Shown piece by piece: positions 1 to 64,000 of a DNA stretch of 64,000 nt. The notes under the pieces were generated by a model. It did no database searches, was not told the origin of the DNA, and saw only the letters and a list, made by a program, of their open reading frames with translations. The DNA comes from Nostocaceae cyanobacterium (GTDB lineage Bacteria; Cyanobacteriota; Cyanobacteriia; Cyanobacteriales; Nostocaceae). The translations under genes were made by a program, and so were the position numbers. Position 1 is the stretch's first letter. Each line of letters starts with the position of its first letter. The DNA lies in NCBI GenBank assembly GCA_030065825.1, contig JASJCY010000035.1:1-64000 (forward strand). Reading direction: 5' to 3'.

Positions 1-125
1 GCTTTTCAGTTGAGTCCAATACACGAGGGAACCTCACCCCGTCCTGCGGACACCCCTCTCCGAACTTGCAACAGAGGGGAAGGGGGTGAGGTTCATCTGT
101 ATTCTATCAAGCGTGAAAACCGCTA
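1..125. mobile_element. MITE-like element, copy 1 (cut by window edge)
   Basis: This is the right part of a roughly 127-bp inverted-repeat element seen five times in the window. The right terminus reads GAAAACCGCTA followed by a TA at 126-127. The left terminus is incomplete because the window starts inside it (CTTTTCAGTTGAGTCC). The interior has the family's CCTCACCCC...GGGGTGAGG inverted core. It has no coding capacity of its own. It abuts and truncates the TnpB relic on its right. Confidence 0.75.
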
Positions 126-388
126 TATTTCGCGCAGCATTGTAGTCAGCGTCGCACTTTGTTCCACAATACCCGCATACAAAATTCTTTCTATTGCGAA
201 AAGATTTAGCAGGATCAGGATGGATATGCAAACAGTGACTGCAAACCTGACTAGTATAAGCAGGTGGTACAAATACAACAGGAATCCCGGCAATATTGGC
301 TTTATACTGGATAAAAAGTCGCAATTGGTAGAATGCTCGTCTTAGCTCGCTGGGACTCTCGCAGAATTCGTTGAGGGTGGGGAATCTC
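126..388 (-). pseudogene. tnpB: TnpB (IS200/IS605) C-terminal relic
   Basis: The minus-strand reading gives the C-terminal zinc-ribbon part of an IS200/IS605-type TnpB: VPPAYTSQVCSHC, then CGYCGTKC, then DADYNAARNIA. The two CxxC pairs are the zinc ligands and the final Asp is a RuvC-type catalytic residue. The same frame continues upstream of the first Met (SELRRAFYQLRLFIQYK), so the Met near 324 is not the true start and most of the N-terminal protein is missing. Downstream, the frame runs into the MITE at 1-125 immediately after ARNIA. No TnpA or complete transposon is visible. This is an inactive remnant. Confidence 0.8.
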
Positions 389-420
389 GCGGAATTCGTT
401 GACTTTTGAATGGGTGACTT

Positions 421-1176
421 TTATTGGTATGTTTTACACATCTGCAAAATGTGGCGATCATTAGCACTAAGTGCATCAATCTGATGATAATCAGTTAGGG
501 TTATGGAGTGGGCATAGGTAATTGGTTTATTATCCGGTAACTTTGGCGTTGTACTTACGGTAACTAACCTAGCCAGACTGATATCACCAGAAAAACCTTG
601 AACCGTCATCGCCAACTTTCCGGAGTTATTTACAGTCCCCTGAAAACAATTAAACTCGGACTGAGGCATATATAAACCACCAATTACTTTACCTTGTCGT
701 CTTTCTAAAACGATGTATCCTTTTCCTAATTGATTCGGTTGCGATGATTGACTATACAAGTAAACGCCATCTTGCTGTGGTACATTTCCTCTGGTAGCAG
801 CCGTTTTAGTCCCTGATTTGTAGATATTTGGCGCTAAGGTCTTGTTTACTTCCGTTTCTTGCGCTGTTTCTAAATCGTTGCTTAAATAAGCCTGGGCTGC
901 TTCTTGGCGACTTTTTATCCACTTTCTCAGAGATGGTGCTAACTCTGAGGAATCAGGAGGTGAAAATACCATTGTAGAATTGTTAGTTGGCGATAACAAT
1001 GTGTCTTCTGAATCATTGCTATCAGAAACTAAATACGTGTATATACGCTGGATTTTTTTCTGGTTGCTCAGTACTGGCTTCCCCTGATGGGCAACAGCAC
1101 CTAGAATTAGAAGTGAGCCAAACAGAGGAATTTGCCAATGACGAAGGAATAATAAATGTTGCATTCTGTCTCGCAC
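421..1176 (-). CDS. conserved hypothetical protein with N-terminal membrane/signal segment
   Basis: About 251 residues. I prefer the GTG start at 1176 because AGGAG lies seven bases upstream; GTG at 1194 and ATG at 1164 are alternatives. The N-terminus has a basic stretch followed by a hydrophobic segment (IPLFGSLLILGAVA), which could be an uncleaved anchor or a signal peptide, so the rest is probably periplasmic or outside the membrane. A low-complexity Ser/Asn/Glu region follows. The C-terminal half is compact, with strands such as GKGYIVLERRQGKVIGGLY. I do not recognise a catalytic motif. It resembles cyanobacteria-specific hypothetical proteins. It stands alone, with the TnpB relic downstream. 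Confidence 0.7.
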   Translation of the reverse strand: MRDRMQHLLFLRHWQIPLFGSLLILGAVAHQGKPVLSNQKKIQRIYTYLVSDSNDSEDTLLSPTNNSTMVFSPPDSSELAPSLRKWIKSRQEAAQAYLSNDLETAQETEVNKTLAPNIYKSGTKTAATRGNVPQQDGVYLYSQSSQPNQLGKGYIVLERRQGKVIGGLYMPQSEFNCFQGTVNNSGKLAMTVQGFSGDISLARLVTVSTTPKLPDNKPITYAHSITLTDYHQIDALSANDRHILQMCKTYQ

Positions 1177-1365
1177 CCTGATTCTCCTGTACACAAAAAC
1201 TTACTTGTATGTCGCAGTTGAATTCAACCCTAACCAAGTATTTACGGCTTTGGATTCTGTCCCTGATCTTTTTATTTTGCGGAAAAACTACACCTTAAAA
1301 TATAAAGTTTTTCTTAAGTTTGAGCTTTAGCTGCTTTGTTACCATTTATCGGGTAACCCAAAGTA

Positions 1366-1557
1366 TTATTCGATAATCCATTTTGCTTTTGGTCCTCGAT
1401 TACCTTTACTGATGACAGGCATGTCATTAAACAGGGGAATAACCCAAATTTTCCCGACTTTGTAAGCTCCTTTGATTCTGCCTTGTTTGAGTAGATATCG
1501 AATTCGGGTTGGGGATACCCCAAGTAAATTTGCTGCTTGGGTGGTACTAACGTACAT
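1366..1557 (-). CDS. small helix-turn-helix DNA-binding protein
   Basis: A 63-aa protein with an excisionase/MerR-like winged HTH. VSTTQAANLLGVSPTRIRYLL is the helix-turn-helix, and RIKGAYKVGKIWVIP is the wing, typical of the HTH_17 class. The basic tail (KGNRGPKAKW) may add DNA contacts. Such proteins in cyanobacteria are often free-standing or act as antitoxin or partner proteins, but I see no partner gene here. It probably acts as a local transcription factor; its target is unknown. An overlapping 69-aa frame at 1314-1523 is a shadow. Confidence 0.6.
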   Translation of the reverse strand: MYVSTTQAANLLGVSPTRIRYLLKQGRIKGAYKVGKIWVIPLFNDMPVISKGNRGPKAKWIIE

Positions 1558-1691
1558 GTGAAAAAACTATTATGGTTAAATAATAGTTTAAATCACACAA
1601 TAAGTAAATTGCTCGTCAAACCAAGCTAGGTAGAGTGTAAAACTTTCCCTATGGGTAGCGCAAGCTATGGCTGAACTTGCTACTTACTCTC

Positions 1692-1934
1692 AGAGGATGT
1701 TTGAGGGGTTCGTAACTGTAAATTAATTTATGGACAAAATTACCCAAAGCTTACTAATGCTCTACATCTTTGATTAACTCATCAACAAATTCTCTAAGCC
1801 GTTCTTGACAGTTACGGACGGTGATATTATTTACTCAACATATTTTAGATCCCCCTAAATCCTCCTTTGCAAGGGGGTTTTAAGGGGATCAGCAAGGAGT
1901 TTGGGTAATAAACAATACTTTTCAAACAACCTCT
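1692..1934. repeat. AGAGG-TTTGA inverted-repeat element (intergenic 1558-2241)
   Basis: The left end AGAGGATGTTTGA and right end TCAAACAACCTCT form an imperfect terminal inverted repeat. Related ends bound two other segments in the window (56,699-56,842 and 57,994-58,171). Inside lies a large hairpin at 1848-1890 (GATCCCCCTAAA... with ...TTTTAAGGGGATC). There is also a short minus-strand open stretch ending VDELIKDVEH that may be a gene fragment. Outside the element, nothing else in 1558-2241 looks coding. Confidence 0.5.
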
Positions 1935-2241
1935 AAGCCACCAAGGTGCATCTATAACCTGAGGGAACTCAAGAAAGACCAAAGAAACTGGGTTTCTCTA
2001 GGTGAAGAACCGAGAGTTTGAGTATGTACATCACCCTAAACCCTTGCTAATTTTTAAGCAATCCAAACTCACCACTTTGCCTTCAAGATTAAATTTTTAT
2101 TTAGACAATTCCAAAATTTAAGAATTTGCTGATTATAACTCTTAAAATTTTCATTTTTCAGGTTAAGAAAAGATTATTCAAATATTAGTCTAAATATCTG
2201 TTAAGCTGAAAACGCTGGTCTCTTGGAGTGTCTGTGGCGTT

Positions 2242-3069
2242 ATGCACCGGTTATTATCTGGACCTTTAAGTATAGAGAATTTAAAGATTAAAATTACGGG
2301 TTTACCAGCATCGTTACAAGGTACGAAGTTGGTGCAGATGTCAGATTTGCATTACGATGGATTACGTCTGTCGGAGAGAATGTTAGAAAAAGCAATTGCA
2401 ATTAGTAATGAAGCTGAACCTGATATAATAGTATTAACTGGGGACTACGTAACTGACGATCCATTACCAATTCGCCAACTGGTGCAAAGACTCAAATACT
2501 TACAAAGTCGTTGTGGTATCTACGCTGTACTGGGAAACCATGATATACATTATCCTCATTCCCAAACTGAAGTTACAGATGCTTTAACTAGTATTGGAAT
2601 TAAAGTTCTTTGGAATGATATTGCCTATCCATTTGGAACAAAATTACCAATAGTAGGACTAGCGGATTATTGGTCGAGGGAGTTCAAACCCGCACCAGTG
2701 ATGAATCAACTAGAACCAACACAACCCCGTCTTGTCTTATCCCACAATCCAGATACGGCACATATATTGCAACAATGGCGTGTAGATTTGCAACTATCTG
2801 GTCACACCCATGGTGGTCAAATCGTAATTCCAGGAATGGGTCCTGGGGTGATTTATTACCGGAAATTCCTGCGCAATCTTCCTAAAAAAGTGCGGCGATC
2901 GCTACCATTTTCCCGACCACAATGTTTGGAAGTAGTGCGACGTTGGGAATGGACACAGGGTTTGCACAAGGTCAAACAAAATCTGTTATATGTTAATCGT
3001 GGTTTAGGGACTTTTCCTCCCGGACGCTTATTCTGTCCACCAGAACTAACTGTAATTACTCTCAACTAA
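2242..3069 (+). CDS. calcineurin-like metallophosphoesterase (YkuE/YaeI type)
   Basis: 275 aa with the full set of metallophosphoesterase metal-binding motifs in order: SDLHYDG (D35, H37), LTGDYV (D68), LGNHD (N99, H100), LSHNPD near 187 and SGHTHGGQ near 208. These bind a binuclear metal centre. Family members are membrane-associated phosphohydrolases such as UDP-sugar or lipid pyrophosphatases. The exact substrate cannot be read from sequence. The ATG at 2242 is the only ATG in frame after the upstream TAA. The short N-terminus lacks the transmembrane helix seen in some YkuE homologues. It is monocistronic on present evidence. Confidence 0.88.
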   Translation: MHRLLSGPLSIENLKIKITGLPASLQGTKLVQMSDLHYDGLRLSERMLEKAIAISNEAEPDIIVLTGDYVTDDPLPIRQLVQRLKYLQSRCGIYAVLGNHDIHYPHSQTEVTDALTSIGIKVLWNDIAYPFGTKLPIVGLADYWSREFKPAPVMNQLEPTQPRLVLSHNPDTAHILQQWRVDLQLSGHTHGGQIVIPGMGPGVIYYRKFLRNLPKKVRRSLPFSRPQCLEVVRRWEWTQGLHKVKQNLLYVNRGLGTFPPGRLFCPPELTVITLN

Positions 3070-4656
<1,587 letters not shown>

Positions 4657-4691
4657 AAGTACTGCTATGATAGTTAATGCTAGTAATTTCT

Positions 4692-4765
4692 GGGGCTGTA
4701 GCTCAGTTGGATAGAGCGAGCGCCTCCTAAGCGCTAGGTCGTGCGTTCGAGCCGCACCAGTCCCG
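4692..4765 (+). tRNA. tRNA-Arg(CCT)
   Basis: A complete cloverleaf can be folded by eye. The acceptor stem GGGGCTG pairs with CAGTCCC with one G-U pair. The D-arm is GCTC...GAGC. The anticodon stem AGCGC/GCGCT encloses the loop CTCCTAA with anticodon CCT at 4726-4728. The T-arm GTGCG-TTCGAGC-CGCAC is perfect. CCA is not encoded. No integrase or duplicated 3' end that would mark an attachment site is visible nearby. Confidence 0.96.
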
Positions 4766-4767
4766 TC

Positions 4768-4836
4768 TTTGCAGATTTCCAGATTACATGGATGGGTAAA
4801 ACCCAAAAATCCGTGCAATCAGTGAAATCTGCAAGA
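4768..4836 (+). other. large hairpin downstream of tRNA-Arg
   Basis: TTTGCAGATTTC and GAAATCTGCAA form an 11-bp stem enclosing a second inverted pair (GGATGGGT with ACCCAAAAATCC). It lies directly after the tRNA and may act in transcript processing or termination. No strong T-run follows, so its role is uncertain. Confidence 0.4.
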
Positions 4837-5041
4837 GGAAGGAAAGAAGGGGAAGATTGTTAAATCAATGTTTCCAAAGCAAGACTAGCAAAGGACACTT
4901 GATTATTGGGGTCGTTCCATTGGTTAGCATTCCAGTCAATTTGATTGGTTTCAAAACCAGTGGGGATATCTTGAGTACTCAATAACTCCACCCTACTTCG
5001 TTGAGGGTGGAGCTTGTAAGAACCAAATCTTACGTGTTTGA

Positions 5042-5954
5042 CTAGCCCACTGAGCCTAATCCTGGTACACACTTGCGAGCTAAATCGTCTTTGCCATCAC
5101 CATTAAAGTCACCACTAACCCATTTTTGGGCATCCCAAAATCCACCTTGTTGAGTCGTCCATCTCTGAATATTAAAGTTACTACCACTGGATAAGTGAGC
5201 ATCAATATAGCGGTTTTTGGTTGAGTAGAATACAAATTTTACCTTACCCCGTCCGACCGACTCCCCTCTCCTTAGTAAGGAGAGGGGAAGGGGTGAGGTA
5301 AGCGACTGTATTGCACAAAGCGTGAAAACCGCTATAGTTGCTAAACCACCGTCGTTAAAAGCTTTAGCTAAATCGTCTTTGCCATCACCATTAAAATCAC
5401 CAAGAATCCACTTTTGACTATCCCAAAATCCCCCTTGTTGATACGCCCAGTGCTGCATTTAAAAGTTACTACCACTGGATAAATGAACATCAATATTAGC
5501 TCCACCAGCGTTATTAAAAACATTAGCTAAATCATCTTTACCATCACCATTGAAGTCACCACTAACCCACTTTGTACTTATTGGTGAATAAAACTGAACC
5601 TATTAAAGCATTACCATCTTGGAATAAATTATTATTGCCATCAAAAGTAATCCTATCCCCATTTGATAAATTTGGATTGAGTCTTGCGCCATCTTCAATC
5701 AGGAAAAAGCCTAATTTTACCGCTCCTATAGGTAAGTCTTCTTGTTTAATAGATATACTTGTTTGATTATTTTGCTCACTCACATCAGCAAGGATAATCT
5801 TACCTTCAATGTAGTTACCATAAACATCCACAAAATAGTAACCCAAAGAAGCATCGCTGCTGGAATTTGCTGTAAGCTGATCTAAATCAAGAATTATATC
5901 TTCAGTTACACCTAATTGAAAAAGACCATTGTTGTCAGGAGTAAGCTTATTCAT
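5042..5954 (-). pseudogene. decayed FG-GAP/VCBS repeat protein
   Basis: Read on the minus strand, an N-terminal domain of about 128 residues (5954-5562; strands such as LGYYFVDVYGNYIEG and GAVKLGFFLIEDG) should run into FG-GAP repeats with the signature GDFNGDGKDDLA. The frame is broken at least three times. A shift occurs near 5565, just before the first repeat. A one-base loss near 5455 turns the expected SNFN-MQHW into a stop. A MITE insertion lies at 5208-5334. Two full repeats of the type GGFWDxQKWxxGDFNGDGKDDLA remain, plus a third fragment. Intact relatives are secreted or surface beta-propeller-like proteins. Sequence after 5042 (to about 4860) is open in places but unrecognised, with a hairpin at 4989-5013. 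Confidence 0.75.
5208..5334. mobile_element. MITE-like element, copy 2, inside FG-GAP gene
   Basis: 127 bp bounded by TAGCGGTTTTTGG on the left and GAAAACCGCTA on the right, flanked by TA at 5206-5207 and 5335-5336. The core is the hairpin CTCTCCTTAGTAAGGAGAG inside CCTTACCCC...GGGGTGAGG. Removing the element plus one TA restores an uninterrupted reading frame (GGLATIDAHLSS) that matches the neighbouring FG-GAP repeat (GGANIDVHLSS). This gives a clean empty-site reconstruction and a TA target duplication, as for IS630/Tc1-mariner-type MITEs. It has no transposase of its own. Confidence 0.85.
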
Positions 5955-6573
5955 ATAGAAGTTACGAAAGTTTTCTGTAGTAAATAGAGAGGATAAAAAT
6001 CAGCAAATAATACAAGAAAATCATTAGCTTTTATTAGCTAAAACAAACAAAAAACAGGATTGAAAATCGTTACTGAAAAACCAGTTTAAGTATCTGCTTA
6101 TTTGCAATATATATAAATAATTGTTTTTAATTAAAAAGCTTATACAAAAGCTTATATAGTAGGCTTTTAAAATTACATTTATTTGTAGAAAAACACAACT
6201 ATCCCTATATTAGAATTGCAATATTGTACCAACAACCATGATTTTACAGAAAACTAATATCAGGATTATGTAAAGAATAGGGTAAGGTTATGAACATAAA
6301 TAATTTTTATTAAATATTTTGGTTGTCAATTGCGTAAATCAACTGAAATTATTTATTTTGTGTAATATTGTAAGCAGAAGTCTCCAATTGAGATGCAATG
6401 GGGAAATTATGAATGGAGTACGATCGCAAAAGCAGCAAGTCTTTAAAGTCCCTCTTCTTGGCTTGAGAGAGGGATTTAGGCTCAAGAGTGCAAATCACTG
6501 CAAATTTTTTTGTCAAAATGTTAGATAAAGTATTTCCGGAATAGGCAATACTAAATTTGAATCAGTAAATAAA
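5955..6573. other. AT-rich intergenic region
   Basis: About 620 bases, very AT-rich. A 69-codon plus-strand frame at 6319-6528 contains nothing recognisable and is probably chance. No clear promoter elements or repeats were identified beyond poly-A/T tracts near 6120-6180. Confidence 0.4.
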
Positions 6574-7245
6574 ATGACAGCGACATTAAGTACTTCTGTG
6601 AAAATAAATATTACAGAACAGCAAAAACAGGATTGTTGGGAATTTGCACAAATCTATGCAGATACAGTTCGTAATATATATGCAAAAGATAGAAAGCAAG
6701 AAGACACAAAAATTATTGTTAATCAAGCATATTGGGCAAAGTTAGCAGAGGTAGCTGTTGAGACAGCAATAGAAAATACAGGAGTAAAAATTATTGACGG
6801 GGTAGATTTCTCTATTCATCAGCGACATCAGAAAAGCTTTGATGCAGATATTAAAACAGTTAACGCTCTGATTCATGTAAAAAGCGTACATTTTGATCGA
6901 AAAGAAAAATCATGGGCTTTTCAGAAATCAGATCCAGTGGTTTACGAACCAGAACAAGACGAAGTTTTAGTGTTTTGTGTAACACATCCAACCTACGTTG
7001 AAATAGTTGGTGCTTGTAGAGCTACTGAAGCTTTGGAGTTTTATTATCGTCCTCGCAAAGATGAATTATCAGCAACTAAAGAATGCCTATATTTAAAGAA
7101 TCATCCCAAAAAGTTCAAAGTGCCTGAGATAAATAAAATACTTCAGCCTTTAAAAATTGTTTTACAATCTATACCTGAAAATAGGGTAGGATTTACAGAC
7201 AAATCAAGACAGACAATGCAAAGTTATGTTTGGAAAGAGTTTTAA
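6574..7245 (+). CDS. hypothetical protein, possible PD-(D/E)xK-type nuclease
   Basis: 223 aa. I do not recognise the family with certainty. The central region SFDADIKTVNALIHVKS (about residues 88-104) resembles the strand-turn-strand of PD-(D/E)xK nucleases, with D92 followed nine residues on by H101-V-K103. The usual Glu is replaced by His, so activity is uncertain. An upstream acidic helix (AKLAEVAVETAIE, about 55-67) fits the helix preceding that core. No methyltransferase or antitoxin gene is adjacent, so it would be an orphan if a restriction enzyme. It is Lys/Glu-rich and soluble, without a signal peptide. Confidence 0.55.
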   Translation: MTATLSTSVKINITEQQKQDCWEFAQIYADTVRNIYAKDRKQEDTKIIVNQAYWAKLAEVAVETAIENTGVKIIDGVDFSIHQRHQKSFDADIKTVNALIHVKSVHFDRKEKSWAFQKSDPVVYEPEQDEVLVFCVTHPTYVEIVGACRATEALEFYYRPRKDELSATKECLYLKNHPKKFKVPEINKILQPLKIVLQSIPENRVGFTDKSRQTMQSYVWKEF

Positions 7246-7659
7246 ATAATCAGGGTTTACCCCTGGCATAATATAAAGGTTCGTAGTTGGGCTTTTTAAC
7301 CCATATTTTTAGAGTTCCTCAAGCCCAATTACAAACAAAAAAATGTGACAATATCGTAAGTCCTAACAATAAAGCCAAAGCCTATTTACCGTTGGTAAAA
7401 ACTACCCACACCAAGTAGAGTGGTAAAAAGCTGTCTGTTGAGATGCAGTAGTTGAAGGAGGAACATCCCAATTTTCAGCGCAGGAATAGGCATTCCGGTC
7501 GATTCCACAAAATTATTAAAATCATACCGCATTTATGCAACTTCATTCATTTTTGATGCTTTGAGGAAACAGGAAATAGAAGTTGTAGTGATATTTTTTT
7601 TAAAATCAAATACTAATCCTATAGAATTAATTTATGCTTATTGCTTTATTTAACTGAAG
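7246..7659. other. intergenic region with dispersed repeat
   Basis: About 410 bases without a gene. Near 7520-7543 lies the dispersed repeat AAATCATACCGCATTTATGC, found again near 11,466 and in variant form near 43,862. A TTGGGCTTTTTAACCCA hairpin-like stretch near 7287-7303 could terminate the preceding gene. Confidence 0.4.
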
Positions 7660-8703
7660 ATGCTGGAAATTACTATCGCTATATTGATTGTGATCTTGGG
7701 ATCAGCCCTTTGTTCGATGACAGAAACGGCATTATTTTCAGTTCCCAGGGTGCGAGTTCAACAATTAGCACAGTCTAAAAAACCTGCTGCAGAAGCATTA
7801 TTGGGGATTCGGAGAAATATGAATCGACCAATTGCTACTATTGTAATTGTAAATAATATCTTTAATATTGTTGGTGCTGCGGTAATTGGTATCCTTGCTG
7901 ATAAGGCTTTAGGAGAAGCAGGAATAGGGGTAGTCACCAGTATTTTAACTCTTTTGATTATAATTTTTGGAGAAATTATTCCCAAAACTCTTGGTGAAAG
8001 ATATTCCCTCACAATTGGATTATTAATTGCCCTACCAGTCCGCTTCTTAACTGTTATGTTTACCCCCATAGTATGGATGGTAGAGAAAATTACTCTTCCC
8101 TTTACCCAAGGTAGAAAAATTCCCACTACAAACGAAGCAGAAATCAGATTTTTAGCAACGATTGGTCATCAAGAAGGGGTAATAGAAGACGACGAAGCAG
8201 AAATGATTCAACGGGTATTTCAGTTAAATGATTTAACTGCTGCTGATGTCATGTCACCAAGAATTACTATTACTTATTTACATGGTGATAAAACTTTAAA
8301 TGAGGTTAAAAAAGACATCATTTATTCACAACACAGTCGCATAATTGTGATTGATGAGTCCCTCGACCAAGTGATTGGTATTGCCTTAAAGCATGAATTA
8401 TTAACTGCACTTATTGAAGATAAACAAGAGCAAACTGTTTCAACTCTTATCCGTCCGGTTCACTTTGTTCCAGAAATGGTAAGGTCGGATAAACTTCTGA
8501 AAAATTTTCAAGAAACCCACGAACATTTAATGGTTGTGTTGGATGAATATGGAGGGGTTTCTGGTGTCGTTACACTGGAAGATGTACTGGAAGTTTTAAC
8601 AGGTGAAATTGTCGATGAAACTGATAAAACTATTGACTTACAAGAAATCGCTCGGAAACGGCGAGCAAATATGTTAAAGTCCCGGGGTTTAGAGACAAAT
8701 TAG
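7660..8703 (+). CDS. CNNM-type membrane protein with CBS domains (HlyC/CorC family)
   Basis: 347 aa. The N-terminal DUF21/CNNM transmembrane domain (about 1-150) starts with a hydrophobic helix, then the hallmark CSMTETALFSVPRVRVQQLA, and includes further helices and GEIIPKTLGERY. A pair of CBS motifs follows (about 185-310: DVMSPRITITYL and VVLDEYGGVSGVVTLEDVLE). Family members are inner-membrane proteins linked to Mg2+/Co2+ transport; the old label hemolysin is misleading. The C-terminal CorC_HlyC transporter-associated domain is absent, which is common in short forms. Downstream are a heptamer array and a GC-rich palindrome. Confidence 0.88.
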   Translation: MLEITIAILIVILGSALCSMTETALFSVPRVRVQQLAQSKKPAAEALLGIRRNMNRPIATIVIVNNIFNIVGAAVIGILADKALGEAGIGVVTSILTLLIIIFGEIIPKTLGERYSLTIGLLIALPVRFLTVMFTPIVWMVEKITLPFTQGRKIPTTNEAEIRFLATIGHQEGVIEDDEAEMIQRVFQLNDLTAADVMSPRITITYLHGDKTLNEVKKDIIYSQHSRIIVIDESLDQVIGIALKHELLTALIEDKQEQTVSTLIRPVHFVPEMVRSDKLLKNFQETHEHLMVVLDEYGGVSGVVTLEDVLEVLTGEIVDETDKTIDLQEIARKRRANMLKSRGLETN

Positions 8704-8762
8704 GGTAATAGGTAATAGGTAATAGGTAATAGGTAATAGGTAATAGGTAATAGGTAATAGGT
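8703..8762. repeat. (GGTAATA)n heptamer array
   Basis: About eight tandem copies of GGTAATA start at the stop codon of the CNNM gene. This is the short tandemly repeated (STRR) class typical of heterocystous cyanobacteria. The same heptamer recurs in both orientations at 38.7-39.3 kb. Confidence 0.9.
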
Positions 8763-9098
8763 TTACCTGTAAAAAAAACTCGGTTTGCGCTCAGTAAAGG
8801 AAGAACAAAAATAAATAATCCCAAATTGTCAGGGCGCGGTTTCCGCGCCCTGACCAATGGTACAATTGGTTAATTTACGATTGGAATATTTTTTTATTTG
8901 AAAGTCCCTAAAAAGTTTAGCTGTAAAAAAAAACACCTTCGGCATAATCAGGAGTTTACCTGTAAAAAAAATTGTAGTTCCTATATTTGTTCTTAGTAGA
9001 ATAAATCGCCAATTTGAACTAGCAATGAGTTCAGAAACATGATTTACTTAACAAATAATAATATCTACAAGTTTGCAAAGAAAGACAACGGAGGAGTG
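8763..9098. other. egtD upstream region with palindrome and CTGTAAAAAAA repeats
   Basis: A perfect 11-bp stem palindrome (TCAGGGCGCGG-TTT-CCGCGCCCTGA) lies at 8829-8853. It lacks a T-run and is probably a dispersed palindrome or weak terminator. CTGTAAAAAAA occurs three times (near 8767, 8922 and 8957), twice as TTTACCTGTAAAAAAA, giving direct repeats in front of egtD. The phrase ATTTTTTTATTTGAAAGTCC near 8889 recurs near 55,276. An alternative egtD start (ATG at 9039) is in this region but lacks a Shine-Dalgarno. Confidence 0.5.
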
Positions 9099-10133
9099 AT
9101 GTCAGTACTCAAAACTGCCAACAGTAATGTTTTTTCACAAGATAGCATTACCAAACGCTTACAGGTGAAAAATTTGTTAGAATCTACCAAAATGGTTTCT
9201 ACTATTGCTGGTAGTGATGTTATTCAAGGATTAACTCAAACACCCAAAACTTTGCCTTCTAAATATTTCTACGATGACAGAGGTTCGGAATTATTTGAAG
9301 CAATCTGCGAGTTACCAGAGTATTACCCGACTCGCACAGAAACATCAATTTTACAAAAATATGCTGGGGAAATTGCTGATATCACTGGTGCTTGTGAATT
9401 GGTGGAACTTGGTAGCGGTAGTTCTAGCAAAACCCGAATTCTACTAGATGCTTACAAACACAAAAACTTACCCCTGCGCTATCTTCCCATAGACGTGAGT
9501 GCAGGAATGTTAGAAACTAGTGCCAGGAAACTATTAACAGATTATCCCTCACTGCAAGTTCATGCCTTAGCTGCTACCTATAACATGGCACTTTCCCACT
9601 TGCAACCATCCCCATTACCCAGTCGCACCATCGCTTTTATTGGTAGTTCCTTAGGAAATTTGAACCCCTATGAATGCGATCGCTTCTTTTCTCAGATTAC
9701 AGATGCTTTACAGATGGGTGAATATTTCTTATTGGGAATAGACTTACAAAAGCCAAAACATATCCTAGAAGCTGCCTATAATGACGCTCAAGGGGTGACA
9801 GCAGCGTTTAACCTAAATATGTTAGAACATCTCAATCGACGCTTTGAGGGCGATTTTGACACCACTCAGTTTGAACATTGGGCATTTTATAACCAGGTTG
9901 AAAATCAAATAGAGATGCACCTGCACAGTTTGCGATCGCAAACTGTGGAATTACGCGCTCTCAATCTCAAAGTTCATTTTGAACTAGGTGAAACCATCCA
10001 CACCGAAATTTCCCGTAAATTCAATCTTCAGACAATCCAGAATGAATTACAGGCTAAGGGTTTGGTACCCCAAAAAGCTTGGACTGATGAAAATCAGTGG
10101 TTTGGTTTGATACTTTCTCAAATGCAAATATAG
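9099..10133 (+). CDS. egtD: L-histidine N-alpha-methyltransferase EgtD
   Basis: 344 aa from the ATG at 9099, chosen because GGAGGAG lies directly upstream; the ATG at 9039 would add 20 unlike residues. Family hallmarks include LPSKYFYDDRGSELFEAI, LPEYYPTRTET, the SAM-binding VELGSGSSSKTRILLDA, YLPIDVSAGMLE and FIGSSLGNLNP. EgtD trimethylates histidine to hercynine, the first step of ergothioneine synthesis. The next enzyme, EgtB, is normally the adjacent gene but is not found here on either side. A terminator-like hairpin follows the stop codon. Confidence 0.92.
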   Translation: MSVLKTANSNVFSQDSITKRLQVKNLLESTKMVSTIAGSDVIQGLTQTPKTLPSKYFYDDRGSELFEAICELPEYYPTRTETSILQKYAGEIADITGACELVELGSGSSSKTRILLDAYKHKNLPLRYLPIDVSAGMLETSARKLLTDYPSLQVHALAATYNMALSHLQPSPLPSRTIAFIGSSLGNLNPYECDRFFSQITDALQMGEYFLLGIDLQKPKHILEAAYNDAQGVTAAFNLNMLEHLNRRFEGDFDTTQFEHWAFYNQVENQIEMHLHSLRSQTVELRALNLKVHFELGETIHTEISRKFNLQTIQNELQAKGLVPQKAWTDENQWFGLILSQMQI

Positions 10134-10148
10134 TTACCTTGAGAGTAT

Positions 10149-10184
10149 AAACCGGGTTTAGTCCACAAGCAACCCGGTTTTTCC
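10149..10184 (+). terminator. probable rho-independent terminator after egtD
   Basis: AACCGGGTT and AACCCGGTT form a 9-bp stem around a 12-base loop, followed by TTTTT. It starts 16 bases after the egtD stop codon. The stem matches the AAACCGGGTTT repeat family used widely in this genome, so it may be an exapted repeat. Confidence 0.65.
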
Positions 10185-10768
10185 CTGGTTAGAATCATCA
10201 GCGATACTAACATTTGCTCACAAATACTTCTTGCTACCCTGCGGGAATGCCTTCGACGAACAATCTGGCAACGCGCTGCCTCGCTTTTTTTAGTCTTGTT
10301 GAGAATGGTGCAAGATGTGAGTAGACGAGGTTAATTTCAGTAATATCACTACGATTTTTTACCAGTTAGTTCAGTGATTTGTGGTACTCCGTCCCTGTTG
10401 GAGTCAAAGACGATACCTGATTATTTGGGATTACTCCTGGTAGGCTTTTGTATTCGTTAATCCCCCCCATTGATAATGCTAAGAGCCTTTCCTGGACTGG
10501 GAGGTAGGAAATCATACCTTTGATAGATGCAGTAGTTATGAATATTGTTCATAATTTATTTGATAGATTTCGTATTCCCGTATATATCTGTAAATATTTC
10601 AGATATATACGAATTTTTTTATTAAATTACTTTAGGCATAATTATATCAGAAAAAATGAATTAATTTAGATTCCTTTACAACAAAATTATGTAAAATACT
10701 ATACATATAGTATGCATGAAAATCAAATAATTTGAACAAATTTCATAAATTTTTAACTATTAACCCAA

Positions 10769-10846
10769 GTTGCTACTCCTGTCCCGCTAGAAGATTACCT
10801 AATTGAGTGAGTCAGACCCATTCATAGGAAGAAGAGGGGGAAGAGT
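10769..10846 (+). repeat. inverted repeat, left partner
   Basis: About 75 bp (GTTGCTACTCC..CCCGCTAGAAGATTACC..TTGAG..AGACCCA..GAAGAGGGGGAAGAG). It matches the reverse complement of 15,497-15,570 closely, including an identical CCCGCTAGAAGATTACC. The pair brackets rfbC, rfbD, rmlA and the broken aminotransferase/glycosyltransferase genes. Confidence 0.75.
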
Positions 10847-10902
10847 CCTATCAAGGACAACCCCTAAGGTAAGAGCATGATTAAATCGTGAAATTCTTTT
10901 TT

Positions 10903-10939
10903 AAACTTACTTAAACTTGTGCAATTTAAGTAAGTTTTT
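10903..10939 (+). terminator. hairpin with T-run, no obvious gene upstream
   Basis: AAACTTACTTAAA and TTTAAGTAAGTTT form a 13-bp perfect stem with an 8-base loop, followed by TT on the plus strand. It looks like an intrinsic terminator. No coding gene lies within 700 bases upstream on this strand, so it may end an unannotated small RNA or a decayed gene. Confidence 0.45.
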
Positions 10940-11132
10940 ATCCCTTGTTTAACAGACTTTGTAGATGTATACTTAAACTAATGCCAAAAACCAAGGCTTA
11001 ATTAATCTGGTTTGTAAACCACAGTCGATTCAAAACTGGCAAGCCTGTAAAAAGGTCAAATGGGAGTCCACAGTTTGTTAAATTTGCTCTTAATAATGGA
11101 TGAACAATGGCTAAAAGCTTCTCTAGGAGAAG

Positions 11133-11267
11133 ACCCCCATAGGGGGTCTACAGAAAACCTTTTTCATAGTAGGCTCGGCTAGAGCCGAATTTACGCCTGT
11201 GGACAAGAAGATGCCGACATCCTTGGATAAAGCAGGAAGCAGACCCTCTAAAGTTTTCTTTAGTTGA
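11133..11267 (+). pseudogene. TnpB C-terminal tail relic
   Basis: The plus-strand frame reads VGSARAEFTPVDKKMPTSLD, then KAGSRPSKVFFS and a TGA at 11,265. I think this resembles the variable C-terminal tail of cyanobacterial IS200/IS605 TnpB proteins. A stop codon upstream closes the frame, so only about 45 codons remain. The GACCCCC-AT-AGGGGGTC hairpin at 11,131-11,148 precedes it. This is a decayed insertion, and the assignment rests on tail similarity only. Confidence 0.45.
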
Positions 11268-11339
11268 ATGACTAGATTTGCAGAAGTTTAGTCAAGTTTT
11301 GTGTAGCACTCATTTAGGAGTAATTGTTTTTATCTAAAT

Positions 11340-11492
11340 TTCGGCATTGCTGAATTAAGAGATGATTCTTGTGGTGCAGGCCGGAGTGCCTGCCTCATAA
11401 ATACTGATAACGGGCAGGGATGCCCGTTCCACAAGGCAAGATACCCATCCCACAAAAACATCAAAATCATACCGCATTTATGCAACGCCTAA
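11340..11492. repeat. composite of dispersed repeats
   Basis: It begins with CGGCATTGCTGAAT, the end sequence of the element family at 39.3 and 34.8 kb. It continues with AGGCCGGAGTGCCTGCCT and GGGCAGGGATGCCCG hairpins, and ends with AAATCATACCGCATTTATGC, which recurs near 7520. The phrase GGATGCCCGTTCCACAA is matched at 43,828-43,856 in variant form. No coding capacity was seen. Confidence 0.6.
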
Positions 11493-11879
11493 ATTTCGAT
11501 TTGTGATTTGAAAATATTGTGATTCTCGCGATAATGACTCGCATCAGCAAAAGGAAATACGTGATAGCAGGGGGGTAGCCTGACTCTAGGATAACAAGCA
11601 TTTTCCGTCACACCCGTAGCATTGTTGGTGAGAATGTCAACAGGAGATAAGTATTACTTTGTTTGCTGAAAAACTACAGCATTTTGCCAGTAAATAAGGT
11701 ACAAAAATAAATTATAAAACTATTGAGGGGTGGAGAGCAAGCAGCGCGTTGCGAACTTTCCCAAAGTTGTAGCGACTGCGGAGCATCTTTGCCCGTCCGA
11801 TTGTACCTCATAAAGATGAAATATGCTGTATCTGTGACTAGGTATCACAAGCATTTAGTAGATTAGATTCAGAGTTGTA

Positions 11880-12422
11880 ATGCATATTATTGAGACTAAA
11901 ATCCCTGAGGTTTTCATCGTTGAACCTCGAGTGTTTGGAGATGACCGTGGTTTTTTCTATGAAAGCTACAACAAGAAAGCTTTCAGGGAAAAAGTGGGTA
12001 TAACTGTTGATTTTGTGCAAGATAATCATTCACGTTCCACTCAAAATGTCTTGCGTGGCTTACATTATCAGATCCAGCAACCCCAGGGAAAATTAGTGCG
12101 AGTTGTGGTTGGTACTGTGTTTGATGTTGCAGTGGACATCAGAAGAAACTCTCCTCGCTTCGGTGAGTGGATAGGTTGCTTGCTGAGTGCAGAAAACAAA
12201 CAGCAACTTTGGATACCCCCAGGATTTGCCCATGGCTTTTTAGTAGTTTCAGAAGTAGCGGAAGTTCTGTATAAAACTACTGATTACTATGCTCCTCAAC
12301 ACGAGCGTAGTTTATTATGGAACGACCCTGACTTAGCCATCCACTGGCCCTTAACGGGAGATCCAATATTATCAGCCAAAGACCAAGCTGGTCAACCCCT
12401 AAAAACTGCTGAGGTTTACTGA
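11880..12422 (+). CDS. rfbC: dTDP-4-dehydrorhamnose 3,5-epimerase
   Basis: 180 aa, the usual length for RmlC/RfbC. The cupin core is visible: DDRGFFYESY, QDNHSRSTQNVLRGLHYQ (catalytic His62), GTVFDVAVDIR and WIPPGFAHGF. It converts dTDP-4-keto-6-deoxy-D-glucose to the L-lyxo form in dTDP-L-rhamnose synthesis, in the cytoplasm. Its TGA overlaps the ATG of rfbD (TGATG), so the two are translationally coupled. First gene of the rhamnose operon rfbC-rfbD-rmlA. Confidence 0.96.
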   Translation: MHIIETKIPEVFIVEPRVFGDDRGFFYESYNKKAFREKVGITVDFVQDNHSRSTQNVLRGLHYQIQQPQGKLVRVVVGTVFDVAVDIRRNSPRFGEWIGCLLSAENKQQLWIPPGFAHGFLVVSEVAEVLYKTTDYYAPQHERSLLWNDPDLAIHWPLTGDPILSAKDQAGQPLKTAEVY

Positions 12423-13297
12423 TGAAACGTATTTTACTCACTGGTATTACTGGGCAATTAGGTGAGGAATTGCAGCGGACTTTAGTTCCTTTTGGGGAAA
12501 TAATTGGTGTCGATCGCCAGAGTTTGGATTTGAGCCAAACAGAGCAAATTCGGGGGGTAATTGCCCAAATTCAGCCGGATTTAATTATCAATGCAGCAGC
12601 ATATACAGCAGTTGACAAAGCGGAAACAGAAACAGAAGCAGCAATGGCAATTAATGCCACAGCCCCTACTATTATGGCACAGGAGGCTGAGCGAATTGGT
12701 GCAACATTAATCCATGTTTCCACGGATTACGTATTTGATGGCAGTAAAAATATCCCCTACACCGAGTCAGATCATCCCAATCCCATTAATGCCTACGGGA
12801 AATCCAAGCTTTTAGGGGAACAAGGGGTACAGCAAAACTGTGATCGGCACATCATTCTTAGGACAGCCTGGGTTTATGGAGTATATGGCAAGGGTAACTT
12901 TGTCAAAACAATGCTGCGGTTGGGAACCCAAAGACAAGAGGTGCGAGTCGTAGTAGATCAGGTAGGTACTCCTACCTGGACTGGAGACTTAGCTGGGGCG
13001 ATCGCGAAAATTACTCAACACAATTTTCCTTACGGAGTGTATAACTGTACCAATAGCGGTGCCATTAGTTGGTATGACTTTGCCGTTGCTATCTTTGAGG
13101 AGGCTGAGAAATTGGGTTTTCCTGTGCAAGTGCAGCAGGTAGTACCAATTACTACCCCTGAGTATCCCACACCAGCACCGCGTCCAGCATATTCTGTACT
13201 TTCTGGCAAGAAAATCTCAGGGGTTTTAGGAACCCATCTCCCCCATTGGAGACAAGGACTGCGACAAATGTTAAAACAACTTTATACTCAAAAATAA
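12422..13297 (+). CDS. rfbD: dTDP-4-dehydrorhamnose reductase
   Basis: 291 aa. An N-terminal Rossmann motif (LLTGITGQLGEEL) binds NAD(P)H. The short-chain dehydrogenase catalytic pair lies in YGKSK (Y125, K129), with STDYVFDG upstream. It performs the final reduction to dTDP-L-rhamnose. The start overlaps the rfbC stop, and the stop is two bases before the rmlA start, so all three form one operon. Substrate-domain features such as LRTAWVYG and TPTWTGDLA match RmlD. Confidence 0.96.
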   Translation: MKRILLTGITGQLGEELQRTLVPFGEIIGVDRQSLDLSQTEQIRGVIAQIQPDLIINAAAYTAVDKAETETEAAMAINATAPTIMAQEAERIGATLIHVSTDYVFDGSKNIPYTESDHPNPINAYGKSKLLGEQGVQQNCDRHIILRTAWVYGVYGKGNFVKTMLRLGTQRQEVRVVVDQVGTPTWTGDLAGAIAKITQHNFPYGVYNCTNSGAISWYDFAVAIFEEAEKLGFPVQVQQVVPITTPEYPTPAPRPAYSVLSGKKISGVLGTHLPHWRQGLRQMLKQLYTQK

Positions 13298-13299
13298 TT

Positions 13300-14373
13300 A
13301 TGAAAGCACTTATTCTTTCCGGTGGTAAAGGCACAAGATTGCGACCCCTCACCTATACGGGTGCAAAGCAACTGGTTCCTGTTGCTAATAAGCCTATACT
13401 CTGGTATGGGATTGAAGCAATTGTCGCAGCAGGGATTACAGATATCGGGATTATTATCAGTCCAGAGACTGGGGAAGAAATTAAAACTAAAACAGGCAGT
13501 GGTGACCGCTTTGGTGCCAAAATTACCTATATCATCCAAGACCAACCCTTGGGTTTAGCCCATGCAGTCAAAGTTGCTCAACCTTTCCTAGAGGATTCGC
13601 CATTTTTGATGTATTTGGGAGATAACCTGGTTGAAAGTGATTTACGCTCATTAACAGAACGGTTTAAAGAGCGGAATTTGGACGCTTTAACCATGCTATG
13701 TGCCGTTAGCAATCCTAGTGCCTTTGGAGTTGCACAGGTGGACGAAGAGGGACGGGTATTGCAACTGGTGGAAAAGCCGAAAGTGCCACCTTCAAATTTA
13801 GCGCTGGTGGGGATTTACCTGTTTTCTTATGCCGTCCATAATGCGATCGCCAACATCAAGCCTTCACCCAGGGGAGAATTGGAAATTACTGATGCCATTC
13901 AATACCTGATTGACGAACCCAAAAAAGTCGAATCTCTACAACTGCAAGGTTGGTGGCTGGACACAGGTAAGAAAGACGACCTCCTAGAAGCCAATCGGAT
14001 TATTTTGGATACTGGTCTGCAAACAGCTGTAGCAGGGGAAGTTGACGACAGTAGTCAGGTAATTGGACGGGTACAGATTGGTGAGGGAACCAAGATTATC
14101 AATTGTACTATTCGCGGACCAGTGATAATTGGCAGGGATTGCCATTTAGAAAACTGTTTTATCGGTCCTTACAGTAGCGTAGCTGATGGAGTTACCCTCA
14201 TTGATGCGGACCTCGAACATAGCGTAGTTTTACAGGGTGCAAAAGTTACAGGGATTCAGCAGCGGATTGTGGACAGCGTCATCGGACAACGGGCACAATT
14301 AAAAATCGCACCTCAGCGTCCCAAGGCTTTACGTTTCCTAATTGGAGACGACTCTCAAATCGAACTAATTTGA
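13300..14373 (+). CDS. rmlA: glucose-1-phosphate thymidylyltransferase, long form
   Basis: 357 aa from ATG 13,300, two bases after the rfbD stop; an earlier in-frame start at 13,246 lies inside rfbD and is not credible. GGKGTRLRPLTYTGAKQLVP (residues 8-27) is the nucleotidyltransferase signature, and GDNL holds the metal-binding Asp. The C-terminal ~100 residues have a left-handed beta-helix pattern (IGEGTKI, IGRDCHLENCFIGPYSSV), typical of the long RmlA class of cyanobacteria and archaea. It makes dTDP-glucose, the substrate of rfbB downstream. Confidence 0.94.
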   Translation: MKALILSGGKGTRLRPLTYTGAKQLVPVANKPILWYGIEAIVAAGITDIGIIISPETGEEIKTKTGSGDRFGAKITYIIQDQPLGLAHAVKVAQPFLEDSPFLMYLGDNLVESDLRSLTERFKERNLDALTMLCAVSNPSAFGVAQVDEEGRVLQLVEKPKVPPSNLALVGIYLFSYAVHNAIANIKPSPRGELEITDAIQYLIDEPKKVESLQLQGWWLDTGKKDDLLEANRIILDTGLQTAVAGEVDDSSQVIGRVQIGEGTKIINCTIRGPVIIGRDCHLENCFIGPYSSVADGVTLIDADLEHSVVLQGAKVTGIQQRIVDSVIGQRAQLKIAPQRPKALRFLIGDDSQIELI

Positions 14374-14433
14374 TGGCTTGCGGGAAATCAGAGATTTGAT
14401 TGTCTGTTTTATTACTAAAACTAGAGATAACCA

Positions 14434-15097
14434 GTGTCAAACATCCCTTTTAACCGTAGAGTTGCCGTCGGAAAGGAATTTCAGTATATCCAGAAGACCA
14501 TTAAGAATATGGATCTGTCTGGAGATGGTGTCATTACCAAGAAATGTCATGGTTTACTGTCAGAAATTTTAGGAGTTCTCAAAGTAATGCTAACCACTTC
14601 CTGTACCCATGCACTGGAAATGGCAGCGTTGCTATTGGATATCCAACCAGGAGATGAGGTGATTGTTCCCTCCTTTACCTTTGTCTCCACCATCAATGCT
14701 TTTGTGCTGCGGGGTGCCCATCCTGTTTTTATCGATATTCGTCCGGATACCCTGAACCTGGATGAGTCAAAATTAGAAAAAGTAATTACACCTAAAACCA
14801 AAGTCATTGTACCCGTACACTATGAATGTCAAAACTTGGGAATTGTGGTGTGAAGAGAATAACTATCAAAAACCAGTTGTAATTGAGGGGTTCTAATCCA
14901 GTTTATTTACTCTATCCAGTTTTGGTTGAACCAGAAATTAAACAGAATATTAAATGGTGGGGATTCAAGAATTTTAATGCTACCGTCAGCGATTAGTTTA
15001 TCAGTCATTTACATCCAGTATCAGGACACATACCAGGATGTAAAAATGCAGAAATTGCTATCAAACAGTGCATTAATTTTCCCACCTTAAACCAGAC
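14434..15097 (+). pseudogene. broken DegT/DnrJ/EryC1/StrS aminotransferase (WecE/RffA-like)
   Basis: From the GTG at 14,434 a frame of 139 codons matches the N-terminal third of dTDP-4-amino-4,6-dideoxygalactose transaminases. It shows SCTHALEMAALLLDIQPGDE, PSFTFVSTINAFVLRGA and IDIRPDTLNLDE, then stops after VPVHYE at 14,853. The central part with the PLP lysine is missing. From about 14,890 the sequence again looks like a C-terminal aminotransferase segment (IPGCKNAEIAIKQC, INFPTLNQT), with an in-frame stop near 14,995. The intact enzyme would have supplied an amino sugar nucleotide to this cluster. Confidence 0.8.
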
Positions 15098-15421
15098 AGC
15101 CTATTTGAATGTGGAGGTGCAGTAGTCCTGGAAGCCATGGCTATGGGCATCCCTGTAATTGCAACTAAGTGGGGTGGACCTGCTGACTATCTGGATCAAT
15201 CTTGTGGCATTCTCATCGAACCGACTTGCCGAGACCTGTTACTAGACCCATTTATTAACGACCTAGCACAAGCAATGGTGAAAATGGCAAAATCTCCCGA
15301 ATTGCGGCAAGCAATGGGTAAAGTTGGTCGTCAGCGAGTAATTGACAACTTTGACTGGGAAGTGAAAATGAGAAAAATGATTGATGTTTATCAGGAAGCG
15401 ATCGCCAGAACAAAAACTTAG
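15098..15421 (+). pseudogene. C-terminal fragment of GT4 glycosyltransferase
   Basis: The frame carries the C-terminal half of the GT-B nucleotide-sugar site: LFECGGAVVLEAMAMGIPVI (two Gly, Glu motif), then ATKWGGPADYL, and a final helix SPELRQAMGKVGRQRV. The frame extends upstream of the first ATG (15,137) to about 15,098, where it is joined to aminotransferase debris. The acceptor domain and most of the donor domain are missing. Probably not translated into a functional enzyme. Confidence 0.8.
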
Positions 15422-15496
15422 CAGGAGTGATCAGGAAAATACACCTATTACTCCCTTCTCGTTCTAAGATTACCTATAAAAATTTCTCCCCCTCTT

Positions 15497-15570
15497 CCCA
15501 CTCTTCCCCCTCTTCCCCTTCTTTTGGGTCTAACTCAATTCGGTAATCTTCTAGCGGGAGGGGAGTAGCC
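15497..15570 (-). repeat. inverted repeat, right partner
   Basis: Reverse-complement copy of 10,769-10,846, including GGTAATCTTCTAGCGGG. It is preceded by a pyrimidine-rich stretch (CTCTTCCC repeats, 15,486-15,520). A short CAATGAC tandem heptamer (15,694-15,714) lies between it and rfbB. No gene is present in 15,422-15,774. Confidence 0.75.
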
Positions 15571-15774
15571 ACGATTCAAAAAGAACATTGGCAGATGGGA
15601 ATTGGTGAAACCACCCCAAAGCTGTTGTAAGTAAATCGGCAGAAATAGATATAACTATGTTACGAAACGTAAATATAACCCTGAAACCTTTACCAATGAC
15701 CAATGACCAATGACAAATGACGACCCTAACTGCTTCGCTTTATTTGTACCGACCTACTTAAATATTGTAAAAAA

Positions 15775-16866
15775 ATGACATTAAAAAACCAGTCTATTTC
15801 CACAAAACCACGGCGATTATTAATTACAGGTGGTGCCGGATTTATCGGTTCCAACTTTGTCCATCACTGGTGCGAACAATACCCAAGTGATCGCGTAGTT
15901 GTTCTCGATGCTCTCACCTATGCTGGTAATCGGCAAAACCTAGCTACTTTGGCAAAACGGGAAAATTTCCGCTTTGTCCATGGAGACATTTGCGATCGCC
16001 CCTTGATAGATTCCTTGCTACAAGAGGAATCAATTAATACAGTGGCTCACTTCGCTGCGGAATCCCATGTTGACCGCTCAATTTTAGGACCCGATGCATT
16101 TGTCCGCACCAATGTGGTCGGTACTTTCACTTTATTGGAGAGTTTTCGCCATCATTGGGAAAAACGGGGTAAACCAGAGAGTGATCGCTTTCTCCATGTT
16201 TCCACTGATGAGGTTTATGGCAGCTTAGAGGCAGAAGACCACCCATTTACCGAAACCACACCCTACGCTCCCAATAGCCCCTATTCCGCTTCCAAAGCTG
16301 GCAGCGACCATTTAGCCCGTGCCTATTATCACACTTACGGTTTGCCCACCATAGTCACAAATTGTTCTAATAACTATGGTCCTTACCATTTCCCCGAAAA
16401 ATTGATTCCTTTAATGTGTATCAATATTTTGCTAGGTAAACCCCTACCGGTCTATGGAGATGGACAAAATATTCGGGATTGGCTGTATGTCGGTGATCAT
16501 TGTCGTGCTTTAGATGTAGTGATTCACCGGGGTCAAACAGGTGAAACTTATAACATCGGTGGTAACAATGAAGTCAAAAATATCGACCTCGTCCACAAGA
16601 TTTGTCAACTGATGAATGAATTAGCACCTGAATTACCCGTGCGTCCCGCGCAAGAACTGATTACCTTCGTCAAAGATAGACCAGGTCACGACCGTCGCTA
16701 TGCCATCGATGCTACCAAAATCAAGACAGAACTAGGTTGGACTCCAGCAGAAACCGTAGAAGGGGGACTCCGTCGCACAATTGAGTGGTATTTAACTCAC
16801 CGCGATTGGTGGCAACCTTTACTTTCAGTTGAGTATCAAACTTATTATCGCCAGGTATATCAGTAA
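15775..16866 (+). CDS. rfbB: dTDP-glucose 4,6-dehydratase
   Basis: 363 aa, slightly longer than usual at the N-terminus. The Rossmann motif is [10 protein letters not shown] (19-28), the catalytic STDEVYG has T144-D145-E146, and YSASK supplies Y170 and K174. Also visible are [15 protein letters not shown] and [11 protein letters not shown], characteristic of RmlB. It converts dTDP-glucose to dTDP-4-keto-6-deoxyglucose, completing the four-enzyme rhamnose pathway. It is separated from rmlA by the aminotransferase/glycosyltransferase debris, so the original operon was probably continuous and has been damaged. Confidence 0.96.
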
Positions 16867-16931
16867 ATTTATTCCTTCGTGTTGATTATATAAATCATAA
16901 ACCACCATAGAAGAATCTCTCTAAAGATATT

Positions 16932-17654
16932 ATGAAGCTCATAGACTTTTTTGATTGTACTTACATAATCAATCTGCCCGAAAGAAAAGATAGACGCACA
17001 GCAATTACCCAAGAATTGACAAAAGTCGGAATATCTCTGACGCCAAATAAAATCCAGATATTTCCGGCAATCAAACCAATTGATGCTAAAGGATTTCCCA
17101 ATATTGGCGCAAGGGGATGCTTTCTCAGTCACTTAGCTATTATTAAAGAAGCAAAAGAAAGGCAGCTTACTAATGTTTTAATCATGGAAGATGATTTAAT
17201 TTTATCGGAGGATTTTCAAATAGTTCAAGAAAAATGTGTCCAAAATATACAGCAAAAAAAATGGGGATTTGTATATCTAGGACATAAAGAAGAATGTGAA
17301 CTGAAAACTTCTGAATTTATTCTCAAGCCAGTTTCTAAGGCAATACAAACAACTCATTTTTATGGAATCAATAGCATTATTTTTGACCCCTTAATTGACT
17401 TTTTGTCAGAGTTACAAAAAAGACCACCTGGAGATCCCCAAGGAGGTCCAATGCATGTTGACGGAGCTTTTTCAACCTTCCGCAAGCAAAATCCAGATAT
17501 ATTGACCCTAATTGCTTGCCCAAGTCTAGGTTCACAAAGATCGTCAGCTAGTGATATTAGTCCTAATTGGTTTGATCGCATAGTTGTATTGAGGCAATTG
17601 GCTACTCTGGCAAGAAATACTAAAACAGGTTTAAAGACTCATTTGTTTCGATAA
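16932..17654 (+). CDS. glycosyltransferase family 25 protein
   Basis: 240 aa. The N-terminal YIINLPERKDRR and the internal GARGCFLSHLAIIKEA are hallmarks of GT25 (LPS-type galactosyltransferases). VLIMEDDLIL carries the acidic E86-D87-D88 metal-binding site. A late HVDGAFSTF segment fits the second acidic motif. It is cytoplasmic and adds one sugar to a lipid-linked EPS or LPS repeat unit; donor and linkage are unknown. It lies 65 bases after rfbB and is probably cotranscribed with it. Confidence 0.85.
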   Translation: MKLIDFFDCTYIINLPERKDRRTAITQELTKVGISLTPNKIQIFPAIKPIDAKGFPNIGARGCFLSHLAIIKEAKERQLTNVLIMEDDLILSEDFQIVQEKCVQNIQQKKWGFVYLGHKEECELKTSEFILKPVSKAIQTTHFYGINSIIFDPLIDFLSELQKRPPGDPQGGPMHVDGAFSTFRKQNPDILTLIACPSLGSQRSSASDISPNWFDRIVVLRQLATLARNTKTGLKTHLFR

Positions 17655-17655
17655 A

Positions 17656-17882
17656 TTAACCAGGTAATTAATTGAGCCACTATAGTCATATCTTGCACCA
17701 TTTTCAACAAGCACCGAGAAACCGGGTTTATCAACGAAAAATTAGGGTTTTGGCAACTCAATATTTGCAATAAAACCGAGAAACCGGGTTTATCAACGAA
17801 AAATTAGGGTTTTGGCAACTCAATATTTGCAATAAACCCGGTTTCTGACCCTGTTAACCAGGTAATTAATTGAGCCACTATA
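17656..17882. repeat. AAACCGGGTTT hairpin element with 62-bp tandem duplication and flanking direct repeats
   Basis: A 29-bp direct repeat beginning TTAACCAGGTAATTAATTG and ending GAGCCACTATA occurs at 17,656-17,684 and 17,854-17,882. Between them is an element starting TCATATCTTGCACCATT. It contains a 62-bp unit (GAGAAACCGGGTTTATCAAC..., from 17,713 and again from 17,775) in two head-to-tail copies, and closes with AATAAACCCGGTTTCTGACC. The same element family is at 33.4, 47.1, 47.5 and 49.3 kb. It sits between the GT25 and GT4 genes. Confidence 0.8.
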
Positions 17883-17915
17883 AATAGCTTAACGTCAAAC
17901 TTTGGAGAGATAAAA

Positions 17916-19244
17916 ATGGGCACCAAAAAGTTGAAGGTTTTACTAATTGTAGAACAATGCAATCCGGAAGGTTTTTCCGTACCACTTGTAGGATACAATT
18001 TTTACAAATCAATCAGTGAAATAACTGATGTAACCCTAGTGACCCATGGCAGAAATGAAAAAGCTATTCAAAAAATAGCCGCTGATAAAGATATTGTATA
18101 TATCCATGAAAGCAACTTCAGTAGCAGATATAATTCCTGGGTAGAAAAATTAACTTACAGGGGTAGAGTCAATTGGCCCCTGTATAATGCCCTCAGTTAC
18201 CCAATCTATGCAGAATTTAATCACAAGGTTTACCAAAAGTTTAAACATCAAGTACGTAGGGGAGACTATGATATAGTACATGCACTTACTCCCATGATGC
18301 CGAGATACCCGGTAAAAATGGTGAGAGCATGTAAAGATACCCCTTTTATCCTCGGACCAGTGAATGGAGGTGTTCCCTTTCCAGCAGGTTTCCAAAAAGT
18401 AGCCAGACAAGAATCTGCTCAATTTAACTTTTTGAGAGCCGTTGGTAGATATTTAATACCAGGATATGTGGAGACTTATAAAAAAGCTGACAAAGTTTTG
18501 GCAGGCTCTACATACACCCTCAATTTACTGAAAAAACTATTTAAAATTCCTGAGGGTAGGATACAACTATTCTACGAAAATGGCATCACTAGTAATTTTC
18601 TCAATCAGGGGCAAAAAACCAACAAATCTGACAAGGTGAATCTACTGTTTGTGGGCAGATTAGTACCTTATAAAGGTGCTGATATGGTCATTGAAGCCAT
18701 TGGTAAATTAGAAGAATTAATCCGCAATCGAGTCATGCTCACGATAGTCGGTGATGGTTCAGAAAAAAGCAATCTAGAAACAAGAGTTCAGGAGCTTAAT
18801 TTAGGAGAAACAGTAAGATTTGTCGGATGGGTGCCACAACAAGAAACTCTGAAATATTACAGCACATCAGATATTTTTTGTTTTCCTTCTATTAGGGAAT
18901 TTGGTGGTGCAGTAGTCTTAGAAGCTATGGCTTGCGGACTCCCCTGTATTGTTGTCAATAATGGTGGCATCGGTGAATATGTTACTGAAGAAACAGGATT
19001 TAAAATAGAGCCGATTTCGAGAGAATATATTGTGGAGGAATTAGCTGAAAAAATCAAAATCATGGTCGATGATAAGCAATTACGGGAAAATATGTCCCTA
19101 AAATCTATCAATAGATCCCAAGAATTTACTTGGGAGGAAAAGGCAAGAAACATAATTGATATTTATCATTCTATAATTGCGGGGTCAGTATCTTCAACAA
19201 TCGGTTCGGATTTAGTCACATCAGTTAAAGGTAAAACTTCATAA
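17916..19244 (+). CDS. GT4 family glycosyltransferase
   Basis: 442 aa GT-B enzyme. The C-terminal Glycos_transf_1 domain (about 225-400) shows NLLFVGRLVPYKGADMVIEA, LTIVGDGSE and the donor-site motif REFGGAVVLEAMACGLP. The N-terminal acceptor domain includes DIVHALTPMMPRYP and GPVNGGVPFP. GGAGA-like sequence (GGAGAG) precedes the ATG. It resembles colanic-acid/exopolysaccharide mannosyl- or glucosyltransferases; the exact donor is not readable. The fragment at 15,098-15,421 resembles its C-terminal region. Same-strand gene set with neighbours. Confidence 0.9.
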   Translation: MGTKKLKVLLIVEQCNPEGFSVPLVGYNFYKSISEITDVTLVTHGRNEKAIQKIAADKDIVYIHESNFSSRYNSWVEKLTYRGRVNWPLYNALSYPIYAEFNHKVYQKFKHQVRRGDYDIVHALTPMMPRYPVKMVRACKDTPFILGPVNGGVPFPAGFQKVARQESAQFNFLRAVGRYLIPGYVETYKKADKVLAGSTYTLNLLKKLFKIPEGRIQLFYENGITSNFLNQGQKTNKSDKVNLLFVGRLVPYKGADMVIEAIGKLEELIRNRVMLTIVGDGSEKSNLETRVQELNLGETVRFVGWVPQQETLKYYSTSDIFCFPSIREFGGAVVLEAMACGLPCIVVNNGGIGEYVTEETGFKIEPISREYIVEELAEKIKIMVDDKQLRENMSLKSINRSQEFTWEEKARNIIDIYHSIIAGSVSSTIGSDLVTSVKGKTS

Positions 19245-19385
19245 TTATATAGACTCCTTGACTAAGAGAGTGACATCACTATTTGAACTTTGTAAACAGG
19301 AAAAATCTATATATTTTAGCTTAACTGTCATAGCTATTAATTCTTAAATAAAATATACAAAAAATAGGAAGGAGTAAAAAGCAAA

Positions 19386-20330
19386 ATGAGCAACAATCAA
19401 CCCTGCGTTAGCATTGGAATACCAGTTTACAACGGTGAAAATTTTCTGGCAAAAACCCTAGACTCACTTTTAGCTCAGACATTTCAGGATTTTGAAATCA
19501 TCATTTCCGATAATGCTTCCACTGATAAAACAGAGGAAATATGTCGGGAATACGCTGCTAAATACGAGTGTATTCGTTATTCTCGTCAAGAAAAAAATCT
19601 TGGTGCTGCCCCAAATTATAATTACGTGTTTGAGGTATCTAAGGGTAAGTATTTTAAGTGGGCAGCCCATGATGATTTATGCGCTCCTACATATCTAGAA
19701 CGTTGTGTTGATATACTTGAGAACAATCCATCTGTGGTTTTGGTATATCCAAGATCAATTTTTATTAATGAACAGGATGAGCCTATTGAAAACTACTACG
19801 AACATTCCTTACACGATGACCCCTTAAATTTGCCTTTCCCAACACCAAATGAACGTTTTAAGCGTTATCAAGATGGTCTTCGTGCTTCAGGAGTATGCAA
19901 TCCCGTTTTTGGGTTGATTAGGTCGAGTGCTTTAAAGTTGACACCAGTAATGGGCAGTTACATTTCATCAGATATGGTTTTGTTAGCTGAATTGGCTCTT
20001 TTGGGTCAATTTTCTGAAATCAAAGAACCTTTGTTTATGAGAAGAATTCATATGCAAATGTCAACAGCTGCCAATCTTAACTATCAGCAACGTCTGACTT
20101 GGTTTAATTCATCACAGAAGAAAAAATTTATCTTCCGAACCTGGAGATTATTTTTTGAATTACTCGCTTCTATAAATCGCGTCCAGATGAAGATTAATGA
20201 AAAAATATCTTGCTACATGGAAATGATTAAATGGTTATATTTTGAAAAAAGAAATTTGCTCACAGAGTTGATGGTCAATACTGCACAAATGATGGGAATA
20301 TCTTCTGTAAGTTACAAAAATTACCATTAA
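19386..20330 (+). CDS. GT2 family glycosyltransferase
   Basis: 314 aa GT-A enzyme. N-terminal SIGIPVYNGENFLAKTLDSL, IIISDNASTDKTEEI and YFKWAAHDDLCAP (the DD is the metal/nucleotide-binding aspartate pair). The C-terminal ~100 residues are amphipathic, with a hydrophobic stretch that may associate with the membrane. A GGAAGGAG sequence lies upstream of the ATG. It is probably a single-addition sugar transferase in repeat-unit assembly. Confidence 0.9.
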   Translation: MSNNQPCVSIGIPVYNGENFLAKTLDSLLAQTFQDFEIIISDNASTDKTEEICREYAAKYECIRYSRQEKNLGAAPNYNYVFEVSKGKYFKWAAHDDLCAPTYLERCVDILENNPSVVLVYPRSIFINEQDEPIENYYEHSLHDDPLNLPFPTPNERFKRYQDGLRASGVCNPVFGLIRSSALKLTPVMGSYISSDMVLLAELALLGQFSEIKEPLFMRRIHMQMSTAANLNYQQRLTWFNSSQKKKFIFRTWRLFFELLASINRVQMKINEKISCYMEMIKWLYFEKRNLLTELMVNTAQMMGISSVSYKNYH

Positions 20331-20398
20331 ACAAGATATTTTAAAAGTTTAGGCTTGTTGTTATAAAGCTCACAAAATGAATCGCTCAAAGCCGAAAA

Positions 20399-21415
20399 AT
20401 GCAAAGTTTAAAGCAAGTCGGATTAGTTGTCATTGGACGCAATGAAGGTCAACGTCTCAAACAATGCTTAGTTTCTGTAGTTGGGAAAGTTGCTCGGATT
20501 GTCTATGTTGATTCTGGTTCTACAGATGGCAGCATAGAAATGGCGCGATCGCTAGGGGTGGATGTGGTTGAACTTGACCTGTCTATACCCTTCACAGCTG
20601 CTCGCGCTAGAAATGAAGGGTTTACCCATCTGCTTACAGCCGATAAACAAATTAAATTCGTCCAATTTGTGGACGGTGACTGCGAAGTAGTTGAGGGATG
20701 GCTAGAGTTTGCTCAACGGGAACTTGAAGCCCAACCCCAGGTAGCTATAGTTTGTGGTCGTCGACGGGAGTGCTTTCCAGAAAGAAGTATTTACAACCGA
20801 TTGTGTGACATCGAGTGGGATACACCAATTGGGGAAACCAAAATGTGTGGTGGTGATTCCATGATCCGCGTGGAAGCATTTGAGCAAGTTGGAGGTTTTA
20901 ACCCTACCCTAATTGCTGGTGAGGAGCCAGAACTGTGTGTACGCTTACGTCAGCAAGGGTGGAAGATTATGCGTCTTGACGCCGATATGACCTTACACGA
21001 TGCCCAAATGACTCGTTTTGGTCAGTGGTGGAAGCGTTCCCTACGAGCTGGTCATGCTTATGCTGAAGGTGCTTGGTTACACGGTAGCAGCCCAGAACGC
21101 CACTGGGTTAAACAAAGCCGGAGCATTTGGCTATGGGGTTTGCTATTGCCAATATTGGCGTTGGCAACCACATGGTTTACTAACGGTATCAGCCTTTTGC
21201 TACTACTCGGTTACCCTTTAGTAATCTATCGCAGTTATCGCCATACCCTACAACGAGGTTTCCCATCCAGGGATGCAGCAGTTTATGCAATCTCTTGCAT
21301 AATGGGTAAATTTCCTGGGGTACAAGGTCAGATGCAGTTTCACATGGGCAGATTGCTGGGAAAGCGTCGCCAGTTGGTGGAATATAAGACCCTAGTACAG
21401 CACGGCATAAATTAA
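20399..21415 (+). CDS. GT2 family glycosyltransferase with C-terminal membrane segment
   Basis: 338 aa. N-terminal GLVVIGRNEGQRLKQCL and IVYVDSGSTDGSIEMA, then FVQFVDGDCEVV (metal-binding aspartates) and a GGDSMIRVEAFEQVGGF loop. The C-terminal region has SIWLWGLLLPILALATTWF and GISLLLLLGYPLVIY, giving two membrane-spanning or re-entrant helices. It resembles bacterial exopolysaccharide glycosyltransferases anchored at the cytoplasmic membrane. Its C-terminal 125 codons are duplicated immediately downstream as a broken copy (21,442-21,834). Confidence 0.9.
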   Translation: MQSLKQVGLVVIGRNEGQRLKQCLVSVVGKVARIVYVDSGSTDGSIEMARSLGVDVVELDLSIPFTAARARNEGFTHLLTADKQIKFVQFVDGDCEVVEGWLEFAQRELEAQPQVAIVCGRRRECFPERSIYNRLCDIEWDTPIGETKMCGGDSMIRVEAFEQVGGFNPTLIAGEEPELCVRLRQQGWKIMRLDADMTLHDAQMTRFGQWWKRSLRAGHAYAEGAWLHGSSPERHWVKQSRSIWLWGLLLPILALATTWFTNGISLLLLLGYPLVIYRSYRHTLQRGFPSRDAAVYAISCIMGKFPGVQGQMQFHMGRLLGKRRQLVEYKTLVQHGIN

Positions 21416-21441
21416 TTCAACAATTAACATATAACTGGAGG

Positions 21442-21834
21442 TTGCCTATTTTTACGCGTTCCCTACGAGCCAGTCATGCTTACGCTAAAGGTTTTTGGTT
21501 ACATGGTAGGAGTCCTGAACGCCACTGGGTAAAAGAAAGCGGAAGTATCTGGTTCTGGGGTTTGCTCCTGCCACAGTTGGCATTAGGAACCGCGTGGTTC
21601 ACTAATAGTATTAGTAGCCTACTGCTACTGTCTGGTTATCCTTTGGTGATCTATCGCAACTATCGCCATACTGGACAACAAGGTTTCAATCCAAAGGAAT
21701 CAGCGCTTTATGCCATATTTTGTATACTAGGTAAATTTCCTGAGGTATAAGGTCAGATTCAGTTTTACATCAGCAGATTACTAGGAAAGCGTCGCCAGTT
21801 AGTTGAATACAAAACACCAGTTGTTATCAATTAA
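21442..21834 (+). pseudogene. duplicated C-terminus of the upstream GT2 gene
   Basis: From 21,454 the sequence repeats the 3' part of the preceding gene: RSLRASHAYAKGFWLHGRSP corresponds to RSLRAGHAYAEGAWLHGSSP. It continues through the two hydrophobic segments. An in-frame TAA at 21,748 interrupts it (GKFPEV-stop), after which the homology continues as ISRLLGKRRQLVEYKT. A TTG at 21,442 with GGAGG upstream could start a 102-aa product, but no catalytic domain is present. This is a tandem partial duplication that has decayed. Confidence 0.85.
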
Positions 21835-21929
21835 GTAGCCGTCATGAATTTAGAAATAGGAGGACTGATGAAAAATTTGTTCCCTAACCCTATTTTCAAA
21901 TCAACCAATCTTTACTCACTAGTTAGAAA

Positions 21930-23102
21930 ATGATGTTAAAAAAAATGAATTTCAATTCTGACCCAAGTTCGCGCATACTAATGTTATCACAGCGCAAACT
22001 CAAAAATAGTCTATCTGATTGTGGCTTATATGAATTTGAAGATGTGATCTGTGATCTCGATGCAGTTGACATGTTTTCTCCTGTCGATTCTTATGAATAT
22101 TCTAAAGAAATCTACAAATGGGTAAAACGGGTAACTAGATCTACCCAATTTGCTAACTTTATCAGACCAGACCCCAATACTGTGTTTCTAGATCGGGAAT
22201 ACGAACTATTCTATGTAATATTACGCCAGCCCCACGATGTATTCTCAATTTTTTCCCTCAAGGACTGGCGCAAAAAATCCAAAAAAGCTGTCTGTCATCT
22301 CATAGAAATTTGGAATAATGATGTTGAAGGCTATAAACCACTTCTAGAGCTTCTCAAGGATTTCGATCATATTTTTTTAGGCGTTGCTAGTAATATTGAA
22401 AAAATTGCTCAAATTACGGGACGTCCTTGTACTTACGTGCCAGCTAGCGTCGATGCTATCAAATTTTGTCCTTATCCCTTATCCCCCAATCGTAGTATTG
22501 ATGTTACCAACATAGGGCGTCGCTCAACCATAACCCATCAAGCCCTAGTGGAACTTGCACAACAGAAAAAAATTCATTATCTCTATGATACGGTGAGCAA
22601 CGCTAGGGTTCCTAAACCCCATGAACATCGTAGTTTACTTGCTAACCAGCTCAAGAGAAGCCGCTACTTCATCGCTAATCGACCTATGGCTAATCGACCC
22701 GACATCAGAGGTAATCAAGCAGAAATTGGTTATCGCTTCTTTGAGGGAGCGGCTGCGGGCACAGTTATGATTGGAGATTCTCCAGATACTGCAATGTTTA
22801 ATCGATACTTTGATTGGGAAGATGCTGTAATTAGAATTCCCTTTGATGCTCCTAATATAGCAGATATTATTGCCGATCTTGATGCTCAACCCGAGCGACT
22901 GGCTAGAATTCGCCGAGATAATGTTGTGAACTCACTACTACGACATGACTGGGTATATCGCTGGAAACAAATCTTAGAGATAGTGAATCTTCCAACAACA
23001 AAATCAATGTTTGCTAGGGAGGTTTATTTAAAGGACTTAGCCAAAATGGCTCAGGAACCGAGTTTCAATTGTTACTCAGTAAATAAAACTAAATCAGGGT
23101 AA
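21930..23102 (+). CDS. glycosyltransferase, Glyco_trans_1_2-like (GT-B)
   Basis: 390 aa. The C-terminal third has the donor-site pattern of the Glyco_trans_1_2/CgeB-like group: ERSLLANQLKR-like region, EIGYRFFEGAAAGTVMIGDS, FDWEDAVIRIPFDAPNI and NSLLRHDWVYRW. The N-terminal part includes a DVICDLDAVDMF segment and HIFLGVASNIEKI. It has a close paralogue in this window at 42,292-43,488 on the other strand, which shares these blocks. It probably transfers a sugar during EPS assembly; donor unknown. No strong Shine-Dalgarno; either of two adjacent ATGs could serve. Confidence 0.8.
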   Translation: MMLKKMNFNSDPSSRILMLSQRKLKNSLSDCGLYEFEDVICDLDAVDMFSPVDSYEYSKEIYKWVKRVTRSTQFANFIRPDPNTVFLDREYELFYVILRQPHDVFSIFSLKDWRKKSKKAVCHLIEIWNNDVEGYKPLLELLKDFDHIFLGVASNIEKIAQITGRPCTYVPASVDAIKFCPYPLSPNRSIDVTNIGRRSTITHQALVELAQQKKIHYLYDTVSNARVPKPHEHRSLLANQLKRSRYFIANRPMANRPDIRGNQAEIGYRFFEGAAAGTVMIGDSPDTAMFNRYFDWEDAVIRIPFDAPNIADIIADLDAQPERLARIRRDNVVNSLLRHDWVYRWKQILEIVNLPTTKSMFAREVYLKDLAKMAQEPSFNCYSVNKTKSG

Positions 23103-23447
23103 ATCATTTTGCTGTTATTATGTGGATTACCCGGAATTACAAAAATACCCTTTCCAAAAAGCCTTTGTCTTTATGGAAAGGGTGGCAATTGTATGGGGTA
23201 TACTTCATTTACCTGGAATCTTTTGTATGTATTTTTAAGATTCACTCTCTTGTGAGTTTATTATTTTTATATGTAAAGGCTATATGTTTTATTTTTTAGA
23301 CTTTGAGAAAAGAAAATGACTTTTATGATTTTTGGTTATGATTCAAAAAGTTTAAGCATACTACAATTATGTAAAAAAAAACTACCATTTCCAATCAACG
23401 AAAAGCATTATGATCGTAGATAATTGTAACGTTTAAGGGGTAGACAG
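23103..23447. other. intergenic region before the wzc-like gene
   Basis: About 345 bases. A stem CCCTTTCCA (23,149-23,157) with TGGAAAGGG (23,175-23,183) follows the glycosyltransferase gene and could attenuate or stabilise transcription; no T-run follows. The remainder is AT-rich and should hold the promoter of the wzc-like gene. I could not fix a -10/-35 pair. Confidence 0.4.
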
Positions 23448-25694
23448 TTGGAAGAATTGCCATTAGACGACAGAGAGAAAATCAATCCTCCACCTCAAAA
23501 GGGATTGGACTTACGTTGGCTCCTAAGGACTGCCAAGCGTAAAGCGCTACTGATTACCAGTATTACCAGCTTAGCTGCAGCTGGTGCCTGGTATTTGAGT
23601 CCCAAATACCCACCCATCTATTCAGGTAATTTTCAGCTTTTAGTTGAGCCTGTAACATCTGCTGAAAAGTTGTCCGATCCCAGTACGCTCACTCGCACCG
23701 GAGGAGTGCCTAATGAGGGACTTTTATCCCTAGATTACCCAACGGTGATTCAGATTTTAACAAGTCCTCAAATGCTGTCTCAGGTTGCTGAGCAAATTAA
23801 AGCCGAATATCCGAATTTGAGCATCAATGCCGCTCAAATTCGCAAAGGATTATTAATAGAACGCATTGGTGGAGCAAATAGATTTCAACAAACCAAGATC
23901 CTGAAAGTTAGCTATGAGGGAACAAATCCCAAAATAGTTGAGTTAGTTTTAAAGAAAACTGCTGATAAATATTTAAATTACTCTCTTGCAGAACGTAAAA
24001 GTCGTATTGGAGAAGGCGTTAAGTTTATTGACCAACAACTTCCCGGATTGTATAAGCGAGTAGCTTCCCTACAAAAAGAATTACAGAAAATACAAGAACA
24101 AAATGGGACGATTAATACCGCAGGTAAGGGTGAAGAATTATTTGAAAAAGTTCGCACAATTGAAGGTCAGCTATTAGAAACTCGCAGGGAACTACAAGAA
24201 CTAACAACACTCAGAGAAAATTTACAAAAACAATTAAAATTAACACTTGATGAAGCCATTGTGGCATCAACTTTAAGTCAAGACCCTAATTATCAAAAGT
24301 TGCTTGCTAACTTAAAAGAAATAGAAACCACAATTGCTGTAGAATCTGCTCGTTTCCAGCCAGATAGCCCCAATATTCAAACTCTGGAAGTTAAACGCCA
24401 AAACTTACTAGATTTGCTGAATCAAGAAACCAAGAAGATTTTGGGACAGGATATCAAAACAGCAACATCGAGTAATTCTGCAGTACTAATATTGCAAAAT
24501 TCCATTCGCTTAGGAATGATTAATAAACTGACTGAAACCACTAACCAAATTCAAGTGTTAGAGGTTCGTAATCAGGAATTGGAAAAGAATAAAAAATATT
24601 TTCAGCAACAAGCACAAATATTCCCGGATTTGGTGCGTCGCTATAACGATATCCAGCGGAACTTAGAAATTTCTAACCAAACCCTAAATCGACTTTTAAC
24701 ACAGCGAGAAACCCTGCGAGTTGAGGCTGCTCAGAGTCAAGTACCTTGGGAAATAGTTTCCCAACCTCAGCTTTTGCGCGATCCTGCCGGTAATGTGATC
24801 GCAACTCCCATTGACTCCAAAAAAACCCTGATTATGGGAGTCGCTGGTGGTTTACTGTTGGGGTTAGTAACTGCAATACTGTTAGAAAAGTCCCGCAATA
24901 TCTTCTATACTACCGAGGATCTTAAAGATGCCGTCCCATTGCCTTTATTAGGTGCAATCCCAGTAGACGATAGTTTAATAAGTGATAATTCTACAAAATG
25001 GGAAAACTCGACAAGTGCAACCGAATCTCTGGAAGACTGGTATGAAAGAACAAGAGGCAACAACAAGAACGGTTCTCCATTTCAAGAAGCCTTTACTAAC
25101 CTCTATGCCAATATCCGTTTTTGCTTCTGGGAGTCACCAATTCGCTCCTTAGCAGTTTGCTCCGCAGAATCGGGAGAAGGTAAGTCTACTATCGCTTTAC
25201 ACTTAGCTCAGACAGCAGCTGCCACAGGTCAACGAGTTCTATTGGTGGATGCCAATTTCCGTGTCTTAGTAGATGCTAATTCTGATTTGGTTCCGATTCA
25301 CACCTCCTTGAGGTTACCAAACATCAAGGGATTAAGCAATTTGCTCTCCCACAAACTAGATCCTGAGGATATTATCCAGCGATCGCCTTTGGCAGATAAT
25401 CTTTTTGTTTTGACTTCTGGTTCTCTGTTGGCAGATTCGAGCATACTGCTTGCCTCTGATCGGATGCAAGAGCTAATGGAGAAATTTATGATGAAATTTG
25501 ATTTAGTGATTTATGATACGTCCGATATTCTTAGCTTTGTGGACGCCAGTTTTGTAGCTGCCCACGTAGATGGAATATTGATGGTTGCCACAGTTGGCAA
25601 GACTAAACAATCTGCACTTATGCAAGCCCTGAATCAAATAAAAACCTTTAACTTGCCTACTTTGGGTGTAGTCGCTAATCAGGCTTTTTCCTAG
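23448..25694 (+). CDS. Wzc/GumC-type polysaccharide copolymerase with BY-kinase domain
   Basis: 748 aa from a TTG start at 23,448. Wzz domain: first TM near residues 35-52, a coiled-coil periplasmic region (about 180-420, many Glu/Gln/Leu heptads), and second TM near 460-480 (MGVAGGLLLGLVTAILL). The cytoplasmic ATPase domain has Walker A SAESGEGKS (about 571-579), Walker A' VLLVDANFR and Walker B LVIYDTSD. The C-terminus ends at GVVANQAFS without a tyrosine cluster. It sets chain length and couples polymerisation to export in Wzx/Wzy systems. It may bind ATP without classical autophosphorylation. Last gene of the plus-strand EPS block. Confidence 0.92.
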   Translation: MEELPLDDREKINPPPQKGLDLRWLLRTAKRKALLITSITSLAAAGAWYLSPKYPPIYSGNFQLLVEPVTSAEKLSDPSTLTRTGGVPNEGLLSLDYPTVIQILTSPQMLSQVAEQIKAEYPNLSINAAQIRKGLLIERIGGANRFQQTKILKVSYEGTNPKIVELVLKKTADKYLNYSLAERKSRIGEGVKFIDQQLPGLYKRVASLQKELQKIQEQNGTINTAGKGEELFEKVRTIEGQLLETRRELQELTTLRENLQKQLKLTLDEAIVASTLSQDPNYQKLLANLKEIETTIAVESARFQPDSPNIQTLEVKRQNLLDLLNQETKKILGQDIKTATSSNSAVLILQNSIRLGMINKLTETTNQIQVLEVRNQELEKNKKYFQQQAQIFPDLVRRYNDIQRNLEISNQTLNRLLTQRETLRVEAAQSQVPWEIVSQPQLLRDPAGNVIATPIDSKKTLIMGVAGGLLLGLVTAILLEKSRNIFYTTEDLKDAVPLPLLGAIPVDDSLISDNSTKWENSTSATESLEDWYERTRGNNKNGSPFQEAFTNLYANIRFCFWESPIRSLAVCSAESGEGKSTIALHLAQTAAATGQRVLLVDANFRVLVDANSDLVPIHTSLRLPNIKGLSNLLSHKLDPEDIIQRSPLADNLFVLTSGSLLADSSILLASDRMQELMEKFMMKFDLVIYDTSDILSFVDASFVAAHVDGILMVATVGKTKQSALMQALNQIKTFNLPTLGVVANQAFS

Positions 25695-25776
25695 TTATAA
25701 CAGATTCAGATGACGACCGCACATCCAAGGGGTTGCCAAAAGCTAGGGAGGTCCCTCGTAAGAGTAACCCAACGCC

Positions 25777-25805
25777 AGTAGGGGCAGGGTAACCCTGCCC
25801 CTACT
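25777..25805. terminator. palindrome between convergent EPS blocks
   Basis: AGTAGGGGCAGGG and CCCTGCCCCTACT form a 13-bp perfect stem with a TAA loop. It lies between the wzc-like gene (plus) and the minus-strand gene ending at 25,863. No long T-run is present on either side, so it may be a dispersed palindrome acting as a bidirectional terminator. Confidence 0.5.
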
Positions 25806-25862
25806 CAAGAGTTACACATTAATCCACACGCTTCTAACCCTTTATTTCTTGGTGTTACCTAA

Positions 25863-26930
25863 TCAAGAGAGCATCAACTGCTCAATGGTTTTCACGAATT
25901 CACCTTGTTGAAAATATTGTGTGTAAACACGGCGAGCATTTTCAATAATCCTAGCTGCTTCATCTGGGTGTTCCAGATAATAGCGACATTTTTCTTGGAG
26001 ATCCGCGAAATCCCACCTAACAGGTACATAAGTTTCCCCTTCAATAAATATATTGGGGTTTGTGTTAATATGAGCCATTGAAGGTTTAATCAACAAGCAG
26101 TCATAGCACACTGCTTCAAAATCTCGCCAACAGTTTTCTCCCCATCCAAAAGGACTAAATACGATACGACTGTTCTTCATTTCTTGCATGTATTGGCGAC
26201 GAGAAACCAGACCTGTTTCGTTAAATTGGGCACTTACAGCTAGTTTATAATCTGATTCTAGAGGTTTTAGTGCCTCCACAGCAGCAATACGATATTGGCA
26301 GTACCATTCCTTATTTTGATTCGACCCTAGGGAAAGGCGACAAAATATGTCTATATTCTTGGTGGGACGATTAAACCAGAACTGGGGTCTAAACAATGCT
26401 TGTTGAAAACGCTTAGCAGTGCCCAAATTCCAACCAGGGATAATTTTTTGCTCACAACCTTGAGGAATCTCCGAGCCTACATGCCACTGTGTGAAATCCC
26501 ATCCCCAATGTCTGGCAACAAAATCTGTAAAAGTTGAGCCTCCAATTAACTGTTTTTTGTATTCATCGAGATCCTTAAGAATTTGACGTTTTACAAACCA
26601 ATCAACATAGGGTAGTACATTAAAATACCTAGTACTCGACTGAGCAAAAGGATCGATAAATATGAGTTTTTGATTGGGGTTATTCTCTCGCACCGCTTTG
26701 ATAGCGCTCTCAGCTTCCCTAGCACTTTCGCGCCAGGATGGCAGAAGAAATATAATATCTGCATCTTGTTTTTTACAAGCTTCACTGATCGCCGAGAAGG
26801 TTTCCGCTTCGATCTGTTTAACTTTAAGGTCAAGGCTACGACGAAGTAGTCCTTGATTGTAGACAAATGGATCTCGTTGAGCTACTGCAATGGAGTCACT
26901 TTTAAACCCGACAATTACTGCTTTTTTCAT
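25863..26930 (-). CDS. glycosyltransferase-like protein (GT-B/exostosin-like C-terminus)
   Basis: 355 aa. The C-terminal half matches the donor-site region of the Glyco_trans_1_2/exostosin-like groups: IVFSPFGWGENCWRDFEAVC, LLIKPSMAHINTNPN, YVPVRWDFADLQEKC and a final helix of the EAARIIENARRVY type. The N-terminal half has a Rossmann-like VIVGFKSD and ADIIFLLPSW. I see no TM segment. It is probably a cytoplasmic sugar transferase of the first Wzx/Wzy block; substrate unknown. It ends 58 bases from the shared palindrome and is downstream of the polymerase gene. Confidence 0.7.
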   Translation of the reverse strand: MKKAVIVGFKSDSIAVAQRDPFVYNQGLLRRSLDLKVKQIEAETFSAISEACKKQDADIIFLLPSWRESAREAESAIKAVRENNPNQKLIFIDPFAQSSTRYFNVLPYVDWFVKRQILKDLDEYKKQLIGGSTFTDFVARHWGWDFTQWHVGSEIPQGCEQKIIPGWNLGTAKRFQQALFRPQFWFNRPTKNIDIFCRLSLGSNQNKEWYCQYRIAAVEALKPLESDYKLAVSAQFNETGLVSRRQYMQEMKNSRIVFSPFGWGENCWRDFEAVCYDCLLIKPSMAHINTNPNIFIEGETYVPVRWDFADLQEKCRYYLEHPDEAARIIENARRVYTQYFQQGEFVKTIEQLMLS

Positions 26931-26977
26931 TAAAAATACTGGCTTAAATAATTGATTAATTTTGACTTACTTACAGG

Positions 26978-28396
26978 TTATCTCCTTGGGGACAAGGAAC
27001 GTTGAGGGGGGTTTTGTGGGGGTGGATAACGCCTACCTAGGGATGAGCGATTGCCTTTTGGGCTATTAGTCTGTGGCTCTGTTATTGCTACCCCTGCTAC
27101 ACCTCCACAGGCAAGGGTAAAAATTGGGTTGACCATAGCATTTGTTAAACAGTCCAATATGTATAAAATCACTACCACCGCTATAGCTCCTGCTGGTGCT
27201 ACTTGACGATTGCTCCATAAACGGGCTGGATAACGTCTTAAGAACCCAATCACTGGCAGGAAAAAGGATAAAAATAGGCTACTCAATCCGACTAAACCAT
27301 TTATACCAAAACTAATAATCCACAGGCTATCAGTGATTGAAGTATCTACGAGCTCTCCTGCCCAATTATAATCATATATACGGTTACGACCCCATCCTCC
27401 CCAGCCAAAAATTATACTTTCTCTTGCTCTGTCTGCGAGTAACTCTTCATTATTGAATCTAAATTCCAAGGAACTGACGCGCTCTTCAGGCACCCCTATA
27501 TTCCTCATATATCCAGTAATTTGATCGGTAATATAAGTTTCAGTTAATGTGTTTTGAGCTAAGTATAAACTTATGCACAATATCACAAGTAATAATACTA
27601 TGGAGGTGCGAAATTGCCAGGTAATGAATAAGATAATAATCCCCAATCCTAGCAAAAAATAAGCCCCTGTGGACTTAACCAATATACATGTAATCAGTAA
27701 GGCTGCTACCAGCCACTTGATTGCAATGCCATTGAGTTGCTTGATGACACCAGTTTTCCAGAAGCAAATGCCAATTAGCGTAGCTGCCATCATCCAAATA
27801 CCCACCTCAAGACCATGCTGCATAAATACGGTGGGTCTGTATCCTCCGTAGCGTACTCCTTGGGTAAAAGCTCTGATATCGGTAAAGCCGTAAACCATCC
27901 TATGTAACTGCGGACTCATACGGATTTCAAACAGGCATAGGGGAACATAGCTTAGTCCACCAATGAAGGTACCAATTGCTAATAATCTGAGTGCGGCTAA
28001 GTTATTGAGATATATCCGACCTAGAAAATAGGGTATTCCCCAGGTAACAGTTTGATTTAGAGCTTGTGAAAAACCATCGTAAGCTCCTAAACCATTAGTG
28101 ATTGATGAAGCCACCGGACATAAGCACCAGATCAGCATTGGTAAGTCAACCCAGCGCATTTTAAAGGAACTCAAGCGTCCCGCATCGTAGATAACAGTAG
28201 CCAGCAAAATACCGTAGCAAGTTGCCGACATCTTAGTGTAGTCTGGCAAACCAATAATTGGATACTTGGCTTGGGGTAGGAATAACCATGCCAGAATAAA
28301 GGAGACAACAACCGCCCGATGAGCTGGAAACCTTATAAACAGGTAGAGTACGGTGGGAATCCAACCGAACATTACCAGAGGTACTAAAAAACTCAT
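26978..28396 (-). CDS. O-antigen/EPS polymerase (Wzy-like), first copy
   Basis: 472 aa with about 11 hydrophobic segments spread from residue 1 to 430. A large extracytoplasmic loop is followed by the RARESIIFGWGGWGRNRIYD and TDSLWIISFGINGLVGL blocks seen in O-antigen ligase/polymerase-like proteins. The C-terminal tail is short, proline/arginine-rich and probably cytoplasmic. It would polymerise lipid-linked repeat units on the periplasmic face. It lies downstream of a Wzx-type flippase gene, giving a conventional Wzx-Wzy pair. Confidence 0.8.
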   Translation of the reverse strand: MSFLVPLVMFGWIPTVLYLFIRFPAHRAVVVSFILAWLFLPQAKYPIIGLPDYTKMSATCYGILLATVIYDAGRLSSFKMRWVDLPMLIWCLCPVASSITNGLGAYDGFSQALNQTVTWGIPYFLGRIYLNNLAALRLLAIGTFIGGLSYVPLCLFEIRMSPQLHRMVYGFTDIRAFTQGVRYGGYRPTVFMQHGLEVGIWMMAATLIGICFWKTGVIKQLNGIAIKWLVAALLITCILVKSTGAYFLLGLGIIILFITWQFRTSIVLLLVILCISLYLAQNTLTETYITDQITGYMRNIGVPEERVSSLEFRFNNEELLADRARESIIFGWGGWGRNRIYDYNWAGELVDTSITDSLWIISFGINGLVGLSSLFLSFFLPVIGFLRRYPARLWSNRQVAPAGAIAVVVILYILDCLTNAMVNPIFTLACGGVAGVAITEPQTNSPKGNRSSLGRRYPPPQNPPQRSLSPRR

Positions 28397-28538
28397 AGGC
28401 TTTGATTTATACTTGCTGGTGACTTAGGTAAAGGGAAAATTTACAAAAATAAAAATTAGGTTCTTCAGTTTCAAATAATACACTAGCTTTTGAGAAGAGT
28501 ACATCAACTTACGTATGTTAACTTTTGTGTTTGCTTTC

Positions 28539-29888
28539 TTAGCTTAAGATTCCATCAATTGACAGTCCAAAACCCAAAAAGTAGCGAGCGCTACAAAGAA
28601 TCACAATTAATCCAACCAGTAATAGTGTTGCTTGAATATCCTGTACTATAGATGCTAGTCCTTCTCGCCAAAGACCATAATTAATTGCTGCATAAAAAGG
28701 AATATCATTTAACGCGATTGCAATTACAGCCCCTAAAAGTCCCATATAGGAAAATGCCAGTGGTAATACACATAACATGTAAGTAAACTTGAGAAAGTTG
28801 CCCCAAGCCAAGTAAATAGGTTTGCCCACTGCCAAAAGAGTCGGACTACTAAGTAGCATTAAAAGATAAGGCCAAATACCCAGAGCTAGAATTGGTAACA
28901 TCCAAGCAGCATCATTATATCTTTGATCGTATAGTAGTAATATCAGGAAATCTCCGCAGAAGACTAAAACCGCGACACAAACTCCCATACCAACAAGTAG
29001 CAGCCAGCGTATTGATAAAATTTTGGCTCGAAGACTCTGACGCGGTAACTCTGCAAACTTAGAAATCACTGGAAAAATTACTCTATAGCTAAGACTTCCA
29101 AATATCAGCTTTGGCAAATCTGCAAGAGTAAAAGCAACAGTATACACACCTAGCATTTCTAATGTAAACAATTTTCCTAAAATCAGTCGGTCAGATTGCA
29201 TCGCCAAAAATGTTATGGCTGTTGATATAAATATCCACTGACCGAAAGACAAAAGTTCTTTGGCTGCATCTTTATCCCAGGCAAAACGGTTGGGGATTTC
29301 TGGAACTAATCTATGGCTGCGCACAAGATCTACCAATCCAGATATAAGACCTCCATTAACAAGTGCCCAGACTGTCGGATTAACCCAAGCCCAGGTAATT
29401 GTCACCATATGTTTGATTCCTGCCCCCACCAACTCAAATCTTGTCAGCTTACCCTGTAATAGATGGCGGTTGAGCGTGAATACCCCTGTAGATTTAAAAC
29501 CGCCAATAACCACATTTAGTCCAATTATGGGAATGAACAATAGTAGTTTTGGTTCTTTGTAGAATGTAGCCACAGGCCAAGCAATTAAGAACGTAGCTAT
29601 CCACAGTCCCAAACCACGTATAACCTGCAATGTCCAGGCAGTATTCAGAAAATCAGGGTCATCGCCGCGCTTATGGCGAACAATGCTTGGACTGATACCA
29701 ACATCTGAAAACATTTCTAAACCAGCAATAAAGGTATTGACCAAAGCCATAAGACCAAAATACTCTGGAACGAGCAGGCGAGTTAGGATCAGATTCGATG
29801 CAAATCGCATTAACTGACCTGCAAAATTAGTAAAAAGAGTCCAAATAGTAGCGAGGATAGCTTGTTTTTTAAGTGATGACACGGACAT
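28539..29888 (-). CDS. Wzx/WzxC-type polysaccharide flippase, first copy
   Basis: 449 aa with 12-14 predicted transmembrane helices. The N-terminus FAGQLMRFASNLILTRLL, VPEYFGLMALVNTFIAGLEM, FSDVGISPSIVRHKRGDDPD is characteristic of the polysaccharide_synt_3/WzxC group of the MOP superfamily. It flips lipid-linked EPS repeat units across the cytoplasmic membrane. Unlike the second flippase in the window it ends at the last helix (LGFGLSIDGILS), with no extra domain, which makes it a useful internal comparison. Confidence 0.88.
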   Translation of the reverse strand: MSVSSLKKQAILATIWTLFTNFAGQLMRFASNLILTRLLVPEYFGLMALVNTFIAGLEMFSDVGISPSIVRHKRGDDPDFLNTAWTLQVIRGLGLWIATFLIAWPVATFYKEPKLLLFIPIIGLNVVIGGFKSTGVFTLNRHLLQGKLTRFELVGAGIKHMVTITWAWVNPTVWALVNGGLISGLVDLVRSHRLVPEIPNRFAWDKDAAKELLSFGQWIFISTAITFLAMQSDRLILGKLFTLEMLGVYTVAFTLADLPKLIFGSLSYRVIFPVISKFAELPRQSLRAKILSIRWLLLVGMGVCVAVLVFCGDFLILLLYDQRYNDAAWMLPILALGIWPYLLMLLSSPTLLAVGKPIYLAWGNFLKFTYMLCVLPLAFSYMGLLGAVIAIALNDIPFYAAINYGLWREGLASIVQDIQATLLLVGLIVILCSARYFLGFGLSIDGILS

Positions 29889-29959
29889 GATTCCCCTGGA
29901 AAGTGTGGAGGTTTATTATAATCGTCAATTGCGCTTTTTTTGACTGTGGAACTTAGCCC

Positions 29960-30430
29960 TCTTTAATCACTCTCGCGCTAATAAAAATCCAAAACCCTTA
30001 TTCTTAAGAACTTTTATGAATTTAGGCGTAGGTTGGGGAGCCACTCCGTTGCTTTTCCCTCCGTTGTAGGAAGTGGCGTTTGAGGGACCCAGACGCGGAG
30101 CGGTAAGCCACTGCGGTGGTGAGGCAGTACGGTCTTGGGGTCTCCCCAAGTGAAGTAACTGCCGAAAGGGTTCCCCGGCATATAGACGCGGAGCGGCTAC
30201 TTACAGAAGCCACTACGTGTCTACCCGCCAGGGTAGCAAGTGGCGCAACCCGTAGGGCTTTGAGTAGAGTAATCCAACAACCAAAAACTTTGGTATTGTT
30301 GGGTTTCACTACCCTACCTAGCCCTTCCAGGGCGGCTACGCCAACGGAACGTCTACCCTGGGGGAACGACTACGTCGAACGACGAACGGGAAGCAAGCTA
30401 CGTTCTACCCAACCTACATTTATTTTTTTC
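29960..30430. repeat. GC-rich complex of nested small hairpin repeats
   Basis: The 583-bp gap between the flippase and GT4 genes is unusually GC-rich for this genome. It is filled with short inverted repeats: GACGCGGAGCGG twice (30,090 and 30,185), GAAGCCACTACGTGTC, ACCCGCCAGGGTAGCAAGTGG and GCCCTTCCAGGGCGGCTACGCC. Apparent open frames on both strands here are products of the composition. The same hairpin vocabulary (ACGCGGAGTGGC, GAAGCCGC) is nested inside other repeats at 34.4 and 58.3-58.5 kb. Confidence 0.65.
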
Positions 30431-30471
30431 TTCCCAGAGTGAGGTGAAGAGGGTTAGTTGGTGTCTTTTGA

Positions 30472-31758
30472 TCAACTGCTCTTGGTAGTTGTAATTCTGG
30501 GAAGGGAGGCAACTTCAGCAACTTCTGGCTTGATGGCTACCTTTTGTGGCGATCGCTCAGTTTCCGACTGAAATAATGCCGCCAATTTCTCAGCTTCTAT
30601 AGTGATATTATGCCTTTGAGCAATCAGCGTAGCCCCGGCTTTACCCATTTGCTCTAGTGTTTCCACTGGTGACTGTAGGGCGGTGCGCATTGCTACAGTT
30701 AAAGCCTCAACTGAACCTGGGGTTACCAGCCAACCGCATTTGCGGTCCTCAACCAATTCAGGAACCCCAGCCACGTGGGTAGTGATAACTGGACGACCTA
30801 GGGCTAGGGCTTCCATAATTACAACTGGCAAGCCTTCAGCAAAGCTAGACAGTACCATTGCCCGGGAATTCAAAATCTGTTGTTTGACCTCAGAGTTACT
30901 AGCCCAACCAATAATTTCTACATGGTTTTCTAACCCAAAACGAGCAATCATCGATTCAATTTCGGATCTCAGGGGTCCATCACCTACCAATACCAATTTA
31001 AACTGCAAACCTTCAGCAGCTAATCTAGCCACGGCTTCGATTAACACTAAATGTCCTTTTTGCTCTGCAAGGCGACCCACGCAAACAAAGCGTGGTTGTT
31101 CTGGTACTGAAACACGGGGAGTTCTCAGAAAAATTTCATCGACAGTACAGTGAATGACGTGAATTTTAGACCAATACTGACGATTACACCAGCGATAAAG
31201 TTGACTCTTCCCGAAAGAACTAATGGCAACTACGAAAGAAGACCGCTGGATTTTTTCGTCTAAGCCGAGAATTGTAGCTTTATCAAACTCTTCTGGACCA
31301 TGAATAGTGAAACTGTATGGCGGTCCACCTAGAGCATGACACAACATGGCTACGGTAGTTGAGTTAGTTCCAAAGTGAGCATGAACTTGGGTGATTCCCA
31401 AATCTAATAACCAATCCAAAAGGACACAAGCTTCAGCTAAGTAAATTAGATTTCGTAAACAACCCCGATCTGAACGCCAACCAATTTTGAAGGTTAACCC
31501 CAAAGCTTTTACGAATCGAATTGGTCGGCTGAGGACAACCCTTAGTGTGGCAAGGAATAAACCTATAATGCCAACTCCCAAAATAGATCGAGTTTTCTCT
31601 AGTTCTAGTTTGTCTGCTTTTTCTACTGGTTCATGGCTACAGGAGCGAATGGAGAAACGGGCAACTGGGATACCGCAAGCTTCAAGTCCAGCAATTTCTC
31701 GTCTAATGAAACTGTGATTAATGAGAGGATATTGATTAATTAAATAAGCAATTTTCAT
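30472..31758 (-). CDS. GT4 glycosyltransferase (WcaL/ExoL-like)
   Basis: 428 aa. N-terminal IAYLINQYPLINHSFIRREI is typical of the colanic-acid-type WcaL group. HAHFGTNSTTVAMLC and FTIHGPEEFD mark the acceptor domain. The donor domain has FVCVGRLAEQKGHLVLIEA, LVLVGDGPLR and SFAEGLPVVIMEALALGRPV. The C-terminal 30 residues are an extension lacking known motifs. It is cytoplasmic and probably adds a hexose to the lipid-linked unit. It lies between the GC-rich repeat complex and a GT2 gene, all on the minus strand. Confidence 0.9.
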   Translation of the reverse strand: MKIAYLINQYPLINHSFIRREIAGLEACGIPVARFSIRSCSHEPVEKADKLELEKTRSILGVGIIGLFLATLRVVLSRPIRFVKALGLTFKIGWRSDRGCLRNLIYLAEACVLLDWLLDLGITQVHAHFGTNSTTVAMLCHALGGPPYSFTIHGPEEFDKATILGLDEKIQRSSFVVAISSFGKSQLYRWCNRQYWSKIHVIHCTVDEIFLRTPRVSVPEQPRFVCVGRLAEQKGHLVLIEAVARLAAEGLQFKLVLVGDGPLRSEIESMIARFGLENHVEIIGWASNSEVKQQILNSRAMVLSSFAEGLPVVIMEALALGRPVITTHVAGVPELVEDRKCGWLVTPGSVEALTVAMRTALQSPVETLEQMGKAGATLIAQRHNITIEAEKLAALFQSETERSPQKVAIKPEVAEVASLPRITTTKSS

Positions 31759-31811
31759 GATTGAAGGGTCTAAATCAAAATTTAGGAATTATCAATGGGT
31801 TGATGGTTGAA

Positions 31812-33035
31812 TTAATATTTTTCTGGAAAATTAACCATATCTCGTTCTGTGCGAATCCATTTTGTCTGACGTTGCACGAGAAAAGATAGATATAGTGGCA
31901 GTTTCCAAAACATGTAAATAGGTACAGCTAAAAAATTTAATCCTGGTATGTGTTCCCGTCCAAACTTTAGCCAAGCCTGAAAAATCGAGAGGAAAATCAT
32001 AATTCCTTCTATGGCGATTAAAATACTAGGAACCCATTTTCCTGCCCATATCCCTACTAGTAATCCTCCTCCCATGGCAATTATCCACATCATTACTAAT
32101 AGTGATAAGGGGGGCACACACAAGTCTAAGGCGATTGTTAATAGGTCAAAACGCTTTTGGATAATAGATGCTTTTAATAACCTGGGAACTTGGGTGAGTA
32201 AAGTCTGCAAATGACCATGTTCCCAACGTGTCCTCTGACTTTTTGCTGCTTGCTTTTGCTGGGGTAGGTATCCTGTAACTTTTGCTGCTGGACAAAATAA
32301 TGGGGCTTTTCCGGCTATCGCTAAATCTAAACTTAGCTGCATGTCTTCGACAATGTTAGCGCTAGCTATAGGGGCTGTCTGAATCACTGACCAAGGGAAA
32401 GCCATACCTGTACCTGTCAATAAACATGGTAATCCCAAGCGAGTTAATCCACTCGGACGAACTAAATTCTTGACCAAAAATGCTAGTGCTGAAACTGAAT
32501 CTTTTGGTGTTGGGTTAGCTGGTTGTGCCATTAAGTAAGTTGACTGGACTGGTCGTCTGGAAGCGGCTGCAAGACGGGCAATCTGATCAACTGTGCCTTG
32601 ATGAACTATACAGTCTGCATCTACTGTCACCACTACTTCTGGCGGTTCTGCTGCAATAAACTTTAGTCCAAAATCTAATGCATATCCTTTACCTCTGCAT
32701 TCAGAATCATGTCGCTCAATTACCGTCACGCCAGATTGACGGGCAATTGCTGCTGTTTCGTCACTGCAATTATCAGCAATCACTACCAACCGGTCTTGAT
32801 TGGTTAACTGTGGTAGCAATGTTTTCAGGGTTATACTAATCCCGGAAGCTTCGTTATGAGCTGGAACTAAAACAGCAATTTTTGGTCGGGGAGTGCCATC
32901 ATTCTCTGTCTTGGTTCGGTTAGATAACAGGGCTGCACTACACTCAATAAAAAGAGTGGCGATGGGAAACATTAGCCCCAACCCGATTAACAACAGGACG
33001 ATATTAATAAATAGAATTACTGATTGATTCATCAC
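31812..33035 (-). CDS. processive-type GT2 glycosyltransferase (QxxRW)
   Basis: 407 aa membrane enzyme. The N-terminal TM helix (about 5-35) is followed by the GT-A core: KIAVLVPAHNEASGI, VIADNCSDETA, VTVDADC, VEDMQL and QRTRWEHGH (the QxxRW motif of processive beta-glycosyltransferases). Three more hydrophobic segments follow. Overall layout resembles cellulose synthase/NodC/PgaC-like synthases, but it is shorter. It has a paralogue at 58,721-59,905, coupled there to a deacetylase. The product could be a beta-linked homopolymer or a repeat-unit linkage; this is not readable. Confidence 0.88.
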   Translation of the reverse strand: MMNQSVILFINIVLLLIGLGLMFPIATLFIECSAALLSNRTKTENDGTPRPKIAVLVPAHNEASGISITLKTLLPQLTNQDRLVVIADNCSDETAAIARQSGVTVIERHDSECRGKGYALDFGLKFIAAEPPEVVVTVDADCIVHQGTVDQIARLAAASRRPVQSTYLMAQPANPTPKDSVSALAFLVKNLVRPSGLTRLGLPCLLTGTGMAFPWSVIQTAPIASANIVEDMQLSLDLAIAGKAPLFCPAAKVTGYLPQQKQAAKSQRTRWEHGHLQTLLTQVPRLLKASIIQKRFDLLTIALDLCVPPLSLLVMMWIIAMGGGLLVGIWAGKWVPSILIAIEGIMIFLSIFQAWLKFGREHIPGLNFLAVPIYMFWKLPLYLSFLVQRQTKWIRTERDMVNFPEKY

Positions 33036-33361
33036 ATCAAGAATATACTCACAATCACAAATCTAAACCGTGCTGATTTTGAAATCAGTAGTTTTACCTT
33101 AGAGAAAAACTCCAGCCCTCAATCTAGACGGGGTTTAATTAAGTAGCTATAACTAAGTGCTAACACGGGAAGAAAGCCTTAGGAAACTTTATCTGGGGGT
33201 CTATATATGGGGAAATAAAACATGCAAAACATTAATTACTTCTTCCTTTATAGTCTACGTAAACACCATAATGTGTTGGATTTACGAAATAAAAATATTT
33301 ACGTTATCTCAGCTAAACACTGTCAGTATATTTACTGAAAACAAAAGCAAATTACGATCAT

Positions 33362-33520
33362 GTCATATCTTGCATTATTCTCAACAAGTATGGATAAACC
33401 GGATTTATAAACGCTCATATTAGGATTTTGACAATTCAACATTCCCAATAAACCCGGGCAGTCTCTTTAAGTCGGGAAACCCGCTGTTAGCGGCTGCCTC
33501 GGTTTCTGACTCAGGTGCAT
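33362..33520. repeat. AAACCGGGTTT element interrupted by a nested hairpin
   Basis: This copy starts TCATATCTTGCATTATTCTC, has AAACCGGATTTATAAACG, and should close with AATAAACCCGGTTTCTGAC. The closing stem is split after CCCGG by about 41 bases (33,458-33,499) carrying AAGTCGGGAAACCCGC and GCGGCTGCCT, after which GGTTTCTGACTCAGGTGCAT resumes. The inserted hairpin recurs at 34,868-34,902. This is a clear case of one small repeat nested in another. Confidence 0.75.
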
Positions 33521-33559
33521 TCCGGTGCGATCATGAAATATCATCCATCAGCAAACTGA

Positions 33560-33805
33560 CTACTTTTTCCATAGTTTTTGGGGAGCATTCAATAGCCAAA
33601 ATAACCACCCTATACCTATTTCAGACATCCATTTTGGCGGTACTAGTTTATTGTGATGACGATTGCTAACTAACTTTACATTAGTATTCAACAATACAAC
33701 ACCACTGGACAACTGATTTAATAAATCAGATATGGATAAATTTTTAGTAAGTTTTGTATTCATAATCTTCATGTAATAATTAGATATATCCGGAAATTTA
33801 ACCAA
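33560..33805 (-). CDS. possible small hypothetical protein
   Basis: 81 codons, or 65 if the third Met is used. The C-terminal part (LVPPKWMSEIGIGWLFWLLN) is hydrophobic and could associate with a membrane. I recognise no domain, and no Shine-Dalgarno is evident. It stands alone in a 2-kb repeat-rich gap (33,036-35,012). It may be a gene fragment or chance. Low confidence. Confidence 0.25.
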   Translation of the reverse strand: MVKFPDISNYYMKIMNTKLTKNLSISDLLNQLSSGVVLLNTNVKLVSNRHHNKLVPPKWMSEIGIGWLFWLLNAPQKLWKK

Positions 33806-34360
33806 AATTCAGAATAAAATGTACATTCGTAATAGTTCAGTAGACACGTAGTAATTTCCAAAGATACTTTTTATAGTGGATAAACCTCCTTTATTTGCCT
33901 TCTATTTTTGTGAAATGCTATTGTCAAACTTGTTTGGAGCATTTCCTCACCCCGTTACAACATTTGCCAAATTTATCGGTATTCAAGGTAAATAAATGAA
34001 AAAAAATACATAAAGCTAAAGGCTCTTATTTAGATAGATGCAACTATAGGCTAAATACTATGCATTCAAATATACTCTGAATCTAATTGAGTTCAGATAA
34101 AACTAAGAAACAACTTCAGTATCTTTACTTAAGCTTTATAGAATCTTTATTAATTAAAGAAAGACAATTGTAATATCTGACAAGTTTATACTTTTTATCA
34201 ATACCTCCATTTAGTGAAATCACACAGATTCTGATTTTTGGGATTGGAGATTGGGAGTGATAGCGGTTTTCGGTTGTTGGCGTAGCTTACTTACTCCAAG
34301 CCACGACCTGTCTACGGTGTAGGGTGTAGGATACAAAGTTGATTCCTAATAGTCATAGGC

Positions 34361-34510
34361 GTGGAAATTAAATATGCGTTACCCGAAACCCTTGTTCCAG
34401 ACGCGAAATTGCCTCTTTCAGAGGAGCTGAGTCGCACAGCGACACGCTTCGCGGTAAGCAAAGCTATGCCGTAGGCTTTACGCTAACGCGTCTGGAACAT
34501 TCTTTTTCAC
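34361..34510. repeat. dispersed repeat with large palindromic centre
   Basis: Starts GTGGAAATTAAATATGCGT, then ACCCTTGTTCCAGACGCG, and ends CGCGTCTGGAACATTCTTTT. A 75-bp version with the same ends is at 47,934-48,008. Here the centre is expanded by about 75 bases of GC-rich hairpin sequence (TCGCACAGCGACACGC, GCGGTAAGCAAAGC), apparently a nested insertion. Confidence 0.7.
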
Positions 34511-34524
34511 GCCTAGGTCTAATA

Positions 34525-34649
34525 TAGCGGTTTTCACTTGGGTGCAATACAGACACTCACCTCACCCCGGCTAAAGCCACCCCTCTCCTTAGTAAGGAGA
34601 GGGGAAGGGGTGAGGTTTATTGTGTACTTCACTCAACTGAAAAGCGCTA
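34525..34649. mobile_element. MITE-like element, copy 3
   Basis: 125 bp from TAGCGGTTTTCACTTGGG to CTGAAAAGCGCTA, flanked by TA at 34,523-34,524 and 34,650-34,651. The core has CTCTCCTTAGTAAGGAGAG. An extra right-terminus-like sequence (TTTCACCCAAGTGAAAGCTG, then CTATATT) follows at about 34,692-34,718, suggesting a second, mostly deleted copy alongside. Confidence 0.85.
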
Positions 34650-34774
34650 TATTTAAGAGGGGCTAAAAAGCAACATCTCACAAGAGTGTATTTCACCCAA
34701 GTGAAAGCTGCTATATTAATTTTGTAGGTGTAAGGATATTTTGAATTGTTTCCCCAATCCCCGGTTCCCTTTTT

Positions 34775-34970
34775 CGGCGTTGCTGAATCAATGTATGAAT
34801 CTTCAATAAAAACCTCACCCCCCTGAGTCCGGACACCCCTCTCCTACCCTCACCACGCCAGTCCGCACAAGTCGGGAAACCCGCCCATGCGGCTGGCTCC
34901 CTAACCCCTCTCCCAATGGGAGAGGGGGAAAAGGAGAGGGGAAGGGGTGAGGTAAAATTTGTGTACCACT
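34775..34970. repeat. composite element related to the 39.3-kb insertion
   Basis: The left end GGCGTTGCTGAATCA...GTATGAATCTTCAATAAAAACC matches the end of the element at 39,347-39,472. The core contains CTCACCCCC and GGGGTGAGG with a nested AAGTCGGGAAACCCGC hairpin. The right side (AATTTGTGTACCACTG) instead resembles the TAGCGG family. It looks like a hybrid or recombined copy just downstream of the phosphorylase-kinase-like gene. Confidence 0.55.
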
Positions 34971-35012
34971 GTTTATGACCAAGAGATATTTTTTATTTGC
35001 AAGTCCTTTTAT

Positions 35013-38000
35013 CTATGAAGCTGAACTCGCTGCGCCAAACTCTGTTAAGAATCTAAAGGCTTTCACAATATAATTAGCACAATCCCGGGGAGAGGTATTA
35101 TAAAAAGCGGGCCATGCTTTGGCTTTATCTTCATCGTACCTGTCAGCCCTCTGTGGATGTTGTTCTAACCATGCTAATCTCACCCCATGACCAATTAACA
35201 CATCCAAGACTATATATTCTTCGATTTGCAAGTTGGGGTTTTTGGAGGCGATCGCAGCTAGTTCCATTAATGCTTCAATATTAACTTGTCTGTACTCTGG
35301 AGCTTCAATTTTATTTAACAGGTGTTCTACTTGCAGGGCAAAATTCTTTTCTCCTGCTGTCATTTCTGACACTAACTCGCTATCTAAGCGGTTACGGCGT
35401 TCTAATTTATCGCCAACTACCAAGCCTTTGCAGTGATGCATCACTAGCCAAACCTGTTTAAAGAAGTCTTTGGGCACCCTTCCTGTGGTTCCTTCGGCTT
35501 GGCGGAACCGTCGCCACCCCCCGGCTGGTACTTCTATTTCTTCCGCCACTGCTGGTTGTAGTACCCAATCAATGTCTGTTTCTTTTTGTTTGACGTGTAA
35601 TGACTCCTGTTGGCGCAGTAGCTTACTCATGCCTGCATATTCTACCAATACTTGACGCAGGCGTGTTTTTACCTCAAAGGGCGAAAGCTGCATTAATGTT
35701 TCGTATGCTTCATCCTGAGTTACCTGTAATTCCTGTGCTAATTCGCTGGTAAGTAATAGGATTAAATAGCCGACTCGTACTGTTAGCAGTCCTTTAAATA
35801 GTTCTGGTTCTGACTTAATCAACAAACCCAGATAAATTAATATTTCTTGGGTGAGTACGCGATCGCGGATATCTTCCCGACAGAAATTATCGATTTTATC
35901 GGCGATTTCGTTGTGAGACATGGGCACGGTAATCAGGGATGCTTGACTATATGCCCTACCAACGGCTATTTGTTTACCGCGCACTAGAATGCTTGTGAGT
36001 GCGTCTGTTAAGCCGATATCTACCATTTGCTGCAATCCTGCAGCCCGGCGCACTACTGCCCAAATGCTGGCTTCTCCTGCTTTAGTATACACTTCATCAA
36101 GTAAATCTGCAACTCTGACGGCACGTCCTGGTTCGCCAAAACCTGTGTCAAATTCTAATCCTTGCAAACGGGTTAAAGTTTGCAATAATTCTATTTGTTC
36201 GTAAAGATTTTCTGAGGAACGTAAAGAAGATAGCAACAAGCCCAAGTTAGTTTCACACTCCATCTGGAATTCTTGGGTATGTTCTAACCGCCAGTTTTTT
36301 TCTGGATTATAGCCCAAATAAGAGCGACGAGGGGCAGCAGATTGGAAGGGAGATTGGAAAAATTCAAAGTTTTCCAGAAAATCAATTCTTTCTATTCCAG
36401 ATGTCAGCATTAGTTGGTTGAGTTGTCCTAACTTTACCTCCACACTGTTACAAACTCCATCTTTGAGTTCTTGCATTAATGCTAACAATGCTTCGCTACC
36501 AGTTTCTAAGATGGTGTGAGTTAGCATTAAAGTCAGGGTAGGACGTCCCAAATCGTGCCAATATTTTTGGATATAAGCCAGTTCACTTTTGAGTTGATCT
36601 ACCAAGAAATGGTAATCCAGGGTTAGGTAGAACTGTTGGGCATCTAAAAAGGAAGGCAAAAAGACGACGGTTTCCTTACCAATACGGAAAATATTAGAAG
36701 TGGTCAAACTGCGCAGCCTTCGCACGGGACGTCCAGTTAAACCCAGTTTATCACTATATCCTAGTTGATTATAAATCAAAGCCAGTTCGCTTGCCTGTCT
36801 GACTTGAATCGGTTCTACTTGTTTTGGTGTTTGGGTTTTAATGCCGTAAACTTCTAATTTTGCCTGTAAATCTTCATCTTCCGCTAACAAGGCGATTTGC
36901 ACTACTGGTTCCCGGTGCTTGTTCATGCGTAAATGCTGTCCCAAGGGGTCGATATCTCCCACGGATAACATTCCTTCCCTTAACATTTGCCCCAGAAAAT
37001 ACAAACTTTGTGCCCATACTAAAGGAATATTGTCATTTGGTAAACGAGGCTGACTTTGGGGTGCTAATTTCTCTGCCTCGATATTTTTCTTGGGGACATA
37101 ATAAAGTTCTGGTAATAGTTGCAAGCCATCCCGCTTCACAACTAAAGATTGTAAACGCTCTTGGTAATGTTTTATTTGCTCACTGTCACCCTCAAACAAT
37201 CCATCTAAGAATAAATACGTAAAAAATAGGGGCCATTCGCACTCTATATGCTCAAATTGCTTTAATTCCCAAGGTTCGTAGTGTAAACGCTTGGTATCTT
37301 CCAATACCGTTTGATGTCCATCCCTGAGAAAGCGCTTACAACCGTATTTCCCTTCTAGTTTATCGATAATATCCTTCCGGGTGCGCTTCCGTAATTCTAC
37401 GTCTTCTATTGCAAAAGCTGGATAACTAATAATACTTAGCAATGCGGCATCAATTTCTTTGGAAGCAGATTCCCTAGGTAAGATAGACTCTAAAGTAGTT
37501 CTAGCGCGGGCAATTTCATCGGGTAAAACGTGAATCACTGAGGCTTGACTACCGCGCACTCCAAATAAATTTATACCATTAATTGCCTCTAGGGCAGCTT
37601 TTGCCATGCCTACGGAACTAGCATTTAATTCAGGGTTACCGTGGTTAATTTTATTACCCCGTTCCCAAATACCATAATCTGGGGTACGGTAAGCTCGTCC
37701 AATATAATAAACTAGATTTTGGACAAAATTAACTTCATCCAGAGTATAAATTATCTGTAATCCAGAAGCAGTCATTTGCGCCAGCATCAGTAAAAATATG
37801 GATGTGGCATCAAGTTGCAAATGTCCCCATTCCTCGTCACCAACAACGATATCCCCTGTGGTGGTGTTATACTTAGCGTGGAGAGCATCGAGTAGCGACT
37901 GAGTGTACTTAAATCGCTCTACTTTATGTGCCTGTCGCATCATAGCGAATAGCAAACCCCGCATCAGCTTGATAACGCTATGTTCTAACTCATAGGTACG

Positions 38001-38276
38001 TCCCTTATCTTCATCCACCTTGCGGTATGCTAGGGCTAACCCCCAAACAGCTAAGATGCTGTAGACATTATCGCGTACCCAAGCATCAGTATAGTCCCCG
38101 TGGGCAGTAATTGCGGTACTCGCAGGTAACAAACCAGTAATTGGGTTTTGTCGCGCTAGGATAATAGTCTTGATTTGCTGGTAGTAATACTCAAGACGAG
38201 TTAGCAATTGAGAGGCTGTGTTCATAATCGGATGGGAAAAAGTTTCCGGAAATAGATCCTCTGGCTGTGAAGTCAA
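35013..38276 (-). CDS. phosphorylase kinase alpha/beta-like protein with GH15-type domain
   Basis: 1087 aa. The first ~430 residues resemble animal phosphorylase kinase regulatory subunits closely: NPITGLLPAS, DAWVRDNVYSILAVWGLALA, YELEHSVIKLMRGLL, KYTQSLLDALHAKYNT, EEWGHLQLDATSIFLLMLAQ, MTASGLQII and NASSVGMAKAALEAI. This part has an (alpha/alpha)6 glucoamylase-like (GH15) fold, including YGIWERGNK. The remaining 650 residues are helical and continue the alpha/beta-subunit architecture to the end. There is no signal peptide, so it is cytoplasmic and presumably linked to alpha-glucan/glycogen metabolism. ATG at 38,276 is used; M17 is a possible alternative. It is transcribed alone. Confidence 0.88.
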   Translation of the reverse strand: MTSQPEDLFPETFSHPIMNTASQLLTRLEYYYQQIKTIILARQNPITGLLPASTAITAHGDYTDAWVRDNVYSILAVWGLALAYRKVDEDKGRTYELEHSVIKLMRGLLFAMMRQAHKVERFKYTQSLLDALHAKYNTTTGDIVVGDEEWGHLQLDATSIFLLMLAQMTASGLQIIYTLDEVNFVQNLVYYIGRAYRTPDYGIWERGNKINHGNPELNASSVGMAKAALEAINGINLFGVRGSQASVIHVLPDEIARARTTLESILPRESASKEIDAALLSIISYPAFAIEDVELRKRTRKDIIDKLEGKYGCKRFLRDGHQTVLEDTKRLHYEPWELKQFEHIECEWPLFFTYLFLDGLFEGDSEQIKHYQERLQSLVVKRDGLQLLPELYYVPKKNIEAEKLAPQSQPRLPNDNIPLVWAQSLYFLGQMLREGMLSVGDIDPLGQHLRMNKHREPVVQIALLAEDEDLQAKLEVYGIKTQTPKQVEPIQVRQASELALIYNQLGYSDKLGLTGRPVRRLRSLTTSNIFRIGKETVVFLPSFLDAQQFYLTLDYHFLVDQLKSELAYIQKYWHDLGRPTLTLMLTHTILETGSEALLALMQELKDGVCNSVEVKLGQLNQLMLTSGIERIDFLENFEFFQSPFQSAAPRRSYLGYNPEKNWRLEHTQEFQMECETNLGLLLSSLRSSENLYEQIELLQTLTRLQGLEFDTGFGEPGRAVRVADLLDEVYTKAGEASIWAVVRRAAGLQQMVDIGLTDALTSILVRGKQIAVGRAYSQASLITVPMSHNEIADKIDNFCREDIRDRVLTQEILIYLGLLIKSEPELFKGLLTVRVGYLILLLTSELAQELQVTQDEAYETLMQLSPFEVKTRLRQVLVEYAGMSKLLRQQESLHVKQKETDIDWVLQPAVAEEIEVPAGGWRRFRQAEGTTGRVPKDFFKQVWLVMHHCKGLVVGDKLERRNRLDSELVSEMTAGEKNFALQVEHLLNKIEAPEYRQVNIEALMELAAIASKNPNLQIEEYIVLDVLIGHGVRLAWLEQHPQRADRYDEDKAKAWPAFYNTSPRDCANYIVKAFRFLTEFGAASSAS

Positions 38277-38579
38277 TTATGTAATCAAAGCCTACAGAAG
38301 TTCTGTAATCAACGATCACATTACAGCACCATTATAGGGATTAATCTATTATCTCCCGAACTAGTCATAATTGGTGAGCTAACTCGAATTACAATTACGA
38401 ATTTTGCTAAATCTTCATATGTAGGTAAGGATTTTTACCACTATCTTTAAGTATTTTACGATTATTTTCGTCACAATACAAAAGTAAGTAAAACTATTGA
38501 ATAAATTTCACTTATCTTAATTTAATTACTTAAAAAATTAAACTCCAAAAAAAGAAGGAGTTTAATCAGGAGGTTATTT

Positions 38580-38714
38580 ATGTCTACACGTTATAATGAA
38601 AACCATTCTCCAATGGTGAAAGTAGTTTATTCCCAAGTTAAAGTAAATGGAAAAATCGAATTAGTACCCTTTGAATTATACGCTGATGGTTCCCTCAAAC
38701 GTTCTGACAAGTAA
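38580..38714 (+). CDS. small conserved-looking protein, 44 aa
   Basis: ATG at 38,580 is preceded by a perfect AGGAGG (38,568-38,573) at seven bases. The product begins MSTRYNENHSPMVKVVYSQV and ends ELYADGSLKRSDK. It is soluble and charged, with beta-strand character (VKVNGKIELVPFELYADG). The strong ribosome-binding site and sensible composition argue for a real gene. It is divergent from the phosphorylase-kinase-like gene (303 bases between starts, no other features seen) and followed by heptamer arrays. Function unknown. Confidence 0.65.
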   Translation: MSTRYNENHSPMVKVVYSQVKVNGKIELVPFELYADGSLKRSDK

Positions 38715-39300
38715 GTAATAGGTAAATGGTAATGGGTAATAGGTAATTGATAATAATGTAAGTTGCTAGTTAGTACCCCATAATAGTATGTAGTACGATA
38801 CAAAAATCATGATTTTGAGTTTTGCTAGATACTAAAAATTAAGGTTTTGTATTTAAAAATAGGCGTTTTTGATAACTAGAAATTTGGGTTAATAGGTAAT
38901 AGGTAATTGCTAATTGGTAATTGCTAATTGGTGATTGGTAACAAACCGGGTTGATTGATAATGATGAATAGCAAATCTAAATTTTACGTTGATAAATCCG
39001 GTTGTTTTGATTGTGATGAATTCATCGTTTACCCTTTACCATTTACCAGTTACCCCATTTACCCATTACCTATTACCTATAGGAATCCGGTTTGATTTGT
39101 GAATTGACTTCTAGGGGAAGGGAACAGGGAACAGGGAACAGGGAACAGGGAACAGGGAACAGGGAACAGGGAACAGGGAACAGAAACTGTACTGAGTTCT
39201 TTTCAAAAATCAAATAGTAATCCTATATTACCTATTACCTATTACCTATTACCTATTACCTATTACCCATTACCCATTATCTATTATTTTCTCGATGCCT
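38715..39300. repeat. heptamer-repeat region, GGTAATA and GGGAACA arrays
   Basis: Contains several short-tandem-repeat blocks: GGTAATA-like units at 38,716-38,755 and 38,890-38,940, the complementary ATTACCT/ACCCATT at 39,045-39,080 and 39,230-39,285, and a near-perfect run of nine GGGAACA units at 39,118-39,182. Opposite orientations within 500 bases allow long hairpins. Nothing in this gap looks coding. Confidence 0.85.
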
Positions 39301-39346
39301 GGAGTTGATAGCCTAAATTAGGACTTATAAGAAATATTTTGATATT

Positions 39347-39472
39347 GCTGAATATAGCTATGAATTTACAAAATACACCTCACCCCCTTCCCCTCTCCTT
39401 AGTAAGGAGAGGGGTGTCCGTAGGACGGGGTGAGGTTTTTATTCCAGATTCATAGCTATATTCAGCAACGCC
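39347..39472. mobile_element. insertion element flanked by a 14-bp direct repeat in a GT2 gene
   Basis: The terminal inverted repeats TTGCTGAATATAGCTATGAA and TTCATAGCTATATTCAGCAA enclose the common CCTCACCCC/GGGGTGAGG core with CTCTCCTTAGTAAGGAGAG. AATATTTTGATATT occurs on both sides (39,333-39,346 and 39,473-39,486), a likely target duplication. The element lies in the 3' end of the glycosyltransferase gene read on the minus strand and supplies its current last ~33 codons. Confidence 0.8.
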
Positions 39473-40390
39473 AATATTTTGATATTCTTGGTAGTGTATT
39501 CCTAGTAAACCAGCAAATGTTCCACTACCCCGGTAAATGTAGAGTAAGGCTCTGATTAATCCATGATATCCCCTGAAGAAGAAATAAGGGATTAATAACA
39601 GCAGTCCGATAATAATCAGTGCAGTTCCTTTTACTACACGTATCCCTTGTACTTTCATAGAAGGATACAGTTCTCGTTCTATAAGACTATGGCTACTCCA
39701 GGTGCGATAACCACGACGGAGAATCCATTGCACATTAATACGAGAGTTGGGTATCCATTCATGAGCTATGGCTTCATCTGCCCATACTAGCTTATATCCA
39801 GCATGATAAAGACGCATAAACAGGTGAGAATCTTCCCCACCTGTTAGGGCAAAACGCTCATCGAAAATTTTATCTAGTTTCTGTAAAACTTGATTGCGAA
39901 TCAGAACATTACCGCTATATGCAACATCTATTTCAGCCCCTGTAGAATAACGTTCTGGGTCAAAAAATTTCCCTTTTTTTGCCCAATTTGGTACATCATC
40001 CTGGAAATGGGGCAAAACAGGTGCTGCAACTACATCAGCATTATATTCCTGTTGAACCAATAAAAGTTGTTCTAGCCATTGCGGTTCTGGAACTTCATCA
40101 TCATCAATCATTGCAATGAAGTCTGCATTTTTATCAGCAGTGGCGATCGCTCGGTTGCGTGCATAGGAAATACCACGCTGAGGTTCAATTCCAGTTTTTA
40201 ATGACCATTTGAATTTTGATTTAATCTTTTCACAAAATTTAACAGCTGAACCTGCTGAGTCATTATCAATCACCACAACTTCTATCTGAGGGACTTCTAT
40301 GTTGTTGAAAGTCAATTGACTAAGACCATCCATTAGCCGTTTTAGCCCCTCAGGGCGTTGATAGGTTATGATGCATACTGAAACAAACAT
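39380..40390 (-). CDS. GT2 family glycosyltransferase with repeat-derived C-terminus
   Basis: 336 aa. VSVCIITYQRPEGLKRLMDG, VVVIDNDSAG, GISYARNRAI, FIAMIDDDEVPEP (catalytic-site aspartates) and FALTGGEDSHLFMRL define the GT-A fold. One or two hydrophobic segments follow near 255-290. It is a tandem paralogue of the next gene, with about 70% similarity by eye. Homology ends at YQEYQNI; the remaining GVAEYSYESG...LLTKERGRG is encoded by the inserted element. The original end (PNLGYQLQ) survives out of frame beyond the insertion. The catalytic domain is intact, so the protein is probably active. Confidence 0.88.
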   Translation of the reverse strand: MFVSVCIITYQRPEGLKRLMDGLSQLTFNNIEVPQIEVVVIDNDSAGSAVKFCEKIKSKFKWSLKTGIEPQRGISYARNRAIATADKNADFIAMIDDDEVPEPQWLEQLLLVQQEYNADVVAAPVLPHFQDDVPNWAKKGKFFDPERYSTGAEIDVAYSGNVLIRNQVLQKLDKIFDERFALTGGEDSHLFMRLYHAGYKLVWADEAIAHEWIPNSRINVQWILRRGYRTWSSHSLIERELYPSMKVQGIRVVKGTALIIIGLLLLIPYFFFRGYHGLIRALLYIYRGSGTFAGLLGIHYQEYQNIGVAEYSYESGIKTSPRPTDTPLLTKERGRG

Positions 40391-40564
40391 GATTAGAAAT
40401 TTTGATTAGAAATTTAGGTCAGAAAACAGTTCTTGTCTACAATAAATCATTTTACTTGTACATTTCCTGACATTTATCAAAATTTAATCAATTTTTTTTG
40501 CGTTCACATTCTATCAACCTGAATCACAAGTATATATCAATGTATATGATAAATATGATTATGT

Positions 40565-41533
40565 TCAATTCTGTTTTCCTGTTTTAATTTGGTAGTCAGA
40601 ATTAGGAGTATAGGGAATATTTTTATATTCTTGGTAGTTTATACCCAGTAAACCCGCAAGTGTCCCCCCACCACGGAAAATATAGAGTAAGGCACCCACA
40701 AATCTATGATATTGTGTGAACGCAGCAGGAATCAGGCATAATAGCCCGATTACAATTAATCCAATCCCTTTGACAATACGCATAGACTGGACTGGCATTG
40801 AGGGGTACAGTTCTCTCTCTGTGAGGCTATGGCTACTCCAACTACGATAACCACGCTGGAGAATATATTTGAGATTAGTACGAGTTTTTGGTATCCATTC
40901 ATAAACTATAGCTTCATCTGCCCATACAAACTTATATCCAGACTTATAAAGACGCATAAATAGGTGGGAATCTTCTCCACCTGTAAGAGCAAAACGCTCA
41001 TCGAAAACTGGATCAATTTTACGCAAAATTTCCCCACGAGTTAAAACGTTATTGCTGTATGCAACGTCTATTTGAGTACCTGTAGAATAACGCTCTGAGT
41101 CAAAAAATTTCCCTTTTTTTACCCAATTTGGTGTATTTTCATTCGGAAAATAGGGCAAAACAGGTCCTGCAACTACATCTGCATTATACTCTTGTTGTAC
41201 TAATAAAAGTTGTTCGAGCCATTGTGGTTTTGGAACTTCATCATCATCAATAATGGCAATAAAATCTGCATTTTTGTCAGCAGTAGCAATTGCTCGGTTG
41301 CGTGCATAGGAAATACCGCGCTGGGGTTCAATTCCAGTTTTTAATAACCATTTAAACTCCGACTGCATCTGTTGGCAAAACTGAACGGTTAAACCTGCTG
41401 AATCATTATCGATAACTACAACCTCTATTTGAGGGACTTCTATACTTTTAAAAGTCAATTGATTCAGACTCTTGAGCAGTCTCTTCAATCCTTCAGGACG
41501 TTTATAGGTTATGATGCACACAGAAATCAGCAT
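40565..41533 (-). CDS. GT2 family glycosyltransferase, tandem paralogue
   Basis: 322 aa with the same motifs as the adjacent gene: VCIITYKRPEGLKRLL, VVVIDNDSAG, FIAIIDDDEVPKP, FALTGGEDSHLFMRL. It keeps a native C-terminus (YQEYKNIPYTPNSDYQIKTG). A hydrophobic hairpin near 255-290 suggests membrane association. It probably acts on the same or a related EPS intermediate as its paralogue after a recent duplication. The 174-base spacer between the two holds no other gene. Confidence 0.9.
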   Translation of the reverse strand: MLISVCIITYKRPEGLKRLLKSLNQLTFKSIEVPQIEVVVIDNDSAGLTVQFCQQMQSEFKWLLKTGIEPQRGISYARNRAIATADKNADFIAIIDDDEVPKPQWLEQLLLVQQEYNADVVAGPVLPYFPNENTPNWVKKGKFFDSERYSTGTQIDVAYSNNVLTRGEILRKIDPVFDERFALTGGEDSHLFMRLYKSGYKFVWADEAIVYEWIPKTRTNLKYILQRGYRSWSSHSLTERELYPSMPVQSMRIVKGIGLIVIGLLCLIPAAFTQYHRFVGALLYIFRGGGTLAGLLGINYQEYKNIPYTPNSDYQIKTGKQN

Positions 41534-41581
41534 AATTAGAGTATAATTATGAATTGAGGTAAAAAAATATTTGTAATTATT

Positions 41582-41730
41582 AGGACTTATGCAACTAACA
41601 CATTTATACTCAAACTTTCACATAGAATTTATCTGGCTCTAATGCACATAAATCAAAGCTTATACGCTTTGACACTGAGCCTAAATCTGTGTGCCAGTTT
41701 GCTTTGTTTTGTGGCGTTTGCGCAAGTCCT
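41582..41730. mobile_element. 149-bp element with AGGACTT ends
   Basis: AGGACTTATGCAA at the left and TTGCGCAAGTCCT at the right form a 13-bp inverted repeat with two mismatches. The ends resemble those of several cyanobacterial insertion sequences (AGGACTTACGCA type). There is no open frame, so it is a non-autonomous derivative. Related single ends occur near 41,962 and 56,538. It lies in the gap 41,534-42,291, which has no gene. Confidence 0.6.
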
Positions 41731-41875
41731 GATTCTAATAATACAGTTTTTTGAACTATTTTATACATGTAAATAATATTTTTTATAAAATTACTATAAT
41801 TATGATTGTCAAAAGTTTATGGTTATTATAAATAAGTACAATAAATGATTTTTGTTAACAGGTTATTTATAAAGT

Positions 41876-41956
41876 AAGAAACCGGGTTTCTGTGACACGA
41901 ACTACCATGCGGATTCGATACTCCACCCATAGAAACCCGGTTTCTCCCTACTGTGA
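41876..41956. repeat. GAAACCGGGTTTCT palindromic pair
   Basis: AGAAACCGGGTTTCTGTGAC and ATAGAAACCCGGTTTCTCCC face each other across about 40 bases (CGAACTACCATGCGGATTCG in between). This is a compact member of the AAACCGGGTTT family. The open frame reading through it on the minus strand is a by-product. Confidence 0.65.
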
Positions 41957-42291
41957 CCCTTGCGTAAGTCCTAGAACCATGAATATTTGATTTTTGTACT
42001 CCTACCCTAGTGGTTTGTCCCATAAAATATGATGGGGTTTCCATCACACCCACCTGGGACTATAAGTCCCAGTCTAATAGTCAAAGTGATATAAATATGA
42101 CTATAAAACTAGCCCTCAGAATTAATGGGACAGAACACTAGTAGTCTACCAAAGCAAACCTGCTGGGTAAAGGGTAGCAGGGGGAGAGGGGGAAGTGTGA
42201 GAAGTGTGAGAACAGGGGAACTTTATTAACCGGGCAAAGTTCCTTTGGTCGAGTACTAGGGAAAGCTAAGGTTTAGCCTGATCAAGATGCA

Positions 42292-43488
42292 TTAACTAAC
42301 TAATGCAATATCAGATGTTTGTTGGATTTTATTTGCTAATGCTTTCAATTTAGCCTCTCTCAACAACATATTTTCAGTAGGTTTGAGATCCACAGCCTCA
42401 AAAACTGTTCGCAAACGATGTACCCAATCATGTCTGAGTAGGGAGTTCATCACATTATCTCTTCTAATTCTCTCCAGTCGTTTGGGTTGAGCATCAAGTT
42501 CGGCAATAATATCTCCTATATTGGGAGCATCAAAGGGAATTTCGATCACAGAATCTTCCCAATCAAAATATTGTTGAAATTTTTCTGTTTTAGGAGGATC
42601 GCCAATCATTATGCTTCCTGCAGCAGCACCTTCAAAAAAGCGATAACCAATTTCTTCTTTACCTTTTGTTAGATAAGGTTCATTCGCATTGGCACGATTA
42701 GCAATAAAATAACGACTTCTCTTAATTATATTTGCTAATACATTTCGGTGTTCCTGAGGATTATTCACCCGAAAAGTTTGGTGTTTATCATTGTTTTTCA
42801 TCTGAGGATCTTTAATTTTTACTGTATCGTGGTAGTAAAAAAATTTCCGCTGTTGTGCAATATCTAATAAAGCTTTATGGGTTATGGATGAGCGACGTCC
42901 TAGGGAACAAACATCAATACTGCGGTGAGGATTTAGGGGATAGGGACTAAACTTTAATGCATCTACACCAGGGGGCAAATAAGTACAAGGACGTCCAGTA
43001 ATTTTAGCAATTTCCTCAGTCATATTGCTAACACTCAAAAAAATATGATCAAAATCTTTTAATAATTCCAGAAGATATTTACATGTAGGAATATTTTCTT
43101 GCCATACTTCTGCTATGTAGCAGACAGCTTTCTGACTTTTATTACGCCAGTTTTGTAGATAAGGCAGGGCAAATAATTCAAATGGAGAATTAAAAATAGG
43201 AAAAAAAAGTTGATAGTCTTTTTGTAAAATAACTGGTTTTTTTATTGGGACAATGAAGTTGGCAATTCGAGATGATTTAGTCAGATATTTAGCTAGTTTA
43301 TAAATTTTTCTGGAAAATTGAATATCGTCATAGCTAGCTGGTTTGAATATGTCTACAGCATCTATTTCCGAAATCACATCCTCAAATTCATACAAACAGC
43401 AGAAAGCAACTAAATCTGCAATTTCTCGCATTGATAAGAGTAGGATTTGCGAGTTATCTTTTGATGTAAAATTTATTTGATTATTCAT
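42292..43488 (-). CDS. glycosyltransferase, paralogue of the 21.9-kb gene
   Basis: 398 aa. It shares with the gene at 21,930-23,102 the blocks GLYEFEDVI/CLYEFEDVI, ITGRPCTYLPPGVDALKFSP, SIDVCSLGRRSSITHKALL, KRSRYFIANRANANEP, EIGYRFFEGAAAGSIMIGD, FDWEDSVIEIPFDAPNIGDI and NSLLRHDWVHR. These define a GT-B, Glyco_trans_1_2-like enzyme. A short insertion (residues ~225-245) distinguishes it. No TM segment. Having one copy in each half of the EPS supercluster fits parallel assembly pathways. Confidence 0.8.
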   Translation of the reverse strand: MNNQINFTSKDNSQILLLSMREIADLVAFCCLYEFEDVISEIDAVDIFKPASYDDIQFSRKIYKLAKYLTKSSRIANFIVPIKKPVILQKDYQLFFPIFNSPFELFALPYLQNWRNKSQKAVCYIAEVWQENIPTCKYLLELLKDFDHIFLSVSNMTEEIAKITGRPCTYLPPGVDALKFSPYPLNPHRSIDVCSLGRRSSITHKALLDIAQQRKFFYYHDTVKIKDPQMKNNDKHQTFRVNNPQEHRNVLANIIKRSRYFIANRANANEPYLTKGKEEIGYRFFEGAAAGSIMIGDPPKTEKFQQYFDWEDSVIEIPFDAPNIGDIIAELDAQPKRLERIRRDNVMNSLLRHDWVHRLRTVFEAVDLKPTENMLLREAKLKALANKIQQTSDIALVS

Positions 43489-43898
43489 AGTGGCTTTGAA
43501 CGATGATGGTGAGATGCTAAATCAATCTGATTTTTGCGCACACAGAAAAAAACTATGAGCTAAAACTCAAATTATGTTTGGAAAGCAAGGTGAAATAATT
43601 TTATCAAAGAAACTATAACTTTGGATAGATAATAAAAATTAAATAGACATTAATATCTATTACCGAATAACCAATCAAAAATATTATTTTTTATAAAAAT
43701 ATAAAAATATATTTTATAAGAAATTGTACGATATATTTACACAATAATATGCAAAGTTTTCATGAAGTTACATATAAATTTTAGTAAAGGGACGAAAGAT
43801 TATTTTCTGATACCTGAAGGAATACAACGGACGGGCAAGATGCCCATTCCACAAAACCATCAAAATCATCCCCCATTTATGCAACGTCCATGACTACT
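43489..43898. other. AT-rich intergenic region with dispersed repeat
   Basis: About 410 bases. The first 300 are very AT-rich. At 43,828-43,888 lies a dispersed repeat (ACGGGCAAGATGCCCATTCC, then AAAATCATCCCCCATTTATG) related to 11,400-11,490 and 7520. No gene was seen. Confidence 0.5.
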
Positions 43899-44762
43899 TC
43901 AACTGATAGATTGCTGGGGTGCAGTCTGGGGAATAGCGATTGCGTGTCCAACATTCCAGGGATTACCGGGATATGATTCTGCTAAGGATTTGATTTTGTA
44001 TCCGTAAGATAGTAAAAAATCATCTATTTCTTTTTGCTTATTTAATAAGCCTTCTTCCTTCTCGTCATCAACTTCATAAATAATGATTGGTTGGTATTCT
44101 TTAATGGTTTGAGACATTCCATATAAAACATCAATTTCTGCACCTTCTACATCAATTTTCACAAATGTAGGTGGTTCGATTTCTTTTTGTTGTAATAACT
44201 CATCAATGGAGACTGTATTTACAGTAATAGTTTCCTTGGCATCAGATATTGTACCTACGGATGCTAGAGTGTGACCTCCGGAATTTTCTGCTAACCATAA
44301 TTGTTCAACTCCTGTGGATCTGGACACGGCTTTTTCCACAACAGTGACATGGTTATAATTATTAAGTTGAGCATTCCATCTTACCATTTTGGCATTCTCA
44401 GCTTCCGGTTCAAAGGCATAAACTTTTCCCTGAGAACCTACTATTTTTGCAGCTACAATCGTAAAAAATCCCACATTAGCCCCAATATCATAAAAAATAT
44501 TTCCCGGTTGGAGATATTGTGACAAAACTTCTTGTACTGGCATTTCATAGGTACCAAGGGCAGTATCGGGATTGTATGCACCAGCATTAAATTTGAGTCC
44601 AGAAGCTATTCCATATTTGACGGTCAAATCTCGTTTAATTAACCCCAAACTAGCAAAATGACCAATTTTTCCGGGGGAATTTAATCTTGATTCCAGCCAT
44701 TTTGGAGGTAAAATTCTCGCAACTGAACCGATAATTTCCCAAGCTATGTTTTTCCACCCCAT
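43899..44762 (-). CDS. FkbM family methyltransferase
   Basis: 287 aa. SAM-binding motif I is FYDIGANVGFFTIVAA (about 90-105), followed by VYAFEPEAENAKMV (acidic post-strand-2 residue). FVKIDVEGAEIDVLYGM is the conserved FkbM block, with DEKEEG-rich sequence after it. The protein is soluble or peripheral. In EPS clusters such enzymes O-methylate sugars. It starts 5 bases after the stop of the 694-aa gene on the same strand, indicating cotranscription and possibly translational coupling. Confidence 0.9.
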   Translation of the reverse strand: MGWKNIAWEIIGSVARILPPKWLESRLNSPGKIGHFASLGLIKRDLTVKYGIASGLKFNAGAYNPDTALGTYEMPVQEVLSQYLQPGNIFYDIGANVGFFTIVAAKIVGSQGKVYAFEPEAENAKMVRWNAQLNNYNHVTVVEKAVSRSTGVEQLWLAENSGGHTLASVGTISDAKETITVNTVSIDELLQQKEIEPPTFVKIDVEGAEIDVLYGMSQTIKEYQPIIIYEVDDEKEEGLLNKQKEIDDFLLSYGYKIKSLAESYPGNPWNVGHAIAIPQTAPQQSIS

Positions 44763-44767
44763 TTGAT

Positions 44768-46852
44768 TTACACCTTGCCTATAAAATTGTTAAAAACACT
44801 GCCAGTATCATTTCCCCATTCCCAATTAGCTGCAATTCCTACACGGTTAATTGCCAGAGGTTGAATATTTGCATAAACATCCTTTAGGGAACGATATAAT
44901 ACTGGTTCATTATTAATAAATGCCGTATAATTCATACCATCAAATACAACACGCAGCCTATGGGTAACTCCCCAAAAAACACGACTGCCAACATTAGTCC
45001 AAACGGCATCAAATAAATCTTCAAAACCATTAATGGTGAAAAAAGATGAGATGGAAGAACCAGCAAAAATGTCGTCTAACCAGTTGTTAATAATAATATA
45101 ATTTTCTGGGTCTTGCCAAAATATTAATCCACCGCGACCCCCCTCTCCCTGTCCGCGATCGCTCCCTGGGGGTGTAATATCTATTTGGATATCGGCAAAT
45201 TCAGGGTTTTTCCAGGCAATGGTGTAAGCTGTACGACCAGGATTAGGATTTTTGGCACTGGCTCTAATTTTACTGCTACCATTACCAGTAAGTTCAATAA
45301 TTCCATCTCCTATATCTCGACGCCAAATGCAATCCCCAACGGTGGTAATTGTCCCTGCCAAATCTTTGATTTGAGTACCTACAAAATCATCCCTGACTAC
45401 CAATTGCTTACCCTCTGCAATCCAAGGGGAACCAAGGTCTAATTGATTGGGGATGGGTATACTCCTCGGATGTGCTTCCAAGTTACGAAAATACAAGGAA
45501 TTATTATTTTCAATGGCTTGGATACCTACTCCTGTGGCATTTTGCAAGCGAGTATCAGCGAATGAAAAGACTAATTTCCCATTGAGATAGAGGCTAAATC
45601 TATTGCCTTCATCTAATATTTGTAAGGAATAAATACTGTTAGGTTCAAGATGCCATTCATCGCTTACAGCTACACTTTTGCAAATACCATTTTCCTGAAT
45701 CTGGAGTTGACAATTATCCATTCCCACCAGGAAAGTCCAAAAGTTTTCTGAGTCTTGAAAACGCCAAACAAGACCTGCTGTGGTTAAAATTTCTGATGTT
45801 TCTAAGATTGCATGAATTAACCCAGAGGTACTGCCAGGGTCAAGAATCCCCATGCTATCTCTTAACATTGGTATTATACCATTTATGGTTCTTGTGTAAC
45901 TCCCTTTGTAAACAGTCCACAATCCACCGATTTCTGCTTGCATCTCACCCAGTAAACCGTCACCAGTTAACTTATCTGCAGCATTAGCAGTGCCATACCA
46001 AGTTGCCAATTCTGGAATTTGTTGCACCTGGGTGCCATAAACACGGGTATCAACCCAGAAGCCAATTTCTCCCTGGATGCTTTGGTATATTCCCGCATAT
46101 AGGGTTGTATCTTTATTGAAGGGATCTATAGCAAGGGGACGCATATGGGGATAAGTTCCTAGACCATGGGCGTTAGGGAAGGATGCAGTATAATATGCCG
46201 CTCCTTCATCTCGTAAAATTACTATGTAATAAATCTGGAGATTTTGCAAGCCCTTTAAGGCAGAAAGCATATTTGCACCAACACGAGTCCAAAGTTCTCC
46301 ATTTTCATGGGATGCTGCATGGATAATAAACCCATTACCTTCACCTAAGGGATTACAAGGGACTTCGTTAGTAAACCAGCCTACAGCCAGGTTATCGGTA
46401 ATCAAAGGTAACTGGTTGTTTTTGTCAGTCAATTTATACCAGTATCGTAGTCGTCGCAGTATATTTTTTTTATCTTGAGACCTAGTTAATAAAAAGAACA
46501 GACGTCGCAGAAAAACATACCGCAAGCGTTTGTCTACTTCGCTACCATGAATCCAAGTAATCAGATAGGACTTCAAACCTTCTTCTATATACTCCATCTG
46601 GGAAGTATTATGACCATTCACAAGAAACGCCGCAAATGCTAACCCATTAGTACGAGTATAGGGACCATAAGCGATCCCTGAACGTCCCCATCCTGGTTGA
46701 ATTAAAGGCTTGATCCGCAGAGCATTATTATCGATGCTGATTACACCTTCAATATCTACACCACGACGAGTGAGACCAGCAGAGTTTTGATTGTTGATAA
46801 CTTTACCTGCTGGTTGGTTGTCTGAATATAAGTCTATAAAATAATTGTTCAT
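44768..46852 (-). CDS. 694-aa protein with lectin/glucanase-like beta-sandwich modules
   Basis: No named family recognised. There is no signal peptide or TM. The first ~320 residues form an unrecognised domain containing GWGRSGIAYGPYTRTNGLAF, a basic segment (RLRYVFLRRLFFL), and a region with NAHGLGTYPHMRPLAI. Residues ~330-470 and ~480-694 look like concanavalin-A-like sandwiches: GLVWRFQDSENFWTFLVGMD, NRFSLYLNGKLVFSFAD, and later GLIFWQDPENYIIINNWLDD with MNYTAFINNEPVLY. This suggests glycan binding. Tight coupling to the FkbM gene and its EPS context suggest a role in polymer recognition or modification. Its start region is copied three times upstream. Confidence 0.75.
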   Translation of the reverse strand: MNNYFIDLYSDNQPAGKVINNQNSAGLTRRGVDIEGVISIDNNALRIKPLIQPGWGRSGIAYGPYTRTNGLAFAAFLVNGHNTSQMEYIEEGLKSYLITWIHGSEVDKRLRYVFLRRLFFLLTRSQDKKNILRRLRYWYKLTDKNNQLPLITDNLAVGWFTNEVPCNPLGEGNGFIIHAASHENGELWTRVGANMLSALKGLQNLQIYYIVILRDEGAAYYTASFPNAHGLGTYPHMRPLAIDPFNKDTTLYAGIYQSIQGEIGFWVDTRVYGTQVQQIPELATWYGTANAADKLTGDGLLGEMQAEIGGLWTVYKGSYTRTINGIIPMLRDSMGILDPGSTSGLIHAILETSEILTTAGLVWRFQDSENFWTFLVGMDNCQLQIQENGICKSVAVSDEWHLEPNSIYSLQILDEGNRFSLYLNGKLVFSFADTRLQNATGVGIQAIENNNSLYFRNLEAHPRSIPIPNQLDLGSPWIAEGKQLVVRDDFVGTQIKDLAGTITTVGDCIWRRDIGDGIIELTGNGSSKIRASAKNPNPGRTAYTIAWKNPEFADIQIDITPPGSDRGQGEGGRGGLIFWQDPENYIIINNWLDDIFAGSSISSFFTINGFEDLFDAVWTNVGSRVFWGVTHRLRVVFDGMNYTAFINNEPVLYRSLKDVYANIQPLAINRVGIAANWEWGNDTGSVFNNFIGKV

Positions 46853-48024
46853 TATCAGATTATTATTTGATTTTTAAACAATAGGTAGGGGACGCAGTTT
46901 GCGGTGTGGATACTCAGAAGTGCAAAACTGCCGTTGTGTTATCCCTGAAAATACGGCACTCAAATCATAACAGACTCTACAGAACAGCGTAAATACAGAT
47001 AAGAATAACGCAGTATTTTGTCAAGATTTTGGTGCGTTAGACTCAAGTCATAACACACCCTACAGATACCTGAATATAAGTCTATAAACTAATTGTTCAT
47101 TATTCTCAGACTATATTATGTCATATCTTGCACCATTCGAGGGTAAGCATGGAGAAACCGGGTTTATGAACGAAAAATTAGGATTTTGACAGGTCAATAT
47201 TCCCAATAAACCCGGTTTCTGACCCAGGTGTATTCCGGTGTGTTATCAGACTATTATTTAATTGTTAAACAACAGGTAGGGTGTGTTATCGGGGAGAGAT
47301 TTTGGTGCGTTGAACTCAAGTCATAACGCACCCTACAGATAAGAATAATCACGAATAATCCAATATCTTATCAAGATTTTGGTGCGTTAGACTCAAGTCA
47401 TAACACACCCTACAAATACCTGAATATAAGTCTATAAAATAATTGTTCATTATTCTCAGACTATATTATGTAATATCTTGCACCATTCGAGGGTAAGCAT
47501 GGAGAAACCGGGTTTATGAACGAAAAATTAGGATTTTGACAGGTCAATATTCCCAATAAACTGGAGAAACCGGGTTTATGAACGAAAAATTAGGATTTTG
47601 ACAGGTCAATATTCCCAATAAACCCGGTTTCTGACCCAGGTGCATTCCGGTGTGTTATCAGACTATTATTTGATTGTTAAACAACAGGTAGGGTGTGTTA
47701 TCCCGTAGAGATTTTGGTGTGTTGAACTCAAGTCATAACACACCTTACAAATAAGAATAATCACGAATAATCCAATATCTTATCAAGATTTTGGTGCGTT
47801 AGACTCAAGTCATAACGCACCCTACAAATACCTGAATATAAGTCTATAAAATAATTGTTCACGATATTTTTGAAGTTCACAAAATTATATATGTAGAAGA
47901 ATGATAGTATCGGAAAATCTCATTAGTCATCTGGTGGAAATTAAATATGCGTCAGCTACAACCCTTGTTCCAGTCATAAAATTTTACGTCTGGAACATTC
48001 TTTTTCACCAGATGTCTATTGTTT
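46853..48024. repeat. tandem 350/412-bp duplication with AAACCGGGTTT elements and copied gene starts
   Basis: Unit 1 (47,069-47,418, 350 bp) and unit 2 (47,419-47,830, 412 bp) are near-identical head-to-tail copies; a third start begins at 47,831. Each unit opens with a copy of the first ~10 codons of the 694-aa gene (minus-strand MNNYFIDLYS). An AAACCGGGTTT element follows, and then GGTGCGTTRRACTCAAGTCA-type repeats ending in GCACCCTAC. Unit 2 is longer by exactly 62 bp because its element core (from 47,501, repeated from 47,563) is duplicated. A 75-bp dispersed repeat is at 47,934-48,008. No complete gene is present. Confidence 0.85.
47934..48008. repeat. short copy of the GTGGAAATTAAATATGCGT repeat
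   Basis: 75 bp beginning GTGGAAATTAAATATGCGT and ending CTGGAACATTCTTTTTCAC. GTTCCAG and CTGGAAC form a stem with a following T-run on the plus strand. It is the compact counterpart of the 150-bp copy at 34,361-34,510 and ends 17 bases from the next gene. Confidence 0.7.
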
Positions 48025-49320
48025 TTAGGAAAAATTATTGTAATGGTACAACAAATTTTCAACAATATGATCCCAGGAAAATAAATCTACAGCTCGTTGA
48101 TAACTAGCATCTCCCATAGACATTCTCAAATTGTCATCTTTCAAAATACGTAATAGCGCTGCTGCTAATTCATTTGCATCCCCTGGTTCAACTACAAATC
48201 CTGTTTTTTCGTTTAAGACAGCTTCTGGAATTCCTCCTACACGACTACCCACAACGGGAACACTACCAGCCATTGCTTCTAAAATTGGCATTCCTAAAGC
48301 TTCACTCAATGAAGAATTAATAAATATATCCGCATTCTGATAATATTTATTCAGTTTTTCATGGGGAACAGAACCCCAAAAAGTTACATTTTTTGCTAAT
48401 TCTGGTGAGATTTGTTTTTGCAATTGTTCAAAGTAGCTTAATTCTTTCCCTGTAACTGGATCGGTAGCATAAAATGAAATTAATTCAGCTACTTTTTGAT
48501 TGTCATTACTTAAATTAATAATAAATTCCTTCGGTAATGCCTCTTCAGTGCTACCGACTATATTCAGATGTACTTTTGGAAAATTGTTTACTATTTTTTC
48601 TAGAGACTCTAATAATATATGTACACCTTTTTCTGGGGATACTCTGCTGACAAATAGTAGCTGTTTTACATCATTAATATCCGCATTTTTTTTACTTTCT
48701 ATACTATAGAAAAAATGGGAATCTACCCCATTGTAAACAGTTTGACACTTATCAGCAAATTCTGGAAATCTAACGCGAATTTTGTTTGTTATATATTCGC
48801 TACAGCCAATGATTAAATCTGCATCTTTTAGCCTCCCTTGTATCATGTCATAGTCTAATTGTGTCAACCATTCACAATGCATGTGCAAGGCAATTTTTAT
48901 TTCAGGGTTTAATGCCCGAATAACAGGAATATATTGAGAAAAATTATGAACATGAACAATGTCTATTTTTCGTTTTTTTAATTCCTTGGCAATTTGAAGT
49001 CCATAAAAATAATAGTATAACTTAGATGCATAATTAGGTTTTTTGGTATTAAATATTCCTGGGATCTTGTCAATAATTTTATTGAATAATCTATCCCTGA
49101 CTATAGGAATATATTGATAATCTACACCTTCATAAGATTCTGTTTTTTTCTGTAGTGTTTTTCCCTCAACTGGTGTATATACAACCACCTCACAATTGGC
49201 AGCTAAACGACGTACTATCTGGGAAGTCACAATGCCTATGGAATCTGAAGGGTTTGGGAAAGAAGTATAATAGAAGGGTTGAGTAACAAAAGCTATCCTC
49301 ATTTTTTCTTTGGTAATCAT
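48025..49320 (-). CDS. GT4 family glycosyltransferase
   Basis: 431 aa GT-B enzyme. N-terminal MRIAFVTQPFYYTSFPNPSD, HVHNFSQYIPVIRALNP and LHMHCEWLTQLD mark the acceptor domain. The donor domain has QLLFVSRVSPEKGVHILLES, LNIVGSTEE, SSLSEALGMPILEAMAGSVP and GGIPEAVLNEKTGFVVEPGD. ATG at 49,302 (MRIAFV) is an alternative to the first start. It is probably a hexosyltransferase in the second EPS block. It lies downstream of a GH9 cellulase gene on the same strand, with a repeat in the 128-base spacer. Confidence 0.9.
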   Translation of the reverse strand: MITKEKMRIAFVTQPFYYTSFPNPSDSIGIVTSQIVRRLAANCEVVVYTPVEGKTLQKKTESYEGVDYQYIPIVRDRLFNKIIDKIPGIFNTKKPNYASKLYYYFYGLQIAKELKKRKIDIVHVHNFSQYIPVIRALNPEIKIALHMHCEWLTQLDYDMIQGRLKDADLIIGCSEYITNKIRVRFPEFADKCQTVYNGVDSHFFYSIESKKNADINDVKQLLFVSRVSPEKGVHILLESLEKIVNNFPKVHLNIVGSTEEALPKEFIINLSNDNQKVAELISFYATDPVTGKELSYFEQLQKQISPELAKNVTFWGSVPHEKLNKYYQNADIFINSSLSEALGMPILEAMAGSVPVVGSRVGGIPEAVLNEKTGFVVEPGDANELAAALLRILKDDNLRMSMGDASYQRAVDLFSWDHIVENLLYHYNNFS

Positions 49321-49339
49321 AAATTTACTATTTATTCAC

Positions 49340-49440
49340 AACAAGACCAAAAAACCGGGTTTATAAACACAAAATTTAGGTTTTCACCATTAGTCATTCT
49401 CAATAAACCCGGTTTTTCACCTAGGTGCATTCCGGTGTGT
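49340..49440. repeat. AAACCGGGTTT hairpin element
   Basis: Short member: AAAAAACCGGGTTTATAAAC, then TTAGGTTTTCACC, ATTCTCAATAAACCCGGTTT, ending GGTGCATTCCGGTGTG. The AAACCGGGTTTAT and ATAAACCCGGTTT arms can pair. It fills the spacer between the GH9 and GT4 genes and could attenuate read-through. Confidence 0.7.
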
Positions 49441-49448
49441 TTATATTC

Positions 49449-51350
49449 TTACCTGTCATTTTCGCAGAAATATGCCAACAAATTGACATAGGCAGCTTGA
49501 TAATAAATTGCTGGCTCTGTTATCGTCCAAGAACCTTCTGAAAACCGTTTCCACACATTCCAAGGGGTATTCCAGTCTTTATACGCTTTTTGCGGTGGTT
49601 CCCCAAAGGGAGGAGCAACCTGTTTAATTTCATAATATTTATTTGGTCCACCAGATACAAATCCCGGACCAGGTCCATACTTAGAGTTAGTACCATCGTA
49701 TACACTGCCGTCATGGAACCAACCATGTACTATTTCCATCACACTCTTTTCGGCACCTGCTTTTGCCCCTTTTGCTCCCATATTGCTCAGGTAAACCCAT
49801 GAAAGGGGATTCCGACCGTGAAAATAGTGGAGATACTCCTCGGCATTTTGCTCATAGAATTGGTTGCGTGATGGTTCCACCTCCAATAATCTGGCTAAAA
49901 GAAAAGTAATACCCCAGTCTGCTTTAACCTGATTAGAACCCCAGTAATAATCCCAAACAAAGGCACGATATGGATCTTCTTTGTTGATATCAAGATTGTT
50001 GTACCACGATGTTATGGTTTTCAGGGCATTTTTAATCTCAGCTACTTTTGCTTTATCTGCACCTTGAGTTTGGGCATAAGTAACATAGGCAAATTGCTTA
50101 TGCCAAGACCTTTCTTTATCACCCATGGGGTCAAACCAGCCGTCTTTTGGTGGCGTATAATTACTATCAAAATATTGTTTATAAACCGTTTTACCTGTTG
50201 CTCGGTAGAGTTCCGCTGCTGCCCAAAAACGCCACATATCGTCAGATTCTTTTTCATCAGCTTGGGCAGCAACCCCTAACTTTCCTTTACTACCATAATC
50301 ATGACCATCTTTAGGGATTTTATTGGGATTTAATTCAAGGTATTTCCAAGCATTTTCCGCAGCAGCAATCAATTTTTCACTGTAGCCAGGATAGACATTA
50401 TTGAAGTTTTGAAATAGACGTGATGCGTTGGCGCTGCTAATAATTAAACTTGCCGTTGACCAAGTAGTTGGTTCAGTATAATATCTCCTCGTTATATCTT
50501 TATTTGGCATTCCGGCAAACTCTCCCCCATTAGTGCTAGCAACACGATTGGCAACGGAACCATCTGCCATTTGCATCCGCAAAATCCAATCTAATTCCCA
50601 TTTTATTTCGTCTAAAATATCGGGAACACCATTACCACTTTCGGGGATATTATAATTATCAGTAAATGCAGCGGGATTCAGTTCGTAGGCATTAATTAAA
50701 TTCCAAAGTGTTTTGGTAGTAAAGGGAACATATTTATTAAAATCTCCCGCATCATGCCAACCACCATGAACATCTTGAGGCTGAGTGTTTGTGGTGTAAC
50801 GCAAGGCAGCATAATCTTGATTTTTACCAATATGACATGCTTGATGATTCCAATTACCACCATATTTTCTAGGAATATTTGTCCCACAACGTTGGTAATA
50901 AAATGTTCTTACCGCAGCCTTAAGAACCTGATTATAAATATCATTTCTAATGTCAAAGGTAAAAGAACGCAGATTGTTTGCCCGGTCGTAAATATAGTAG
51001 CTACCTTCGGTTTTCAAGCCAGTGAAATCACCCCACCAAACTTTATCACCTGAGGATTCATCCATTACACCATTTTTCCAAGCTTTAATAGCACCAGTAT
51101 ACACAGTTTGATTGTTATCTTGACGTCGAACTTCAAACTGGGAACCTGGTTGATATTTAATTTGCGAATTTTGACCTTTAATGGGATTAGCAAATATAGC
51201 AACTTTTACAGCTTGAGGTCGCCATCCAAATTGGTCAATAATTATCTGTTCTGTCAACGGAATATTCTGTGCATCTACTTGTATAGATAATATTGAAACC
51301 AGGGATAGACCAAAGATTACTACTGCCAGAAATAAATTTTTTTTATTCAT
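49449..51350 (-). CDS. glycoside hydrolase family 9 endoglucanase, secreted
   Basis: 633 aa. A classical signal peptide (MNKKNLFLAVVIFGLSLVSI, cleavage likely after VDA) directs export. An N-terminal CelD_N-type Ig domain (about 30-135: IIIDQFGWRPQAVKVAIF, FEVRRQDNN) precedes the GH9 (alpha/alpha)6 barrel. GGWHDAGDFNKYVPF has the catalytic-base aspartates (D200, D203), and ITEPAIYYQAAY near the end holds the catalytic acid E612. It cleaves beta-1,4-glucans. In an EPS cluster it most likely trims or releases the cell's own polymer. No dockerin or carbohydrate-binding module. Confidence 0.94.
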   Translation of the reverse strand: MNKKNLFLAVVIFGLSLVSILSIQVDAQNIPLTEQIIIDQFGWRPQAVKVAIFANPIKGQNSQIKYQPGSQFEVRRQDNNQTVYTGAIKAWKNGVMDESSGDKVWWGDFTGLKTEGSYYIYDRANNLRSFTFDIRNDIYNQVLKAAVRTFYYQRCGTNIPRKYGGNWNHQACHIGKNQDYAALRYTTNTQPQDVHGGWHDAGDFNKYVPFTTKTLWNLINAYELNPAAFTDNYNIPESGNGVPDILDEIKWELDWILRMQMADGSVANRVASTNGGEFAGMPNKDITRRYYTEPTTWSTASLIISSANASRLFQNFNNVYPGYSEKLIAAAENAWKYLELNPNKIPKDGHDYGSKGKLGVAAQADEKESDDMWRFWAAAELYRATGKTVYKQYFDSNYTPPKDGWFDPMGDKERSWHKQFAYVTYAQTQGADKAKVAEIKNALKTITSWYNNLDINKEDPYRAFVWDYYWGSNQVKADWGITFLLARLLEVEPSRNQFYEQNAEEYLHYFHGRNPLSWVYLSNMGAKGAKAGAEKSVMEIVHGWFHDGSVYDGTNSKYGPGPGFVSGGPNKYYEIKQVAPPFGEPPQKAYKDWNTPWNVWKRFSEGSWTITEPAIYYQAAYVNLLAYFCENDR

Positions 51351-51675
51351 TCTTCACCTTCCGATAATGCTACCCTGAGGCAAATTACTTTCTTTTAATT
51401 AGATAAATTACAAACTTTTTTTCTATCAAAAAATCTACTCAATCAAATAATTCTGATTATGGGAAAAGATGTTGTTTTTAATTAGCTCCTATAATTCTCA
51501 AACTTTGAATGTACTATAAAAAATTATTCTTTTATTTGTGGTTAGCAAATAAAAACAAAAAAAATTATTGTTTTGACATTATATTATAGGACTTATATTT
51601 GATATATTATAGGACTTATATTTGATTTTTGTTGACGTAGCTTGTACTTAAGAACTCACTACAATTCGACCTCCC

Positions 51676-51830
51676 TTCTTTCTTGTTCCCTGTTCCCTGT
51701 TCCCTGTTCCCTGTTCCCTATTCCCTGTTCTCTGTTCCCTATTCTCTATTCCCTATTCCCTGTTCCCTATTCTCTATTCCCTATTCCCTATTCCCTGTTC
51801 CCTGTTCCCTGTTCCCTGTTCCCTATCTCT
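51676..51830. repeat. (CCCTGTT/CCCTATT)n heptamer array
   Basis: About 20 tandem heptamers of CCCTGTT, CCCTATT, CTCTATT and CTCTGTT. This is the complement of the GGGAACA array at 39.1 kb. The mixture of variants shows expansion followed by drift. The 74-codon frame through it (repeating Pro-Cys-Ser-Leu-Phe) is an artefact. The rest of 51,351-52,075 is AT-rich upstream DNA, a 24-bp direct duplication (TTATAGGACTTATATTTGAT) near 51,585-51,625, and the element at 51,862. Confidence 0.9.
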
Positions 51831-51861
51831 ACGAGTAATTTAACGCATCAAACGGGATTCC

Positions 51862-52044
51862 TATAGCAATCCTAAATGATTCATAAGAAAATACGGAGAT
51901 GCATAACGTACTTTATATAACTGCCTATGGAACTATGTATTACGCAATGTATATAATTTTAGCCACAAAAGAGGTTGTTAATGAGTTTTAAAAGTTATGT
52001 TTACAGGTTAAGTGTTTTCTCACAACTGATTCCGGATTGCTATA
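51862..52044. mobile_element. TATAGCAATCC inverted-repeat element
   Basis: 183 bp. The left end TATAGCAATCCTAAATGATT and the right end (reverse complement) TATAGCAATCCGGAATCAGT form a terminal inverted repeat of about 30 bp with mismatches. The first 11 bases are identical. No open frame, so it is non-autonomous. The TATA ends suggest TA insertion. It lies 32 bases downstream of the stop codon of the flippase-receiver gene. Confidence 0.7.
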
Positions 52045-52075
52045 TATATTTATTATCCTCACAAAACACAAAAAT

Positions 52076-53842
52076 TTAACGTAAATTTTTAAACAAAATT
52101 TTGATTAATTCAGCTTGGGTAAACGGCTTGATTAAATATCCAGAAGCTCCGACAGCTGTTGCTTTTGCTTGATCTATAAAACCATTTCTTCCAGTTACCA
52201 TAATTACAGGTGTGTTTTGAAAGTCCGAATGGTTACGCAACAATGAACATAATTGATAACCATCTAAGTTTGGCATACCTATATCTAATAGGATTATATC
52301 TGGCTTTTCCCGAATAATTTCGACAAGGGCTTTCAATGGATCGGTAATTAAAATTACCGAAAACAAAGCATCATCCAAATTATATAAAAAGCTGTCTATG
52401 ATGTTTAGCACACTTGGACTATCATCAACACAGATAATGGTATAACTTTTCTTATTATCTTTGGTTGAGGGAAGTAGGGATTTTGTATTTTGATTGTAAT
52501 CGGTTGCCGGTAAATCTACTGCAATATTACTATTATTATTTATATTGCTGAGATTAAGTTTTGCTTTTCTGTTAAGTTCTCGTCGATAGAGAATAAATAC
52601 TAATGCCCACAAGCCAACCATATTTAATCCATCTGATGCCAAACTAGACCAAGCAGCACCTTTCCAAGAGTATATAGGAATCAGCCAAAAATTAAGCAGT
52701 AAATTCAACATTGCCGCAGTAACTTGTATAGCACTGCGCACTCCCTGAAATCCCGCTCCGGTTAACGTATCGGCAGCAAAAAAGCTTAGACTTGCAATCA
52801 AAAGCAGGGGAGCTAACCAATGTAATGCCTCTACTACATTTACATATTCTTCACCTAATATATACGGCACAATGGGAGCAAAAAAGAATAGGCATAATGA
52901 CCCTAAAAAACCATACAAACCTGCTATTAATGATAATTGAATAGCAAATTTGATATTTCCACTAATACCTGTTTCACCTTTTTGAAAAAACTTGGCATAG
53001 GTAACAGCCATAAGAGAGGCAATCGGTACAAATGCTACATCAATTAAACGATAAGCAGCTCCATATATCCCTGTTGCTTCTAATGTAGAAAGACGAGTTA
53101 ACAGAGTTTTGTCTATATTTTGATTGATATTGTCAGCAGCTGCATCTAGAGAAAAGTAAAACCCTTGCATAGCCTCAGATTTGAAGCGCCAAAGTGCCAA
53201 CCTGGGAGATTCTAAGAAGCGATTTACCATTAAACAAGTAATTAAAGCCAAGGCTAGTGTACTAGTGAAATATAAAATCGCCCACACAGTCAAAGTAGCC
53301 TTTGGAAAAAAGACGACTAAAATTACAGCACCAACTAAATTTTTGATACTAAATAAAATGTTGATTTGAGCTGTTCTGTGGAGCATCTCGACAGCCATAA
53401 ATGCCTTACCACTAGCATCTATAATTAATTTAAAAAGTAATTCTGCCAGCAGAAAAAGAATTATAGTTACTGGGGATACTGGAATAGGAATAATGCTTTT
53501 AGCGACAAATGCTAGTACAGTAGTTAATACTAAGCTAAAAACAAGTATAATAAACAGTGTATTCCCCCAGTATTCACTGAACAAAGCTCTGTTTCTAGAG
53601 ACATGTTTAATCATAATCTCTCCACTGCCCCAATTGACAAAGGGCAGGAATAGCGTTGCCAGTGCAACTATTCCCACAAAAGCTCCATACTGTTCACTAC
53701 CAAGACTACGAGCAATGATGACAAAATAGGCTGCTTGCACAAATAATTTCAGCCCATTGGAAAGAAGCATCAATAAAGTATTGCGTACTATCGGTTTCTG
53801 AATTATCTTAGTAAGATAAGATTTGATTTTTCTAATATTCAT
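52076..53842 (-). CDS. Wzx-like polysaccharide flippase fused to a response-regulator receiver domain
   Basis: 588 aa. Residues 1-~425 are a MOP-superfamily polysaccharide flippase with about 12 TM helices. N-terminal RNTLLMLLSNGLKLFVQAAY, FVIIARSLGSEQYGAFVGIV and later YGAAYRLIDVAFVPIASLMA are typical. A polar Asn-rich linker (about 430-463) leads to a complete receiver domain (464-588). It has the acidic pair D473-D474 in CVDDSP, phosphoacceptor D520 in ILLDIGMPNLDG, T550 in MVTG and K572 in YLIKPF. No DNA-binding output domain follows. The gene starts 27 bases after the Wzy-like gene. I infer that phosphorylation of D520 tunes export. A single uninterrupted frame spans both parts. The first Wzx in this window lacks the extra domain. 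Confidence 0.9.
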   Translation of the reverse strand: MNIRKIKSYLTKIIQKPIVRNTLLMLLSNGLKLFVQAAYFVIIARSLGSEQYGAFVGIVALATLFLPFVNWGSGEIMIKHVSRNRALFSEYWGNTLFIILVFSLVLTTVLAFVAKSIIPIPVSPVTIILFLLAELLFKLIIDASGKAFMAVEMLHRTAQINILFSIKNLVGAVILVVFFPKATLTVWAILYFTSTLALALITCLMVNRFLESPRLALWRFKSEAMQGFYFSLDAAADNINQNIDKTLLTRLSTLEATGIYGAAYRLIDVAFVPIASLMAVTYAKFFQKGETGISGNIKFAIQLSLIAGLYGFLGSLCLFFFAPIVPYILGEEYVNVVEALHWLAPLLLIASLSFFAADTLTGAGFQGVRSAIQVTAAMLNLLLNFWLIPIYSWKGAAWSSLASDGLNMVGLWALVFILYRRELNRKAKLNLSNINNNSNIAVDLPATDYNQNTKSLLPSTKDNKKSYTIICVDDSPSVLNIIDSFLYNLDDALFSVILITDPLKALVEIIREKPDIILLDIGMPNLDGYQLCSLLRNHSDFQNTPVIMVTGRNGFIDQAKATAVGASGYLIKPFTQAELIKILFKNLR

Positions 53843-53869
53843 AAATAATTCATTGATAAATTAATTAAT

Positions 53870-55117
53870 TTATTTAAATGTTTTTGTCCCTTGTTCAGAT
53901 GGTATAAGTAGAGAGAAAGATACTGTGACATACAGAACCCAATAAAGACCACCCGCCAGCAGTGAAGTTTCAGTCAGATTAGCTATGATGATGTTGGTCA
54001 AATACAACAATGGCCAAAGCCCCTCTGTTGTCTTACTTAGATGCACCAAGTTAATCGCTTTGAGGACATTAAGGAAAAATCCGATAAAAAATACAGCGAC
54101 CCCTAAAGCCCCTAGACCCAATGCTAGGTCTAAAAAGCCATTGTGTGGATCGGTAACTTTCCAGTTAGCTGCCCGCCATATATAAAAAGCATCGTTAGAC
54201 TCCCAAAATGCACTAAAACCATAACCTAGCATAGGACGTTTTTCAATCATTTCCCATAGGAAGGGCCAAAAATCTGTACGACCGGTGAGTGTTGTATCTT
54301 TACCGATTGAACTTGCCAAACTCTCTGCTTGATCAACAATCCACATTAACAATCCTCCGCCAAAAGTTGCTATGGCAAAAGTTGTGGGAACCATCACCTC
54401 ATAGCGCCACCTGAAGGTACGATATATAAAAAATAAAAGTAACATAATTACGAAAACACCCAAAGCTGTTGTCGAACGGGCAGCAGCTAATAAAATGATT
54501 GAAATTAAGAACAAAAACCAGAAAATTAAATTATATTTTTTGGCATCAATAGCTCGAATTAAGAATATAATTGCACCAAGTGTAATCATTTTGCCAAAAT
54601 TATTTTTATGGGTGTATATTCCCCGAAAAACTCCAGCATGTACTCCACCCATCAGTCCATATCTTGGTGGAACTACAGCAAATATAATGCTGAGAATTAT
54701 GACTATAATAAACATCCAACTCAATAACTTTATCTGTTCTCTCAGGGTGTAACGTGTAGCAAAGTAAAGCCCAAATAAAGTAGTTAAAATTAAACTGATA
54801 CCCTCTTTAATAGTCATGGATGGAGAAACAGACCATAGACAGGAAATAACTGCTATTCCTACTAGCAGAGATAAAAATCTATCTTTACTAAGTACAAAAA
54901 CAATTTTCTTCCATCTCAGCGTCAGTAGACAAAAAGTTATCAAATAATTTATCAGGAATCCCAGTTGATTTAATGCAAAATTAAATGATGTGAGAACTAC
55001 TCCATCTCCCTCACTCGCACCCCTGGTTAGTATCAGGGGAATAATTCCTGCTGAATAATGTATTAAAGAGAATATTGTGAATATAGCTTCAAAAAAATTG
55101 ATATATTTTTTCGGCAT
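53870..55117 (-). CDS. O-antigen ligase/polymerase-like protein (Wzy/WaaL), second copy
   Basis: 415 aa with 10-12 TM segments. The Wzy_C/O-antigen ligase signature is clear: THKNNFGKMITLGAI, TLTGRTDFWPFLWEMIEKRP, MLGYGFSAFW and DPHNGFLDLALGLGALGV. It would polymerise or transfer undecaprenyl-linked units on the outer face of the cytoplasmic membrane. It lies directly upstream of the flippase-receiver gene, with a 27-base spacer on the same strand, so the pair forms an export/polymerisation operon. Confidence 0.88.
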   Translation of the reverse strand: MPKKYINFFEAIFTIFSLIHYSAGIIPLILTRGASEGDGVVLTSFNFALNQLGFLINYLITFCLLTLRWKKIVFVLSKDRFLSLLVGIAVISCLWSVSPSMTIKEGISLILTTLFGLYFATRYTLREQIKLLSWMFIIVIILSIIFAVVPPRYGLMGGVHAGVFRGIYTHKNNFGKMITLGAIIFLIRAIDAKKYNLIFWFLFLISIILLAAARSTTALGVFVIMLLLFFIYRTFRWRYEVMVPTTFAIATFGGGLLMWIVDQAESLASSIGKDTTLTGRTDFWPFLWEMIEKRPMLGYGFSAFWESNDAFYIWRAANWKVTDPHNGFLDLALGLGALGVAVFFIGFFLNVLKAINLVHLSKTTEGLWPLLYLTNIIIANLTETSLLAGGLYWVLYVTVSFSLLIPSEQGTKTFK

Positions 55118-55436
55118 TAACTTAGATTTATATAGCTTATTTTCAATTCACACATAGCATTTGAGCCTCATTTAGGAACTGACAAGAAATAAATTATATA
55201 TTTTGTCGAATGAGTATCCATTATATCCTTTATTATTAGCGGACAAGATGTCCGTACCACAAGATATTTTGGGATATTTTTTTACTTGAAAGTCCCTGAT
55301 TATGAAGCTGTTTGCTAAAAATAACTTTGGCTCCACAATTGGTATTTTTTAATACATTTATTTCCAGAAAACTCCAGTGATATAGCTGATAAAAAACTAG
55401 ATTAATTTTAACTTGCCACCCATGAATATGTATTGT
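55118..55436. other. intergenic region with dispersed repeats
   Basis: About 320 bases. It includes GCGGACAAGATGTCCG (55,238-55,253), a small palindrome of the type seen at 43.8 kb, and TTTTTTTACTTGAAAGTCCC near 55,276, which recurs upstream of egtD near 8890. It should contain the terminator of the acyltransferase transcript and the promoter of the Wzy-flippase pair. No specific signal was resolved. Confidence 0.4.
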
Positions 55437-56420
55437 TTATTTCGTAACTCTATATAACTTCGCTTCCACTTGCTTTTGAATATGTTTTAACGATTTTTGA
55501 AAACCAGGAAATGGTCTAACAGCCGATGATATTATAGGCTTAACAATAGCCTTAGTAGACCTCTTAAGTCTGAGAGGTACAGGAACAACACCCATTTCTG
55601 AAATCAATCGGGTATGTGTAGCATAATACCATTTGTAAGACTCATTTCCAATCATAAAATCAAACTCTTCATATTTACGCTTGAAACTCTCCTGCAAAAC
55701 AAACTCCATGATTAAACGTCCTGGAGAACAATTTCGATAGGAAATGTCATAGGCAGGAATCCATGAATACAAACGTCCTTTCAAAGACGCACTAAGGTCA
55801 ACCGCTATGGGTTTTTCTCCAGCGCTAAGACTCGAAACTAACAGAAGTCCTTTATTTGCTAGTTCTTGGAATAATCGTACATGTTCTTGATAAGCGAAGG
55901 CATCAATCAATCCAGAATTGCGGTATTGTTGAGATTTCCAAGCAAGACAAGTGTCCAAAATATGTGGTCTGTTGTCATCAAATATAAATTTCACCGGACC
56001 TACTTCTTTCTCTAGCTTTCGACGTCGTCTTCGAGAATCAGCAAATATCTTTGGCTGATTTTGTTGCACATATTCTACAAAATCATCCCAGGAAGTAAAA
56101 TCTTCCCAAATAATTGTGGGTGCAGGTTCATAAATATCTTCTAAATTTTGATCGAACCATTCATTTGAACTGACTAATCCATGACAAGCTTTGGGAATAT
56201 AATTTAATTTTTTGATCCTATCCTGTGGAGAAATCAATTGCTGTTCATAAGATTCATAAAAATCAATAAACTGTCCTGTCAGAATCGGTTTCGTCGAATT
56301 GATGGTGGGTATTTTCCATAATCTACCATCTAGTTCAAATAACTGAGGCTGAATTTTATGATTAGGAAAATAAGCTACTCCAAAAGCTTCACAAAAAGTA
56401 TCGTCAGAGTAAATGTTCAT
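55437..56420 (-). CDS. FemAB/BioF2-like GNAT-fold acyltransferase, copy 1
   Basis: 327 aa. The central SRRRRRKLEKEVGPVKF (about 129-145), WKSQQYRNSGLIDAF, LLLVSSLSAGEKPIAVDL, WIPAYDISYRNCSPGRL and FDFMIGNESYKWYYATHTRL blocks follow the pattern of the acetyltransf_6 (CelD/BioF2-like) family. There is no signal peptide. Such proteins in EPS loci are thought to acylate sugars. It has a same-length paralogue 502 bases upstream on the same strand. Direct acyl substrate unknown. Confidence 0.8.
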   Translation of the reverse strand: MNIYSDDTFCEAFGVAYFPNHKIQPQLFELDGRLWKIPTINSTKPILTGQFIDFYESYEQQLISPQDRIKKLNYIPKACHGLVSSNEWFDQNLEDIYEPAPTIIWEDFTSWDDFVEYVQQNQPKIFADSRRRRRKLEKEVGPVKFIFDDNRPHILDTCLAWKSQQYRNSGLIDAFAYQEHVRLFQELANKGLLLVSSLSAGEKPIAVDLSASLKGRLYSWIPAYDISYRNCSPGRLIMEFVLQESFKRKYEEFDFMIGNESYKWYYATHTRLISEMGVVPVPLRLKRSTKAIVKPIISSAVRPFPGFQKSLKHIQKQVEAKLYRVTK

Positions 56421-56698
56421 AGTAATTATTCCTCATATTCTTTAACAAGAGTTAAATAATACCAGGAAATTTTCATCTATCAGAAGTAATAGATAAGAAT
56501 TATATTATGTCCGTTTAAATAATTTATTTATATCAGGACTGACGTAAGTCCTTAGTTATCGCGTAGCTGACATCTTGCACGCCTCGTATTAATACTGGTA
56601 TTTCATGTTATTAATAAACATATATTTTTATCAACAAGATGAAAAATTAGGATCTTGCCTCGGCTCTCATCTCACACTTCCCTTGCGGGTAAGATGTG

Positions 56699-56842
56699 AG
56701 AGGTTGTTTGAAAAGTATTGTTATTAACATCAAAACCCTGGAAACCTAACTAGGGAATGGGGGTTTCAAAGTCTCTCTCCTAGTAGGAGAGAGATAAGAA
56801 GTGAGGTTTTTAGTAAGCTTTTAGACTTGACAAACATCCTCT
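56699..56842. repeat. AGAGG-TTTGA inverted-repeat element between the acyltransferase copies
   Basis: The left end AGAGGTTGTTTGAAAAGTAT and right end TGACAAACATCCTCT are imperfect inverted repeats, related to 1692-1934 and 57,994-58,171. The core holds the hairpin TCTCTCCTAGTAGGAGAGA. An ACTTACGTC-type end occurs near 56,538. The rest of 56,421-56,922 contains no gene. Confidence 0.6.
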
Positions 56843-56922
56843 GAGGCTTCCCACCGAAAAAGCTAATTTTATCAGTGCAAGCCCAGACTACGCCAATAAC
56901 AATCAAACCGGATGATAATAGG

Positions 56923-57906
56923 TTATTTTGTGACTTGATATAACTTTGCTTGTACTTTTTTTTGAATATCTTTTAATGATTTTTTTAAGCCAGGAAATGG
57001 TCTTATAGCTGATGACAATATAGGCTTCATAATAGCCTTAGTAGACCTCTGAAGCCGGAGAGATATAGGAGGAGTTCCCATCTCTTTAATCAGTCGGGTA
57101 TGGGTAGCATAATACCATTTATAAGGCTCATCTCCAATCATAAAATCAAACTCTTTATGGTTGAGTTGAAAACTTTCGTTCAAAAGAAGTTCAAGCAGTA
57201 AACGTCCTGGAGAGTAGACTTTATAATTGCTATCATATGCAGGTATCCACCAGTATAAACGCCCTTCTAAAAGTACACCAAGGTGAACAGCTATTAGCTT
57301 ATCACCTGCACTAAGACTTGAAACTAACAGTAAGTCTCTATTTACAAGTTCTTGGAAAAATCTCACATGTTCTTCATAAGCAAAAGCATCAATGTATCCA
57401 GACATGCGATATTGTTCGGATTTCCAGCCCATACAGGCTGCTAATACATCTGCTCTACGGTCATCAAATACAAATGTTAGAGGTCCTACCTCTTTTTCCA
57501 TTTTTCTTTGCCGTCTGCGGGTATCACTAAATAGATTGGAACGCTTTTGTTTTACGTGCTTAACAAATTCGTCCCATGAATCAAAATTGTTCCAAATAAT
57601 TGTGGGAGCAGGTTCATAAATTGTTTCTAAATTATTTTCAAACCACTCATTAGTAGTGACCAATTTATGAGAAACTCTGGGAATGTAATCGACTTTCTTT
57701 ACAACACTAACTGCTTCTTTTGATGACTGCTCATCAGATTCATAGAAATCAATAAAGGGTCCTGTAACAATTGGCTTTTTATAATCTATGGTAGGGATTT
57801 TCCATAATCTACCTTCTAGCTCAAATAGTGCAGGCTGAATTTGCTGATTAGGAAAATAAGCTGCCCCAAAAGCTTGACAAAAACTATCGTCAGAGTAAAA
57901 GTTCAT
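56923..57906 (-). CDS. FemAB/BioF2-like GNAT-fold acyltransferase, copy 2
   Basis: 327 aa, the same length as the next gene downstream and colinear with it. Shared blocks: MNFYSDDSFCQAFGAAYFPN, LFELEGRLWKIPTI, DTRRRQRKMEKEVGPLTFVF, LLLVSSLSAGDKLIAVHL, FDFMIGDEPYKWYYATHTRL and the C-terminal IRPFPGLKKSLKDIQKKVQA. The paralogues differ most near 75-90. Both keep all recognisable motif residues, so both are probably functional; divergence suggests different acceptors or acyl donors. Confidence 0.8.
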   Translation of the reverse strand: MNFYSDDSFCQAFGAAYFPNQQIQPALFELEGRLWKIPTIDYKKPIVTGPFIDFYESDEQSSKEAVSVVKKVDYIPRVSHKLVTTNEWFENNLETIYEPAPTIIWNNFDSWDEFVKHVKQKRSNLFSDTRRRQRKMEKEVGPLTFVFDDRRADVLAACMGWKSEQYRMSGYIDAFAYEEHVRFFQELVNRDLLLVSSLSAGDKLIAVHLGVLLEGRLYWWIPAYDSNYKVYSPGRLLLELLLNESFQLNHKEFDFMIGDEPYKWYYATHTRLIKEMGTPPISLRLQRSTKAIMKPILSSAIRPFPGLKKSLKDIQKKVQAKLYQVTK

Positions 57907-57993
57907 AATAATTGTTTTTGATGATACTCAATTTAAGTAAATTCCGAAGTTTAGAATTTATATTATAAGAGGTTATTTATAAAGTAAACCTTA

Positions 57994-58171
57994 AGAGGTT
58001 CTTTGAAAAGTCCAAAAGGTTACTTAAAACCTCTGTGGGTAAACCTCTCTCCTACTAGGAAAGGGGCTTTAAAACCCCTATTTTTCTGTTCCCCTTCCCT
58101 AGTAGGGAAGGGGTTAGGGGTTAGGTTTTTAGGGTTGTGATGTTAAACATAATACTTTTCAAACATCCTCT
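57994..58171. repeat. AGAGG-TTTGA inverted-repeat element
   Basis: Bounded by AGAGGTTCTTTGAAAAGT and ACTTTTCAAACATCCTCT, a near-perfect 18-bp terminal inverted repeat, with an inner hairpin TTCCCTAGTAGGGAA. Third member of the family in this window. Confidence 0.65.
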
Positions 58172-58626
58172 AAGACCCAAGAAACCGGGTTTTTCTAGAT
58201 GAAGTATCAAATATTATCGTACTTAGTCTCGAAGAAACCGGGTTTCTCTAGCTGAAGTATCAAATATAGCGGTTTGCAGTTGGGTGCAATACAGTCGGAA
58301 CCTCACCCCCTTCCCCTCTCCTTACTATAGACACGGAGTGGCTTCCCGTTCACCGCAGGTGTTCCCGAAGGGTAGGGTAGGAGAGGGGTGTCCAGAGGAC
58401 GGGGTGAGGTTTGATTGTGTACCACTCTACGAGAAGCCGCTTTGCGTCTACACTCAACCGAAAAGCGCTATATTATCGTACTTAGTCTGGAAGAAACCGG
58501 GTTTTTCTAGGTGAAGTATCAAATATTATCGTACTTAGTCTCGAAGAAACCCCCAAGAAACCGGGTTTCTCTAGGTGAAGTATCAAATATTATCGTACTT
58601 AGTCTCAAAGAAACCCGGTTTCTAAC
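58172..58626. repeat. tandem array of GAAACCGGGTTTCTCTAG units
   Basis: Four or five units of the form AAGAAACCGGGTTTCTCTAG, then GTGAAGTATCAAATATTATC and GTACTTAGTCT, spaced about 50-65 bp, start near 58,176, 58,231, 58,489 and 58,555. One unit is interrupted by the MITE at 58,267-58,470. Units elsewhere in the array give the exact uninterrupted sequence. A single unit-like sequence also occurs near 1984. Confidence 0.85.
58267..58470. mobile_element. MITE-like element, copy 4, with nested insertions
   Basis: Ends TAGCGGTTTGCAGTTGGG and CCGAAAAGCGCTA, flanked by TA (58,265-58,266 and 58,471-58,472). It is 204 bp rather than ~127 because two smaller hairpins are inserted. About 50 bp lies near 58,325-58,375 (TATAGACACGGAGTGGCTTC...). 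Another 28 bp is at 58,428-58,455 (GAGAAGCCGCTTTGCGTCTA), bounded by ACTC duplications. The host array shows the empty site AAATATTATC, confirming TA duplication. Confidence 0.85.
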
Positions 58627-58720
58627 TACACCTATAGACTTAATATTTACTTTATAAATGGTCTCTAACATGTTAAATACCCATGTATAAGTTATGTTAC
58701 AGGAAAATTGATTACTACAT

Positions 58721-59905
58721 TTAGTCTCGTTCTGTACGAATCCATTCTTTTTGAGGACGCACTAAAAAAGCCAAATAGATGGGAATCTTCCAAAGAAGGT
58801 AAAAAGGTACAGCCAAAAGAGTTTTCAGAGGTAATTCAGCCCGTCCGAATTTAAACCAAGCCCCAAAGATTGACACAAACATTAAAAATCCTACAAACCC
58901 TAAGATAATAGCAGGAATCCATGCTCCTCCCCATATTCCCAGGATTAATGCCCCTGTCATAACCCCTAACCACATCAAAACCAATAGGGAAAGGGGGGGT
59001 ATAAAAAGGTCGAGTGCCATTGCTAACAAATCTAAACGCCGTTGAATTACTGATTCTTTCAGCAATAGAGGAACTTGAGTTAACAAAGTCTTTATGTGAC
59101 CATGTTCCCAACGAGTCCTTTGGTTTTTGGCACCTCCCTCCTGCTGTGGTAGGATTCCTGTTACTTTGCCATCTAAGCAAAATAGGGCTGTATGTCCAGC
59201 TATTGCCAGATTTACACCTAGTTGCATATCTTCAACAATATTGCCACTGGCTAAAGAAATTTGATTAATTACCGACCAAGGAAAAGCCATTCCCGTACCT
59301 TGTAATGGGGATGGTAGACCAAGTTGCAGCAGTCCAGTGGGACGGACTAAAGTATTGACCATAAATGCTAAAGTCGATACTCTGTCTCTGGCACTGGGTT
59401 GAGCAGGTTGTGCTAAGAGATTAATTGCTTGGATCGTTCGTCCACAAGCCTTTGCTAGCTTTGCCATTGAATCTATCGTGCCTTGATGAACATAGCAGTC
59501 AGCATCAATCACAAAAACTACTTCTGGTGGTTCTGTGGCGATAAACTGCAAGCCATAATCTAAGGCATATCCTTTGCCTCTATTTTCTAAATCTTTGCGC
59601 TCAATAACCTCTGCTCCCAATCCACGACTAATAGTTGCTGTATCATCAGTACAATTATCAGCAATTACTACTAGTCTATCTTCAGGCGTTAACTGTGGCA
59701 GCAATGTTTCCAGAGTGGTAGTAATTCCAGAGGCTTCATTATGAGCCGGAACCAAAACAGCAACTTTTGGTCTGGAAGTGATGGTAGCTTTTGCTGTAGT
59801 TCTACTCGGCAATAATGCTGCGCAGCATTCAACAAAAAGAACCAGAATCGGAATAATTATTATCAAAGAAATAATCAGAAGGGTTATTTGTACAAAAATC
59901 ATCAT
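58721..59905 (-). CDS. processive-type GT2 glycosyltransferase (QxxRW), deacetylase-linked
   Basis: 394 aa from the ATG at 59,905, which has CAGGA just upstream; a GTG at 59,935 overlapping the deacetylase stop is the alternative. N-terminal TM helix, then KVAVLVPAHNEASGI, VIADNCTDDTA, VFVIDADCYVHQG, VEDMQLGVNLAIAG and QRTRWEHGHIKTLL (QxxRW). Three further hydrophobic segments follow. It is a paralogue of 31,812-33,035. Coupling to a NodB-type deacetylase is reminiscent of PgaC-PgaB and NodC-NodB. It may synthesise a beta-linked amino-sugar or glucan chain. Confidence 0.88.
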   Translation of the reverse strand: MMIFVQITLLIISLIIIIPILVLFVECCAALLPSRTTAKATITSRPKVAVLVPAHNEASGITTTLETLLPQLTPEDRLVVIADNCTDDTATISRGLGAEVIERKDLENRGKGYALDYGLQFIATEPPEVVFVIDADCYVHQGTIDSMAKLAKACGRTIQAINLLAQPAQPSARDRVSTLAFMVNTLVRPTGLLQLGLPSPLQGTGMAFPWSVINQISLASGNIVEDMQLGVNLAIAGHTALFCLDGKVTGILPQQEGGAKNQRTRWEHGHIKTLLTQVPLLLKESVIQRRLDLLAMALDLFIPPLSLLVLMWLGVMTGALILGIWGGAWIPAIILGFVGFLMFVSIFGAWFKFGRAELPLKTLLAVPFYLLWKIPIYLAFLVRPQKEWIRTERD

Positions 59906-59931
59906 ATATTCCTGTAATAAAAGTAAAATTA

Positions 59932-60648
59932 TCACCGCAGCATTAGCAACTCAGAAACTGTTTTTAACTGGTAACCTTGTTGCCGCAATTTTTCGATTAA
60001 ATTTTCAGTTGCGGTAATTGTTTTTGAAGTATTTTCGTCGCCATCTTGACTACCATCGTGTAAAAGAATAATTGAGCCTGGTTTTATATGCTCAAGTACA
60101 TAATCTTCTATCTCCTTGGAGTTAGAAGCAGCATAATCTTGAGGGTCTAAATTCCAGAGGATATTTTTCTTGTTCATTTTATCAAGCATGAAAGGCAGTA
60201 TAAACCGCTTAATGCCAAAGGGAGCTCTAAAATGAATCTTTTGTTGAACACCTAATTGACGTATCAGTTTATCAGTTCTGTCTATATCTGACTTAATAAA
60301 TGACGGTGTTTTCAATATCATCGGTAAATGAGAATAAGAGTGATTCCCCAATTCATGACCCTTGGATAAAATGAGTTTAACTACTTCTGGGTGCTTTTCA
60401 ACATTTTTACCAACAACGAAAAAAGTTGCCTTCGCTTGCAACTTTTCTAGAACAGAAAGTAATTGATTTGTATAAGGTGGGTTAGGACCATCATCATAAG
60501 TCAATGCTACGATTTTTTCGTTTGTCTTCACGTGGGTGATTAGCTCACCAATTATTTGAAATTTGGATGTTGTTGCTAGTTTATGCAAAAAATAAAAGCT
60601 AATTGCTACTATTGTTGATAATATAACTACTAATCCCAGGATATTCAT
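59932..60648 (-). CDS. polysaccharide deacetylase (NodB-type), membrane-anchored
   Basis: 238 aa. An N-terminal hydrophobic helix (about 3-22) anchors it, with the catalytic domain presumably outside. Carbohydrate esterase 4 motifs: TYDDGP (50-55; D52 catalytic base, D53 metal), HSYSH (103-107; metal histidines), RAPFG near 138 and ILLHDG near 195. It removes N- or O-acetyl groups from polysaccharide. Its TGA overlaps a potential GTG start of the glycosyltransferase gene, so the two are very probably coupled. Confidence 0.92.
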   Translation of the reverse strand: MNILGLVVILSTIVAISFYFLHKLATTSKFQIIGELITHVKTNEKIVALTYDDGPNPPYTNQLLSVLEKLQAKATFFVVGKNVEKHPEVVKLILSKGHELGNHSYSHLPMILKTPSFIKSDIDRTDKLIRQLGVQQKIHFRAPFGIKRFILPFMLDKMNKKNILWNLDPQDYAASNSKEIEDYVLEHIKPGSIILLHDGSQDGDENTSKTITATENLIEKLRQQGYQLKTVSELLMLR

Positions 60649-60789
60649 AGTTTATTTTATATATAATTCAATAATTGTATTTTAAACAAACATCAATAAG
60701 TAAATTATCCCATATTGTGGGATGAAACCCATAGTTTCATTTATCTTGCAACACAAAACTTACACAAATCGCTCATATCTCAACAAATA

Positions 60790-60916
60790 TAGCAGTTTTC
60801 ACTTCAGTCCAATACACTAACAACCTCACCCTCTTTCCCTCTCCTTATTAAGGAGAGGGATGTCCGTTAGGACAGGGTGAGGTCAAATTTGTATTGCACC
60901 CAACCGAAAACCGCTA
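60790..60916. mobile_element. MITE-like element, copy 5
   Basis: 127 bp from TAGCAGTTTTCACTTCAG to CCGAAAACCGCTA, flanked by TA on both sides (60,788-60,789 and 60,917-60,918). The core is CTCTCCTTATTAAGGAGAG within CCTCACCCT/CAGGGTGAGG. Same length as copy 2. It lies upstream of the deacetylase gene. Confidence 0.85.
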
Positions 60917-60921
60917 TATAA

Positions 60922-61045
60922 CTAGTTTCCAGGCTGAGCCTGGAAACGCATCCGTTGGAGGCTGCTGCCTCCCATTAAGTCTGGAGGCGGAGCCTCCGTA
61001 TAATCCGTTACAAGGTTTTACCTTGTAACGAGGGAACGAGGAACC
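60922..61045. repeat. series of three hairpin repeats
   Basis: GTTTCCAGGCTGAGCCTGGAAAC, split as stems GTTTCCAGGCT and AGCCTGGAAAC, is followed by GGAGGCTGCTGCCTCC, GGAGGCGGAGCCTCC and GTTACAAGG...CCTTGTAAC. Dispersed hairpin repeats of this kind are common in filamentous cyanobacteria. Together with copy 5 of the MITE they fill the gap 60,649-61,101. They may terminate the GH9 transcript. Confidence 0.7.
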
Positions 61046-61101
61046 AAAAGCCTGGTATGTAAGCATTTTTAATTTTTAATTTTTAATTTTGCCCAGCAGT
61101 A

Positions 61102-63879
61102 CTATTCACCTCCTGGTACGTTGATTCCAGGTATTTGGATTCCAGGTAAGCTATCCAGTTGTGAATCAGTCAGGGGGTCACCTCCAAAATTTTGATACAT
61201 ACGAGCAAGACTTCCTGTAAAGGCAGCATTATAGTCTAAAGCTACTTCGTTAGTGAAAAAATTAGTGCGATCGTCTACATAGGAGTTATCATCTGCGGAG
61301 GCAGGACCACCAACGAGGGCACCGTAAAGGATGTTAGCATTTGGTTCCAAACTCTCAAAGGTAATCCAATCGCCATCGTGAGCGCTAGCATGATGAGGTC
61401 TGAGGGGGAAATTACTGCCAAAACCAACCATATAGCTGAAATTTCTGGGGTTATCACCAAGAATGTAGTCGATTTGATCCTCGGCAAAATTGGAATAACG
61501 ACCCTCAGGGTTAGTGACAGTATCGCTGTAAACCCCTGCAAGAAATGCAGTATTAGCAGCATATCTTAAAGAACTCCACTGACTGAACCATGCCAGTCCT
61601 CCCTCAGTATAGGTGATGCCTGAACCACTGTTATCAGTCCAATAATTAAGCCACTCTTGGACATCATCACGATACACAGCCTTATTAGTTTCCTGAGCGA
61701 GCAGAATGGCTGTACCGTTTTGTTTATTTTCCCAACTTTGAGTCCCTTGTACCCAAGTGCCTGAGTAGTTTTGTTCGGCTTTAGTCAGATAGGATTCTTC
61801 GCCAGTTGCTTTATAGAGCCACATAGCTCCCCAAGCCAGTTCGTCTTCGTAAATGGTGGAAGTATAAAGGTTGTTAACATCTGCAATCGAATCGGAATAT
61901 TTGCCGCGATAGGTGTCTGCAAAGGTGTAGAGTTGCTTGGCATTTTCTAGCAGCAGGTCTGCATAAGCACTGTCAGTGGGACGGAAGACAATGGAAGCAG
62001 CAGCCAGAGCTGCCGCAGCTTCAGCAGCCAAGTCGGAACCGGGGTTTTCACGGTCAATCTTCAGAGCAGGTCGCTCCATGGTCATCTCTTCCGCTGGTCC
62101 CCAATAAGCGTGATCTAGTTCGGTTAGTCCGACCTGTGCCCAAAATTCTTTGGTACCGTTGGCGTCAGTAATATGTGCCTTGAGAATGTAATCAGTTCCC
62201 CATTTGATGGCATCTAAAGCCTCATCCAGTTGACCACTTTGCTCGTAACCCTGGCGATATTCATCTACCCCCCAAGCCAGCATGGTCATAGAAGCTGCCA
62301 TAGGGAAGCCCAACTTCAGGTGATCGCCAGCATCGTGATATCCACCGGTCAGGTCAACACCAACATCAGCCCCATCCCTGAGAGCAGAATCACCACGCCA
62401 CTCGATGCGATTATCCTCAGGTAAAGGTCCGGAGCGCTGAGCCTCATAAAAGAGGAAGGATTTCTGGAGGGCTTCGCCGTAGTTGAAAGACTCGTCGTCT
62501 AGGATACTTCCTACTCCTTGACCATCAGCAAGACTAACCCCCTGGGGGTTGGACAAGTGGATCACAAAACCTTCAGTGACTTCCTGAGTGCTGTCATCCA
62601 GAGATGACACTGTAATCATTTTGGCGGTTTCACCGGGAGCGAAGGTCAATGTACCACTAGTTGCTGTATAGTCAAGCCCTGCAGTTGCTGTGCCATCTTT
62701 GGTGGAGTATGCCACTGTCACCGTGTCGCTACTTGCTTGGGAAAGCTGCACTTCAAAGTTGAAAACATTATTGGTGCTTGAATTACTTTCTGACAAGGTG
62801 ACATCGTTAATGGAGATTTGCGGTAGAGATACCGCTTGTGTGGACTCTCCATTCAGAAGATAGTTACTAGGAACTGCGATCGCACCAAGAGTATTGTTTC
62901 CCTGGAAGCCAAACGAGACTGTTTCCCCCGCAGCAATGGTGCCATTCCAGTCAGCATTACTAATGGTGTACCGATTCCCTTGTTGCTTGACAATTTGAGC
63001 ATTCCAGATTGCTTCGGGGGGAATCTCAAAGTCAGCGTCGAACTCAAGGTTCCATCCTTCTATGGCAGTGGTGCCATTGTTAGTAACAGAAACCTCCTCC
63101 AGAAAGACACCGTCCCAGTCGTTAGTTACCACAAATTTAACCGACGGTTGGTCAGGGGTACTGACAGCCTGAGGTATTACTGGAGAAGCTTGTGGTAAAG
63201 GTTGTTCATCGACAATTACACCTATGGCATAACCATCAATCAGGGTAGCTGACCTAGGATTGAACAATTGGATGGCAAAACTTTCATCCACTTCCTGAAT
63301 CACATCACCCAAAACTGGCACAGTAATTATTTTGCTAGTTTCACCAGGAGCGAAAGTTAACACACCAGCAGTCGCTTCATAATCAGACCCCGCTTTTGCC
63401 GTGCTATCGCTGGTAGCATATTGTACTGTTACTGTATCGTCACTCGCTTGGGCAAGCTGCACTTGAAAGTTGGCGTAAGTGATGCCTTGATTACCTGGAA
63501 TAGCCATCACATCGCTAATTGAAAGCCCTGGAAGAGTCAGTATTTCTATGGAGGCTCCGTTGAAAAGATAGTTACTCGGTTCTACAGTGGTTGTGTCGTC
63601 AGAGATACTGGCATTGAAACCAAAAGAAATACTGTTACCAGAGGAGATGGTGCTTGTACCCCTAACGGTATAGAGATTCCCCTCTTGATTGACAATTTCA
63701 GCACCCCAAATATCAGTAATCTCGAAAGGAGCTTCAAACTCAAGCGTCCATCCAGAAGTTACACTCTCACCAGTGTTATCTATCTGTATGTTTATGTTCC
63801 CCGTAAAGCCAATCCCCCAATCCTCACTTCGGAAGAATTGAACAGTATTCATTGGTTCATTACCAAATCTACATGACAA
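61102..63879 (-). CDS. multidomain GH9 cellulase with CBM2 and Calx-beta modules
   Basis: 925 aa. Order: CBM2-like (~12-115, with TSGWTLEFEAPFEITDIWGA and GNSISFGFNAS), Calx-beta (~118-225), second CBM2-like (~245-352), second Calx-beta (~354-462), GH9 (~466-900). GH9 residues: HDAGD at 515-519 (catalytic base region) and E878 in TNEVALDYNAAFTGSLARMY. There is no N-terminal signal peptide; the mature CBM starts almost at the first Met. Export by a non-Sec route such as type I secretion is likely, as for other Calx-beta proteins. M10 is an alternative start. It probably binds and trims beta-glucan outside the cell. Confidence 0.93.
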   Translation of the reverse strand: MSCRFGNEPMNTVQFFRSEDWGIGFTGNINIQIDNTGESVTSGWTLEFEAPFEITDIWGAEIVNQEGNLYTVRGTSTISSGNSISFGFNASISDDTTTVEPSNYLFNGASIEILTLPGLSISDVMAIPGNQGITYANFQVQLAQASDDTVTVQYATSDSTAKAGSDYEATAGVLTFAPGETSKIITVPVLGDVIQEVDESFAIQLFNPRSATLIDGYAIGVIVDEQPLPQASPVIPQAVSTPDQPSVKFVVTNDWDGVFLEEVSVTNNGTTAIEGWNLEFDADFEIPPEAIWNAQIVKQQGNRYTISNADWNGTIAAGETVSFGFQGNNTLGAIAVPSNYLLNGESTQAVSLPQISINDVTLSESNSSTNNVFNFEVQLSQASSDTVTVAYSTKDGTATAGLDYTATSGTLTFAPGETAKMITVSSLDDSTQEVTEGFVIHLSNPQGVSLADGQGVGSILDDESFNYGEALQKSFLFYEAQRSGPLPEDNRIEWRGDSALRDGADVGVDLTGGYHDAGDHLKLGFPMAASMTMLAWGVDEYRQGYEQSGQLDEALDAIKWGTDYILKAHITDANGTKEFWAQVGLTELDHAYWGPAEEMTMERPALKIDRENPGSDLAAEAAAALAAASIVFRPTDSAYADLLLENAKQLYTFADTYRGKYSDSIADVNNLYTSTIYEDELAWGAMWLYKATGEESYLTKAEQNYSGTWVQGTQSWENKQNGTAILLAQETNKAVYRDDVQEWLNYWTDNSGSGITYTEGGLAWFSQWSSLRYAANTAFLAGVYSDTVTNPEGRYSNFAEDQIDYILGDNPRNFSYMVGFGSNFPLRPHHASAHDGDWITFESLEPNANILYGALVGGPASADDNSYVDDRTNFFTNEVALDYNAAFTGSLARMYQNFGGDPLTDSQLDSLPGIQIPGINVPGGE

Positions 63880-64000
63880 TTATCTAGCAATAAAATCAAA
63901 GATTGTGTAAATTTTTTATGAAATTATTGTGTAAATCCTCTCGCTAAAGAATATTCAATGTCATCTTCCAAGAATAAATGCAATAATTATGTCTTATATA

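Follow-up and report, generated by a model that had tools for sequence, protein, structure and literature searches.

A polysaccharide flippase joined in frame to a PatA/PixG-type receiver domain in a Nostocaceae cyanobacterium

The flippase-receiver frame and its surroundings

The window analysed here, a stretch of 64,000 nucleotides from a filamentous Nostocaceae cyanobacterium, contains a polysaccharide gene cluster with a single ATG-initiated frame of 588 aa on the minus strand (52076-53842). An earlier sequence-only reading of this DNA had described the frame as a flippase joined to a receiver, and both Pfam families were found well above their cut-offs, with Polysacc_synt at residues 18-280 (63.4 bits, cut-off 28.2) and Response_reg at residues 469-583 (82.7 bits, cut-off 30.2). 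The frame divides into three parts, all on the minus strand: a Wzx-type MOP flippase ending at about residue 427 (residues 1-427, 52562-53842), a linker starting at about residue 428 (residues 428-463, 52454-52561) and a CheY-like receiver (residues 464-588 plus the stop codon, 52076-52453). A Wzy-like polymerase gene (Pfam Wzy_C / O-antigen ligase; 53870-55117, minus strand) is located upstream of the fusion on the same strand, at a distance of 27 bp, bearing out the tight pair noted before, and the two genes are likely to form one operon. The first flippase in the window (28539-29888) has no receiver according to Pfam, again as had been read from the sequence.

The polysaccharide cluster also includes two similar genes for 327-aa GNAT-type acetyltransferases (55437-56420 and 56923-57906, the former with an Acetyltransf_6 match), which look like a tandem duplication, and the polysaccharide genes are flanked by two family-9 glycoside hydrolases of the cellulase type (49449-51350 and 61102-63879), one of which carries CBM2 and Calx-beta domains. 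The interval from the fusion gene to the GH9 gene contains a GGGAACA-type heptamer repeat array (51686-51826), with similar arrays at dozens of sites in the genome, and a 183-bp MITE-like element with the inverted ends TATAGCAATCC and GGATTGCTATA is found 31 bp past the stop codon of the fusion gene (51862-52044), with two more genome copies which are about 90% identical.

The AlphaFold model of the fusion protein (22-row alignment, mean pLDDT 89.3, pTM 0.72) shows two confident domains and a linker which is mostly disordered, with pLDDT values below 50 for residues 441-462. Hydropathy analysis gave 11 strong hydrophobic segments ahead of residue 420, and the helices of the model were read as 12 transmembrane helices extending up to residue 438. 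A Foldseek search of the PDB with this first part returned WzxE, the flippase for lipid III (9g95, with a TM-score of 0.73 by target length), and MATE transporters, consistent with a MOP fold of about 12 transmembrane helices. Since the helix number is even and the N-terminus is positively charged (six K/R and no D/E in residues 1-24), both termini are expected to be in the cytoplasm, which would place the receiver on the side of the membrane where contact with a kinase must occur. From its family and the adjacent Wzy_C gene, the flippase part is predicted to flip undecaprenyl-PP-linked repeat units.

The second part of the model is a complete alternating beta/alpha receiver from residue 467 to 587, with the (beta/alpha)5 fold, for which Foldseek returned CheY4 and RR468 from the PDB. 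All active site residues named in the sequence-only reading are present, namely the acidic pair D473/D474, the phospho-Asp D520, T550 and K572; the codon of D520 (52283-52285, minus strand), the predicted phospho-acceptor, aligns with an Asp that is invariant among 20 related receivers. Based on the 70 positions which are kept in at least 85% of these 20 receivers, the fusion receiver retains 65/70, the five changes being I472V, M507V, K542Q, K562T and L580I, and it is set apart from its relatives by K542Q, K562T and three additional residues ahead of beta2. When differences at codon positions 1+2 are divided by those at position 3, the ratio is 0.33-0.52 for the fusion, within the range of the other receivers compared (0.29-0.68), and its end branch of 0.34-0.39 in the trees is within the range of the paralogues. 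Both the codon-position ratio and the ordinary end branch argue against decay of the receiver, although the constraint measured in this way may largely predate the fusion. Phosphorylation of the receiver by a histidine kinase is plausible from these sequence features. The protein does not belong to the EpsW type, as it has two domains and scores 63.7 bits with the NCBIfam EpsW model (cut-off 200).

We also searched the frame for ATG, GTG and TTG startcodons and found none between codons 411 and 478, with the receiver beginning at around 466; the receiver is thus not translatable on its own, ruling out its production as a separate protein. The GC3 content is alike on either side of the junction (0.285 and 0.272), the linker contains no long homopolymer, and there is no second copy of the junction DNA anywhere in the genome. 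The best relatives of the receiver DNA in the genome are about 70% identical (70-71%) over most of its length, which rules out a recent DNA-level duplication of the receiver within this genome. As the junction DNA is unique and the receiver DNA has no near-identical copy, a repeat-driven misassembly or chimera is unlikely, and the flippase-receiver frame looks like a genuine, lineage-specific gene fusion which is so far unique.

Source of the receiver tail

Residues 428-588, i.e. the linker and the receiver, match the C-terminal tail of the PatA/PixG-type (PATAN) response regulators, which are regulators of the motility type. The similarity starts at the linker, as seen with a paralogue from the same genome (contig C292) which carries DUF4388 and is 59% identical over residues 428-587. 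A PATAN-like N-terminus was present in 37/39 of the closest receiver proteins collected, placing the fusion receiver in the PatA/PixG clade, and the two exceptions are both from the genome studied here: the flippase fusion and a 457-aa protein encoded on contig C213. The N-terminal PATAN (DUF4388) domain has no match in the fusion protein, where the flippase takes its place, and the genome contains seven PATAN matches in addition to the two fusions. The sequence-only reading was right in placing a receiver on the flippase, but had missed both its PatA/PixG-type origin and the second protein with such a tail.

This second protein (C213:25915-27285, corresponding to L112:1495-2868, minus strand) consists of a PpiC-type peptidyl-prolyl isomerase (rotamase) with a linker and receiver of the PatA type at its end. 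Among the matches listed from 59 further genomes of this family, the PpiC relatives cover the isomerase part alone, and receivers are found as separate matches. From these sequences, the lineage has appended a PatA-type linker and receiver to two proteins which are unrelated. The flippase and PpiC tails are not grouped as sisters in the tree, but an AU test does not reject that they are (p = 0.15). The presence of the PpiC fusion in the same genome shows that the PatA-type tail can be transferred, and would show replacement of the output domain of PatA-type regulators in progress. For the flippase, the 3' end of a patA/pixG-type gene, comprising linker, receiver and stop codon, may have replaced the stop region of the flippase gene.

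Distribution of the joined architecture

Orthologues of the flippase part, 425-436 aa long and 42-56% identical, were found in seven same-family genomes, and two relatives come from other phyla, one of 449 aa in a Verrucomicrobia MAG and one of 420 aa in Deinococcus. All seven orthologues and both other-phylum relatives end about where the flippase part ends, and none of the nine contains a receiver. As read from the sequences, Wzy-like genes adjoin several of the same-family orthologues, the same pairing as at the fusion locus, and a gene of the O-antigen ligase family adjoins the Deinococcus relative. A related cyanobacterial flippase (L176:821-2569, minus strand; G251, contig C61) has an N-terminal extension of about 170 aa, the start of which resembles a Wzy C-terminus, perhaps representing a Wzy-Wzx run-on frame.

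The joined architecture was searched for with a profile made from eight artificial flippase-receiver chains, constructed for searching only, which was run over 390 cyanobacterial genomes with a few top candidates scored per genome. Among the matches listed from these 390 genomes, a flippase and receiver in one frame was found only in the genome studied here. For other phyla, the analysis covered plasmid records and, in one pattern-based scan, 84,980 species; 3,077 plasmid records were matched, but in none of them did a single place account for 80% of the query. Several candidates were rejected on closer inspection: frames of about 600 aa in genus g103 are hybrid kinases next to receiver-GGDEF proteins and include no flippase, a 612-aa frame in G251 is the flippase with the N-terminal extension and has no receiver, a 526-aa frame in G506 is an ordinary 427-aa flippase, a 440-aa frame in G047 is a PATAN regulator whose linker is long, and a frame in G023 is short and located near a contig end. 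With a single genome among the matches listed, no conservation backs the joint architecture. Homologues with the two parts always separate had been named in the sequence-only reading as an argument against the fusion, and this is in effect what the homologues show, although the frame in this genome stands.

Possible control of the flippase by phosphorylation

Within the portion of the window that was examined, no kinase gene was found near the fusion. As candidate kinases, the genome contains five Hpt-bearing proteins, on contigs C167, C156, C211, C118 and C214, of which the C156 protein bears the only match to the CheA dimerisation domain and shares its contig with a PATAN regulator that has CheY- and CheW-like proteins as neighbours, and the C167 protein likewise shares its contig with a PATAN regulator. 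With seven PATAN matches and two fusions versus five Hpt proteins, it is probable that the kinases are shared between receivers.

In the reading which we favour, the fusion is real and lineage-specific, was formed with the tail of a patA/pixG-type gene, and most likely allows control of the flippase through phosphorylation of D520; taken as a whole, we rate this at just under an even chance. The receiver would be tethered to the cytoplasmic C-terminus of the flippase via an extended C-terminal helix and the flexible linker, and D520 would be phosphorylated by a CheA-like or Hpt-bearing hybrid kinase which serves PatA-type receivers. The resulting change in the receiver could then raise or lower the activity of this polysaccharide pathway at the flippase step, with either sign conceivable, or alternatively the flippase could be recruited to kinase or motility sites. 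That phosphorylation of D520 may alter the activity or position of the flippase is proposed here by analogy with PixG, EpsW and MurJ. The complete active site, the confident fold of both domains, the PpiC fusion and the presence of candidate kinases speak for this reading, whereas the restriction of the fusion to one genome among the matches listed, the K542Q and K562T changes, the insertion ahead of beta2 and the finding of no kinase gene close to it in the examined portion of the window speak against it.

A first alternative is that the receiver is a tolerated passenger, in which case the fusion is real and the receiver folded and perhaps phosphorylatable, but transport is not controlled and the addition is too recent to have decayed. 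We consider this unlikely, but it deserves serious attention, as the joint architecture is confined to one genome among the matches listed, the orthologues work without a receiver, the junction is at the natural end of the flippase, the least harmful place for an addition, and the PpiC protein has been extended likewise. Against this stand the fully retained active site, the codon-position ratio, which is as in PATAN receivers, and the end branch, which is not elongated. A less probable alternative, which we think rather improbable, is that the flippase serves mainly as a membrane anchor, and that the tethered receiver is a phosphate sink or a binding partner of a kinase which also serves the PatA-type regulators, so that signalling is altered rather than transport. 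The excess of PatA-type receivers over Hpt kinases, which makes sharing likely, is in keeping with this, as is DifD, which is described as a phosphate sink in competition with EpsW for DifE (PMC12802240), but the flippase part is complete, conserved and located beside its own Wzy gene, which argues that a role in transport has probably been kept, and the second fusion partner, PpiC, has no obvious anchoring role. Finally, an assembly or sequencing artefact joining two genes is very improbable, for although the fusion comes from one genome, a 313-contig draft and the sole one of its genus compared, it is joined in frame where the flippase naturally ends, with unique junction DNA, a distant best copy of the receiver DNA, no long homopolymer in the linker and similar GC3 across the junction, and a fusion of the same type is present on another contig.

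Returning to control of the flippase through D520, the ingredients already known are receivers that act on enzymes of the Wzx/Wzy pathway, MOP flippases with a regulatory tail in the cytoplasm, and proteins such as CbrA and CrbS in which a transporter and two-component domains form one chain. A receiver on the Wzx flippase itself had no description in the literature searched, as the sequence-only reading had anticipated, and was found nowhere else in the genomes searched. We know of no earlier example of a Wzx flippase which is gated or positioned directly by a phosphorelay. The wider proposal that a two-component phosphorelay has this role here, and that the PatA-type tail is a transferable C-terminal switch which is present on at least two unrelated proteins and spreads chemotaxis-like kinase control to new targets, is more doubtful, and is put forward as a tentative possibility.

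The post-translational control of Wzx/Wzy polysaccharide pathways is incompletely understood (PMC12802240), and in hormogonium-forming cyanobacteria motility needs both Wzx/Wzy polysaccharide and chemotaxis-like systems (PMC12288463). The fusion could put polysaccharide export directly under a sensor kinase, and a flippase bearing a receiver of the type which chemotaxis-like systems phosphorylate would physically and directly link these systems to the polysaccharide.

A close parallel in the Wzx/Wzy pathway is in Myxococcus xanthus, where phosphorylated EpsW activates the pathway via its initiating transferase (PMC12802240). The EpsW-EpsZ pair and the fusion have in common a chemosensory-type receiver and a post-translational control which is exerted directly on a membrane enzyme, but EpsW is a separate protein and targets the initiating phosphoglycosyl transferase, whereas the fusion receiver is covalently attached to the Wzx flippase, at a later step. 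Some small monoPGTs are reported with receiver domains (PMC12802240), and resemble the fusion in having the receiver within the same chain. The PatA/PixG-type regulators of cyanobacteria (PMC12288463, PMC5812497) are the source of the linker and receiver and probably share the same kinases. PixG in its phosphorylated form interacts with PilC and PilB1 in Synechocystis (PMC12288463). These regulators differ from the fusion in that the latter is without the PATAN domain and has the flippase as its output part.

Among the flippases, the mycobacterial MurJ/MviN is similar in being a MOP-superfamily flippase for lipid-linked sugars whose C-terminal side, in the cytoplasm, bears a regulatory domain that is phosphorylated, as a kinase-like domain in the C-terminal cytoplasmic region of M. 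tuberculosis MurJ is phosphorylated by PknB, which is proposed to lower its activity (PMC6180346). MurJ differs in having the Ser/Thr kinase PknB and the FHA partner FhaA, a pseudokinase instead of a receiver, and lipid II in place of the repeat unit of a polysaccharide, and no Pfam match to a C-terminal kinase-like domain of the MurJ type was found in the fusion, which matched flippase and receiver families only. Similarly, no Pfam match to SLC5, STAC or histidine-kinase domains was found in the fusion. The SLC5-STAC histidine kinases CbrA and CrbS combine a transporter and two-component domains in one chain (PMC7096432, PMC5715377), as the fusion does, but in these proteins the partner of the transporter is a histidine kinase and the transporter is probably involved in sensing, whereas in the fusion a MOP flippase carries a receiver only and would be the target of a signal and not its source.
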